The translations under genes were made by a program, and so were the position numbers. From Orbilia blumenaviensis (lineage: Eukaryota > Ascomycota > Orbiliomycetes > Orbiliales > Orbiliaceae), in contig JAVHNS010000002.1 in assembly GCA_036872755.1 (NCBI GenBank), forward strand, positions 1,550,001 through 1,614,000: a stretch of 64,000 nt of DNA, written 5' to 3'. Positions 1 to 64,000 of the stretch are shown one piece after another (position 1 is the stretch's first letter; every line of letters starts with the position of its first letter). The notes below the pieces were generated by a model. The model saw only the letters and a program-made list of their open reading frames with translations. It was not told the DNA's origin and ran no database searches.

Positions 1-453
1 GGTGATGAAAGACTCGAAGCTGTGGTCTGGTAAGTCCGTAAAATTCACGACATGATCCCGTTTCCTAATTTTCCGATCTAGAAAATATGGGTTTTGGAAC
101 CGTATAGACCTGTTGTGAGAATTAGTAAAATAGGCATCATATGGATTCAATCACGATGTGGTTAGATACCGAATAGACCTGCGAACCGGTTCACAGATAC
201 CACCATCCTTGAACAGTGAAATCGAGTCTGGGGTTAGAATAATCTCCGGGCTGAATCGCAGAGGAAAGCACAACTGATAGCAAAGCACCGAACATCGAGA
301 AAAGTTCTCACGGGCGGTATATGTCATATACTTGGCGACCAGGATGATAATTTCGAGTGGGAGAACATCGAATATACATTTTCGAGGCTTTAATTGCTCC
401 ATATGGATCCATGAGTTATGATGTGAGGCGCGAGGATGAATTGAGCCAGACAA
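1..453 (-). CDS. F-box protein, C-terminus cut by window edge
   Basis: Exons on the complement: 170..453 and <1..109, with an intron at 110..169 (GTATCT donor, TACTAAT branch, CAACAG acceptor). The N-terminus carries an F-box-like segment at about residues 27-67 (FDVLPLEIIILVAKYM followed by a Cys/Tyr/Leu-rich helix), then the LTPDSISLFKDGG motif. By family knowledge, F-box proteins bind Skp1 and serve as substrate adaptors of SCF ubiquitin ligases; the substrate is unknown. After splicing the frame stays open to base 1 (about 130 residues visible), so the variable substrate-binding part lies outside the window. It is a paralogue of the next gene, with the intron at the same codon and phase. 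Start chosen at the first ATG of the open frame, 453. Confidence 0.7.
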
Positions 454-804
454 CTGTATGTCTAACTTAAGGGTCTGTGTTTGTGTATCCGCTTAGCTGG
501 GATGGTTTGGTGTCAGTGGAGTTGGTCCCGCAGGTGTTAACGCTAGCGCAATTGGCCTGTGACAGCTCCATAGCCTGGATCCACCTTCGCTAATCAGTCC
601 TATTCGATTTAATATTTTCTGAGACAATAATTCAATGTCATGGACACTTGATACTTGACAGAAGCTTGCTACGTAGATACTGGGTAATTGTAGGAGAAGA
701 AGGAATTGTGAGCAAGATAAAGGAGAAAAATAAATACGATTGCAAAGACCGGAGTTCAGGGAGAGGAAGAAGTCTGTGAATACAAGAATCCGAACCGAAA
801 GATG
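454..804. other. Spacer between tandem F-box genes
   Basis: This 351-nt spacer holds the promoter of the left F-box gene and the 3' end of the right one. No further gene or repeat is visible. Confidence 0.6.
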
Positions 805-2359
805 TCAATAACGCCCTTTATCGTCAGCGTATTCCGCTTTCGTCGTCGCCCCACACATATCCAACATGCAACTCTTTTCAGCTCTTCGTACCGAAAAACA
901 AAGATCAATATTAGTTCTCTCATAGCTACTAGCATTATACTTGCTTCCCAGCAGTTCTACAGTCTGAAGTCGATCTAACCCATTATCAACCATCCCGTTA
1001 ACCCACTTTTTCATTACCTCAGCAGGGATGGATCCAGACCTGCGAGGGCAAGACCATGGTAGCCTCGTATATTCCAAGTTTCTCAGCTTCCTTAATAGAA
1101 CATAATCCTCTATTGTTAGAAAAACTGGGTTACGCTTGATTGTTTGGAGATCTAGGCGTCGTAACTGTGGAAAACACCTAACCAAACTCCTCAGATCTCC
1201 TTTTTCCAGATGAGAATTTATGATTTTAAGGTCTTTAATTTGTGCAAATGCGTCGCTGAGGCATCGGTAGTCGAACCGGCCTTTGCCTTGGTAGCCTTGA
1301 TCTTGACATTGCTCTGTCTCTATACGCAATTTATCGAACTTGGGTGCGAACGCTAGAGGGAGATAGTAAAACGCGGTCTTTTCAAATCGCGAGGCCTCAA
1401 ATGACTCCATCGGCATGGGCAAATTATGCGCTACTACTCTCGCCTCCGTCAACGCAGGTAACTTGGGAACAATCTCGCTCATTGCTTTGTTTATCGTGAA
1501 GTTGTTTTGCTCTTTCCCTAGGAACTCCTGGTTTGCTGGTGATAGCTTTGAGTAAAAGTCCATGTATGACGGATCCTCGGGGGGGATCCAATCGGTCGCG
1601 CACCAGTAATGAGTCAACTTGCGGATATTTCGTTCCCTAGTTATTTGAATTTCCAGACGCTGTAGTGTATTGCAAATAGGCTGTCCGATCATGCCACGAA
1701 GAATAGCGGTATAAATGTTGAACTCGCAGTTGTAGGGTGCCATGTAAGAGATGTAGAGTTCTTGGGCGTTGGGAAATAGTTTTAAGGCTTGTGTAAAAAC
1801 ACGAATTTTTGTGACAAGGGAATCAAAGTCGATCTCGATGTTTCGAAAGGTATCGTCTATTTCATTGGCACGGGGCATTTGACTGATGTCCTTTACCCAA
1901 CTGTCTCCAAACCTTATGGATCTGCGGCAAGGAGATAATTTAGCGCATGAAGATTGTATGTATTTTCAACAAACACTTCATGATCTGGAATTGAGACAAC
2001 TTCGGGGAACAAGATACATACTGAATAAGGCTTCGAAGATGCTGACAGACTCCACCATCCTGAAACTTCTCTATCGAATCCGGCGTGAGAACAAGACTCC
2101 TACGAAGTGGAAAGGATAATCTGTAGCAAAGTGTCGAACATCTTGAGAAACTATTCCTGTCTCTCACTTGCATGTGCTCGACGATTGTAATGATGATTTC
2201 ATTTGGTAATATATCGAAGATGCTTTGCTCAGGTGGTAGCTGCAGCTGCTGTACATAGTTCTCCTTTAGTACGGCTGTGGGTTTGGATCGTTGTTTACTT
2301 TTGACTCTTGCCTTCAGTAATTTGGGTGTCAATTTGGTAAAAAATTCGAAGGCAGTCAT
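805..2359 (-). CDS. F-box protein, full length
   Basis: Exons on the complement: 2022..2359 and 805..1921 (484 aa), with a 100-nt intron (GTATGT donor, CCGCAG acceptor, phase 2). The F-box is at about residues 45-85 (SIFDILPNEIIITIVEHM, then SRCSTLCYRLSFPL), followed by LTPDSIEKFQDGG. The remaining 370 residues contain spaced leucine and aromatic positions resembling degenerate leucine-rich repeats, as in many fungal F-box proteins. By family, it should be an SCF adaptor that recruits a substrate for ubiquitination; the substrate cannot be inferred. ATG 2359 opens the frame about 44 residues before the F-box. It is a tandem duplicate of the gene to the left, diverged in sequence but with identical intron placement. 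Confidence 0.8.
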
Positions 2360-4786
2360 TTTGTAGTACTAATATATATACAATAAGATCCCATAATACT
2401 GATCTAAGAAATGGGGGAAATAAAGGGGCCCTAAAGAAACTATAAAATTTGAACTTATGGACTTCACAAAGGCCGCATAGACCACTTTATAATATATTCC
2501 ATACCGTCGAATTATAATTATGTGGCACAGCTGCACGGCTAGGCGCTGGCCGCTATAGCTTTATTCGTGTCCATGAGTACATATATGCGGGCCACAAAAA
2601 TAAATGAATCTGACACACCCTACTGCGGGGTTGCTCTTATTCAGGGTTCAACTGGATATATACTAGGGTGTATTATTACGAATACGGCTCACGATAAACC
2701 TCTTGGACAATTTGGGCAGCTGCGTGCCAACTAGTTGGCCACCCAAACCGGCCATGGGGCTCTTTGCGATTTTGTAACCGCATTTTTTCGGGTTAATAGA
2801 TTAAATAAAACTTCGTGATTCGCTATGAAAAGATTACAGATTGTAAGCACGAATGTTTGAAATGTCGCGATAATTATTTTAGCATTGGTCGAGGCTGAAT
2901 GCATGTGCCCGATTCCGAAGGGAGTCTTAGGCTAATATCTTCTAACGGCCGCTACCCTAATCGTCTTGCACCTGACACATTAAGCGAAAAACAGCAGGAC
3001 GGCGACCGCTCCTGGTATTTGGGACAATGGCGTTCTTGCAATCATGTCACTTGTCGGATTCGGTGCATCCTAAGGTGCTTGCATTTTATTTGGTGTGCGG
3101 CTGCATGTTTGCGTTTCTCGAACAGCTAATACCCAATTAACGATCCGTAAACTCGGATGAGCCAGCCGAAGTTTCTTGAGTGCAGAGGCGGGTCGGACTC
3201 GCAGGTCGGTGGCTAGGCTGAGAAAATTAAATTGTAAAATAGAACTATGGTGTATAACAGAGCACTTTTTCTTTCTTTCTTTCTTGAATTCGAATGGACA
3301 GCCTTTAACATGCAGGAATCTCTCATATATAATTAGGAAATGTGATATAACGTTATGCAGTGAAAGGCTCTCAGCTCGGACGAAGGTACTATGCATAGTT
3401 ATCCATGAATAGATAGGACCATGGGACGGGAACTATTAATCAATCCTTTGGTCAGCGCGGCCCTGTACTGGCTCCATTGCATTGTCACACCCAAATGTGC
3501 GGCTCGGCTGACGGGCACGACAAGGGCCATGCACAGCTCAACAGGAATACACCACACTTACAACACGTACAAACATTGGAGAGTTTCGCGGAAATTCCGG
3601 CGAGTGTTTTAATGATATATTCCACTGCATTTTGGGGATGTCGCCTTGCCAAAAGGCTGCCGTATGAGTAAAACAAGAAAGCCCAGACATATCTATGTTA
3701 AATCTACCACCTGATTTGTCTCTTGCCCAGACTCCGACTTTACGTAAATCCACCCACTATCGTACCACTCATGTCAGTCTCTTTACTTTTACTATGACTT
3801 GATCTTGGTGTTGGAGTCTGGGCAGTTGTGAATTAAGTTTGGAATTTGATTATAGTATTAATATGTCATAAGCGCCAAGTAGTCCTAGAACATCCCGTAA
3901 TTTTTAATCTGTTCTAACGGCATCTCCGCCCCGGCCGATTGTGTTATATTTTGGAAATTGATGAACGGTTTCTAGCTTTTCTCGGCCGATTGGTTTGCCC
4001 GTATCGGACGAGGGCCTACAATACATTACTGCTTCATGCTACCTGAGGTCTGGTCTAAGCCAAGCCGCTGATATCAGGTTTCTATTTCGTGAGAATTATC
4101 CATCCTTTGAAGGGTTCGAACCTTTGCTCCTTTGGAGGTTGGAAGCTGAAAGCCCGAAGTGTAACGAGTGGCTGTGTGTAATCATAAAATAGCTGGGCAT
4201 TCTGGAGTGTAGAGAATGAACTCACGAAGGAGACCTAGAAGACCAATACTTTCGTGGATTTCATCTTGGTCAAGCCGAAGTTTGGACCTTTAAGAATACC
4301 CCATCTCTCTGATCAGCTGAAGCTGCTACCGCATATTTCCCCAACCTTTCGGGTAAGTTAATATATTAATGATAGCGATTCAGGATCTTAGCTTATTGTA
4401 ATGTAGGATTCTGGATGTTCCTCGTCGAGCCTGTATTTATATTTTTCGGATTGAGACTTCTTCAACATGGGTTAGAAATTTAAGCTCAAATCTCTACACT
4501 CTACAGGATCCTTTGATCCTATCTTAGGTGGCTGTAGTCATCCCATTCCCCATGAACAAAACCTATAAAAACATGCAGCCTTGTAACCAAAATGCTATGT
4601 ACGAAACTGGATATTATATACCCTAAAATAACACAATTAAGTTGTGTTGTACCACGTGAGCAGAACTTTCCTTTTTTCGGGAAGGACTTGGCAAACTACC
4701 CAGCTCCGTTTGCTTCATGATTGAAATTGACGGACATTGCATTCCGTCAAGCGCAAGCAGTCTATAACAAAAATTCCAAAATCGTT
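2360..4786. other. Gene-free stretch, 2.4 kb
   Basis: I see only short open frames without fungal codon pattern, splice logic or recognisable motifs. No long terminal repeats, terminal inverted repeats or transposase motifs are visible. The last few hundred bases serve as the promoter of the BolA-like gene. Confidence 0.5.
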
Positions 4787-5367
4787 ATGATCAGGCTTCG
4801 CAGGCTGCTCTCGACCATGGCAGCCTCATCGCAGACCCCGATGGAGGATATTATCCGCCGGAAGGTACGTTGTTCGGACGTGTTCCTCATTCTAAACTTT
4901 GCATAGATTTTCATAACCTAAAAGCGGCCGGCAATACTAAGATGTTCGATGACCAAATAAGTAGATTACCGAGACATTGAACCCAGTCTATCTTGAAATC
5001 TATAACGATTCTCATAAGCATGCTCATCATGCACCTATGCAAGGAGTTACCTCCAAGGAAACCCATTTTAGGTATTTGTTTTCGTCACAATGATTTATAT
5101 CTAATATTTAAAACCTCTAGTGGTATTCTAATACCCTCTAATAGACTAGAAATCATCTCGGAGGCCTTCGATAAACAGACCCAAATGGCCCGTCATCGGA
5201 GTATATACGCTCTCTTGAAGGACGAAATGTCTGAAGAGGGCGGCATTCATGCCCTCCAACTTAAAACGAGAACCCCTAAGGAGGCGGGCGAGCAAGCAAG
5301 TTACAAACTCGCGAAGGCACAGCAGAAAGCTGAGAACGACCACCTAAAGAAGATGCAAGATTCCTGA
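4787..5367 (+). CDS. BolA-like protein, probably mitochondrial (Bol1/Uvi31 type)
   Basis: Exons 4787..4864, 4965..5071 and 5145..5367 give 135 aa. The BolA fold shows after a short Arg-rich N-terminus (MIRLRRLLSTM): an ITETLNP start of domain, the His-rich segment NDSHKHAHHAPM, KETHF, and the C-terminal HALQLKTRTP motif. By family, BolA proteins act with monothiol glutaredoxins and assist late iron-sulfur cluster delivery; the fungal mitochondrial member is Bol1. The conserved histidines expected for cluster or glutaredoxin contact are present. The N-terminus looks like a mitochondrial presequence; an in-frame ATG at codon 11 could give a shorter cytosolic form. The gene converges on coatomer epsilon with only about 70 nt between stop codons. 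All three exons join in frame with GTACGT and GTATTT donors. Confidence 0.88.
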
Positions 5368-5437
5368 GGTCAAATTATGTATTCGAATTACTAACTATAG
5401 ACATACTTTTTGAATCCCTAAAAACCCATCTATAGTA

Positions 5438-6631
5438 TTAGGCGGACACTTTCGCAGCATATTTTGACGCGGCCTTGTCAAAAAGCTCGTTCTTCTCGGC
5501 AATATCTACAACCATTGCGTGGCTAGGGTCTTGAGCCTCGAGAGCACTAGTAAATTATTAGTAATTACGAACAGTTGCAAATTCTGGAGGATTTATAGAA
5601 TACCTTATATCTGCCGTAGTATCGCCACCAGTTAATGCGGTCAGAACAACCTTGTTGGCTAAGGCTGCGATGTCAACTTTGTCCTTTGTAAGGGCTTGTT
5701 GGAGGGCAACCTCGGCTTCCGGTAGCCTGCCGAGGTGCAGCTCCGAAATTGCCTGGCCGACCAGCGACCTTGTGCTAGACGTGGATGGGGCTTGTGCTAA
5801 TTCCTCAAAGACGTAGTAGGATTGCTGATATTTGTCACCGCCCTAGATATAATCCTGTGGTAAGTATCACCCCTTGTTATATTTGGAGGTCTACTAGCAT
5901 ACCACTCTTAGGCCGACCCAAGCCTCTGCAATGTTGATTACGAGACTGTCTTGTGCCCATTTCTTCGCCGCTGTGACTTCCTTAATTGCGAGATCCGTTC
6001 TATTCTGTGCCAATCTGATCTGGATGATTATTGAAACCCTGAAAATCCCGTTAGCACAATCTTATAGTCCTATGTTTTGCTTCAGCCTAGCTACTTACGC
6101 CTCAAGGTTTCCTTGGTGCTGGCTTAACAGAGCTAAAGCCTCGTCCGTCTTTCCGGCCCTTTGTAGTATGATGCCGCCAATAACTTGTACTGTAGCATTA
6201 TCTCCCGACGACTTGGCTAGTTCCTCGATTTCCTCGATCGCGGTTTCCAACTCCTCCGTATTAAACTTGGCGAGGGCTCTGACGGCAGCGAGTTCCGGTT
6301 CGTCTTCACCCTCTAGTTCCGCGAGAACCTCTTCAAATTCACCCTGAGCTATCCGGGCTCGAAGCTGGAAGACTCTAGCGGGGAGTTGATTGTTGGCGGA
6401 TAGGGGTTTGGTGTCGAACTCGACGACTGTATCATATTGGCCCTACATCCAAGTTAGATATGGTATAGGCGACTCGGATAAGACTGGTGCGTACTTGGAA
6501 GAAGGCATTGTGGATGTTGAGAAGCTCTATAGATTGTTAGTCGATCTAGCTCATAACTGGCTGCTATCACCAAGTAGTACATCTCTCGAGTGTCATGTAG
6601 TCGTACCTCCTTCGCCCGAGAATGGATCCAT
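5438..6631 (-). CDS. COPE: Coatomer subunit epsilon
   Basis: Complement exons 6607..6631, 6495..6526, 6099..6442, 5903..6038, 5604..5842 and 5438..5546 give 294 aa, close to the family length. The protein begins MDPFSGEGELLNIHNAFFQG, the typical start of fungal epsilon-COP, and is then a run of TPR-like helices (LPARVFQLRARIAQ, HLGRLPEAEVALQQAL, TGGDTTADISALEAQDPSH). Epsilon-COP stabilises alpha-COP in the COPI coat and works in retrograde Golgi-to-ER vesicle transport. Two very short 5' exons (25 and 32 nt) carry the first 19 codons. It is head-to-head with PAF1 across 373 nt and tail-to-tail with the BolA-like gene. Assignment rests on the start motif, length and helical repeat pattern. Confidence 0.9.
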
Positions 6632-7004
6632 TGTAAGTTCTTATATGATAAACGAGGTAACCTCCGAATTATGGGTGTAAGATATCGGATCTGAATATCT
6701 GGAGCTCGCGACTTGTGATAGAGTAATGAAGCTTGATGTTGTCAATTAACGTTGGAGCTTGAAGCCAGCTTTGAGTTGCCGACGCCAAGAAATCCCCGGC
6801 GCCAGCCAAAGTCGCGTTCGACTACCACCAATTCCAACCTCATCTTCACTGCAATCAACTTCATCAACCAGCATCCACCCCGGCATCAACATCACCAGCA
6901 TCAATATCAACATCGACATCGACATCAACATATCACTATATCTCGTTGGTTGAGTACATTTTAGCGCACGTCGTTTCGATCTACTATCTCGCCTCGACCT
7001 CGCA
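6632..7004. promoter_or_regulatory. Shared promoter of COPE and PAF1
   Basis: These 373 nt separate two divergent start codons, so they must hold both promoters and 5' UTRs. A degenerate ATCAAC/ATCGAC hexamer repeat occupies about 6883-6936, directly upstream of PAF1. No TATA box stands out. Confidence 0.55.
6883..6936 (+). repeat. Degenerate (ATCAAC)n repeat in PAF1 5' region
   Basis: About nine imperfect hexamers with the pattern ATCANC or ATCGAC lie in tandem, probably in the PAF1 promoter or 5' UTR. Confidence 0.7.
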
Positions 7005-8286
7005 ATGGCATCAAGGCCCACCTCCTCATCGGGGAGGCCCAGCGGCCAGGAGCGCAAATACCACCAAGACTTTATCACTCGAATACGATACCAAAACCAT
7101 CTCCCAGCCCCACCGCAACCTCCCAAACTCCTTGAGATACCAAACAATGCCGCAACAGAATACACAAGTGCCAACTTCGCATCGAGATTAGTACGAGAGC
7201 AGCCTCTCAATATTGAGGTAGACTCTGAGTTAGGAATGCCAATCGACCTGCTACCATTTGGTCCGGACGTGTTCTCGTCCCAGCTTCCACGTATGAGGTA
7301 CCGAATTCATAATCGAGTATATCAATTGCTAACATCACCATTTAGTCGCCTATGCCGCCCTCCGTGCCCCAGAAACCCTACCTAAAGTCCATCCTAACGA
7401 CCAACCCCTCCTCCGTCCGATCTCTGCCCTAGGGAAGCCTAGCCATGCGGCACCTGGTGTATCTTTCCTTCGTCGTACGGAATACATCGCCAATGAAGCC
7501 TCCCGCTCCACTTTCCAATCTACAACCTCCCGTGAACTTATCGAGAACATCACAAAACACGCAAAACGAACAATTAAAAACCCCACTAATGATCCTGTCG
7601 CCATGTTACAAGCTGTCATTAAAGGCTTCGATGTCGCCAATCCGCCATCAGGTAAAACCTGGGCATTGCCGAAACATCCTACGAAATCGCATTTGAAGGC
7701 TGTAAACTCTTGGCCTGTGTTACCGGACCTAGAGGCTCACCCCGACGGTCTCGGTTACGTTATCGTTAAGCTATCTACAAATCCAGTCGCTCAGTCTAAT
7801 ACACGAGATCCAGGGCTAGATTATGCTCTCCTTCGACCTTGGAATGATGATGGCGCACCGGAAGACTCGAAATTTCATTACTATCTGCCGGATGGCAAAA
7901 CTGTCTCTGGAGCAGTGAAACGGAAGTACGATGATGTGGATACTTCGAATGAAGACTATACCCATACTTCTGCTGAGGGTCGGAAATTTTATCGCTTTAA
8001 GCGACTCAGAGCATATGAATATGTCGTTCCACCCGAGGTTATGAAGGATACATATCGTGAGGTCGTCCTTGTTATGCGTGGGGGTAAAGGAAACGACGAT
8101 CAACGAAAGGGGGCGTTCTTCTCGCCAATTTTCCAGAGGAATATTTTGAGACCGATGAGAACGAAGGATGTGGATGATAATGAAGCCAACAAAGCGGATA
8201 TTGCGGAGGTGAAGTTTAGGGAGTTGTTGCCGGAGGAAGATGAGAGAATACAGGAACAGGTTGGATTGTTGACCGAGGGAGAGTAG
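7005..8286 (+). CDS. PAF1: RNA polymerase II-associated factor 1 (Paf1)
   Basis: Exons 7005..7290 and 7346..8286 give 408 aa. Visible Paf1 family signatures are the N-terminal ITRIRYQNHLPAPPQPPKLL segment, the SELGMPIDLL block, FLRRTEYIANEASR and, further on, the YRFKRLRAYEY and FREL segments with an acidic C-terminus. Paf1 is the scaffold subunit of the nuclear PAF complex, which travels with elongating RNA polymerase II and promotes H2B ubiquitination and downstream H3 methylation. The 55-nt intron has a GTATGA donor, a TTGCTAAC branch and a TTTAG acceptor. The first ATG of the open frame is used. A second open frame directly downstream (8329-8655) could be an alternative C-terminal exon. 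Confidence 0.88.
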
Positions 8287-8328
8287 GACACTCCTTGCGA
8301 TCAACGCCCGCCTCTACCATACGGCCAC

Positions 8329-8655
8329 ATGTTTCAGAAGTTGGTGCGAATGAAAAAGAAAGCGAGAAATAGGCGAAAGAGAAAGAGAACAGTTGAGTTT
8401 GAAGAGCCTGATTTCAGTCTAGCACTGATGGAAGAGGAAATGATCCTATCGGAGGATGTTACGCCCAGTCTAACTTACATTGAACCTTCTCCACCCGCTC
8501 AGTCAAGTCTGGGAGCCCGTACTGGGCCAAATTCTTCTTCGATCCCAGCTACCCCCGACAAAGATTCGTTCGCCGAACCGACTGCGAATCAAGAGTCAAC
8601 TCTGCCTAACGCGAATACTGATTCAGACTCGGATTCCACGATGAGAAACGCTTAA
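8329..8655 (+). CDS. Small ORF downstream of PAF1, possible alternative C-terminus
   Basis: This 108-codon open frame encodes a strongly basic start (KKKARNRRKRKR) followed by an acidic, Ser/Pro-rich low-complexity tail ending DSDSDS. I do not recognise it. It is in the same frame as an extension of PAF1 that would arise by removing an intron starting with GTTGGA at about 8258 and ending at CAG 8337; that donor is weak. It may equally be a 3' UTR frame without function. The sequence alone cannot decide. Confidence 0.3.
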   Translation: MFQKLVRMKKKARNRRKRKRTVEFEEPDFSLALMEEEMILSEDVTPSLTYIEPSPPAQSSLGARTGPNSSSIPATPDKDSFAEPTANQESTLPNANTDSDSDSTMRNA

Positions 8656-9244
8656 CCGCCGATGGGTATTCTTAACGACGTTGTCACTTTTGCTAACTTG
8701 TTTTATTTCTATAAATGGCCATCCGAAGCAGCAACAGATCTGAGAAAAGGGTGGGAGGCGGAGTTTTATTATAATATATACATTGTACTATATTCGATCA
8801 TGCATTTCAAAGCGAATACAAGAGTTCATCGATTTTATTGCATTCCTTATTTATGGCTCCCCGTTTTGGAGGCAATCGCAATTGATATGCCAGGGTAAAG
8901 TTGTATTGGCTGATAAAAAGAATGGTGATAAGACTATCAAAAAATGCTGTGCTGGCTATATTAACTCCCAAGTCTTCATGTAAACGCTATCCGTCTAACG
9001 TTACCGGCGCAATCTCAGTCCGCTCTAAACCAAAAGACATGCAACAGCCACAAGCACAAGTAATATATGAACATTGAAGAATTGAAACAATGCTAAAAAC
9101 ACAGTAGCATCAAGTGTCAAGGTCAGTCAGTCTATTGGAAACAAAGGCTCATGTCCCAAGCATAACCAAAATATTATTATACCCCAAAAACCACAATAAC
9201 CACCCTTTGATCGTACAGTCCCTCTATCCCTACCTCTAATTCTT
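8656..9244. other. Convergent 3' region, PAF1 and ATG37-like
   Basis: The stretch lies between the two convergent genes and is AT-rich, with no coding or structural signal beyond likely 3' UTRs and polyadenylation sites. Confidence 0.5.
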
Positions 9245-10916
9245 TCAAGCAATGACAAATGTCCTTCCCACATCCGCCACATCCCCTTTTCTCAGTTTCA
9301 GTCTCTCACTTAAGAATCCACCGAGCAATCCTAACACGCCTTCGACTCTTTTATCCCCTCTCTTCCTCATCCAAACCACTATTACCCCCAGCAAAATAGC
9401 ATCGATGACGATATGCTTCAGCACTGTCCATATACCCCATCCAAGCCATCTTCTTAGCCAATTCAGCCGACCCCTTGACAAGTTTACGCCGCTAGAATTT
9501 AGATTTCTAGCGACATCCAACTGTTCTCTCAACGCTGCTACCTCCGCTGTCATCTTTGTAAGTGCGACCTCAACTCGGTGTTTCCATCGCGTATAATGCG
9601 GATTCTCACGGGTGTTCTGCCCGCTCGGCTGCTGCTGTTGCTGGTTGGTATGTGGTGTCGATCCAGATGATGATAGTGCTGCCAATGACTTTTTTGTTGT
9701 CGTGAACTGCGAAGAACTCAAGTGTTTGCCATGCATCTGCCCCCCCCGCCGTAGGATGTCTGATTCTACAGTCCCCCCACCCCCACCTGTAGCCATCTGA
9801 GTATTTATACTGCGTATTAAAGTCCCACTGCCACCCTCTTTGAATGCTGCTGGTTCATTAATGACGGTGACCTTTGGTAGGCCGTTTTCGTCGAATTCGT
9901 CCATTGTCTCGTAGTGTTCGTCCTCATCCTCATCATCACCAGTGTCCGGACGGTTTCCGGTTTCTTCAGAGTCAGTCTGGACACCCATCCCTACAGGTGG
10001 AATGTTAATAAATCGTCTGCCTTCTTCGGTGGGGCTCATCGGCGGGAGGATTTGCAGGCCCGCTGCGGATATATTTTGAGAATGCGAGAGGCCACTTGAA
10101 ATTTGTCTCCGCGGGGTAGTCGTAGCCGATGATAGAATACTTTGCTGTTGTTGCTGCTGCTGCGGGGCGGCAGTAGTAGATGATGAAGATGATGTTTGGT
10201 TGGATTTAATTTGGTCCCAGACGAATTCAAGTTCAGCAACAAGTTCTTTAGCATCTGGAGTGGTGGTTGCGAAACGGTGCATGGCCTGACCAGGTGATTT
10301 GTGTCTCGTTAGGGAAGGTGTTTCAACGGTAGACAGCTGGCAGATCAGCATGGGGGGCATATGAAGGGAATTCCTACATCTATCAGAGTCGTGATATACC
10401 GCCGTTTGGCTTCGGTCTTAGATAGGCCCTTTTGTTCGTGCCATGAATCCCTAATGTGACAAAAGTCCACATTTAGCTATATCCCCAATATTAATGTTTT
10501 TGAGATTACCACATACCACTTTCTGGCTTCCGTGACCTCCTCATCACTCAGCCCTGTCGGCCGTGGCATCACGCCGTCAACATCCCCCTCTGTTGGTGGT
10601 AACCCATCACGTCAGTTTTTTTCCACTCTCAAATGTGATATATCGCGATATAAAGTGGAAAGTCCATCCGCACCCATTGACTGCTTATATAACCCATATA
10701 ACTTCAACCTATCCTCCGGCGGCGGCCGCGAAGACCCCGATCTCGGTAGCTTTTTGACGGTGTTGAGGGCATGGACGAATACTCGGTCTATACGAAAGGG
10801 AGGTTGGGTGGTTAGTATCGATGTATGTACGATAGAAGCTCGTGGTATTATCCACGCATGGAATCCCGAAGCTACGGTTGACGGAAGGGTAGCCTCGTAC
10901 CGACTGAGTCCGCCAT
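9245..10916 (-). CDS. Acyl-CoA-binding protein with C-terminal membrane anchor (Atg37/ACBD5 type)
   Basis: Complement exons 10901..10916, 10674..10787, 10517..10589, 10378..10450 and 9245..10285 give 438 aa. The acyl-CoA-binding domain fills residues about 4-92: DRVFVHALNTVKKLP, then RLKLYGLYKQSMEGDVDG, then ARKWDSWHEQKGLSKTEAKR, all canonical ACB segments. A long disordered region with a polyQ tract and an acidic patch follows, then a coiled-coil-like helix (VALTKMTAEVAALREQLD) and one membrane helix at about 380-400. This architecture matches fungal Atg37 and human ACBD5, peroxisomal membrane proteins that bind acyl-CoA and act in pexophagy or ER contact. Peroxisomal location is inference from architecture. 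The 16-nt first exon (MADSV) is unusually short but has a GTACGA donor and is needed to start the domain. Confidence 0.87.
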
Positions 10917-11895
10917 GCGGGATATGTGGTATTTGAGATATTAAAGAGAGATTGGGTTTAGGTCTGGAATGTGGATTGGTTAGATAGGGCTCCTTGCTTT
11001 GACGTTGTGATACCACTGCACTAGCTCAATAAGTAGCCTAATAGTGGCGAAATGGTGACGGTGTGTTCTCACAAGTATCAATCAGGCCCGGACCACGATC
11101 GCAAGTCGGCCCCAGGACCAAGAAAAACGAGGAAAGATAATAAACCGAAGAACCGAGTCGTCCGAGCTCCCCAAATATCGTGAGATGTCGCTAAGATGAG
11201 TTCAGGTTAAACCGCGGACTAATGGCGCGACAAGCCTCAAACTCGGCTGCGACAGCGTCGTTAAAGCACCGACTTAAGATGCTGGGATTGGACGTAAGTA
11301 TACTCCGGGAATCCCTGACGAATCACAGAGCTTGGATCAGCGATGTAGGGCTCTTTTTAAAAGGCAAATCCGTAGGATGGGATAATACTGTCGGCACGGC
11401 AATTAGAGAAACCATAGGCCGGGGTATATCGTGAAGTGTCACGGTTCGTGCATGAGCTGAAGGTTGTGGGGATAGAACCGCGGCTTTAGTGCGGTCAACG
11501 CGAAAATATCACATGGTGGTGGCACAGCCAAGCAGGGCCGTTTTCAACAGTAGAGAATGTTAGGTCGACGGGAATGGCATAACTATATAATATCAAATAA
11601 CTTTTTACAGATCTTATACAGCTAGGTACAGTAGCAATTGAATGTATACATCTGAAGTGATAATGCCCCGCTTTGGGACAGGTTCCGGTTCCAGGCTTCG
11701 TATGCAAGAACTTAGGCGCTGGGTCGCTCGCTCCCAGTATTTTATTCGATACACAAACAGCCCGGGATATATTATAGACATGATTCATCATACATCTTAA
11801 TCATGATCATGTGCTATAAATATAGCGGCACCGGTGTGAGATCCTGTTCATATACATGTATTAGAGCTCCGGGCGTATAAATACTTACAATTGGC
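10917..11895. other. Spacer upstream of ATG37-like, downstream of NDUFAF7
   Basis: This 979-nt region holds the promoter of the ATG37-like gene and the 3' end of NDUFAF7. A short frame at 11223 (24 codons before a GTAAGT) could not be joined to a plausible second exon. Confidence 0.45.
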
Positions 11896-13530
11896 TCACG
11901 CTTGGGGTTGCCCTTCACTAGCGGCAGCCTCTTCATCAGACGGGGCTTCCTGTTGAAAACCTGCGACACCCCTTCCTCCTGCCTCAGGAACAATGGCCAT
12001 GGCTTTGTAAATCCTCCCCATACCGAGACCGCCTCTCTCGGTTAATCTATCGAACCCAGACTTCAGAATGGCGAGCGTTTCCGAGTCACCCTCCGCCATT
12101 TGAGCAAGGCTATCATACCTCTCTTTGATACCTAGTCCGAACAAAAACTGCGATTGCTCTGCAGGTCCATGGACTTCGACGTTGAAGTCGGGTCTCAAAG
12201 CTGTTTCTACGAGGGCCCCGAAATCAACATCGGCTGATAAATCAACTCTACCTGGCTGGATAAACGGCGAGACCCTCTTGTGTTTTTGAATTCCTCGTAG
12301 TGAGTTCATTGGAACTGTGTTCGCTGGTCCGTAATCTATGATAAGAGCCGCGCCACTCCCTGCTTGATGAATAGACCTGCTAAAGTGGATTACGTAGCCA
12401 TGCGAGTCCGGCGATATCTCCACCATCGCATTGGGTATTTTCGATAGGGCCTCATAGCGAGGCGAGAGACTGTTCAGAGCCCGCGCAGGAGCTGATAGCT
12501 TTGGAGCGAGGGCGAAACAAAACTCCGGCTCTTTGGGCTCCCCAGAGTCAGGCAAGATGAGTTTCGTATCTTTTTTGATGTCAACAAGGAGTTCTCTCCA
12601 GCCATCTGCCGTATTTTGGAAGGCATTGATGGGAAGCGCATCAAAAAACTCATGGGCAATGAAAAATGGTGCCTCATCGTGCTCTATACTGAGATTAGGA
12701 CCCGGATATAGGAATGTTATGGGAGGTTGGATACCATACGTAGTGAAATTTGCCTAACGTCATCATACCAAGTAACTGGAGCGCCAAAGTGCTTTGTAGT
12801 TTCAGTCCAATTGGTCCCCTGCCATCGAGGTTTAAGATCCTCCCCGCAGAGTTTTGCACATTGTAAATCTCGTAGAGGTTCGCTTGCTTCAACAAGCTTG
12901 ACACCTGAGACTGCCTGGGCAAATGGCTCGAACTTTCGCATCACCTATGATGGCAGTACAAGGCCTTAGTATTTCGGGTCAATTTTAGTCGGGCTTTCTC
13001 TATAGGGAAAACTGACTCGCAAAGCGTCGTCCATGAGGGTTCCCCTGCCTGGGCCAAGCTCTATAAGGACGACCTTCTTTCCGTTACATTGGTTCTGTGA
13101 CATCCATTCGTAGATGACCCATATCCCAATTAATTCACCGAACATTTGTGATATCTCGGGAGAAGTCACGAAGTCACCTGCCTCACCGAATGGATCTGGA
13201 GATGAGGTATAGTAACCACCACCCTTCCCGGTGAGGCATTGTTTCATATAATGAATGAGACTAATTGGTCCTGTCGACTAGCAAGAGTTAGTTTATCCAT
13301 TGATTTTTATTTTTCGGGTAATACATATCATGTTGTCGCACTTCAATGGCTTTGGCAATGCTTTGCCCAAGGGACACAGACGTCATGGACCGTCGCGTCA
13401 AGTGGTGGGGATGAACCCGCCGAGATTGTGGCAGAAGCGCCGGGCGCCACCTTGAACACACCGAGGAAACAGAAGCGGTTTCCCTGCATGAAAGGCTTGC
13501 GAGGCGCCGAAGGCACCGTTGTGAAGCCAT
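11896..13530 (-). CDS. NDUFAF7: Mitochondrial protein arginine methyltransferase NDUFAF7 (MidA)
   Basis: Complement exons 13342..13530, 13017..13277, 12740..12944 and 11896..12683 give 480 aa. The first about 50 residues are Arg/Ser/Leu-rich without acids apart from one Glu (MASQRCLRRLASL), a mitochondrial presequence. The DUF185/MidA domain follows: TGPISLIHYMKQCL, GGGYYTS, GDFVTSPEISQMFGELIGIW, the SAM-binding motif ELGPGRGTLMDD, then IAHEFFDALPINAFQ and LIIDYG. By family, NDUFAF7 dimethylates an arginine of the 49-kDa subunit during complex I assembly. The third intron is read to the acceptor TATAG rather than the CTCAG four bases earlier, because only that keeps the conserved QHDEAPFFIAHEFF frame. 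Confidence 0.92.
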
Positions 13531-15274
13531 TGCATTATATTTTGCAGTTGCAAGCTTTGAAATTGGGTTTATGGTGCGCTCGTGAAGAAGTGACCTCTGG
13601 GTTTCATTCGCGAGCCGCCATCGGGACACAACATGCCACCAAGCCGAACAACTTTGTTGGATGTTCTGGGACAACGCAATTAATATCCCGGCGGCATGCA
13701 TAACATACTTAGGCCTATTACCAGAATTTAACTTATTCTATAACCCCAAGCTCTTCGAGGCTATATTTCTAAGCACTGGATTGACGAAAATGAAGTAATT
13801 GGTGACATCGTGGAATGGTAATTGAGGCCTGCGACGGGGGATATATAGTATTGATAATATGTTTGAGTCTTGTACCACCTGTGATTATATATAATGAAGT
13901 TGAAATTAATGAATCCCTAGGTATTATAAATACTGCAGTCCCGAATCTAGGTATGGGGCTTTCTTTATGATACGGCAACCGGCTTTCACGTAGCGAAAGA
14001 CACCATGCATGATCGATGCTGCAGACAGCCACTCCGCATACGTACAACATTACTACCTAGTACACTACAGTTAGTATGTTACTATTGGTACCAGATGAAA
14101 CAATGGGACGTCCCGTGGTCAATGCAAGGATGCCCGCATGCAAATTTAAATTGATGTCTGACTCAACTGATATCTGCCCCCGCTGTTAAGGACGTCAATG
14201 TTAGCTGGGATCACGAACAAAGGTGGCTCAGCCCAGTAAGGTGCTTGGTAAATGTTGGGGCACCAAATTGGCTGCAATATGCGCATCTGTGCCGTTACCG
14301 TCATACTGTTAGCTTTGAGAACCGGAACGGAGTAACGTTACAGTTAGCTTCTATCATAATTGGAGCACCGTGGCAGTACCCTGCAATAGGCTTCACCCAT
14401 GGCTAGTAACGTATAACGACAGGCTAATACTTTTGTGTAGTAATATTTGTATAGAATGTGCTCTAAATTATAGTTTATTGGCCATCTAGAATAGATTCCG
14501 TATAACTGCAAAGGTTAAAATATTTAAATTAGGTTTCGTTTCCCCTCTGGGCTACCTACAAGTATATATCAAATGCATATTGTGATTACTCTGTCTTGGT
14601 ATAGTTGGCCGTCTTAAAAATTATAGATTCTGCTACTCACTTGGCAACAAGGTGTGTCGGTCAATCTCCATCCTGGACCCGGGTATCCTTTAAATTCCTC
14701 ATAGTTCGCATAGCATGCAAAGCTACTCTTATTGTTCTTCCAAACAATTCAACTTCGTCCAAACGTAAGTGCTTAGCCGTATCCACACCGTCCGCCCCCC
14801 TTGCTCAATACTCATTATTCCTTCACTCTTTCAATCGGCTATATCTTTGTTAGACTAGGTGAGTATTCTATGTCATCGGCCGGCATGACTAGTCTTGTCG
14901 AGGTTCCAGTTTGTGGGATATTTTGGGCGGTAAATACCTTTTATATCGCTTTTGATCTCACTTCACTCTCACACGATCTCTTTCCCCCCTTCTTACCACA
15001 GGGCTTTTTTCACTTACCAGGATATTCATTACTTTCCCAAAACTTCATCATCCAAATTACAATCCCCACTATCGTGAATAGTGTATACCTCTCTGACCAA
15101 GCTCTCTTCGCCCTTCAAAGCTCTGCATGGAATTCTATTGTACCATCATACATTGCAGATAAGCTAACCGGCTCTGCTCACCACCTTCACAGAACCCATC
15201 ATCATCGATATCACAACCACGCTAAATCTTAACCATTCGCTATCCGAGCTTTCAGGCTCCCCATAACAGCCACC
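13531..15274. other. Divergent spacer, 1.7 kb
   Basis: This region lies between the start codons of NDUFAF7 (-) and the LRR gene (+). The part from about 14900 is pyrimidine-rich on the plus strand, as in many fungal promoters. Open frames here have no protein-like composition. No RNA gene recognised. Confidence 0.5.
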
Positions 15275-17260
15275 ATGGGGAAACTAACTTATGTCAACGT
15301 AAGTCATTTGCCGGTCGATGTCCTTGCCGCCACATGTCAATTGGGATGTTAATTTTTGACTCAAACATTATGCTTTACAGCGGAAAATAGTCGGTGTTAA
15401 ACTGGCACAATCAATCCAACGCGATATCCAGAAACGAATACCGAAGATCGGAGAAGAGAAAAAGCTTGCAGCTGTTCAGCGTGATCCAGTGGTTGAACTT
15501 GATGCTACTGGACGTCAGCTTGGTGAAGAGGGGATTGCAATTGTCTGTGACGCCCTTTGCCAGCTTGCAGAGACCAGAATGTCCAGAATTGAAGAGCTTA
15601 ACTTCTCTGGCAATGAACTTACTGCTTCATCTCTCCGCCATTTGCGCCGAGCTATTTCTGTGTGCCCAGACCTTCGTGATCTTGATATCAGCAACAACAA
15701 TATAAGAGTCGCTAGCATTGAAGACTTAGAAAACTGGATAGGGTTTCTGGAGTCGTTCGCCAACCTGAAGTGCATGAGACGTCTTGAGCTTTCCAACAAC
15801 CCACTGGGAGACTTTGCAGTAGAAGGTTTCTTCCAGGTCTACTCCTTGGAGCGTCCGATCTTCATCCCATACGATTTCGGTCACACCGAGAAGGCCAACG
15901 CTGCTGACGAATTGACTGATGCTAACTACTCAGTCGAGGGATTTGACATCCGGTCCTCTGGTGGCCACCTCTACTTGGCTTCTCATGGCACTCAACCTAG
16001 TGATCTGGACAATATTTCTGATTCCAACAGTATGTTTTCTTTGCTAATACTAAACCCTGTACTCTGAGCTTATATCATATTGTACATCGTAGGGAAGACT
16101 AGTATCGGGACCACAGGCTCCGGCCAATCTGGTTTTGTGTCGTCCAGCCCTCCATCATCATTGGATGCTCCTCGTGATCCAGCAGATATCCATGGCCTCC
16201 GCGGGATTCCATACATCATCATGTCCAATGTTGGTGCCACTGATCTTTCTGCAATGTGGATGAGCTATGTTATCCCCGAGCATCCCTTGCCATCTGACCT
16301 GCATCCACATCTTCCACCATTGAAGGAAGGTCCGTTCGCTACGGCGCTTCGCAAGTACGATGGTCTACCAAACTGTCGAGGCATTGTCATGACTGAAAAC
16401 CCTTCAATAACCTCGCTCGGCCTCACAGTTTTGAGGGAGGCCGAAGAACGACGAGATGAGGATGCAGCTACTGTCGAAGACTTGATGACGAACGGCCAGG
16501 GCCGTAGACGAAGCTCGATAGTTAGTGACATAGGATTCGAAGAGGGGCGGCGTGAGAATCGAAGGAATAGCATCCAAGATCGTGACGATTCCTCCCATGC
16601 TGGGTCCTTCCCATCCAGGAGCCGCAAAGCATTAAACGATTCCCGCTATAGTCTAGACCGCTCAAGAGCCAGGATCCAGTTGAATGTGCTTAAAGCACAG
16701 GGTGTCAAGGCTTCTTTGCTGTGGAAGAGGGTCATGCGTTTGGTGGTTGTCAGCCGGGCAATCCTTGTCAATTACACGGGTCCCATTGTTATCGATGGGT
16801 TCGAGCCAACTTTGAAGATCGAAGCAAAGAGTAGGTTCTACACTCTTCACCGCAATTTTAGAGACCCATATACTGACAAAACTCGTCCTTTCTAGGTTCG
16901 CAGAGGACAAGCATTGACAGCACGTTCAAGTTCGAAAATTCCCCAGCGGGGTCGCCAACTACCAAAGAACCTATCTTGGCGAAGTTGAAGGACCTCAAGC
17001 TCAACGTTAAGTCATCGAAAACTCGAGCTTACCACGACCCACAGCTGCCTGGAAAACTTCCGGCCGATATCTGGATGAAAATCATCCTTCTAGCTGAAGA
17101 CGGTGATAAATCGACTTCACGTAACCAGCGTCTCAACATTTTCCATTGGTCGAGATCCCGTATCTCGCTTGCCGCTGGGCGTGAGCATTTGTCCGAAGCT
17201 ACTGAGACGCAGATCCGACGGGTCATAGGGAAGGTAAAGGGCCTCACCTACGAACTCTGA
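15275..17260 (+). CDS. Leucine-rich-repeat protein, fungal conserved, function unknown
   Basis: Exons 15275..15298, 15381..16029, 16093..16830 and 16896..17260 give 591 aa. Residues about 35-150 contain RNI-type leucine-rich repeats (VELDATGRQLGEEGIAIVC, IEELNFSGNELTASSLRHL, LRDLDISNNNIRVASI, MRRLELSNNPLGDFAVEGF). The middle has the conserved GLRGIPYIIMSNVGATDLSAM block, then a Ser/Arg-rich linker, and the C-terminus ends in helical LPADIWMKIILLAEDG, which resembles an F-box-like or small helical module. I recognise the architecture as one found across filamentous ascomycetes, but no function is established to my knowledge. The first exon encodes only MGKLTYVN. Exon 4 uses the CTAG acceptor at 16895, since the later CAG leads to a stop. 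Confidence 0.8.
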
Positions 17261-18704
17261 GCGTATCTTGGACTCTGTCTTGAAACGTTCGGGTTAACCG
17301 GATCAGGGGGTACTGGGTAACAGTAAACCTCGAATTCGGACAGTCGTTAATATAAATTGCGTGAGACTAGATCACGTTCATCGCTTCGTTAAATTCTGGA
17401 TTTAGACTCCCTTTTTTTCTTCCTGTCTTGTAACACCTACTACTACAATCGTTTCGCTTCACGATTAATGCTTATCATTCGATGAGCCCATGAGGCGTGG
17501 TAGTGCGGAACGATACTGAATCAAATCTCTTCGGAGTATTCACGCATCTTGTACTACTATACAATAACCCCTATCGCTCTAGCCAACCATTGTTCTTCTC
17601 TTCGTTATACAGGCCTAGCCTGTCCCTATCCTTCGCTCAAATCACTTTTTTAATATAACACTAGCGCTTGATACCTCATCAACGGCTAGGCCTTACACTG
17701 CATTACAGCTTAGGACCACGATTGATTTTCCTTCCTGTAGTTTCAAAAAAGGAAGCCATTACAGAAAATGGAATATATAGAAATCCATCTCTCCACACAA
17801 GCGGAGTGTAAATTTTCTAGCCTATAGCTTAAAGAACTAAGCCTATGTGGCCTCAATGATAAGTAGTCGCGCAGGATAGGGCAATGAGATAATTCTCATG
17901 AATCGTGCTCACTATATTGTCATCCTAACGGAGCTAAAACTTCAACTGGTTGGTATGTGTAAAAACTGTCCCATACTTCAAGGTCAAAGTCTAGATAGTT
18001 AAATCGGAACACGATTCCTGAAACGTGGTACTAGCCATGCATTTAAATTTGATCATGAGGGGGTTAATTCCAGCTGAAGGCCGCATACTCCCTCCAACAT
18101 TTTTCTACACCATGTGTTGGACTGGCGGGTTTTGGGCTGACAACCTAATAAAATACCACGCTTCAGGGGGCCTGGTCCGTGCTCTATGATTCAGCTCCTT
18201 TGCGCGTCGCCCCTTGACATCCTCAGAACACTACTTGATTTCGCATTTAACCAAGCGATAGAATATCATATTTCTAGAACATCTACCCCGGAATTCGAGT
18301 ATCTGTCCTATTGCGATCAGTCCAATTCACATCATTTCGGTTTTTTATACTATTGGGCCAATTGAGTGCACCAGAATCTCATTTTCGCGTCCCCAATTTA
18401 GCAACTTCAGTAACTAACCCCTCGATACCGATATTAATACCCATCATCGACAAGAACGGAGTCGTGAATTCGATTATGATAGCTTGACAAACTACTCAAA
18501 CTTGAGTAAAGACCATCCACGACATTAGTACTTAACGGCGACGGCCTGCTACGGATGTATCGATTTCGAACTTTAAAAAAATCCGAGACTGCGACTTATC
18601 AAACACCAGCAGAGAACTCTCCTACGGGAGGGATCTCCCCTATCTGTTCATAACCCACGAGGATAACCCTCCCACACACACAAAAACGCACACATCCTTC
18701 TCAA
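17261..18704. other. Gene-free spacer, 1.4 kb
   Basis: It contains the 3' end of the LRR gene and the promoter of the GT90 gene. No ORF with coding character, no repeat family and no RNA gene recognised. Confidence 0.5.
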
Positions 18705-21626
18705 ATGAACATCCTAAACTCTTACCTCCTGACCAGTATATCCGGTTCCTCCTCCAGCTCAGATGCAAAATCCAATGGCATCCTTATCACCAACATCTTC
18801 CTTACTACTCTCATAACATCGATATTTACGCCGGAATTACATTCGTTACTTGTTTCGGCGATATCATGGTGTACTGTTGCCGTAATCCTGTTTATGGTAC
18901 AGAAGCAAGCGACTAGAAATGGAGAGTTACAGGTTACCATTGATAGGAAGACGAGAAGGAAAGTGACGGCGCTGGTGGGGTGTATTCTACTATCTGGAAT
19001 CTGCGAGAGAGTGGTGGGGCCGGCTTGGACGGGGAAGGCGGCATGGTGGAATAAGGTCTGTGATATATGCCCCTTTTGTATGAGTATCAGAGAGAGAAGA
19101 AATGGCGAAATGCTAACGGGATTCGGGGCATGTTTTTTTTGGTTCGTCGTAGGCAGGTCTACCACTAGTAACGAGATTCCTGCGAAATTATACACTTGGT
19201 GAACCTGGGATATTGGAAGGATCCATGAGGGGCTCGAAGCGGTTACTATTGATGGTATCTTCGGTGGCTTTTCTGGCGCTGATGCCCATGGTTATACCCG
19301 ATACTTCGATGGCACTGGGGTTATCGAATATTGCGTTCCAGTCCATGATATATGTGCTGCTGGAGGATATAAGTCTTGGCTCTTTGAAGGATAGCAAGAA
19401 TCTACCTGGTGTGACCGTGGATTTAAAATCGCTAGCTTCAAGCGGGTATCTCAGGGCTGCTGTGGGATCAACCGGCGGGTTTTTACTGCTGGCGGCATAT
19501 TTTGAGAAGTCGTTGAGGGATTACACTGTCCCTCAGTGGGCCGGATTCAACCTTGCAAAGATTACCTGTATGGGTATGCTTGGTGGGTTGAGATGGCTTT
19601 GCATGCCAATACTTGTGGGTCGATCTCTAGATACCTATCTTGAAGGCTGTTTTGGCTAATAGTAGTGCTTAGGTTTCCCGATTATCCTCACCATCCGGGA
19701 GCATGATCGATCTTTCTATTACCTTGGTCGCGAGTCAATTGGTTATGTGGACTTCACCATTCCAGTTATTCGGGACCATTGCAGCACTCATTCTCGCATC
19801 GTTCCACTTTGTCGGTCTACCTAACAATCGAGAAATATTGCCACAAAGACTCGGGCCCACGAGGGCTATTGTCGGAATATTTTTCATTCTACTTATCTTC
19901 TTCTCGGTCTTTATATCTGTAGTACCTCGTACCCCAGTTGTGTCGTCACAGCCAACGGCGCCTCCGCCGCATATTCACCCGATAGCGCACCTTATGGAAC
20001 ATAGCCTTAACGAATTCGAGGCGATGAGACAGCGACAATCTACCTCTCTCAGGGACGCGGTTAGGAACTATAAGAAAAGATACGGAATGGCCCCGCCTCC
20101 CAACTTTGATAAATGGTATGAATTCGCTGTATCACGGAAATCCCTGCTTGTCGACGAGTACGATACTATATTCCACCAAATTCAACCTTTCTGGGGCATG
20201 CCGCCGAAAATGATCAGAGAGAGAGCGAGGGAGGCTTTAGGGTTCCCACAGGCGCTACTTAGGCTTTCTCTACGAAATGGAAATGTGATCGATACCGCTG
20301 ATGGGGAGGAGTGGCAGCGCACTGCTACTTTGGGAATGATCGAGAACTTCAGGCAATGGTTACCCGATATGGATCTTGCGTTTAATACCCATGATGAGCC
20401 GAGGGTTGTGGTCCCACATGAGGAGATGAGTACTCTTCTCTCTAGGGCAAGGAATGTGGAGTTCGTGGGAAGCCCACGGAATACCTTCACCGGGTTTCCA
20501 AAGGACGAGCAAGGACAAGTTAAAGATGTCGACGATAGCAGATTCAATGAATTCGCACATCAAGGCATTTGGGGGAATAGTAGGCTATCCTGCCCGCCTG
20601 GAACACCAGCTCGAGATCCCCTGGAAGGAACCCCAGATGCACTGGAAAAGTATACGATGGTTCCGATACCGTTTCTCACCAACAAAACTGCTTCAACCGA
20701 CGTTTGTCTTCAACCGAGCGTAAGGCGGCGACATGGATTCTTCCAACGGCCTAATGCGTATCATGTCTCACATGATCTCTTCCCAATATTCTCGCAGAGT
20801 AAAGTGTCATGTTATAATGATATGGTATATCCTTCACCCTGGTACTGGGCTGGGAAGGTCGCATATGATGAAAAGCAAGATGTGCCATGGGATCAAAAGC
20901 AGGAACTACTATACTGGCGTGGGTCGACGACTGGTGGGTTCTCACGGCGAGGAGGATGGAAGAAGCAGCACCGTCAAAGAGCCGTCACGCACTTCAACGC
21001 TTTCAACGAAACCAGCCAAGTCTTTGAGATGGAAAACAACGAAAAGCAAACGATCTGGCGAGTCAAATCTGCCGAACGGGAGACGTTGAAATCCCTCATT
21101 GACGTTAAATTCTCACATATTGGTCAGTGCGACGAAGTGGACTGTGCAGAACAGGATGCGTTCTTTAAGCCGGCTGAAGCGGTTGATCAGCAGAATGCTT
21201 GGAAATATAAGTACTTGCTGGATATTGATGGGAATGCTTTTAGCGGACGGTTCTATGCGTTTTTACGAAGCAATAGCGCTGTGTTTAAGCTATCGTTGTT
21301 TAGGGAATGGCATGAAGACTGGTTGGTGCCATGGGTGCATTATGTGCCCTTGAGCTTGGATATGGCAGAGTCGTTCGAGGTGCTTAGGTACTTTACTGCG
21401 GAGAAGGAAGGAAAGGAAGGAATTAAGAAGATTGCAAACCAGGGGAGGAGTTGGGCGAAGAAAGTGCTAAGGAACGAAGATTTCGAGGTGTGGTTTTTCA
21501 GGCTGTTGTTAGAGTGAGTATTCTCAAATTATTTTCATAAGGCCATACAGCAGATACTAATAATTTTAAAACAGGTACGGGCGGGTGATTGATGATAATA
21601 GGGATAAAATTGGATTCGACGTATAA
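18705..21626 (+). CDS. GT90-family glycosyltransferase (Cap10/KDELC-like) with multi-pass membrane N-terminus
   Basis: Exons 18705..19077, 19157..19614, 19673..21513 and 21575..21626 give 907 aa. The first about 375 residues hold several hydrophobic helices (for example LITNIFLTTLITSIF, LLLMVSSVAFLALMPMVIP, AIVGIFFILLIFFSVFISVV). The C-terminal half carries the CAP10 domain: LLYWRGSTTGG, then YKYLLDIDGNAFSGRFYAFL, then LFREWHEDWLVPWVHYVPLS, the core nucleotide-sugar-binding motifs of GT90. Family members include cryptococcal Cap10/Cxt1 xylosyltransferases and animal POGLUTs; they act in the secretory pathway. The donor sugar here is not predictable. The last exon adds EYGRVIDDNRDKIGFDV; without this splice the frame would stop at 21517. 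Confidence 0.88.
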
Positions 21627-22260
21627 AAAAAGTTTTGGAGGAGGGTTTGGATTTTTTTTTTTTTTAATAGAGATTTTAGACTGCGCATTCTAGTATATAT
21701 CTTAACATTGTCTCGAGCTTCTGGAGGACCCATATATTCCTCGAGGTTACCCGACATTTTTGGATTTTGAAGCAGCTTTTTCCTGTGCATATTCTTCATT
21801 GCCAGCGATTACAGAGCTCACCCCCATAGATACTTAGTTTAATCTGATCGTTCTGCGGTCTGTATTCATATGCATAGAGATACCATTTACTTCGTTGTAT
21901 ATATCATGCAGCTTCCTGGATGCATTTAGCCATAGTAAATCAACTAATAGGCTAGCCTGAGCTCGCCGTTACTCTATGTATCCCCGGGCCCGGGAACACC
22001 TTCAACAGTATTCTAACCCGTTTCTACTGCGCCGAGCTCCTGTACTACATCGCTCAAGAAACGCAGGGGCAGTCTAAAATCCAACGCACCTCCGCGTTGT
22101 CAGCTTGCCCTCCAAAAATGCTCTAATGCTGTCTCAACTCCAAACCTCAAACCCATCCTCTCTCTTCCTTCACACCTCTCTCTTCCCACTAATCCACTTC
22201 AACGTGGTCGCCAAAAAAAAAAAAAAAGGGAAAACAAATCATCCTTTTTTTTTTCGCACA
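21627..22260. other. Spacer GT90 to RS-protein gene
   Basis: It starts with a 14-base T run at about 21651 and holds the 3' UTR of GT90 and the promoter of the next gene. A run of 15 or so A bases at about 22209 lies just before the start codon. Confidence 0.5.
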
Positions 22261-23765
22261 ATGGCCGATGAAATCACCGACGCTCTCGCCGCGTCGCTTC
22301 TCAAAAAGGAAGCCGCCGAAAGATCGCTCCGATACTCCGCCTTCGGACTTGTAGCGTTCGCTGGGGATCGGTGAGTATGTGGTTGCTTTTACTCTCTCTC
22401 TCTCTATTTTTTTTACCCCGGATTTTGGGCGAGGAGAATCCCGAAAAATTGCCGGCTTTCTGCACCAACCCAAACGAAAAAAGATAGGGCATTGAGCGCA
22501 CGCGATCCAAAGGAAATTTTTTTTTTTTTTTTTTTCATTCATTGACTAACAATTTGAAAATATTTTTCTGGAATTGCGTAAAAATTAATAGAAAGAAACC
22601 GAATACGGCACCGAAACCTAATACCCGATTTCTAAAGAATTTGGTAAAAGAAGCAGATTCGCATAATGCGGCGCTACTTGCCAAGGAAGCTGAGGAGGCT
22701 AGATTGAGGCTTGAGAAACTTAGGAGGGAGAATGGGAGGAATAGGGGCGCCGGCGGCGGCGAGCGGGAAAGGGAAAGGGATAGGTCGAGGGAAAGACGTC
22801 ATCGGAGAAGCAGTAGGAGCAGAAGTCCTGACAGGAGACCGGCGAGAGGGAAGGATAGGAGTAGGAGCAGGGAGCGGCGACAGAGGGATAAAGACGATAT
22901 TAGGAAAGGAGAAAAACGACGGGCAGTCGAAATTGGGGATATCGACCGACTTCTTCAGGCCTCGAGACGCGAGAGAAGGGATGGAGAGAAGAGCAAAGAT
23001 AAGGATAAGGACCGGGAACGATCAAATCGAGATAGGGAAAGGAGCTATAGCCGGGAACGAGAAAGACATGGAAGTCGGCGGGATAAGGAGAGACGACGGA
23101 GTAGGGACCGGGACCGAACCAGGAGAAGTCATCGCTCGAGAAGATCAAGAACGAGAAGCCCGTCGCGATCAAAATCAAGGTCGCCGTCGCCGGATAGGCG
23201 AAGGCATAAATCGCATAAGCGTCATAAATCACGCTCTTCATCGTCGCCAGACTCTCGCTCCCCGCGAAAACGCCGGAGGTCGGATTCACCAAAGACATCA
23301 GCCCGTCTCTCGCCACTTAAAGACGATGACCCACTCGAAGAATATCTATTGAAGAGAGATATGGACAGGTCGCCAGAAATCGGCCCATCCCTCCTATCGA
23401 AGCCTACAAATGGCCCTAAGCCGCGTGGGCGCGGCCTTCCAGGCGCCTCAGCAATGGATGCTCGTTTCGACCCTTCTTACGACCCTACGATGGATGTCAC
23501 ACCCACAAACCCAGAAGATGAGGATGACTGGGAGGCTGCGTTAGAAGCTCTTCGGGACCGCCAAAAATGGAAGCAACAAGGCAAGGAACGCCTGAAAGCG
23601 GCAGGCTTTGACAACGATTTCATCGAAGCATGGGAGACCAATACTACGAAGGACGAGAGCAAAATCAAATGGAGCAAAGAGAAAGGCGGAAGAGATTGGG
23701 ATAGAGGGAAGGTCATCGACGACGAGACTGGCGAAATAAAGCTGAAGGCTTCCTGGGGGAAGTAA
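22261..23765 (+). CDS. RS-domain nuclear protein, often annotated as pre-mRNA-splicing factor 38B-like
   Basis: Exons 22261..22370 and 22592..23765 give 427 aa. The N-terminus MADEITDALAASLLKKEAA is followed across the intron by KPNTRFLKNLVKEADSHNAA, a short conserved fungal motif. Residues about 80-270 are an RS/RE/RD-rich domain (many SRSRS, RERDRS and RDRDR units), typical of splicing-associated proteins. The C-terminus is conserved and acidic (PEDEDDWEAALEALRDR, then DWDRGKVIDDETGEIKLKASWGK). By analogy it is expected in the nucleus with the spliceosome; no specific step is established by the sequence. The intron (221 nt) is long for this window and carries two homopolymer runs. Confidence 0.78.
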
Positions 23766-24165
23766 TATCAACCCCAACCAGGGGCTTAGACACTATATGC
23801 ATTCATGAATCTCGACAGCTAGCCTGCGGTGTTTCCTTTGACCACGTTTGTACACTTTTAATTAGCATTAGCGCCGGAGTTTTGGTGTCTACAGCGGGGT
23901 ATTCGCATTCTAATTATATGAGCTTCAAACGATTTGATCTAAACGTAGCATAAAATTTTATTTCACGGATGCATTGTATATACAAATGTGGGACCGAGAC
24001 TAATACAAATGGTAAGCAACAAACACCAGCTTATACCCAAAGATGCCCAAAGAGTAGCAATATATACAGTAAATCACACAAAAAGAGGAAGCGGGGGTCC
24101 GCTATATCTATACGCAGACCCTTTATCCATCGTAAGCTAAAAAACAAGAGATCCGCCATGCATAC
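23766..24165. other. Convergent 3' region
   Basis: Four hundred bases between two convergent stop codons; no gene or repeat seen. Confidence 0.5.
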
Positions 24166-25491
24166 CTACAGCATTTCTTTATATGGTACTCGGCTCAAAT
24201 CTTCCATTGGCAGGTCAGCCCTCATCTTGGCACCGACCATCTCCAGTTTACCCTTCACCATTTCCCTGAGCATGAAGTTGACAGCGCAGGGAATTCCTAG
24301 CTCTGCACCTTTCTTCACAATATATCCGTTGATATATTCCACCTCTGTACTCTTACCACTGCGTACATCCTGCAGCATGGAGCTTATATTTACGGACGTC
24401 TTCTTTGCAGTCCCGATAACGACTCTCTCCAGTCTTTCCGGTGAGAATCTTATATCTTTTGATGGTACATTATTTAGTTCTGGCATTGCAGCGATGACCT
24501 TTGCGACTTCGAAGAGGATCAACCGCAGCATCCTCGATATCGGAAAGTTATATACCAGCTGTCCGTTATAACAGTTGAACATAACAGATAGCGGGTTGAT
24601 GACTGCATTGACGGCCAACTTTTCGAGTTGTACTGCTAGTATCTCCGGGTAGCTTGTAATTCCGTAACTTAAATCACGGCACTCTAGTAGTGTTTCAATG
24701 AAAGGTCTTGTTTCCTGAGGGAACGATAGTATCGTAGGTGTAGCCACGGAATATGATTCCCCTTCCGGTGGGGGGTCCCGGGGCACCACCGACATATCGA
24801 TTTTGCCATATCCGGCGTGGATGACGTTGAACGGTCGAAGCGTATGTGCACCATGGCTAGTTATCCCGATTACCATATTTGGCCTGGTCTTTGCATCCGG
24901 GAAAATAGTCGAATTAATTTCCTCCATAACGCCCATGCCGTTTTGTAGTACCATTATGGTGCTATCAGGTGATAGCCTATCCTTGATACTCTCGAGAGCC
25001 GGGATTGTCTGGTGTGCCTTTGTCGTGACAATAAGGTTTTGGATCGGTTTAGCAGCGGCCGAGGCCCAGGATTCGAACATGGCACGGTCGGTGACTTCAT
25101 GTTGAAATCCGCCGACGAGGGAGGCTATACGGTTCCGCTCGACGCGGATGCGGTTGCTACATCCTCGGAATACCTGTTGGACCTCGGCTTTGTGGAGGAG
25201 GAGGGTTACCGGTGGGGGGTTCGCGAGAGAGCGGAGCGAGTGGGCGACAAGGCAGCCGATGTTGCCGGATCCGAGAATGTGGATGCGCGGGAGGATGTTC
25301 ATGGTTTGAGTGGTGGCTGTGTGATCGGTAGGCAGGCCATTGTTTCCTTCTCCGTATGAAGCCAATATGTAGGCTGGTGGGGCGTTAGACCATGATGTAG
25401 AGCTTGGTGGTGATGGTGGGGTGAAGTGTCGTTTCGAGTCGTTGAAGAGTGAAGGTTTGAAGTCGGGGCAAGCAAGAAGAAGAGGTCGCAT
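24166..25491 (-). CDS. 2-dehydropantoate 2-reductase (ketopantoate reductase)
   Basis: A single exon encodes up to 441 aa. The NADPH-binding Rossmann motif is IHILGSGNIGCLVAHSL, followed by LIVTTKAHQTIPAL, the VLQNGMGVMEEI block and GITSHGAH. The C-terminal ApbA_C domain shows LEKLAVNAVINPLSVM with the catalytic-type Lys, then SSMLQDVRSGKSTEVEYINGYI with the conserved Glu-Asn region. The enzyme reduces 2-dehydropantoate to pantoate in pantothenate and coenzyme A synthesis. The Rossmann fold begins at Met64 (ATG at 25302); the 63 residues before it are Pro/Ser-rich and lack helix pattern, so translation may begin at 25302. The long start leaves only 131 nt to the divergent LRP1 start. Confidence 0.9.
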   Translation of the reverse strand: MRPLLLACPDFKPSLFNDSKRHFTPPSPPSSTSWSNAPPAYILASYGEGNNGLPTDHTATTQTMNILPRIHILGSGNIGCLVAHSLRSLANPPPVTLLLHKAEVQQVFRGCSNRIRVERNRIASLVGGFQHEVTDRAMFESWASAAAKPIQNLIVTTKAHQTIPALESIKDRLSPDSTIMVLQNGMGVMEEINSTIFPDAKTRPNMVIGITSHGAHTLRPFNVIHAGYGKIDMSVVPRDPPPEGESYSVATPTILSFPQETRPFIETLLECRDLSYGITSYPEILAVQLEKLAVNAVINPLSVMFNCYNGQLVYNFPISRMLRLILFEVAKVIAAMPELNNVPSKDIRFSPERLERVVIGTAKKTSVNISSMLQDVRSGKSTEVEYINGYIVKKGAELGIPCAVNFMLREMVKGKLEMVGAKMRADLPMEDLSRVPYKEML

Positions 25492-25622
25492 GGAAGCGGC
25501 TTAAAATATTTTTTTTCGCTTGCAAGCCAACCAACCCTTCAGTTGGGAACCATTCCGCGACAACTTCCATCACGACATTCGCGACTCAGTACAGGACGCT
25601 GACCCCGTCCCCTAGCCCCGCC
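25492..25622. promoter_or_regulatory. Short shared promoter of ketopantoate reductase and LRP1
   Basis: Two divergent start codons lie 131 nt apart (320 nt if the reductase starts at its internal Met). A TTTTTTTT run at about 25509 could be a nucleosome-free promoter element. Confidence 0.55.
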
Positions 25623-26469
25623 ATGGAGTCCGAATTATGGCCGGCCCTCGACGACTTCGAGGACAACGTCGATGCGATATCGAAGACTCTAAAGCCACTG
25701 CTAGAGCAGAACCTTCCAAAACATGCATCGATGCTGCCTTTGTTCGACAAGGCGAAGCTCTACATCATCACAACATACGCCCTCGAATCCTTACTCTACT
25801 GTATACACACACCATGCCCAAGAAATCGATTCCAGCCGTAGCTTTACTAACTTCGAATGCGCAATTGCAGCTTATCTCGAAACATCCGCTACTCCAACCG
25901 CCAACCACCCTATCATGAAGGAGCTTACCCGTGTCCGCCAATACTTCCAAAAGATCCGTGATATTGAAAGCAAGGAGCCAAAACAGGAAGAAAAGGAACC
26001 GGTCGCATCGTCATCAGCGCGCGTTGATACTCGTGATAACCTAGTGCTGGACAAAGCTGCTGCTGGGAGGTTCATATCCGCTGCGCTCGCAGGAAATGAC
26101 AAATACGACATTGAACGCGCAGAGAACATCAGATTACAGAAGGAGAAGGCGAAGGAGAAGCTTGGGGAACTTGGAGAAGGCGTAAAGGATCCTTTAGGTC
26201 AGAGGGCTCCAGAAAGTGACAGCGATGACGAAGAAGAAGATGGCGGGGTTAGGCTGGTAACGGGTGACTCGGGCGATGAAGCGGTGAAATCAGCCAGCGC
26301 TACACTAGCACCTAAGGCGGACGGTACTGAAGATGAAGAAGTAAAAAGTAGCCAAGGAGAAAAGAAGAGAAAGCGTGATCTAGAACCCAAGGAAGGAAAT
26401 GGTGGGAAGAAGAAATCGAAAAAAGAGAAGAAAAGGAAAGATAAAGCGAAATCTGGAAAAAAGAAATAA
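25623..26469 (+). CDS. LRP1: Exosome cofactor Lrp1/Rrp47 (C1D family)
   Basis: Exons 25623..25800 and 25871..26469 give 258 aa. The Sas10/C1D domain occupies about residues 1-95: LWPALDDFEDNVDAISKTLK, LPLFDKAKLYIITTYALESL, then HPIMKELTRVRQYFQKIRDI, matching the family helices. The C-terminus is acidic then very Lys-rich (KKSKKEKKRKDKAKSGKKK), suited to RNA binding and nuclear import. By family, Rrp47 pairs with Rrp6 and helps the nuclear exosome process rRNA, snoRNA and snRNA 3' ends. The 70-nt intron has a GTATAC donor, a TTTACTAAC branch and a TTGCAG acceptor; it is supported by the continuity of the LLYSYLETS helix. Confidence 0.88.
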
Positions 26470-27051
26470 ACGTGTACTCATTATAGGAGCATTGTACGAT
26501 ATGGGATACAGGATGTGCATATAGGCGGGCGTATGCGGCGTTAATGATACCAGCCTTTATAAATTTATAGTTTATGATGTTACAGCTTTATACAGTTGAG
26601 TACCTGCGGTTCTATCAACTTTTCCTGATATACTTGATCGATCCTTTTGACTTCCATCGGAAGGCACATTCTCTTTGACGGAATCGAAGGTATGTTCACA
26701 AGATATTCTTGAGGACACTCGAATGCGTACATTATCGTATCACTTTCTTCATAGATACCGTAAAGCCCTTGAGACAGTGTTCTTCTATTCATGATATTAT
26801 ATGTACAGTGCAAAGATGAAGGATAGATCAACCCAAAACAGCAAGAAGCAATATATCACCCAATCCAAAAGAATAAGTAGTTGTATAGTAGTAGTAGAAG
26901 TGTATTTATGGATGCAAGCAGAGAGTGCGTCAAATTAAGCATCGTATAAAAAATGTGTCTCCACGCCTCGGTTTTAAACACCCAAAAATCTATTATCCAG
27001 TCCCTAGAACGACTTCCCTGTCGATCTTAAACGAGCGTGCGTATGTATTAC
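26470..27051. other. Convergent 3' region LRP1 and aspartate aminotransferase
   Basis: AT-rich 582 nt with no supported gene; a small minus-strand frame at 26580-26831 lacks recognisable features. Confidence 0.45.
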
Positions 27052-28924
27052 TTAAGAACTTTCACGGACGACCTTGTCAATAGCGGTCGCAACGTACTCG
27101 ACGTTATGGGTATTCAAGCCAGCCTAAATTGGAAGGAAAGAGCTCTGGTCAGCAACCAATCGGACATGCAGAAGCAAGAACGATGAGGAAGATGCAACAC
27201 AACACTCACCATGGATATCCGGCCATTCTTGGTCTTTTTTAAAATCACGTCACAAGTTAGCAATCGTTTAGGTTCTGGCCCAGCAAAAATAATCATTCCG
27301 AGAATCGCGGATGGTCCGGGACTAGCTTACCATGTAGATATGGAACTGTAATGACAGATTTGTAATTAGCCTAAATTCGCAATCGGTGCACGGAAGTGGG
27401 TGGAGCTTGTTCTGAGACAGCTGTAGCTTACCTCTTCTCTAATCTTTAGTACTTGTGGTTCTGATAGACCGGTGCTATCGGAGTCATTGTTATCAGCTGA
27501 TATGCTATAAAAAGCATGTGCGGTCCACCGACGCCGGAGTGGATACTTACAAGGAGAACATGCCAATTTGGCTTGTGATATGGTCCCAATTTCCAGGTGT
27601 TCCGAGCTCTACCAGCTTATCGCGGAGGGCTTTTCTCATGGCGATGATTCTACCGCTCATGGTGCACAAGTCTTGCTTCCACTCTTCGAACAGCTGCTCA
27701 TCATTGAGAACTGTCGATGCGACCTTGGCTCCGTAGATTGGCGGGTTGCTGATCTCAGAACGAGTCAAGATGGCGAGCTGAGAGGCAACTCTCTTGGTTA
27801 GATCCTCAGCATTGGGGCTAGGAGCACCAACGAAGTGGAAGCAACCAGCACGCTGACCGTAAAGACCGAAGTTCTTTGCGAAGGACTGAGCGACGCAGAG
27901 CTCGAAGCCCTGTTCGACGAAGTACTGGATTGCCCAGGCGTCCTTTGAGAGATCTCCGGAGGCGAAGCCCTGGTATGCGGTATCAAAGAAGGGGAACAGA
28001 TTCCTGGCCTTCATGATATCTGCAATGGCTTTCCATTGTTCTTGTGTGGGGTCGACACCAGTGGGGTTGTGGGCACAAGCGTGGAGCAGGACTATCGATC
28101 CTGGCTTAGCGCTCTGGAGGGAGGCGGTCAAGCCACTCCAGTCCAGACCGCAGGTATCCTTAGCGAAGTAAGGGTACTCTTCGATCGAAAGACCGACGTT
28201 CTGGAAGATCTGGTGGTGGTTGGCCCATGTTGGTTTCGAAAGGTAGACAGACTGGTTATCTGGTCTAGGATAGAATTTTGCCAGGAACAGGGCACCAAGA
28301 TGGACAGCACCGGTACCGGAGATAGTTTGGTAGGAGGTGACTCTCTTCTCCTTGATAGCGGGGCTATCACCGCCGAAGACCAGCTTAGCAGCAGCGGAGG
28401 TCAAAGAAGCCAAACCGGCGATTGGGAGGTATTCGTGGTTTTGGGCAGGATCATTGCGGATTATTTCTTCGGCCTATTGATCAATCAATCGAATTGAATT
28501 GCATCATTCGCACGCCAGAGTTAGCTTTGTCATGTTCCGCATAACCGAACCCAAAAAGAAATAAAATAAAAAAATAAAAAAAGATTAGAGAAAAAAATAG
28601 GGAGAGCAAGGGAAGGGGAAGGACAACCTTCTTGACGACGGGAAGAATCCACGGTTTGGCATTATCATCGCGGTATGCGCCAATTCCAAGGTCGACCTTC
28701 TTCTCGAAAGTGTCCGCTCTGTATGCCGCCATCAGCCCAAATAATGGGTCTGTTGGGGCCATAGGGATAGTCTCAAAAGCTGAGGCCATTTTGTTACTCG
28801 ACGATGGGTTGACGTGGTTAGAAATCGAAGCCAGACGCTGCTGTGCAGAAAGTGAATTGATCGTTGAGGTTGACGTTGAGGGAGAGGAGGAAGAGGTTGA
28901 CGTTTTTAGCTTTGAGGAATGCAT
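27052..28924 (-). CDS. Aspartate aminotransferase, PLP class I
   Basis: Complement exons 28628..28789 (or ..28924), 27551..28473, 27432..27474, 27331..27345, 27210..27233 and 27052..27123. The short start gives 412 aa, the long start 457 aa. Family marks: APTDPLFGLMAAYRAD, KVDLGIGAYRDD, LLHACAHNPTGVDPT, FFDTAYQGFASGD, and SFAKNFGLYGQRAG with the PLP-binding Lys. It interconverts aspartate/2-oxoglutarate and oxaloacetate/glutamate for amino acid metabolism and the malate-aspartate shuttle. The start MASAFETIP resembles cytosolic isoforms; the upstream in-frame ATG adds 45 Ser/Thr-rich residues without acids, which might be a weak mitochondrial presequence. The 3' end is split into tiny exons of 43, 15 and 24 nt that encode TGLSEPQVLKIREE, FHIYM and TKNGRISM, all conserved. 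Confidence 0.92.
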
Positions 28925-29097
28925 CTTTTCTTTCCTTTTTATTCGCCTTCTCACCGACACACTAAATATAAACCGCCTTGAGTTCTGGTCAGCGAACGGA
29001 CTCCTCCCCACTCCCTTTCTCTGTCTCTCTCTCTCGCAGACTGCAGCGCTCCACTGCACTAGACAGCTAACAGAAGCAATCTGCTGCCCTTCTCTCC

Positions 29098-29103
29098 GAG
29101 TCA
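29098..29103 (-). promoter_or_regulatory. Candidate Gcn4/CPC1-type half site upstream of aspartate aminotransferase
   Basis: The minus strand reads TGACTC here, six of the seven bases of the TGACTCA consensus used by Gcn4/CPC1 cross-pathway regulators. It sits about 175 nt upstream of the long start. A six-base match is common by chance. Confidence 0.25.
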
Positions 29104-29163
29104 CTCACTTCTGTCAGGGACCCCCTCCAAGTTCCAGTGCTAGGGCGTCACGTATCGGACCCC

Positions 29164-29182
29164 GACTCGACTCGACTCGACT
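29164..29182 (+). repeat. (GACTC)n short tandem repeat
   Basis: Nearly four perfect GACTC pentamers in tandem in the promoter region of aspartate aminotransferase. Confidence 0.8.
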
Positions 29183-31803
29183 TGCTTTGTCTGGAGTGTT
29201 CGGTGCTGCGGCGTTTGTTACGCAACAAGGGAGCGGAGCAAGTAGCACGCTGCAGGATGCACACGCGGGTAGGCTAACTCCACAGTTGGTGCTGTCGCCG
29301 GGAACCAATGGCTCTCCGCCTATTAAAATCCCTCAAGTCTGTTAATATACTGCTTCTTCTCGCTGCAGATGCTGATGTCCGGTGCCGGCTTGTATCGGTT
29401 GTATTACGTCTAGATTGCTTAATATACCGCTCTTCAGGTATATCTACCTGCTTTTCCTACGCGGGAATTCTTCGAGGACTATGCAGAGGCAGCAAGCTTG
29501 CAGTTGCAGCTCTGGCCAGAATATTCTCAGGCAGTCGGAACGGCGGTCTGGAAATTAAAAAGTATTATGAAACGCGGTGCCGGTGGTGAGAGTATAAGGT
29601 GCTTCTTGCTTCGCCGTTAATAAATGACAAAGCTTTCCAACCCGTCTAAAAGATGGCATGAGAATGGTGTCCCCGATGGTTCCCCCGCGCTGGGTTTTAT
29701 ACGGCATGCACACTCGTGCTCATCGTCTAGATCTCGCGGGGAATATCAAATAAACCGCAAACGAACAATTTAAAAAATCAGGAAACATCTGACTATCAGC
29801 ATTTTTAGACCGCGCAACCGAGATGCCATGTTCATATCCCATGCAGGGCTCAACTGATCCCGATGCCGTCATCTTCGGTCTCACTTCGAGAAAAGAAATG
29901 CAAGGTACCATCCACCGCAAAAGAATACTGCTCATGAGCTTCCTTGTGATTTTCTGGAAGTTCGGGCGGCGTTCGAAGGGGCCCCGGTCAAGGTGCGACT
30001 GGTTCGAGGCTAGGTTTCGGCTACTTCTCCAGAAAATTTCACATGCAACGCACCGGCCACCGTCTCGGGACGACACTTATCTCCCATAGGAAGCTTGGAA
30101 GCTGCTAGCTCCTGTTCTTTCTCCAGATTTTTTTCTTCCTCTCCCAGCTATCAAAGATAACCTCCGCAAGCTTCCCCAGAGTGGATTTTATGCACAAATA
30201 TATCCCTCATACCTAGATCATCTCAGATGCAATGTCATGTGAAGGAGACAAAAAAAAAAAGAGGCTTGCATGCAGCTTGTGTTTCGCATTTTGGTGTCAG
30301 AAGATTTCTTACCGTTAACGACATAGTCAACTATGTGGATTACTTAACTGTGTGGTAACGTATTTGTACTAGATATCCCTAGACCCGAACGAATCAAATC
30401 CGGTAATTCACCGGAAAGGTAACATCATCGAGATATTTGGAGACGGTCGCACATCGGAATAGTGGCGTCCCCGGGTTTAAAGGTTCATTTTACTTGGTTT
30501 TAAATTTTTCCCCGCACACTGAAAAGAGACTCTTGCAGGACTTCCATTTCACCAGGATATCATTATCGTCTCCATAAGCCCTTCGTCCGGACCCACTTTG
30601 AACTAAGCTTTTGCCAAACTCGCATATTGCCCTGCTATCTCACCTCCCCGGTGGAGTGATCTCGATATTCCGACCTATGGGAAATACAGGGCCGCAAGGG
30701 GATTCTTTTCCAGGTTATTCTGATCTTGGGTGCCATGGGCTCTTCTAACCGAGTTATAGCTCGCCCGGTTTATATTATTTTACGAGCGGGTAGGATCTAG
30801 ATCCAGGCGCCGCCGACGTATTTTGCATTCCGGGACCAGTTTTCCCCGTGATCGAGGGGTGATATATGTTAAAGTCCGTAATGCTTTAAGGCCGTGTCGA
30901 ACTCGTGCTAGCTATATATGCTCCGGGTACTCTGTTAGACCTATATTTATGCTCACAGGTCAATTTCTGATTGATATAGGTCAATTGCAAATCTCACTGT
31001 TGTGCTACACCTGTTATCGGTGACCCAGTCTGATCCTCGGCCAAAGTATACACTGGCATTATCGAAGATTCCTCAAACGTGGCTGACCGATATCCGATCC
31101 CCAGCATAGTATTCAAGCTGAAGATGGTATCCAAATCAACCATTCAGAGTAATTTCAGGCTTTCCCTAAAATGTTGGCCCCCCCGGGTTCTACGGTAGAT
31201 ACCGCCCATGCCATCTCTATCCGGTTTGGAATCGAAATCTGGCAGTGGTTCATACCAGATGTCAGATGCTATTTCACCACTTATCGATTCCTTGATATCC
31301 GGGGTAACACAAACAGAATCGTAGCCTAGCTACCGATGAACTAACTACAATACATATATATACGAATGAAGTTTAGCTAGGGCAGACGGGATAAAAGGAT
31401 CGTCTAATTTTCGTGGTACCGTTTAGAACGATCTCGGACCGGATCGAGGCATGCACACACCCATGGCCGCGAACCAATATAAATTTATAGATATAAGGTC
31501 CCCCCGCCATCCAGTCGGCTTGACAGCTCGTCGATCCGTAAAACCAATATAAGATCCATTAAGAGACTAACATCATTTAATTTCATCATATAATTTTTTT
31601 TCATTTTTTTTTTTTTTTGTGGGCATGTGTGAGGACATGTGCCCTCACTGTCCAACGTACGGAGCGCACTGTACCGTTCCATCTATGCAATGCAGTGTGA
31701 TAGTTTTACCAACGAATATTCCCCGCAGTCGACATGTATCAATGCAATATCAACATTTTTGCCACCGCAAATGCCCGATATACGACCACTTGACCTGATG
31801 GAA

Positions 31804-31806
<3 letters not shown>

Positions 31807-31829
<23 letters not shown>
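31807..31829 (+). repeat. Poly-T tract, about 23 nt
   Basis: Homopolymer run in gene-free DNA; length from assemblies is often unreliable. Confidence 0.8.
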
Positions 31830-31835
<6 letters not shown>

Positions 31836-32663
31836 TTGTAATATCTTCTACAAATTCTTAGGGTTCTTTCGAAAAATTGACCCAATCACTAACAAAAAAG
31901 AGACGGAAAATTTAAGGTGACACAAACGAGCTCTCCCCGAAAAACAAAACTACCACACCTGCAACACATACCTGACCCATACATTCCACCCACGTTTTCC
32001 CCTTTAGCTCTTAGGCGTTCATAGTAGAAGCCCCAAAAAAGTTTGTCCCCGCCGACCAACCAGGATCGAGAGCGGCGGCACCTTACAGGATGTGAATAAT
32101 CTGTACGATTTTGTTACTAGGGGGGCTTTTTTTTTTGGTGTTACGGCCAACAATTACGAAATTCGATCACGCAAAGCATCATTATGGATTCGCAATAAAA
32201 CGTATGTATGCCTTTTTTTGCAATTATAATACTACTATATTTATAAAACAGTTGTTATTTTTTTCTCCCCTCTCACCTTTTTTTCTCTTTCTTGTGTGAT
32301 GTTGTATGAAACTATCCTTTTCTCCCTCGCCCCGCTCAATCAATTGCCACATATCTGTGGGTTCTACAGCTCTGGTAGCTGGGTATAGCTATAGCTATCC
32401 AATTTTCTTCGACCCAGAATATTTTAAAAAAAAAAAACTTGATATCAAATTCGAACAATACAAATCCTCGGTTTCCGCGTCCTCCAAAAAAAATAAATCT
32501 AAAAATCCCTCTCCATCTACCACACCTGAAACCTCGAAATTCCACTCTCAGCTAGAAAAATCGACAGAAAATGCAACACTAAATGTGTTTCACACACCCC
32601 ATAATCGATATGATATGATAACCGGCCTAAACTAAACGCACACAGCCACCCTTTAACGACCGG

Positions 32664-32713
32664 CAGCTAATGCGAATGATCACAAGCTTCATATTAACTT
32701 ACCTTTTCAAATA

Positions 32714-32754
<41 letters not shown>

Positions 32755-32927
32755 AAAAAAAAGCTGGATTGCGGTTAAGCTCTGGAGCTGGGATAAATTC
32801 AGGGCGAGGAAAAAGGGACTCCACTTTCTGATTCGGTCAAGCTGTCTGGCCTGGTTTGGTCGCCTCAGAAGCTAGCTTAAGCTTTGGGGAGCTTTGAAAG
32901 CTTTAGCTGTTTCGAAGCTTGTAGCTT
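32664..32927. repeat. AGCT-dense segment around a 34-base T run
   Basis: Fifteen AGCT tetramers fall in about 265 bp, mostly as AAGCTT or TAGCTT variants, against about one expected by chance. The segment includes the longest T run of the window (32717-32750). The run is bounded by AAGCTTTTTT on the left and AAAAAAAAGCT on the right, so the arms can pair. Its role is unknown. Confidence 0.6.
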
Positions 32928-33250
32928 AGAATACGTGAGGGATATAAAAAATATATATCAAGGAAACCGAACCGATAGCTTCAAAAGAGGTATCACGCAG
33001 AAATAAAGTCGGGAAAGGCGCACGCACGCTCTCAAGGGGGAAAAACAAGAACAAGAAAGCGTGTATAAAAAAAGAAAAAGAAAGGAAACCAGCTATAATA
33101 CCTCTTCCCCCACACTCCGTCCACTTCGACATTCTCAATGCCACTCCAAACCTCACCACCATTCCTTCTCAACCACGTGGAATCGTCCCAATTCCCGCTT
33201 TCTTCAAAACGAATTCCAAATTCATCTTTTTTCAGTCAAATTTTGCAAAT

Positions 33251-33508
33251 ATGGGGTCCGAAGGAACCATTGATTTTGCTCTGGCGATGACATTCGGGAC
33301 TACTTTTCGAGGCGTACCGACTGCGAATTCGAAAGGGCAGGGTACGTCGAAGGGGTATAGTGGAATGCAGGGGTTACAGGGAGAGGCTATTCCAATAGAT
33401 CTCAGCTTGAGAACGACGACTATGGAGAATAGGTCCTTATATCCCATGTTTCGTCCTTCGGCGTTATCGCCTCAAACTCCGCAGCAACAGCAGCAGCCGA
33501 AGCAATAA
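33251..33508 (+). CDS. Small hypothetical protein, 85 aa
   Basis: One open frame begins at an ATG in a good fungal context (AAATATGGGG), about 17 nt after a TTTTTCAG that could be a 5' UTR acceptor. The product has a hydrophobic start (TIDFALAMTFGTTF), a Gly/Ser-rich middle and a polyQ tail (PQQQQQPKQ). I do not recognise a family. It lies about 380 nt upstream of the LtrA-family gene on the same strand, so it could be an independent small gene or a long upstream ORF in that gene's leader. Confidence 0.4.
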   Translation: MGSEGTIDFALAMTFGTTFRGVPTANSKGQGTSKGYSGMQGLQGEAIPIDLSLRTTTMENRSLYPMFRPSALSPQTPQQQQQPKQ

Positions 33509-33887
33509 CACTTCTAATTTCATTGATCTGTATCTTATCTTCTTCTTCTTCCTTTTTACATACGAAATAAGGGAAACTCTCTCATAAACCCCAAGACAGC
33601 TCAAACCCGAGCGGTTCACCCGCCAGATGACACCTTACGAAATACCAAACCCCCCCTCTCTTCAAAGAAATAAAAACGGGGGGGAAAAAAGAAAAAGAAA
33701 GATAGTAGTAGCGTGTCATCAATAAACACATGCTTCCTACCACATATGTTCTCAAATCCCCCCCGCTTCCCCAAATTCATTTCCCTTTTCTCCAGCTAAG
33801 CTGAGAAGTGATCTTCGCCCTCTTACTCTCGTTTCAACCTCCCCCCTCCCATCTGCGCGTCGTTCCCGGGCCACGCCAGTATCACGC
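33509..33887. promoter_or_regulatory. Leader/promoter of LtrA-family gene
   Basis: Pyrimidine-rich 379 nt directly before the LtrA start codon; runs of C and CT are typical of fungal core promoters. Confidence 0.45.
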
Positions 33888-36800
33888 ATGCAAACGATGG
33901 CAGACTTATTACAAGACAACTCGTTAGCGTATCAAAGTGCCAGCGGATATCAGCCGCCGAAAAATAGTGCTGGGTATACTAAGGTGGAAAGACATGAGTA
34001 TGTTTAGTATTTCTCTACACACACACACACATACACACAACTAAACTTCCAAACAACATACTAACAATACTTTTTAACAAAAAAATAAAAAGAGGCGTCC
34101 GAGACAAGCGAGAATCGCAAAGAATTCCCGCTGTAGCCGTGCCATTGGAAGAAAAGCAGCCGGAGGAGGATATTCCAACCTCAGCGCTCGTCGACGACGA
34201 TAAGAAGATATGGACACGACATGCGGAAGCCAATTGGGTCGAGTTGTTTTATGACTTATTCTTCGTGGCTAACTTGACGACGTTTACGGATTCGCATCAG
34301 ATTAATGATGGTGAGAGTATGTTATTTTTCTCTTCTTTTCCCACTATTTTTATATAAAATTTCGGGTGTGCTAATAGCCGGGTCTTTTTTTTTTTTTTTT
34401 TTGTAGCGTTGCAATCGTATATTGGATATTTTGCAATCCTGTGGTTTACATGGCTGCAGGCCGCGTTATTCGACCTACGGTTCGGAGGGGATAGTTTGAT
34501 ACAGCGGATTGCGAAGGCACTGCAGATAGGCGTAATGGTCGGGTTTTCTGCTATCAATTCCAAATTCGATCCTAAATATCCTGAGCAGTGCGTCTTACTC
34601 CCACTGATTTAACCCCCCTTCTTCTTTTATCTGAGATAATGCTAATTTACAACCATGGGAGTTTCTTAGTAACTGGCAAGCATTCAAAACTCTTTCATTA
34701 CTACTGTTTGCATCCCGCTTCGCAATCGCAATACAATACTTCGTAGTCTGGTGGATAGTACGGCAGTACAAAAAGACCAAATGGCCGTTATTGCTGATGT
34801 CAATACTCATGTTCATTTCCATGATTCTTTTCCTCGGTGTAAGCTCCCACTCCCTTCATACTGTAAAAAAAAAAAAAAACACCATCTAACCCACCACTTT
34901 CTTATTACCCCACCCCACCCAGCTAGCATTCTCATTCTCCAAAACTAGCAATACAAAGGGTTACATCGGCTGGTATGTGGTATTAAGTCTTGAAGCGGTG
35001 CTGGTGCTCGCTATATCTCTCAAATGGAAGATCGTGGGGTTTAAGGGCACGCATTTGATACAGCGTATGGGACTGCTCACGCTTATTGTTATGGGAGAGG
35101 GGATTATTGGATTATGCCGCGCCACGAGTCTTACGAACGAAGGTGTCGGTGCTACGAGTTGGTCGCCTACGCTTTCGGGGCAGGCTATTTCTGGTATTTT
35201 GTGTATTGTATGTTCTTCCCTCCCTCCCTCCCTTCTTTCTCCCCCCCAAAAAAGGGAGATATGATTGCCTTTTTCTTCTTTTTTTCTAATAAAAAGATTT
35301 GGGGGGGCACAGTACTTCATCTACATGCTCTACTTCGACGACGAGCCAAACTACGTCTACAGCACCGTCCCGCAACAACTCTGGGCGATCCTCCACTTCC
35401 CCTTCCACCTCGCCGTAATCCTCTTCGTCGAGGGACAGCAGCAACTCATGATCTGGCAGGGTATAATAACCGCTCTCAACATCCTAGGCGATAAGCTAGA
35501 TACAGCCTACACCGACGGCGGAACCACCAACGGAGCGACAATAGCCAACAGCGTATTAGAAGTTATCGATGATTTCTTCCCGGAGGAAACCGCCAAAATC
35601 GTAGCTTCAGAACCGGCGTTCGTGTTCAACCTCGCACCGATGAGGGATAGTTCCGACGCTGGGTTTATAAAAGAACAGATTGATAAACTGTGGGATCTGT
35701 GCGCTTATGCCATATTCAGCGGGTATCATATCGAAGCGCCGTCGTCCGGTAACGAGGAGCTGTTTGATAGTGATGATAAATTCGATGGGTTTTCGAGGAT
35801 ATATAATCTTGTGGTTGTGTATTTCTTCATCGCTGCTGGGGGGTTTTTATTGATTTTGGGGGTTTTTACGTATCTGATGAAGTGGCCGAAGGATAGGTTT
35901 GAGTGGTTGCATATTGCTTACAGGGTGGGTTTTGGGGTTGTGATCGGATTGGTGGCGACGGTGGCGAGTAGTAAGAAGCGGATGAGTGGGTTTGTGACGA
36001 GTCCGTGGGTGGTGCCTATGATGATGCTGTTGCTGCTGGCTCGTATGTATTCCTTCCTTTTTTTCTTCTCTTTTTCAATGATGATTATGATGGTGGTATA
36101 TACTGACTAATAATATCTGTGATAACAGTATTGATTCTGGATAAACTCACCATCCTAGCAGCACTGAAGTATTCAGACCGAAAACTCAAGCATCACAGAT
36201 GGCTTCACGGGCAAGACACAGCTGATGATGACATCGCCGAATCACAGCGAGAGTTGATATCAACCTCAGTATCATCAGTCACCCAACATTCCAACCCCTC
36301 CTCCTCTTCATCCTCTTCATCTTCATCTTCATCACCATCCTCAGGCAACGACCTCCCCGCCATGCCAGGAATAGACAACCCAGCCCCTTCAAACAACGGC
36401 GGCAGTAGGCAAGGTGACTACCCAGAAGACCATAACGAAGGCTACGACGCCTATCCAATCCCAGCAAGCCATCACCATCACCACAGCGGTGCAAACTCAT
36501 CATCCCGTTCCTTCCGCCGTAATGGTCAAAACTACTACGCCGCCTCCCAACTCTCCCAAGTCGAAGAATCACCTGATGAAGACGCCTTCCACGACGCCCG
36601 CGGTAGATTCGAAGATCTACCATCAGAAGAAGAACAAGAACAAGAAGATAATAATAATATAAACAGAAACCATAATGATGAAGGTCTAATACCCCCCTCC
36701 TCATCATCATCACCACTAACTCACCACCACCAACAACAACATTCATACATCCCCCTCCCCTCCCAAAACATCCACTCCCCAACTCCCAGCCTCCACAAAA

Positions 36801-37264
36801 GGAGCTATAACGACTACACCACCTTCCTCCCACCTTCATCTCCACAAACCCCTCCGTTGGGAGCAACATATTACGAATCCCAACCACCCCGTTCCTTAAA
36901 ATCACCGGTAACGGTAATACGTCACCCGATAGACTCAACAGACTCGCTGGTTCCGAGACCGTTGCATGTTATTAGGCGACAGAGTGGGGTTAGTACCAGT
37001 AGTGCTAGTGGTGGTGGTAGGAGTAGTAATGGGAGTAATTTTGAGAAGTTGTCGACTGATATGCCGCAGACGAGGAGGGGGTTTATGGCTGAACCCACGG
37101 GGTTTGCGGAAGGGGTTGAGGGGAGAGTTGATGTTGAAGGCGGCGGCGGTGGTGGTGGTGATGGAAATTTAGCGGGGAGGGATAGGAGGGGAGTTGTGGG
37201 AATAGGCAGGTTTATGAGGAGTACAGAGAGTATGTTGGGGATGCGACAGGCGCCGGGGCTGTGA
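33888..37264 (+). CDS. Low-temperature-requirement A (LtrA) family membrane protein
   Basis: Exons 33888..33997, 34093..34316, 34407..34587, 34670..34838, 34923..35207, 35313..36042 and 36129..37264 give 944 aa. The LtrA domain begins at about residue 70 with WVELFYDLFFVANLTTFTD and continues through several membrane helices (YFAILWFTWLQAALFDLRF, LLTLIVMGEGIIGLCRATS, LHFPFHLAVILFVEG). The last about 330 residues are cytosolic-looking and disordered, with polySer, polyHis, polyGln and polyGly runs. LtrA proteins are named from a Listeria cold-growth locus; no molecular function is proven. For intron 2 I use the GTATGT donor at 34317; the alternative GTGAGA at 34311 shortens the loop by two residues. 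A second in-frame ATG is at 33897. Confidence 0.85.
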
Positions 37265-37594
37265 TTCTTTTTTTTATTTTTTATTTCTTTACTTTGGAGT
37301 TTTTTTTTTTTTTTTTTTTTAGAGGGAGTATTTGGTATTATGGATTATGCGGATTCAAAAGGTCCGGCGTTTTGGAATAGATAAAAAATTACTTCAAATT
37401 TGGGGGGGAAGGGGGACATATACATTTGCTGCCTTTGTTCTCCTTTCTGTTTACAATCATACATGTAGACATTTGAGTTTTATTATATTACTATACAACA
37501 GCAGGAGTAGTAGGCTTAGGGATAGATAGAAAGGGATAAAAGAATAGGATGATACCTTATAGACGGACTAGAAAGACCCTCCTTCCTACCAGTA

Positions 37595-37625
<31 letters not shown>

Positions 37626-37626
37626 A
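37595..37626 (+). repeat. (TATC)8 microsatellite
   Basis: Perfect tetranucleotide repeat of about eight units. Confidence 0.9.
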
Positions 37627-38682
37627 CTAACCTGTGATGTTGAGAACACAGAGAATTTGGAGAAGAGAAAAACCGCGTTGACCACGTTGTAAAGTTCACA
37701 CACCAAAAAGTTCGGGCAGTGAAATTAACCCGGGCCTTCCAGAACTTCCACACGGGAACAAAAAAAGACCAAGCAAGCAGCCCCCATCGGATCTCGCCAA
37801 ACATCGGAACCCACAAACAAACAAAAAGAGAGAGCGAAGAAAGTGGTTTTAAAAAAAGGAAAAAAAAAGAAAAAAGAAGGTTTCATCCAATCTCAACCGA
37901 ATCGATGGGGGGCCTGGGGAAAGGAAAGCGAAAAGGAAAATGGGAGGTTTCGGATGCTATAGGCAAGCCCCGGGGTTAACTACCTAACCTAACGTTCGTC
38001 ACAGGTCGGCATAATCCCTCATGAATGCTCATCATATACTCGAGGCTTGCTGCCCACGAAAAATAAAAAAAAAAAAAGAATTCGCGACCATTTGCCGAAT
38101 ATTTTCGTCCTCTCTTCGACGAAAATTAAAAAACAAAGACGGGACTTTCAATTGTTACCGTCGATATTGACATCGACATGTTACTTAGTAACTGGTACAG
38201 CTACAAAACGAAAACAAAAAAAACAGTGAAGCGACATCCTATCCTGCTCAAGCTTCCGTCATTTGCCCTGCATTGACAATTCTCACACATGACCCTCTTC
38301 AAAAAAAAAAACGTGCGTGCATTCCGCATAAAGCTAGATCCGAAAGAAAGAAAGAAAGAGAAGAGAAGGAATGGAAATCCGAAGATCCTGGCATGTATCA
38401 CGTTTCGTTCACCGGCGTCTATAGCTACAAATTATTGTTGGTTGTTTTTTTTGTTCCAAGGATGTGTAGATAATGCTAGCTAGGATTGCCGTTTATCAAG
38501 GAAGCTAGAAAATTTTGTTCTTTCTTCATCCGATCTCACAAGCAGAGAATATTTAATTACTATTACCGGTTCCGAGACCCCGTCAAAGTCTATGTGGGCC
38601 GTACATGTAACGTACGTACCGATGATGCATTAAAGTCTCAAAGTCCGAGGTCTCGAGGCTGCGCGAGGTTGAGTGTGGGGAA

Positions 38683-38685
<3 letters not shown>

Positions 38686-38713
<28 letters not shown>
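38686..38713 (+). repeat. Poly-A tract, about 28 nt
   Basis: Homopolymer run in intergenic DNA. Confidence 0.8.
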
Positions 38714-38714
<1 letters not shown>

Positions 38715-39320
38715 AAGCTTAAATCCTTCTACAGGGCAGTACTAATGTTTTTTGTGATATCGCATCTACCTCCCAAAAGCTCGCGGGGTCGATCATGAGG
38801 AAGAGCCATGCGGGACGTCAACCGGTGGCTGTCCTAAAAATCCTTACATGCACAATCGCAATTCTTTAAAAAGGCATTTTCGCAAGTCATGCGTGTAAGA
38901 TAGTTGAAGAAGAAAAATAGAATTTTTTTTTTTTTCATCCCAGATAGGTTTTGAAAGATAGAAGAAAAAACCAATAGGTATCATTTTCGCCTTCTTGCCA
39001 AATCATCATACATCCACTTGTCCAAAATAACAATCAAAAGAAAAATCTTACAAGTCGTCCACTCTTTTTTCTTCTGCAAACCCCTCACTTAACAATACAC
39101 ATAAGTGAGCGGAAGGGAAAAGGAAAAAAATTAGGAAGAGGAGTAGTAGTAGAGAAAAAAAACAAGAGAATGATGATCATCATGCCGCACCTATACGCCC
39201 CGCTTTCAACTCTTTCACTCTAAGTATATACAAAACGCACAACCCCTCCATGTATACTAATGTAACAACCCCACCATCCCAAAAAAAGGAAAAAAAAGAA
39301 AAGAATAGAATAAGTACCAA

Positions 39321-39339
39321 GTAGTAGTAGTAGTAGTAG
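39321..39339 (+). repeat. (GTA)n microsatellite
   Basis: Six perfect GTA units. Confidence 0.85.
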
Positions 39340-40361
39340 CAGTCAAAACCCTCGCTCAATAAACTATCAAAAACAAGAATAAAACGAAAGACAGAGTTGA
39401 TGTAAAAATGCCAAGTTCCGAACCAAGAATCCGAATTACAAGCAATGCTAACGGCGGGTATTCGAAAATGAAATAATGGAAAGAGGAAAAAAAAAAAAAA
39501 AAAACATCAAAAGTGGAGAGTGATAATATCACGGGAAAGGGTCTAGATGTTTTCAGCCTCCTGCATATGAAGATGCATAAACGATTGGCGACATCCAGAA
39601 TAAAGTGGCAAGGTCCGGTATGAACGACCCCGCGATAACAGAAAAAACTGACGAGCTCCAAAATTTCGAGGTCAGCCAGCCAATGTGTTGATAGCGGGTT
39701 GTATCCCCCGTCCAGTTGGGCAGCTCCCTTTTCTTCCACTAGACTGCAATGTATTCTGTAGTTTATGCAAAAGGCAGGACCAGGTGTTCGATGAAAATCA
39801 TGTCGTCAGAGTGGTTGAACGATAGTATTGGTTTGAAAAAGTGATAAAAAAGAAAAACGCAGCCCGGAAAAAAAGAGAATAATTGATGCAAAAGTCGGAT
39901 GATCGATGAATGGGGTATAATGATAAAAATTCGTAAGGTAAAGGATATGCGTTGGAATGACGAAAGAAAGCGTTTTCCGGGTCTCCAGGGGTATCGTCGA
40001 ATAAAGTTGAATAAAGCCGAGAAAAATAAGAATTAATGTTGTGTAATCGAAAACAGGTCATAGGCATTTCTTCCGGTAGATGCTGGGGAGGGTGTGCCCC
40101 CATGTCGTGCGTGTGCAGGCTCCATTGAGACGGCGAATTCGTGTAATGGTAATGGCACCTTCTTTTGGACCCTGCAGCAAAAAGCTCGCCTTGTTGGATC
40201 TGGTATCGTCCAACCCAACAATTTTGTCTCAGAAGCCCACCCCCAGACCTGTCCTATGCAAATGTAAAAGAGGAAAAAAAGAAGAAAAAAGGGTGGCAGC
40301 CTGCGGTACAATCGTGCCACGTCGAAAGGAACATTCCGTGAAAAAAGGCTTGTATCATTTT

Positions 40362-42029
40362 TTAGTCGAAATTGATAGGTTTCCAATGTGTAGCATCACC
40401 CAAAGGTCGGAGTTTTGTCGATTGTCGGGGTGGCAATACGAATCGTGCTTTGCCCTGTGATGTGTCGCTGAGCTTGCCCTGTCGTCGCATGTTCATCTCG
40501 AGGACAATGACCCGTAGGAAGTCGCTGTTCTCACGGACCTCGCGGTTACGGGTTATCGGCACCTCTGGTGGTGGAGTGATAATTGTATGCTTGTAGGTCT
40601 CCAGCTGGATGGAAGCACTGATACTTTCGTTCCTGTCATTGAACTGTCCAAGTTCTCGAGAGAATGTCTTAGGTGATGGGTTTAGGTATCTCCGTAGCGC
40701 CGGGGTCGGTACATCACTGTACTTCGGCCTTTTCTCGTCCGTGTTGTACTGCGGTGAAATTGAGAGAATGGATCGTGTCAGGAAATCATCCGGCTGAGTC
40801 AAGGGTGTCGACAAGCTCGTGAAGGTTCGGGCAGCTGAGCGTAGGACTCGTAACGAGGCTGTAAGGTTTGACTTGAAAGACAATCTGAAGGCACCGGTTT
40901 TCTTCTGCTGTTCTGTGGTATACAGGGTTGTGGGATCTACGTCTTCATCAGATGATGGATCTAGGGACGATTCCGCCGATAGTAGCGGATGATCGAGGAT
41001 ACATTCTTCAGGCGGTGAGAAGGTCTTGTTAAGTTTCGATGACCGTCTCAGAGGAGATGGTGTAACAGGAGCACCCCAGGAGAAGGTACCCTCGTCATCA
41101 TTGGCAAGGGAAGGTATCGAATCCGTAGACAGAGACCTGATCGATAGTGCCGACCTAGGAGGACTAGTTGCCACCGAGTAGTCGTCCGACAGGTCAGGCG
41201 GACTGAGCAAGACATTGAGAAAGGTCTGAGAGTTTGATCGTGTGATGGGCAACGATAGCTTCTCATCCAGGGCATCACTCAACGCAAATTCCAACAAACT
41301 GGACGGAGAATCCAAGGAAGCCGGACTGGCAGCATCTGAGCTTTTTCTCTGATGCAACCTAGGCCTCTGACGAGATCCGTTCAGAATAAACTTCGGAGCA
41401 CTCGGTCGGAGGGGAATAGAAGTGGCGGCTAGAATCTTGAGAGCTGCAGCAGATGGTGTCGAGTTCGAGTTCTCCTTACTGCTGTTTCGAGGCGTTGTCC
41501 TACTGATGATACCACTGGAGTCCCTGCTGCCATTTGATCTTCTTTTCCCAAAAATCAATACCGAAGGAGGTAGAGCTGAAGGTTTGATGGGGATGCCGAC
41601 GGGAGCGGCGACAGGAGCCTGAATTTCCATCATCTTGGTCGTTTGCAGGAACGTCGGAGATGGGCGACGAGCATATCTTGTCGACGACGGAGATGAAGTC
41701 GAAGTCGAAGCGGACGAGGCTGGAGCAGCGGCGGCGAGGATAAAAGTGTTGTGGTCGAGAAGGGTGTTTGCCTGATCTGGATTCGACTGGGTCAAGGGCA
41801 GCAGCGATTCCTGATTTGGGAGCCTGTCGTCCGATTTCTGGAAGGAAGCGCCAAGGGTCGGAAGGTAGGAAGACACAGGGAACGATGACGACTGTGAATT
41901 CGAAGTCGATGAAGGAGACGATGAAGAAGAAGACTCGGAGTGTCGGTTCGGAGTGGTGATGATGATGTTGGTAGGTGTGGAAGTTGTGTATTCAGATGAT
42001 GATGATGATGACGATAATAACGGGGGCAT
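40362..42029 (-). CDS. Serine-rich disordered protein with conserved C-terminus
   Basis: A single exon encodes 555 aa from ATG 42029; earlier codons in this frame offer only a non-ATG start. The first about 480 residues are low-complexity and Ser/Pro/Thr-rich, with several basic RSS/RPS patches that resemble kinase sites. The last about 75 residues look structured and conserved: REVRENSDFLRVIVLEMNMR, followed by a GKARFVLPPR segment. I recall similar C-terminal motifs in uncharacterised ascomycete proteins but know no function. Its long gene-free flanks (3.1 and 4.7 kb) are typical of regulated genes; that is inference only. Not a membrane or secreted protein by appearance. Confidence 0.7.
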   Translation of the reverse strand: MPPLLSSSSSSSEYTTSTPTNIIITTPNRHSESSSSSSPSSTSNSQSSSFPVSSYLPTLGASFQKSDDRLPNQESLLPLTQSNPDQANTLLDHNTFILAAAAPASSASTSTSSPSSTRYARRPSPTFLQTTKMMEIQAPVAAPVGIPIKPSALPPSVLIFGKRRSNGSRDSSGIISRTTPRNSSKENSNSTPSAAALKILAATSIPLRPSAPKFILNGSRQRPRLHQRKSSDAASPASLDSPSSLLEFALSDALDEKLSLPITRSNSQTFLNVLLSPPDLSDDYSVATSPPRSALSIRSLSTDSIPSLANDDEGTFSWGAPVTPSPLRRSSKLNKTFSPPEECILDHPLLSAESSLDPSSDEDVDPTTLYTTEQQKKTGAFRLSFKSNLTASLRVLRSAARTFTSLSTPLTQPDDFLTRSILSISPQYNTDEKRPKYSDVPTPALRRYLNPSPKTFSRELGQFNDRNESISASIQLETYKHTIITPPPEVPITRNREVRENSDFLRVIVLEMNMRRQGKLSDTSQGKARFVLPPRQSTKLRPLGDATHWKPINFD

Positions 42030-42598
42030 ATGTAATAAAATAAATAACAAAAGAAAGAGATAGAAGAAATAAAGGGAGAGGGAAGAGGGAAGAAGAAGAA
42101 GAAGAGAAAAGAAGAAGAAGAAGACAAGGTAGCGGCGAAGCCTGGAACTTTATTAGTAGAGAGAGAAGCACAAGGCCCAGCTGCTGCAACCAACAAGATT
42201 TCGATTCAGGTCAGATTCAGATTCGAATCAAGTCAGATCAAATCAAAATCACCGGCGGCGAAGTGGTCGTATCATTATTATTATTAAAAAGGGCACTTAG
42301 TAGCTATTGTTACCTGACTGCTGTGCACTACTTTCTTCTTTCGGCGGGGGGACCCTTCTGATAGGATTTGGGGGGGGGAAGCCCAGGCAGAATGGGGAAT
42401 GGTGGTGATCTGTCTGTGTGTAGTGTAGTATGTGCGTGTGCTGGCTACTGTCTACCTATCTATGTATGTAATAACAGGGCTGGGCTGGACTGGGCTGGCT
42501 GGGCCGGGTTGGGGTCTACCTGCCCGGTTCTAGCTATTGACTACTGCCTGGCCTGTACTGCGCTGCACTGCACTGAATGTTTGATGTAGTGTATGCTA

Positions 42599-42618
42599 GG
42601 TATGTATGTATGTATGTA
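42599..42618 (+). repeat. (TATG)n microsatellite
   Basis: Five tandem TATG units followed by GGGT/GAGT repeats. Confidence 0.8.
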
Positions 42619-43114
42619 ATGCACTGCGGGTGGGTGGGTGAGTGAGTGAGCTGTTCAAATGCTCATGCTAATTCCAGGTCAGGGTCCGATCCCCGACCGA
42701 CAGACCTGCGCGGAAACAAAACAGAAAAAGGAAAGGGAAGGGGAACAGAACAGGGTCAACGAGAACCACCCGGGTGCGAGAGGTATGAGGTATGCGCCCT
42801 TTCTCTTTCTCTTTGATGCTCCTGCCCAGAACAACTGCAATAAAACACCCCGAAACACCACTTCACCTGAGACCGAAATGATGAAATACGATACTAGGTA
42901 ACGAAATAAAATAATAAAATATAATCTAACAAGGCCTCCTCTTTTGTTACTTTACTTTTTTTTATTCTTCTCTTTCTGAGTAATAATAAGTATGTATGTA
43001 GGTCGGTACTTCTGAGTCCATGTAACTAGCCCTTAGTTGCCCGTATCAGGCGTCGAGCGTCGAGGATTGCTTATCTCCAACCCAGCAGCTGCGCTCTCTC
43101 CACAACCTGCATAA

Positions 43115-43151
<37 letters not shown>
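43115..43151 (+). repeat. (TC)n microsatellite
   Basis: Nearly perfect CT dinucleotide repeat of about 18 units with one TTT interruption. Confidence 0.85.
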
Positions 43152-43153
<2 letters not shown>

Positions 43154-44582
43154 TCTCTTCGAAAAAATGCAGCAGCATGCAGCAGCGGGTAACGTACCCA
43201 AGCTAGAAAAGAAAATAAAAAGAAAAACTTAACCAAAAAAGTCGCCCGGGGTAAGCCCGCTATATCGTCCTCTTTTCTTCTGCTTCTCACTATACTAAAG
43301 GGAAAAAAAAGCCTCAGGTATATAGTACCGCCTCGATGATAATGGTGAATAACGTCAATTGGGGGGGTAAATACCTATATGCTTGCTTAGTATATATATA
43401 GAGTATGTTTATCGACGGGTCTTTCTAATCTTGGATGCACACCCACATCCACATGGGGCGGCGGGTGACCTTAAACTTGGGATCCCTCCGCGCTCCAAGA
43501 GATAAGCTACCCGGCTTTGTCACACAGCGTAATGTGAGTACTTATATGTAGAGAAAACCGTAACCACGGCTGAGGAGTTCCGAACTGAATTGGAAGAGCT
43601 GTACGGTCGACTTTGGTATATTAATAATCATATAGTAAGTACTATATTAAAGTATATATAATAATACCTACTAGACTTCTGAAGAAGTATTTTCCCATCG
43701 AGTCTCTAAAAGGTGCTGTACGTACACTTTTAAGACACACCTTTGGATTTAATGTTGAGGGTGGACGGCCGCCACATATGATCCACAGGCACGCACTGTG
43801 CCCCACGATGACGATGATCTCAATTGTAACCACAGTTTCCATTTGGATTCATACCCGCTGTTAACTACTCCACACAATACACTTACTATACGTTTTTACG
43901 TGTATACGGCAACAATATCACGGCTGGTATTAAGATCCTCCCTCCCTCCCTGCCACTTCGCCGTATTGACTAAGCTGGTATTCGTATAATGATCGTCTCG
44001 GGATCCCGGATATCCTCTCAGTTCACAGCTCGAGATCGAGACAGCCCGCTTTGGTTCTCAGATGCATTGCATTCGTTCAACAAACTAAATAGCTTATCTA
44101 CCATTTTAATTACCTAGATTTTTCAAATAAAAGAAAAGCAAAATGTCTTGAATGAGAAGGGGAAAAAAAAGTACCCTTTTAACCCCCTCATGACTTAGTA
44201 GTAACCATTGCGCCCGCGGTGTATCGATATATATCCCACCATAGACACCTGACACCCCATCTCGATCATCTACCCCTCCATGCCTAACCGGTACCAAACC
44301 AAACCAAAAGCAAAAGAGAAAAAAGTAGAAAGGTGGGATGTTCCCCCCCTTTCTTCGCAAATATCAATGATAATTAGTCGGGGGGGAGATAAGGATATCG
44401 AGACCCCATCTACCCGACTACCTTGCATCTGCAGTACATAGACAAAATCCACCAGATCAAACAGAAAAAAATCGTGGGGAAAAACCCAAGACTGTATGCA
44501 CATGTATGTGCATGATTCAATCAATATCAAGGAAAAAAACCCGCCGCATGCGTCAGCCCACACCGACCGACGACGACCCTGA

Positions 44583-44609
44583 TTTTTTTTTTTTTTTTTT
44601 TTTTTTTTT
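44583..44609 (+). repeat. Poly-T tract, about 27 nt
   Basis: Homopolymer run in gene-free DNA. Confidence 0.8.
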
Positions 44610-45794
44610 GCATTTAAAGCCGGCTCGTGCACAGAACAGGACAGCAGCCGTCGGCCGTGGATGTGGATGCGTGCTTTGCATGCTGCCCAATCGGGTCCTT
44701 GTAACCCTTCGGCGAAGTACTGACATAAACAACGCTACCCCAGGATTTCGCTACTTTACCTCTTACTCTGCATTAGTGCGGTTTTTGCAGTTTGATAGAC
44801 GGTGTATATTGACGTCTGATTAGTGGTTCACTTCTCTTTTCTATACTTCCTTGGCTTATACCAAAAGATCGCTTGTTTAGTTAAGGAATGGATGGGGAAT
44901 GTGACCCGACAGCCCGAGCTCCAGTTTGTGCGTATAACTTTAACGAATTGGAGCTACTACTACTAATGCTCTTCAAGCTTTTCGATATCCTAGTTCTTGC
45001 CTCTAATGAATCGGATGATATAAGAGTTGCAGCTAGCGTAGATGAAATAGTGGCACCGCCATCTCAGCTGGCTTCTAAATGAACAAAAGCAAGTGTTAAA
45101 ATGCGTTGCAAAACGAACCAAAAAAAAACCACATCACCTATGAATGATACTCATCAATGCTCCCCATCGAACAGGGGGGTTCTCTCTAAGGGCCTATAAC
45201 TGGCTATCGATACGTCCACGTATCTCCACACACGCACACAGTAAACGCCCGCGCGCCCCGCGCAGCGCCCATCATGTATCATCCATCACCAGCCCCATCC
45301 TTTCCTGCCTTCTGCATTCTGCATCGGCCACGCCTCTCATGTGCCATTAACCGAGCGAGATGTGGATGCGCATTAAGAAAAACTATACTAGCTATCGCAG
45401 TCGGTGACTATTTATTTCTTATTCTCTCTGTTTCGGCGATATGCGGCTTTCCTTGGCTCTTTTTGCTTTACATATAACGATCACAATTATATTCAACTCC
45501 ACCAAGAAAGGACGTGGGAACTACCTAGTTATCAAGAAAAAAAAAGGTTCCCATTCTTCCCGCCTTTCGTTTCGGGAATGGCGTTTTTCCCTCTTATTAA
45601 ATGGTTCCAAACGATTGGGGGGGGGTGTTGCGGTTAACGATAGTTAACCAACAGAATACCTAATACTAAGCTACTTTGCATGTAGCAGCTCACTACCTAG
45701 CTAAACGTCGGGGATTTTTTAATCTCTTCGGTTCTTTTTCTTCCTCTTCTTCAAAAGTTCGAAGAAAACTACTTTAAGCGAGGTCTCAGTTATC

Positions 45795-46155
45795 TTAAAA
45801 CTAGGGTTTAACTAGAGTCAACGTGACCTTTTTTTTTGGTGCGCTGGGTGGGTTTCACAGATAGTCAAGACAAGAAGATAGATATCAAAGTTAAACTTGT
45901 CTGATTACGGAAGATAGATTGTTAATTAAGCTACGAATGGTCTCGAAAACCCTAGTTACCCATGTACTTACTTACTTACACAAAATTAACACGGCTACGA
46001 ATTGTTCAAAAACGACTAGTTAGTTAGGGTTCTGGTAAATAGCTTTTGGTGAAACCCTAGTCGTGTGAACAAAAAGCTACGAAAGCTATCTCCATCCTAA
46101 ATCAAAAAAAATAACGGCAGCTGCATAGGTATATTAAAAAAGGAATTTAGGGTTT
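45795..46155. repeat. Cluster of telobox-like words
   Basis: Five copies of AAACCCTA or close variants occur on both strands at about 45798, 45947, 46023, 46051 and 46145, several next to CTAGTTA words. They resemble interstitial telomere repeats or telobox promoter elements but are dispersed and not in tandem. Confidence 0.5.
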
Positions 46156-46440
46156 CTAAGAATCATGACTAGCTTAACTAGCTAGAGGACACATGCTGCC
46201 GAAAGCCTAAAAAGCGAAAAAGAAAGAAAAGCCACGAGGGTTATGATTATAATCATCAGGGTATCGAATTGTCTCCACATGTCTACCGACGATTAGACAG
46301 ACCTGTGACAATACACATATTTCTCCCTATGCGCATACAAGCAACGGCACAGAGAGGTAAAGAAAAGGAAAAAAGAAGAAAATTTATCTTCATCCGACGT
46401 TAAGCGTTCTCCCGCCGCAAGCTGTGCTGTCATATCAAAA

Positions 46441-46470
46441 AAAAAAAAAGAAAGAAAGAAAGAAAGAAAG
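46441..46470 (+). repeat. Poly-A plus (AAAG)n
   Basis: A run of A followed by about five AAAG units. Confidence 0.85.
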
Positions 46471-46744
46471 AATAAAGAAGAAAGTTGAAAGTCAAGATCC
46501 ACACAAGCTAGCTGCGCAACCACCCGCCCGCCGAAGATAACAAAGTAAGCTTCACGAATACCAACTAATGCACAAGCTCCGCACCCCGCCAGGAACCGGA
46601 CTCCCGCTTCCAGATCCTCAAATCCCTCAGACCCCATATCCCGGCTCTCCCTCACCCCTCTAACAAAAAGTGGGGCCGCCAGTAGCAGAAAAAAAACCCT
46701 TACCCTAAAACATTTTTCATCCAATATCTGTGTAGCTCCCGTCT

Positions 46745-49038
46745 TCATGAAGCCAATCCAATCCTCTGCCCATCCAGTTTCTCATCTAGGTATCTGACCA
46801 ATTGGTCCCCTAACACCTGAATCTCGGCTTTATAACCCACAAACAGTAGCTTCCTTAGATCGTCGGCATGCTCGACCATTGCATTGCTACAATCCCGCTG
46901 GAGCATTGATACCGCTTTTGCCCTATCGTGCGCTGTCATTTGTAGTAATCCCTGCGGAGGCAAATGTGTATACCGTGCCCGTTTATGGTTATTATTATCA
47001 TCATCATTACGTGGCTGCTCTTCATCTTCACCTGCTCCGACTGCTGCTGCTAGGTTAAAGCCGGTGTGATCCTGACCATGATCTTCGATATTCTGAGACA
47101 CCCCGCTACCCGCGGAGCAATACTCTAAAATATCACTGAACTTGACCCCAAGATGCTGTAACGCCGGAACCGCCATCTGTTCATAAAACATACCTGCAGC
47201 GCGAGATAACAAGCTGCCGTTTTTGTACATGGTGTAGATATCAAGTCCGTGCGGATCATAGTCTACCAGACAGTAAAAGTCCAGATATCGGCCAGTTACA
47301 TTCTTGGTGAGGTAGAGATAGTGGGCAAATTCTCTGGTTGCGATGTCGGGGTATCCTTTTCCCTGTTTTTTGGTATATTAAACTCCCTACCTCTCCAGGT
47401 TGTGGCGAGGATGGGGTTTTAGATAAGCTTATTACTATCGTCATGATCGTGATTGGGTAGGGGGTGGAGGGGGGGTTATGTTTCTAGGAGGTAGTTGAAG
47501 CGAGAAGGGACGGTTTCCACCTACGCAAATAAGTATAGGGCGACCAGGAAGTCGCTTCCAATCCCCGGACTCTGCCAAAGTTCGAAAGATAGCCTAATTT
47601 TTTTTTATATAAATGCCCAGTTAGTAAAAAACACACTGATCTGGCATGAAGTAAAGAAAATCCCGGTTACGTTTTTGCCACTAACCTCCTTCTCGATTAT
47701 GAGAGCCGTATCACAGTCTCGGATTACTACCTTCTCGATATCGGTGGATGAGGGGATAAGCACGCCTTCGCCTTCGATGTTGCAGTTGATTATGCTGCCG
47801 TCGGTTTTAGAGATATCGAGGTCCCCGCAAACGAGGCCTTTAGCAGCGGCTGTCTATTTTTTTCACGTGTCTTTGTTAATCTTAAACTCGCGTGATTATT
47901 GTTGTTAGAGGATGTGATAGAACTAGGCAGCTTCACATACGATATGTAGTGACCGTCTCGGGACGCCAAGTGCAGAGGCAATATCGTCTACCAGGTTATT
48001 GACTGTTCGCTGTGACCCGAATAAGGCAACGTCTTTATAGTATATATCCCTGATATGCAAATTCAACTTAGCGTTCTATTTCGACCCCAATATGTTTCAA
48101 TTGGAGTTTGTCTTAGATCACATACCGCTTCGTATAAATTCTATCCAACTTGATAGCTTCCCTTACAAGCTCGAGGATCCTGAGAAATGCCCCTAAGTAA
48201 TCATAAGCATCCAGATCCCGTGACCACGTAGTATATGTATGTAATAGCTTATAGGTGGATATGCGCGTACCGAACTTTTGATTGTCGCGAGCCGACGGCC
48301 CGGGATAAACCAGTGTTCTCCAAACCCATTTCGGCTGGCTCCTATAAATGTATACTCATGAGTTTTGCGCAAATCATGAATCTGATAGCGAATAACAGAC
48401 TTCAAATGCAGCATGCGCCTCTCAGTGCCTCTAAGCTTTACCACTAGCTTTGATTTATCATCAATGACATCCAGAAATGCTGTGAAGACCTGATCGATCT
48501 TCTCGAGAACCCAGGTAGACGGCCGTGACGAGTTGTCAGGTTCTTCCCAGGTGATTGTGGTTGTTTTGTCTCTTCTGTTTTCGATAAATATCTTGTGTAA
48601 GCGGTCCTCAAGGCTCAATTCAGGTACTGGTGGGTTTATAGTATGGTCCGTAATCGAATCCGTTATAAGCGTCGCCGCTGGGGCAGGAGCGGTGCTGCGT
48701 GGTATTTTGTGCACATTTTGCGTTGTTAACGGGAGCACGAGGGAGACAGCAGGAAGATTCTCGGCGACAGGTTGGATAGGAGGGAGTATTTCTGCATTTA
48801 GGATATCCGTAGACATAGTACTTTGTACCTCTCCTCCAGCAGTCGTCGGAAACACAGGTGTCGTCAAGTCCAAAAATTGAGATTCATCAATGACGCCTAT
48901 GCTAATGTCTTCAACAGCATCCTCATCAGACCAACCGAAATATTCGCTCCCACCATCTTCAGTAGACGTTTGGTCTTGGTAAAGGTCTATAACACTGAAG
49001 AGTTCAAGGTCGTATGGGTCTTCTGGATTCGATGACAT
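46745..49038 (-). CDS. SPO11: Meiotic recombination endonuclease Spo11
   Basis: Complement exons 48397..49038, 48271..48334, 48126..48192, 47941..48049, 47686..47853, 47525..47593 and 46745..47362 give about 578 aa. Spo11/topoVI-A marks: KFGAFLRILELVREAI, then TKRDIYYKDVALFGSQ with the catalytic Tyr (about 262), VDDIASALGVPRRSLHI, the Toprim metal site ALIIEKE (Glu about 348), GKGYPDIATR, and LVDYDPHGLDIY (Asp about 407/409). The C-terminus keeps AVPALQHLGV, MTAHDRAKAVSML and KAEIQVLGDQLVRYLDE. Spo11 makes meiotic double-strand breaks by a topoisomerase-like transesterification in the nucleus. The first intron is the least certain: I used GTTATT 48396 to GCCAG 48335 because it opens KWVWRTLVYPG in frame. 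There is a long acidic N-terminus of about 150 residues and an insertion before the MTAHDR block. Confidence 0.87.
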
Positions 49039-49571
49039 TTTGTGTCTGTGGAGTGCTGGGCTAGTGGATGGGGGTGTGGGTAGGAGGTTTGGTTTACAGA
49101 CGGATGGATATAGGTGGTAGACTATGTTGCTGGGTTATATGTTCATATTGCACTACAATTCTAGATAAACAGAAACATTTACAGGCTATCATTCGAAGTC
49201 TTCTAGCAATTGTACCATAGCTTCTGGGCTCGATCTAGGGATACGGCCATAGTACCTACCTAGGTAGTAGGTACTGGGACCTGTACCTAGGCCTCTAATG
49301 TAGCAGAGCCTATATATAGAATTGGCAAGACACCACACCACTCGAGCGAAGTTACAGATGTAGGATATGGCGTAGTAAGGAAAATAAAGATCAAATGGTA
49401 CACTGTCTAGACGCCTTGGTCTATCGGCTCATACTGGTAGTCCTAGCGGAAGTGTATCATAGGCCCAATAGCTCCACGGAGCACGTCTGACACCAGGACT
49501 ACTAGCTTAGTGATAAAGTCGAGAATTGTTAGACAGTTTCATCGCTATAGTAATGATTACTGCTATGTCCA
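49039..49571. other. Spacer SPO11 promoter / QPRT 3' end
   Basis: The 533 nt hold the promoter of SPO11 and 3' UTR of the next gene. CTAGGTA words repeat near 49255-49290; otherwise nothing stands out. Confidence 0.5.
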
Positions 49572-50880
<1,309 letters not shown>

Positions 50881-51474
50881 TGTGAGAAAGAAGGAAAAAA
50901 CCAAGAAGTAGCACTTCGGAATTCACGCTAGATAAATAACAAGGTCGGTAATTTTTTTATATTCGTTTTCTTTGCGGCTAACTTCGGCTTGGAAGTGTTG
51001 CAATTTTCTTTCTCTCGGTCGATGGCCGTGCTGCCTTGATGTCTCAATTTCACGGTTATGACCTAGACTTCTGCCTGAAGAGCTCGAGAGCGCTAGAGAT
51101 TGGAGGTGGCTTGGCCTGCTTTTTTGTTTGACTTGACTCGTGATATATGCGATGAGGACGGGACGAATGGATATCGATGGATGTATGGAAGGTTGAAAGA
51201 AGGGTCGACGCATGCACCCCGCGTTCGTTCTAGATCCAGCTATCACTATCACTATCACAAGACTGGAACACGAACTTAGAGCACACACACACACACACAC
51301 ACACACACAACGACTGGTTGCGTTTGACAGCCGTAGGGGAGCGGGGAGCTCTAGCTCGACGTCACCGACAAAACAACCCCTACCATACATAGCTTCTTAA
51401 TACTACTACTACTACTACCGTCTTTCCCGACCGGTAATGCGATGCGCAAGAAAGCAGTTAGCTAGTCGCGTGAT
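50881..51474. promoter_or_regulatory. Shared promoter region of QPRT and EXO5
   Basis: Divergent start codons 594 nt apart. It contains a CA repeat at 51282-51309 and a short TAC repeat at about 51402. No TATA box is obvious. Confidence 0.5.
51282..51309 (+). repeat. (CA)14 microsatellite
   Basis: Perfect CA dinucleotide repeat in the EXO5/QPRT intergenic region. Confidence 0.9.
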
Positions 51475-53671
51475 ATGATGTCTCCGGGAACCCCAGCCAC
51501 GGCTGCCGCTTCCAGGCCCAATCGTCGGGTCTTTCGCCCTTTCGATGGTCGCTCGTCGACGTCAGGACCCTCCAACACAACACCGGCACTAATACCACCA
51601 CCACCACCGCCACAAGTCCAAGACACCGGTGAGGAAGAATCTTCACAAACATCTACAAAATCACAAGATTACGGTATCGACTTCGAACTCGACGATGATG
51701 ATGCCGGCGCGATCGAAGAAGTGTTTGCAGAATTCGAAAAGAAGCTGAAACAAAGTGATGGGAAACAACCAATAGCAGCGAAGACAATTCCAATCGATAA
51801 AAACAGCTTAGCTACAACGAGATCTTTTGAACCGTTGTTACCTTCACAACCTACACAATATTCATCTGGTTCAAGTGTGCATCGGGTGAGAATTGTGGAG
51901 GAGGAGGAAGGGGAGGAGGACGGGGAACCAGCGGGACAGGGAAATAATAACGATACGCTGGCGCTTGATGCTCTTCTTGACTGGGACTTCGATGATGCAG
52001 AGTTACTTGCTGGTATTGCCTCGCGGGGGCAGCCTAATCCACAGAATAATGATGATGAGGGGAAGGGCAAGCAAAAGGCCGATGGAACTTGGGATTCACA
52101 AGAAAATTGGCATGACGAGGAAGTTGACCAGCAGGTGCTTTGGGAGTATGAGCAGTGGGTTAAACGGACAGGCTACGTTGAGACTCCAGGCAAAACCGAG
52201 GGTATAAATCCCCACATGAATTACACTACATTTCTTTATTTTACTTTGGGTTACCGATCGAGCGGCCGCTAATATCAAAAAGCGTATAGAAATAGTCGAC
52301 GAGTCACCCCAGGCTAAAGCTGTTCAAGAAGAAGAGAAGAAGAATCAACAAAAATACCAAGATGCATTGGATGCAGGACTGGTGCCAGATATCGAGGATG
52401 CAAATGCAGATACACGGCCTCCATTAGAGAGGTGGCGCAGCAGGGGTGGCAATACAAAGCTATCCGTATCTGATTTGCTGTTCAATACGTGGTGCGAACA
52501 GCAATACCACTATTCGCTGCTCAGAGGGTTCAAGCGCCGGACCGTAGAAATGAAGGCCGGGACAAAAATTCATAGGGAAAAGGAGGAAGAAGTCCATACC
52601 GTTGTACCTGTCACTATCAAGACGAAAAATGATAGGTGGGGCCTTAAGATATGGAATATGATTCAAGGACTCGAAAGTTTACGAGCTGGAGGACTCACCA
52701 GGGAGCTGGAGGTTTGGGGGTGGCTTGATGGGGTTTTTGTGAACGGTATTATAGATGAAGTGAGTCTCAAAAGATACGAACGGGAGAGGGATGAAAAGGA
52801 GAATAGCAAAGTTGGGCTGGTTGGTGATAGAGGGGAAGAGAAGGTAGTATCTCTGCCAGAAAATGTCACGGAAGCAATAGTCATGGCCGCTGCCCCTACA
52901 GAGAATAAGGTTGATGGGCCTCCAGAGACCCCTAAGAAAAAAAGAGGGCGCCCGAGGAAGACACCAGAACCGACGTCACCGGGTCCTCAGACTCCAAAGC
53001 AGCAGCAGAAATCGATATTGGACTATATGACACCAAGTCCGAAGAAGACCCGCTCGAAAGGGCAGCCTGCGTATGTCCTCGATCTTAAGACAAGGGCTTC
53101 GTCGAGTATACCTAAGCCAGGGTCATCACAATCATTGGCCGTTCATATCCAGCTGATGCTATACCGACATCTATTGAATGACATGCTTAAGGCTACGCCC
53201 AAGTCGATGGTTAAGAAACTTTGCAAACATCACGACCTTTCGGCTGATGAGCCCTTCTCGGATGATTTGATAGCTGGATTGGCGGGGGATGGCATCGAAA
53301 CCGAGCTGAGTAGCGACGAGCTATCGCTGCTACTTGACAATAACTCCATCGAAAAGCTGTATACCCTGTTTCAGAAGAAACTGAAACAGACAATCAGTAT
53401 CGTCGAGCCTGAGCTGACGGTCGTTTATCGTTGGCAAAAGGACGGACAATTCATGGATTCTGTCAACTATGTGGCGGATGATGAAATGCTGAAGAAGCAT
53501 CTGGATAGCGTAATATCATGGTGGAAGGGACAGCGGGAGACGGTCGGAGTGCCCATTGAGGAAGCCTGGAAGTGCAAACAGTGTGAATTCGTAGACAACT
53601 GCCAGTGGATCCAGAGAGCAATGGAGGAGCGAAGGGCCCAGATCCGGGAGAGGCGAAGTGCAGCAGTGTGA
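51475..53671 (+). CDS. EXO5: Exonuclease V (Exo5/Dem1 family)
   Basis: Exons 51475..52201 and 52290..53671 give 702 aa. After about 275 disordered acidic residues come the Exo5 PD-(D/E)XK nuclease motifs: KLSVSDLLFNTWCEQQYHYS, MKAGTKIHREKEEEV, GLESLRAGGLTRELEVWGWL, GVFVNGIIDEVSL (catalytic Asp/Glu), YVLDLKTRASSSIP (Asp-x-Lys) and HIQLMLYRHLL. The C-terminal cysteines WKCKQCEFVDNC plus Cys in NTWCEQ are the four ligands of the family's [4Fe-4S] cluster. Exo5 is a bidirectional single-strand exonuclease; in yeast it serves mitochondrial DNA, in animals nuclear repair. An insert between the GIIDE and DLKTR blocks carries an AT-hook (KRGRPRK) and QKSILDYM, a PIP-box-like motif, suggesting nuclear action. 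Intron acceptor TATAG at 52289 chosen to keep frame. Confidence 0.9.
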
Positions 53672-53984
53672 ACATCCACTTTTTTTTTTATTAATATTGC
53701 AGCGACATGTATAATTGAACACAAGGTGTGATATTACTATACTTTTCCCCCTGGCTGGATTAGCTTGAAGTCGAGGGATCAAGGCTTGGCGTGGTCATGA
53801 ATATGCTTATTTTTGCCTTGTCGCATGTTCGGCTACATTCTCCACATATCGCACTCGCCCAAGCTTCCAGCTCTCCTCTTCTCTTCCTCTCTCTCTTTTA
53901 ATTTCCTTCCACGTCTCCAATTGGCAACAAACCCCTTCCGCTCTTTTTGTCTGCTTCATCGCCACGCTTCAGCTTCGAAAAGCG
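53672..53984. promoter_or_regulatory. EXO5 3' end and ceramide glucosyltransferase promoter
   Basis: Short 313-nt tandem spacer, with a CT-rich stretch at about 53865-53905 preceding the start codon. Confidence 0.5.
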
Positions 53985-55543
53985 ATGGGTGACCAACAGG
54001 GAGACGCCTATTCATATGCTGACCTAATCGCCCAAGTCTCAGCCGTCGTCGCGGTTGTATGGTACATTGTCATCTGGTTAATTGGCATACTTGGCCATGT
54101 CCGAATGTGAGTTCGCTGTCCCTTTAGAGCTTCTCGACAGCAATAGGACCTATCTATACCTTCAGTTATTCTGACACAGTATACGTGGAAAACTACAGAC
54201 GAATAGGAATAACTCGGAAGCTGGCACCCGGGAGCCCGAGAGCAGAAGCTGTATCCGCTACCCTCGACTCGTCTAAGGCACCTGGTGTGACTGTGATCCG
54301 ACCTATCAAATCTCCTGGCAAATTCCAAACAGAGCCACACCTTGCAGAATGCCTCCTTTCTACAGTCCGACAGAGATACCCTCGTTTCGAACTCATACTC
54401 ACCGTTGCCGACGTGGACGATCCAGCAATCCCTGGAATCCGCCAGCTGATTCGCGACCACCCGGATCAGGATGTCAGCTTGATTATCGGCGACGAGAAGA
54501 TCGGGATTAATCCTAAGATTAATAATCTTGTCCGTGGATGGCGAAAGGCGAAGTACGATATTATCTGGATTGTCGATTGTAATGTCTGGCTGGATCATGG
54601 AGCTATGGGGAGGGCTGTGGACGTCCTTCTTGGCCATCCATGGGACCGTGAACCCCATAAGCCATCTCGACGTCCTGCGAAGGTCGTGCATCATCTACCA
54701 ATCTGCGTCAACACGACTGGAACAGACGAGGCTCTGATACCCTGGACCGGCCGATTCGATAGACTCGGATGTGCGTTGGAAGAAGCATTCTTGTCTAGTT
54801 CCCACGCAAAATTTTACGTTGGGATTAACACCGTCGCCATCGCTCCTTGCATGATCGGGAAAAGCAACATGTTCCGAAAATCGCACCTTATGGAGCTATG
54901 TCCCAAAACTCCCTACAGCGAAGGTGGGATCACATCCTTTTCTTCAAAGCTGTGCGAAGACCATTTGATCGCCGAACAGCTTTGGAAATACAGCGTTAAA
55001 GACGATGTGAAGTACAACAATGAAAACAATACTAGTACAGGATTGATCAAGCATTTGCTGTTGAATGAGCCATGTTTCCAGCCTATGAATGAGATGACGC
55101 TTTTTGAATACTGGACACGCCGCAGTCGTTGGTTGACGGTGCGAAAGTTTTCGGTTCTGGGGGCGGCGCTCGTTGAACCGGGGACGGAGTGCTTTCTGGG
55201 GTCATACCTTGGTGGGGTCGGGCTAAAATATTTGGATCTGTTGCCTGCGGGGTGGACGGTTGGGCACTTTTGGGTGGCGAGTGTGGCGGCCTGGTTCCTG
55301 TCAGACTGGTTCCTTTACCAGGATATTCACAGATACGCGACCGTCGACAGGGAGGATCCTAATTGTCCCGTCTGGCTGAAGCACGGTCGGAGACGAAGCT
55401 TTTTCACATGTTTTTTGCAGTGGTTCGGACGAGAGGCACTTGCCCTACCGATTTGGTTTAACGGCATGTTACGTGGGGATGTGAACTGGCGCGGGAACGA
55501 ATTCTCAGTTACTGCGGGCGGAGTAAGGCAAGCGACTCGATGA
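53985..55543 (+). CDS. Ceramide glucosyltransferase (GT21)
   Basis: Exons 53985..54106 and 54166..55543 give 499 aa. One N-terminal membrane helix (VSAVVAVVWYIVIWLIGIL) is followed by the GT2/GT21 catalytic domain: VTVIRPIK, ELILTVADVDDPAI (D1), GINPKINNLVRGW, YDIIWIVDCNVWLD (D2), LCEDHLIAEQLWK (D3) and the RRSRW motif corresponding to (Q/R)xxRW. Additional hydrophobic helices lie near the C-terminus (VGHFWVASVAAWFLSDWF). The enzyme transfers glucose from UDP-glucose to ceramide to make glucosylceramide at the Golgi. The short LIIGDEKIGINPKIN stretch lacks the longer insert seen in many fungal homologues and reads like the animal enzyme. Acceptor TTCAG 54165 gives an in-frame ATT codon across the intron. 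Confidence 0.9.
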
Positions 55544-57181
55544 TTGGAGTTACGGAGGAACGGGTAAGACGATGACGATAGCGATTTGGGCTTAGGTCTT
55601 TTTTTTTGTGAAAAAAGAGGGTTTCTTGCTTCGCCCGTGATAAACAAGAAGTATCCTGAGGATTATACTTCGTTGTTTCCTGTTTCCTTCTTTCTTTTAA
55701 TCTTTTTTTCTTTTTTTTCTCCTTCTTTCTGCTTGATTCCTCATACCGTCGAATACATTCTGTAGAAGCAGGCAAGGCGTTTTCTTTTTGTTTCCTCTTT
55801 TACATTAGAAATTCTGAGCAATTGGTTGGGGAAGGGAAAGACACGGATTACAAACAAGTACTTCAACCGTCATTGAGAAGACGGAGACGCTATTCTCCTT
55901 ACTTGAGTTCTTACCTAAGTACTTTAAATAGTCCGATATCGTGCCTTCGTTTTCCCCCGCAAACAAAAGCCAGGCACCGAAGAGATAAGGTTAAAAATTT
56001 TAAATTTAAAAATAAAACAAAGATCCAGCTGTTCACCGGACCAAGATCCAGCAGGAGAGAGAAAGAATCCAATCCAGTTAGTGATCACGAGCCTTCCTGT
56101 CGTTTTTGGTACCATGTACCCCCCAAAAAACCCACACAGCACGCCAGTTTATGTAAGCTGGGACATATCAATTCATGCTATCTGACGTATCTTGGACACG
56201 ACCTCTTAAGCAGTTTAATTGGCAGCGGGCTCCTTTTGTCGGCGGTGCATTTTAGATACCTACTCGGCGTGATAATCGAACGAACCAAGCAGCCTGGCTG
56301 GAAGCCCCAACCGAAAAAAAACCAGCAGGGAAAGGAGGGACTTTTTTCTTCTTTGTCTTATTTTGTCCAACCGTTTGATTCGATTACCAGAGATATCTGC
56401 GGATTCCTGTTCCTCGCCCTTCCCGAAAAGCAAGTCAGGCAAGGAAGCAATAAGCAACGTTAACGTCCGCGTCCAAGCACGGGGCCATTGAGTCGAATTC
56501 CAGTGGGTGACTCCACTCCCGCAGACACCACTTGCACCCACCGACACGCGAAAAGATATAGCAGAGAGAAAAAAGAAACGCTTGAGAAACAAAAAAAAAA
56601 AAAAAGGAAGAAGCAGAAGAGATAGAAGCCATTGAGCAGCAACGTACGGGCATAAGGCCAGGCACCATCACCCAGCCATTGCAAGGGTGAAACACCAGAG
56701 AATCGAATCCAGAATCCTTAATCCGACGAGCAGGGATTTCCAAAGAAGGTGCTGGTATTCGCCCGCAGATTACACACCCGGTGCGGTGCAGTGCAGAGTT
56801 GGGCCTGTTTGTGTTTCTCTCTCTCCGATTTTATCGCATTCTTGTGGTTATCTGCTGCTGCTGCTGTGGAATCGCATATATAAGTAACTAACACCTACCT
56901 GCAGATAGATCTGTTGGCTCCAGTGTTCACGACAGGATACAGGACAGGATACAGGACAAGACAAGGACAAGACCTAGTACCGTACAGTACAGTACATACA
57001 GCATACAGTAAGGTACCTAGGTAGACTGCTACTTAAAAAGGACCTCAAGAACGATCAATATTTCACCATTCATCAATTATCACAATTAAACTCTTCCTAC
57101 TTCGGAAAACCACTTCCATTTTTCAAATCGACGTTATATAAACTACGACAAATCCTACAGTTGCGACATCGGGTTTACAAT
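55544..57181. other. Gene-free spacer, 1.6 kb
   Basis: It contains the 3' end of ceramide glucosyltransferase and the promoter and leader of the next gene. A GGATACAGGACA-type tandem repeat is at 56931-56973. Open frames have no protein-like composition. Confidence 0.5.
56931..56973 (+). repeat. Imperfect tandem repeat (ACAGGAT/ACAGGACA)
   Basis: About five tandem units of ACAGGATACAGG or GACAAGACAAG type, about 210 nt upstream of the phosphatase start codon. Confidence 0.7.
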
Positions 57182-59286
57182 ATGGGTCGGCCACGGGTAC
57201 GTTCAGGACCTGTCTTCCTACTTTTCATGGAGCCTTTTTTTTTTTTTTTTGTTTCGTCATTTCTTTCTTCGATCTTTACCGTTGTTGTCTTTGCATGAGA
57301 GCTAACCTTTTCTCCCACCTTTTTGTTGCTACTTTTAGTTAATTATCCTTATTCGACACGCCCAGAGCGAAGGCAACCGTACGTCTCCCCTTAGCTTTGT
57401 CGATACTATCAAGTATCCATACTCTCTGTTATCTGGATCTAACTCGAGCCCTTCTTCACTCCTACGTTTTATGACGATAGAGAACAAAGCGATCCACCAA
57501 ACCATCCCAGATCACCGAGTCAAACTCACACAGTTCGGCCATGAACAAGCTCGTGCGGCTGGCCACCGGTTAAAGGACATCCTTCTACCTGAGGATACTT
57601 TACAGATCTACACTTCCCCATACAGGAGGACAAGGGAGACGACTGCCAATATTGTTGAGAGTTTGGGGGAGGATTGGAAGCATAAAACAACGGTATATGA
57701 AGAGCCGAGGATCAGAGAACAAGGTTAGTTATGCTCCCCTAGGTTTCTTTTTTGTATTTTGTCTTTAGGATTCCTTTTTTTTTTTTTTTTTTTTTTGGCG
57801 GGATGAAATGGCATGCTAACCCTCTGGCTGTGAAGATGTAATAGGTTTCCTCCAATACTGGTCTGGCGATTTTCGCTATGGTTTTCTTACCAGAATGGAT
57901 CAGAGATACTAACGGAGGTAAAAAAATCTGTATAGTTCGGAAACTTCCAAGGATGCTCGGCATATCAAGAAAGAATATGGCAGGAAAGAGCCGCTTACGG
58001 TCATTTGTGGGTGTTTCCCTTTAGCCCCCCTCCGCTTGTTTTCTATCTTCGTCACCCGATTGGCCTTCCGCTTTTTTTTTATATTACCCATTTTACCGAC
58101 CATTTTCGTTCGGGTTGCGCAATTGCATGGAGCTAACCATTATCTACCGGTATCGTGATACAGCTTCTACCGAATCCCTAATGGTGAGTCGGCAGCAGAT
58201 GCGTATGACCGTGTAAGCGGATTCAATGAAAGTCTATGGCGTCAATTCGCGGAGCCGGATTGTCCAAGCGTTATTATCCTTGTGACACACGGGCTTATGA
58301 CGAGGGTGTTCTTGATGAAGTGGTATGTTCTCTCTCTCTCCCCTGTATACCTATTACCTGGCTCCGGGGAATAATTAACTAACCTATATTGTCACACCAC
58401 AGGTATCGTAAGTGGATAACCTATTATAGATATCTACCAAAGATAGCAACCAACTAACGGCCCCGATCGGGTGGAAAAAACAGACTACACCGTCGAAGAA
58501 TTCGAAGACTGGATGAACGTCGAACACTGTCAATTCGTGGTCATGCGGCGTAACGAAAAGGGAAAATACGACCTCGAAACAAAACTACGCACATGGACCG
58601 AATACGACCGCGAGCAAGCCGAAGCTGCGAAGAACGATCCCAACCTGGCTGCGCAGCGTGCGGCGAAACAAAAGAAGTTCCAGTCACTTAAGAGGAAATG
58701 GGGTGGTTGTCCGGATGGGTGTACGCACGGAGCGCAGATGGCGGTTCAGCAGGTTACTGCGGCGGCGGCTCCTAGTAATAGCAGTGGTGGGGGACATAGT
58801 CATAGTCAGCATCAGCATCAGTCTATTGCGTCGGTGATCGATCAGCATGATAAGGAGGCGATTGAGAAGGCTCTTGCTGGGAATTTGTGCTCGAACTGTG
58901 GGCATGAGGTCAACAGGATCAAGATTAGTAGGAAAATGTCGAGGCCAGTGGTTCGGGTTGAGCCACCGTCGGCTATCGATAGTTCTTCTGATGAGGAGTG
59001 TAGGACAAGCAGCGATGGGAAATTACACAGCGGTATTATCAGAGGAAGGGATGGCGGCGGCAGCAAGAGTGGATTCAACAGCGACTACGAAGCAGAAGAC
59101 GAAATTGATAGTGAGAGGGAGAAACAAGAACTCAATGAGGAGAATTTTAAGTTGTTGCATGCAAAGACCGAAAAGCTAGGGGACATTAAGAGCGACTCGG
59201 AGTGGTCGAGGGGATCGCAGCCAGACTCTGAGCCCGGCCAGAACGGATTCGTCGTCAACAAGGGAAAGGGCGTTTCGAAGACGTGA
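57182..59286 (+). CDS. Histidine phosphatase (phosphoglycerate-mutase family) with disordered tail; 2-nt and 5-nt exons
   Basis: Exons 57182..57196, 57339..57378, 57481..57723, 57836..57837, 57936..58006, 58164..58322, 58403..58407 and 58484..59286 give 445 aa. Domain: LIILIRHAQSEGN holds the phospho-accepting His in the RHG-type motif; TSPYRRTRETTANI, EEPRIREQDFGNFQG and ILVTHGLMTRVFLMKWYH complete the fold with the second His. The last about 200 residues are disordered and acidic, with a CxxC pair (CSNCGHE) and His-rich stretch. Relatives include fungal Det1-type broad phosphatases; the substrate is unknown. Exon 57836-57837 (AT) turns G into GAT for the Asp of QDFGNFQ; exon 58403-58407 (GTATC) completes Trp-Tyr and starts His of KWYH. 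Without these two exons the conserved blocks are out of frame. Confidence 0.85.
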
Positions 59287-59795
59287 AGCGGGTTTGGTAG
59301 CGATTGTATCGGTGGTATATCTCCGGAGATTTGACAGTTTCGTATGCAAATCGGGCTCTTCTTCTTCTTCTTCTTTTTCATCTTTCTTCCTCTTCTTCTT
59401 CTTTCCACCTCTTATTTTCCACATAACTCTTTTTATGGCTTCTAGAGCGATCGTATTGGATATTTTCCACTGCCTTTTTTTTTTTTTTTGCATCAGGATT
59501 GGGGATATACCTGGAACGGCGGGTGGCTTTTGTTCGTTTATATTGTTTTTGTCCCTTTATTTTTCTTACGAAGCCTACATTTACTTTATTTCGGCCGTTC
59601 TGTCTTGCTTTTGGAAAAAAATGCTGCTTCTCTTCTCTTTTAGAGGAGTTCATGGCGTCTTTGTTTTCATTGGCGAGGCATCTACATGCATATGCGTCTT
59701 CTTCTATAACGTACTTTCCATTCAATTATAATTCTTTTGATTGCTTTTTGGTAACGTTTGTCATCTCTTACGCTTCATGATCAATTATCCTTTTT

Positions 59796-59829
<34 letters not shown>

Positions 59830-60027
59830 AGAAAAGAGCCAGCCTCAGCAGTTTTAATTGTACTTTGCATGTCATGCTTCATGATAACTTCATTTGTTAT
59901 TCATACATGTATAATAATAAATCCACAACATAACGCCTTTTCCCCTCGCATGCTTGAAATTAAAAAGTAACAGGTAACTCATACACCTACCTCCTAGGGT
60001 TTTATTTTTGGTAGCTTGGAAGCATAT
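59287..60027. other. Convergent 3' region, phosphatase and KU70
   Basis: AT-rich spacer with a CTT repeat at about 59359 and a 26-base A run at about 59801. No gene seen. Confidence 0.5.
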
Positions 60028-62268
60028 TCACTTGTTCTCGAAGTGCTCTTCAATCCTCTCAACCAGGTCTGCTTTCTTTCCAGAGGCGGACATGCCCTTC
60101 GAAACCAGCCAGTCCTTTAGTACTGCTACCGTTAACTGTTTAATATATACGTTAGTCATTGATACCCTTTTCTCCGCTCATTCACAGAGTCCTGAATTAA
60201 ACGAACCTTATTAAGCGTATTTTTATCATATGCCGCTTTGATTTCCTTATCCGCATCACCAGGTCCAGCATCAGCGTCCTTCTTCGCCTTCTTCGCTGCC
60301 GCCCCACTAGCCGAATCCCTCCCTCTCTTAGTCCCATGAATCTCCACCTGCGCCGGTTTCGTCAACCTGAAATCCGCCATGGCCTGGGCCAAAGAATCCC
60401 CCCAATCCCTAATCATCTGTCCCGCATGCTTCTCAATGTTTTTATACTTCGGCTCCGTCTTATCTTCGAACTCCTCAGGTAACTCCTCTTCCAACGCGAT
60501 AGCTTCCAGAACTTTATAATGCTTTTGTAATGCAGGGTTTGGGTACTTTTCCGGTATGTAACCCCTCGGCATGTGGAGTTGACGGATTACATCTTGCATT
60601 CGGTCGATCAGATGGTTTGGAGCTACTATGTGTGGAATTTCTGGGTTTTGACGTATGTCGTCTACGAACGGGAGGGGGATTAGGAACATTCCCTGCGGTT
60701 CGAGGGAGGGGATTATAGCTGTCATTACTGGTGCTGCATTACGTCTTGCGACGAACCACGCCAGTCCCATTAACTTGCTTGCTATGAGTTTGTTTCTTAA
60801 TGCGGCGAAGGTACGGGTTGATCCCGTGTAGTCTTCTTCGCTGGGGTATATAAACGTAGAACTTCGCATGTTGTGCCAGAATTGGAGTTCGGATTGCGGT
60901 TTGAACCCCAGTATGCGTAGAACGGGATCACCGAAATTTCGCATCTGTTTGAAGTCTTCGTCGCTGAAGGTGACGGTTTCTCCGCCGAATTTGTAGGCTT
61001 TGCGGATTCGGTCGGGTGTTACCTCTTGGGCTGTTTCTTCGACCATGCGGGTTGTGGTGCCTTTTACTATTTGTAGTTTTTCGCCTTGTTCGTGGATGTA
61101 GTGTGATCTTGAAGGGGTTACACGTTTGTATAGCAAAAATCCCTTGATGCCGATGGTTAACCCCCTTCCTATCTCCATTTTTAAGGTGAATAATGCACGC
61201 CGCGGCGCTTGTTTGGCGGTTATGGCGGACATCATTTGGTTATAACGGCTTTCTGCGTCGGTTGCCTTTGAGACTTCTTCTGCATCTGGTAGGTTTTCGG
61301 TTGTGTCTTCGCCTGTGTCGTACATTATGTCGGTGTAGAAGAGGGTTTTGTCGAATTGGTGGGTTGGGGAGGAGATGAAGAAAGGTTCGATGCGGACGCC
61401 GAGGTCGTAGAGGTCCCGAGCACGGGTTTGGGCGGATGCGCGGGCGGATTTGTCGGTTTCTGGGTTGTCGTTGTCGGTTATTATGAAGAGGCGGCGGGAG
61501 TTAAAGTTGGCGGCTCTGTGCAAGATGATATTTTTAGTGACTGCCCTTCAGAGGTATGGTTATGGGGAGGGACTTATGGAGAGGGCGTACTTTGTGGTGA
61601 AGAGGTGGTTTGCGGCGAAGAGGACGTTCGCCATGCTGGCGGGTTTCTTCGACGGCGTGAGGATCTCGGAAAGTTCGTCGGGGTCTGTGATACTTCGAGA
61701 TTAGCCATTCCCGCTCTGCTCTTCTGATGATGTATGAAATTGACAGATGTACATACTATCAAGCAGGTATTTTAATTCCTTAATACTCGGTGCATCCGGT
61801 ATATCCAAATCCATCAACAAGTAGCAATTCGGATAGCTAATATTGCTTGACCCTTCGCCGTACTTCGTCTGTTCGGTGCCGAACAGGAGGATACCCATCA
61901 TATCATTGGGAGTAGATATGATACGGTTCTTGAGAACTGCTTCAGCACATCGCAATGCTGCTTCAGCGCTGCTGTATCTTGGCTTTGAATGTCTGGATTT
62001 CTTCTTTCTGGACCCGCCGCCTTCGGCATCCATGTCATCGTCTTGGCCTGGGGGCGCGACCATGGAGTTTGAGACTTCGATGGCGAAGAGGGTGGCATCT
62101 TTCAGTGCTTGGAAATCCTAATACATTATTATTATTGGCATATTCGATATGGTATTATATAGCTATCAGGAAGCTGTTGGTTTAATTACCTACCGTCTCG
62201 TCGCGGCCGTCATCGTCATCGTCATCAGCGGCATCCGCGCCAGGGTTCCACTTCTTATCTTGAGACAT
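60028..62268 (-). CDS. KU70: Ku70, ATP-dependent DNA helicase II 70-kDa subunit
   Basis: Complement exons 62194..62268, 61757..62117, 61591..61684, 60207..61515 and 60028..60135 give 648 aa. An acidic start (DADDDD-type) leads into the von Willebrand-like domain ([49 protein letters not shown]). The beta-barrel core shows [38 protein letters not shown] and [19 protein letters not shown]. The final exon encodes a SAP domain ([20 protein letters not shown], then [10 protein letters not shown]). Ku70 pairs with Ku80, encircles DNA ends, recruits non-homologous end-joining factors and protects telomeres. All five exons are in phase; branch sites such as TGGCTAATC are visible. Confidence 0.95.
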
Positions 62269-63243
62269 GATTACTATTATTTCTGACAGTCGATGCCCGA
62301 ATAATAGTAACAATAGGAATAAATAGAAATAATGCAATGCTTCGTCAAGCTTTGACGTTGGGTCCGTCCCTTATAAATGTATGGACGAGATGAGGCTGGA
62401 CGGGGAGACGTGAATGGGCGGCGAATGTGTCACGTCCGAGCTGATCTGAAGGACCCACACAAAACGCCAGAAGCGAAGACTCACCAGGTCACGTTACCTG
62501 GCGCGGGGCTTGGGGAGAGCATACCCGGCAGTTGCAGGACGGACATAACTCACGACACCATAAGAACTTGAAAAATATTATCTAAAATATACTTGGACTG
62601 CTTCAATAGTAGAAGCTCACTTTTATCTATTTTATTTTATTTTTCCTAATCTAACGGAGCAGTTCTGGTAGTTTCAAAGTCGAGATGCATAGTATAGTAG
62701 CTATATCTAGATGATGACCAGTGGCGGGGCACAAAAGGACCCTCCGGAACCGCCCAACGTTAACGTCATGACGTACGCAACTTCCCCAAAAGCAACTTCC
62801 ATCACTCTCATTCGACCTGAAGACATCACCGACTCCGAAATACTATATTACCACGATATACCCCTTTTCTCTATCATTTCCAGGTCGACGACGGACGCAG
62901 TAGAATTATCTATCGAATCCAGACTAGCTACTACGAGGTTGTTCGTTTGACAGTGCAAGAGAGAGAGAGAGAGCTTGGAAGAGAGCTTGGAAGGGAGCTT
63001 TGCCGAGAACCAGCCAGCCTAGCATCCCACTTGAAGTTACAGGCATCCGCATCCTGACCAGCCCGGTCCCCACCATCACTGTATACTATACGTCCTATCA
63101 CTTCTGAACCGGCTTCGGCTTCGTCCACAAAGACTTCCACAGTATCCTTTTTTTATTCGAATCAACGTCTTTTTATCTTTTTACTTTTTATTTTTTTTTA
63201 TTTTTTTCTTCAAAAAAAGAGGAACCACGGAAGGGTGGAAGTC
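62269..63243. promoter_or_regulatory. Divergent promoter region KU70 / SNX4
   Basis: The 975 nt between divergent starts contain both promoters. A T-rich stretch at 63148-63212 precedes SNX4. A 79-codon frame at 62711 is not convincing as a gene. Confidence 0.5.
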
Positions 63244-64000
63244 ATGGACGACTTTGCGCCTTCGTCCTGGAGGAGTACCGAGGCCACCAGCAGCTCCCAG
63301 CCGCCCTATGACCCAGAACCCCAGGTCGGCCCTAATGCCGACAAGCTCGATACAGCAGGTGTGCGCTTCGGGAGACTAGAGTGCACAGTCACAGACCCCC
63401 AGAAGGAGAACGATGGCACCAAGGACGCCTTTGTATCCTACTTGGTGACGACTGATGTATGTCTTTGTTTGGTTCAAACGTATACTTGAGGACGGACCCC
63501 TTTTATCTTCGTCTTGAGATACTAACGGTCCTTTTTTCTGCTTCTTTTTTTTGTCGCAAAACCAATAGACCGACTTTCCCACATTCCAGAAACGACATGT
63601 TGGTGTGCGCCGGCGGTTCACAGACTTTGTATTCTTGTATAAGTCGCTTCATCAGGAACATGCGAACTGTGCGGTCCCGCCGCTGCCGGACAAGCAGCGC
63701 ATGGGTATGTCTCATTGACTGTATTATACGATATTACCAGATCAAAAGAGCTAACAGATCTACAGAGTACGTCCGAGGCGACCGCTTTGGCTACGACTTC
63801 ACAAACCGCCGTGCTGCTTCCCTCAACCGCTTTCTCAAACGCCTAACTCTCCACCCGGTCCTACGAAAGACTCCCCTTCTTACAGTGTTTCTCGAATCAC
63901 CCGACTGGAATGCACACATGCGAAATCGCTCATCTCGCCTGTCAAACGCCTCGGATAACGGGGTATTCGAAGGCCTCACGGACACATTCCTAAACGCATT
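63244..64000 (+). CDS. SNX4: Sorting nexin 4 (Snx4/Atg24), cut by right edge
   Basis: Exons 63244..63456, 63569..63704 and 63766..>64000 encode the first about 194 residues. The PX domain begins at about residue 40 (LECTVTDPQKEND, then DAFVSYLVTTDTDFPTFQKR, then VRRRFTDFVFLYKSLHQEH with the phosphoinositide-binding Arg and FxDF pattern, and PPLPDKQRMEYVRGDRF). By family, Snx4 binds PI3P on endosomes and acts in retrograde sorting and selective autophagy; the missing C-terminal BAR domain would lie to the right. Introns have GTATGT donors and in-frame junctions. The start at 63244 follows a Ser/Pro-rich N-terminus; an upstream ATG is absent in frame. Confidence 0.88.

Follow-up and report, generated by a model that had tools for sequence, protein, structure and literature searches.

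A putative two-nucleotide exon in a predicted histidine phosphatase gene of Orbilia blumenaviensis and its relatives

A predicted histidine phosphatase gene of Orbilia blumenaviensis appears to contain an exon of two nucleotides. In the reading we favor, at a probability of nearly nine in ten, two ordinary GT–AG introns of 112 and 98 nt flank the dinucleotide AT, which would complete an aspartate codon inside a conserved motif. The gene occupies 57182–59286 on the plus strand of the window, that is, of the whole 64,000-nucleotide stretch of contig JAVHNS010000002.1 that was analyzed. It comprises eight exons, with a fault-free translation of 445 residues, laid out as follows:

57182–57196, plus strand, exon 1 (MGRPR; homologs start MGRPRLI)
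57197–57338, plus strand, intron 1, GT–AG with CTAAC
57339–57378, plus strand, exon 2 (LIILIRHAQSEGN, containing an RHG-type motif)
57379–57480, plus strand, intron 2, GTACGT...GATAG with CTAAC at 57439; its removal gives SEGNQNKAIHQ, as in relatives
57481–57723, plus strand, exon 3, ending in phase 1 with CAA G (PRIREQ), read directly
57724–57835, plus strand, intron 3, 112 nt, GTTAGT...TGAAG with CTAAC at 57816–57820; acceptor also used in public model TWF730_005276
57836–57837, plus strand, predicted exon 4, the 2 nt AT, completing the Asp codon G/AT of REQDFGNFQ; the sole frame-restoring GT–AG solution
57838–57935, plus strand, intron 4, 98 nt, GTAATA...TATAG with TACTAAC at 57907–57913; acceptor also used in TWF730_005276
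57936–58006, plus strand, exon 5 (FGNFQGCSAYQERIWQERAAYGH)
57936–57951, plus strand, stretch lost if the rival in-frame acceptor CCAAG/GATGC (57951/57952) is used, with the outcome REQGCSAY
58007–58163, plus strand, intron 5, GT–AG with CTAAC
58164–58322, plus strand, exon 6 (FFYRIPNGES... FLMK)
58323–58402, plus strand, intron 6, GT–AG with CTAAC
58403–58407, plus strand, exon 7, the 5 nt GTATC (CACAG/GTATC/GTAAGT), a second micro-exon
58408–58483, plus strand, intron 7, GT–AG with CTAAC
58484–59286, plus strand, exon 8, the C-terminal part and stop

All seven introns are GT–AG and each holds CTAAC once, with 17–39 nt between the branch A and the acceptor; as a background, CTAAC occurs 9–48 nt upstream of 106 of the 3926 AGs (2.7%) on the plus strand of the window. 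The first-pass annotation was right to number the block ending at 57723 as exon 3, because a further intron (57379–57480) splits the block before it. This intron measures 102 nt, or 34 codons, and stays open in frame if retained. The minus strand next to the phosphatase gene carries, at 60028–61547, two open frames (49 and 463 aa) with a putative resemblance to Ku70.

The case for the tiny exon begins with a frame that does not close, as the first-pass annotation had pointed out. Exon 3 ends in phase 1 with CAAG at 57723, followed from 57724 by the donor GTTAGT, and conserved coding sequence resumes in frame at 57936 with TTC GGA AAC, directly after TATAG; joining 57723 to 57936 gives a frameshift and a stop after 128 aa. 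The TAG of TATAG is itself an in-frame stop directly before 57936, so that no bases can be added from just upstream and the plain join is two bases short. Within the 212-nt gap lies GTGAAG/AT/GTAATA, with AT at 57836–57837, and splicing in AT makes GAT and restores REQ-D-FGNFQ; the Asp is, as had been expected, the residue of the family, found in 224 of the 227 non-Orbiliales proteins among the matches listed. When all pairs of sites were enumerated (both introns at least 40 nt, stop-free), AT was the sole frame-restoring GT–AG micro-exon of any length in the gap, so the frame needs it and offers no alternative micro-exon. Complete GT–AG introns with branch sites lie on both sides. The CTAAC of the first half was correctly described as 17 nt from the acceptor (counted from the branch A) and is located at 57816–57820 rather than 57815–57819, and the TACTAAC of the second half is present at 57907–57913 at a distance of 24 nt rather than 22 nt. 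The observation of the AT in the 57724–57935 gap is thus confirmed, and the branch sites support reading the two halves as separate introns.

The inner sites look weak, with an AAG acceptor and a GTAATA donor that has no G at +5. To rate the splice sites, introns were predicted ab initio across 264 kb, which returned three candidates with an order-4 model and two in another run; codon bias was too low. A search based on open flanks and site patterns found, for strong donors, 38 candidates (12 in a reversed control) and, for strong acceptors, 90 (39 in the control). This was too sparse or noisy for score percentiles, and the acceptor tally alone was used. Acceptors of the 19 intron candidates of at most 130 nt were TAG (9), CAG (7), AAG (2), and GAG (1); since the four candidates of the reversed control in this size range comprised two AAG as well as two GAG, the sample does not establish AAG acceptor use in this genome. 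Among noncanonical borders, inspected by eye only, an intron with AT as its last two bases would yield REQ-E-FGN; we rejected it because a very rare border is needed. A search of the genome for further copies of the gap, as an introner-like family would have, found besides itself only an 85% match on one contig (C1), over gap positions 20–73 including the poly-T. Intron 3 contains a run of 22 T at 57775–57796.

Chance was assessed with 5000 dinucleotide shuffles of the 212-nt gap, requiring both introns to be at least 45 nt and, as the branch-site criterion, CT[AG]AC 8–45 nt before the new acceptor. An Asp-restoring AT or AC exon appeared in 2.3% of the shuffles (0.18% with the branch site), any stop-free 2-nt exon in 19.5% (1.0% with the branch site), and any frame-restoring micro-exon of 2–20 nt in 68%. 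Openness alone is therefore weak evidence, and the weight of the argument rests on the restored Asp, the branch site, and the relatives.

Judged from its sequence, the gene product is a DET1-type branch-1 histidine phosphatase. The branch 1 motifs are found in IRHAQSEGN (RH[AG]), REQDFGNFQG (the Glu of E-x-x-[FY]-G), and VTHGLM (the second His, THG); RH[AG], this Glu, and the second His presumably have catalytic roles. With AT included, the translation scores 104.3 bits against Pfam His_Phos_1 (PF00300; cut-off 21.7), falling to 53.1 for the frameshift, and the named relatives listed are acid phosphatase DET1, histidine phosphatase, phosphoglycerate mutase-like, and hypothetical proteins. In an alignment with the solved relatives 1fzt and 3f3k, made with a translation still containing intron 2, the FGNFQ residues fall beside the Glu of their E-x-x-[FY]-G-x-x-[QE]-G segment. 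A search of the genome with Pfam PF00328 was uninformative, as this model represents the wrong branch of the superfamily.

The same gene requires another very short exon downstream. The 5-nt GTATC at 58403–58407 is needed for the tryptophan–tyrosine–histidine junction, is flanked by introns of 80 and 76 nt whose sites resemble the consensus, and if omitted ends the protein at residue 176. KWYH(Y/F)TVEEF, as the correct splice would give, is present in 6 of the 13 Orbiliales models among the matches listed; the O. oligospora P0121 and A. megalospora P0123 models have KWYRK, as if reading through the GTATC donor.

The public annotation of O. blumenaviensis splits this one gene into two wrong pieces, one with an out-of-frame tail and one with an out-of-frame head. 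Both TWF730_005276 (148 aa) and TWF730_005277 (297 aa) could be reproduced letter for letter from the window. The former uses the acceptors before 57836 and 57936, exactly as the 2-nt exon needs, but takes a cryptic donor at 57861; the latter starts at 58236 in the wrong frame. Among the open-licence papers listed, none was found that names Orbilia blumenaviensis or TWF730, nor one with the word microexon together with Orbilia or Arthrobotrys.

Public models of related species fail at the same junction. Our comparison drew on two lists of 120 protein matches, the best of 1856 and of 899 respectively, many of them cluster representatives; these 240 proteins comprise 13 Orbiliales by name and 227 others, and the junctions of the relatives are deduced from the proteins. 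Among these matches, REQDFGNFQ is present in 224 of the 227 non-Orbiliales proteins, with a close variant in the other three, so that the stretch is contiguous in all of them, and in none of the 11 Orbiliales models (seven species) that span the junction, P0008 and P0023 being excluded because they begin downstream. With AT included, the spacing from REQ to YRIPNG is 26 residues, the same as in 109 of the 111 others in the first list (best 120 of 1856); in the remaining two, one or other anchor motif could not be located. The Orbiliales models read across the junction as follows:

A. flagrans P0001 and O. oligospora P0121 (TWF788): REQ-GCSAY
O. oligospora P0122 (TWF191): REQGELLVAIPFAIKGCSAY, with GCSAY continuing after read-through residues
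D. dactyloides: REQGLYYLRDARGIYR-FGNFQ
O. brochopaga: REQGTLYPMATIM-FGNFQ and REQ-DKIW
D. stenobrocha: REQDVR-FGNFQ
A. megalospora and O. blumenaviensis: REQDVIGFLQYC
O. oligospora P0005 and P0006: exon 5 in wrong frames

In three species, O. blumenaviensis, A. megalospora, and D. stenobrocha, the models have D at the position of the AT exon and then residues foreign to the family: DVIGFLQYC is common to A. megalospora and TWF730_005276, and D. stenobrocha has DVR and then FGNFQ. This common fault points to a genuine exon of some age that annotation software has overlooked, and the arrangement is probably common to the nematode-trapping fungi of the Orbiliales.

The strongest competing explanation, which we nevertheless consider very unlikely, is a single intron spanning 57724–57951 and ending in CCAAG/GATGC. 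Such an intron keeps the frame without any micro-exon, and its product, REQGCSAY, is the exact reading of the A. flagrans and O. oligospora TWF788 models, TWF191 also continuing with GCSAY. The price is the six residues DFGNFQ, which are contiguous in every one of the 227 other proteins among the matches listed and adjoin the Glu of the E-x-x-[FY]-G segment in 1fzt and 3f3k; their in-frame loss lowers the Pfam score by 15, to 89 bits. Moreover, FGNFQG is still encoded in the D. dactyloides, O. brochopaga (P0003), and D. stenobrocha models and, by inference, in O. oligospora, and the CCAAG is 40 nt from the branch A, behind the TATAG (57935) at 24 nt.

That two bases are missing from the assembly at the 57935/57936 acceptor, the true gene having one intron, would explain the frame in one genome without special splicing. 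The two wrong-frame O. oligospora models bear on this directly. A DNA sequence that satisfies both P0005 and P0006 allows FGNFQGCSAYQERIWQERAAYGHFFYRIPNGESAAD in the remaining frame, matching the window at all 36 residues. Within the first 23 residues, where both models bear, 20 are fixed by them, including GNFQGCSAYQERIW; the first F and most later residues are allowed but not forced. Shuffled targets, 300 in number, served as a control and never came below 25 mismatches of 36. P0005 joins CAAG straight to TTT with no base between, which would place its acceptor at the equivalent of that of intron 4 and leaves the same two-base shortfall; since the O. oligospora models imply it too, the shortfall is not the error of one assembly. 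The read-through pattern GGMLTFC of P0006 has its best fit in the gap at 57807–57826, where it covers the CTAAC and misses 3 of its 16 specified bases (the runner-up misses 6), but this lends weak support because position 25289 of the window fits equally well. Given the O. oligospora shortfall, the D followed by nonfamily residues in A. megalospora and D. stenobrocha as in O. blumenaviensis, and the failure of all 11 spanning Orbiliales models of seven species among the matches listed, an assembly or sequencing error is scarcely credible.

We judge it just as improbable that AT is skipped and the frame restored by ribosomal +1 frameshifting at CAA-G-TTC, or that the gene is decaying. Programmed frameshifting is known in filamentous ascomycetes from PaYIP3 (PMC3777964), yet at this site it would lose the Asp, the 445-codon gene has no other frame fault, and the amino acids of exon 5 are preserved in relatives. 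No intron-free paralogue or second copy was found in the genome itself, the four matches being exons of this gene. A stwintron, or another nested complex intron, leaves nothing in the mRNA. Nested introns spliced one after another are known from Ascomycota (PMC9024468 and PMC5639578, the former likewise stating that a stwintron leaves nothing behind), but here two bases must stay for the frame and both halves have complete sites, making this explanation the least probable of all, at a near-negligible level.

If AT is included in the mRNA, as the restored frame leads us to infer, introns 3 and 4 would be removed one after the other, by intron definition rather than exon definition, because simultaneous binding of sites only 2 nt apart is improbable; a study of Arabidopsis APC11 argues likewise (PMC4674806). 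Were intron 3 removed first, ACAAG-AT/GTAATA would remain as a normal donor; were intron 4 removed first, GAAG/AT-TTCGGA would remain as a normal acceptor. Since exon 3 and intron 3 both end in AAG, AT would stand behind AAG in both orders, and either order would present an ordinary second substrate.

As to origin, one protein reads straight through REQDFGNFQ: P0124, from a 711-base ENA contig and counted above among the non-Orbiliales, falls with the Orbiliales in a 25-row tree (97/96), though its branch is long. It suggests that the ancestral gene was intron-free at this junction, with the placement unsure. Two introns may have been gained two bases apart, or a single intron may have lost two acceptor bases and a cryptic AT been taken up; loss at the acceptor is the origin that Nelson and Syed propose for Fusarium (PMC12940212).

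The view of the first-pass annotation that two nucleotides are at the lower limit for an exon is outdated: exons of 1 nt backed by RNA evidence are reported from two plant genes, APC11 and VPS55, and from CYP621A of Fusarium. The plant exons were confirmed by RNA-seq, RT-PCR, and protoplast assays (PMC4674806, PMC8831610) and the Fusarium exon is backed by RNA reads (PMC12940212). CYP621A is close to our case, being in a filamentous ascomycete and having exon phases that fail to join inside a conserved motif, an over-long apparent intron with AG/N/GT inside, a gene assembly problem, and a 1-nt exon shared by orthologs of many species; it differs in its AG/G/GT, 1 nt, and P450 product, against AG/AT/GT, 2 nt, and a histidine phosphatase here, and in its RNA reads, our exon being predicted from sequence (PMC12940212). 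APC11 and VPS55, in plants rather than a fungus, resemble our case in an ultra-short exon between two complete introns that is absent from the annotation (widely conserved in plants in both cases), and in the sequential removal proposed for APC11; the VPS55 donors are GTRAGT, against GTAATA here (PMC4674806, PMC8831610). The Xlr2 microexon of Trichoderma virens also changes the protein of a filamentous fungus when included, and its inclusion, as a point of difference, depends on glucose (PMC11121469). Stwintrons share with the proposed AT arrangement the sequential removal of two U2 introns at one position in Ascomycota, except that the internal intron of a stwintron interrupts a splice signal and nothing is left, whereas here two bases would be retained (PMC5639578, PMC9024468). 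No 2-nt nuclear exon in a fungus was found among the listed titles and opening abstract lines of the open-licence literature.

A bolder idea, to which we give little credence, is that the exon is an old splicing gate of the Orbiliales, its inclusion turning the phosphatase on and its skipping yielding a frameshifted message for decay, and that the two very short exons of this gene are signs of a lineage where such exons abound unnoticed. Should RNA confirm the two-nucleotide exon, it would be common to several fungi of one order, with a 5-nt exon in the same gene. It offers one shared cause for the faults of all 11 junction-crossing public models found, and this misannotation over seven species, together with the 5-nt companion, is what it would add to the known 1-nt exons. 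It would also support the sequential removal of neighboring introns in genomes with short introns, in which the size of an exon may be of no consequence, and the gene may serve as a small natural substrate for testing the order of intron removal.
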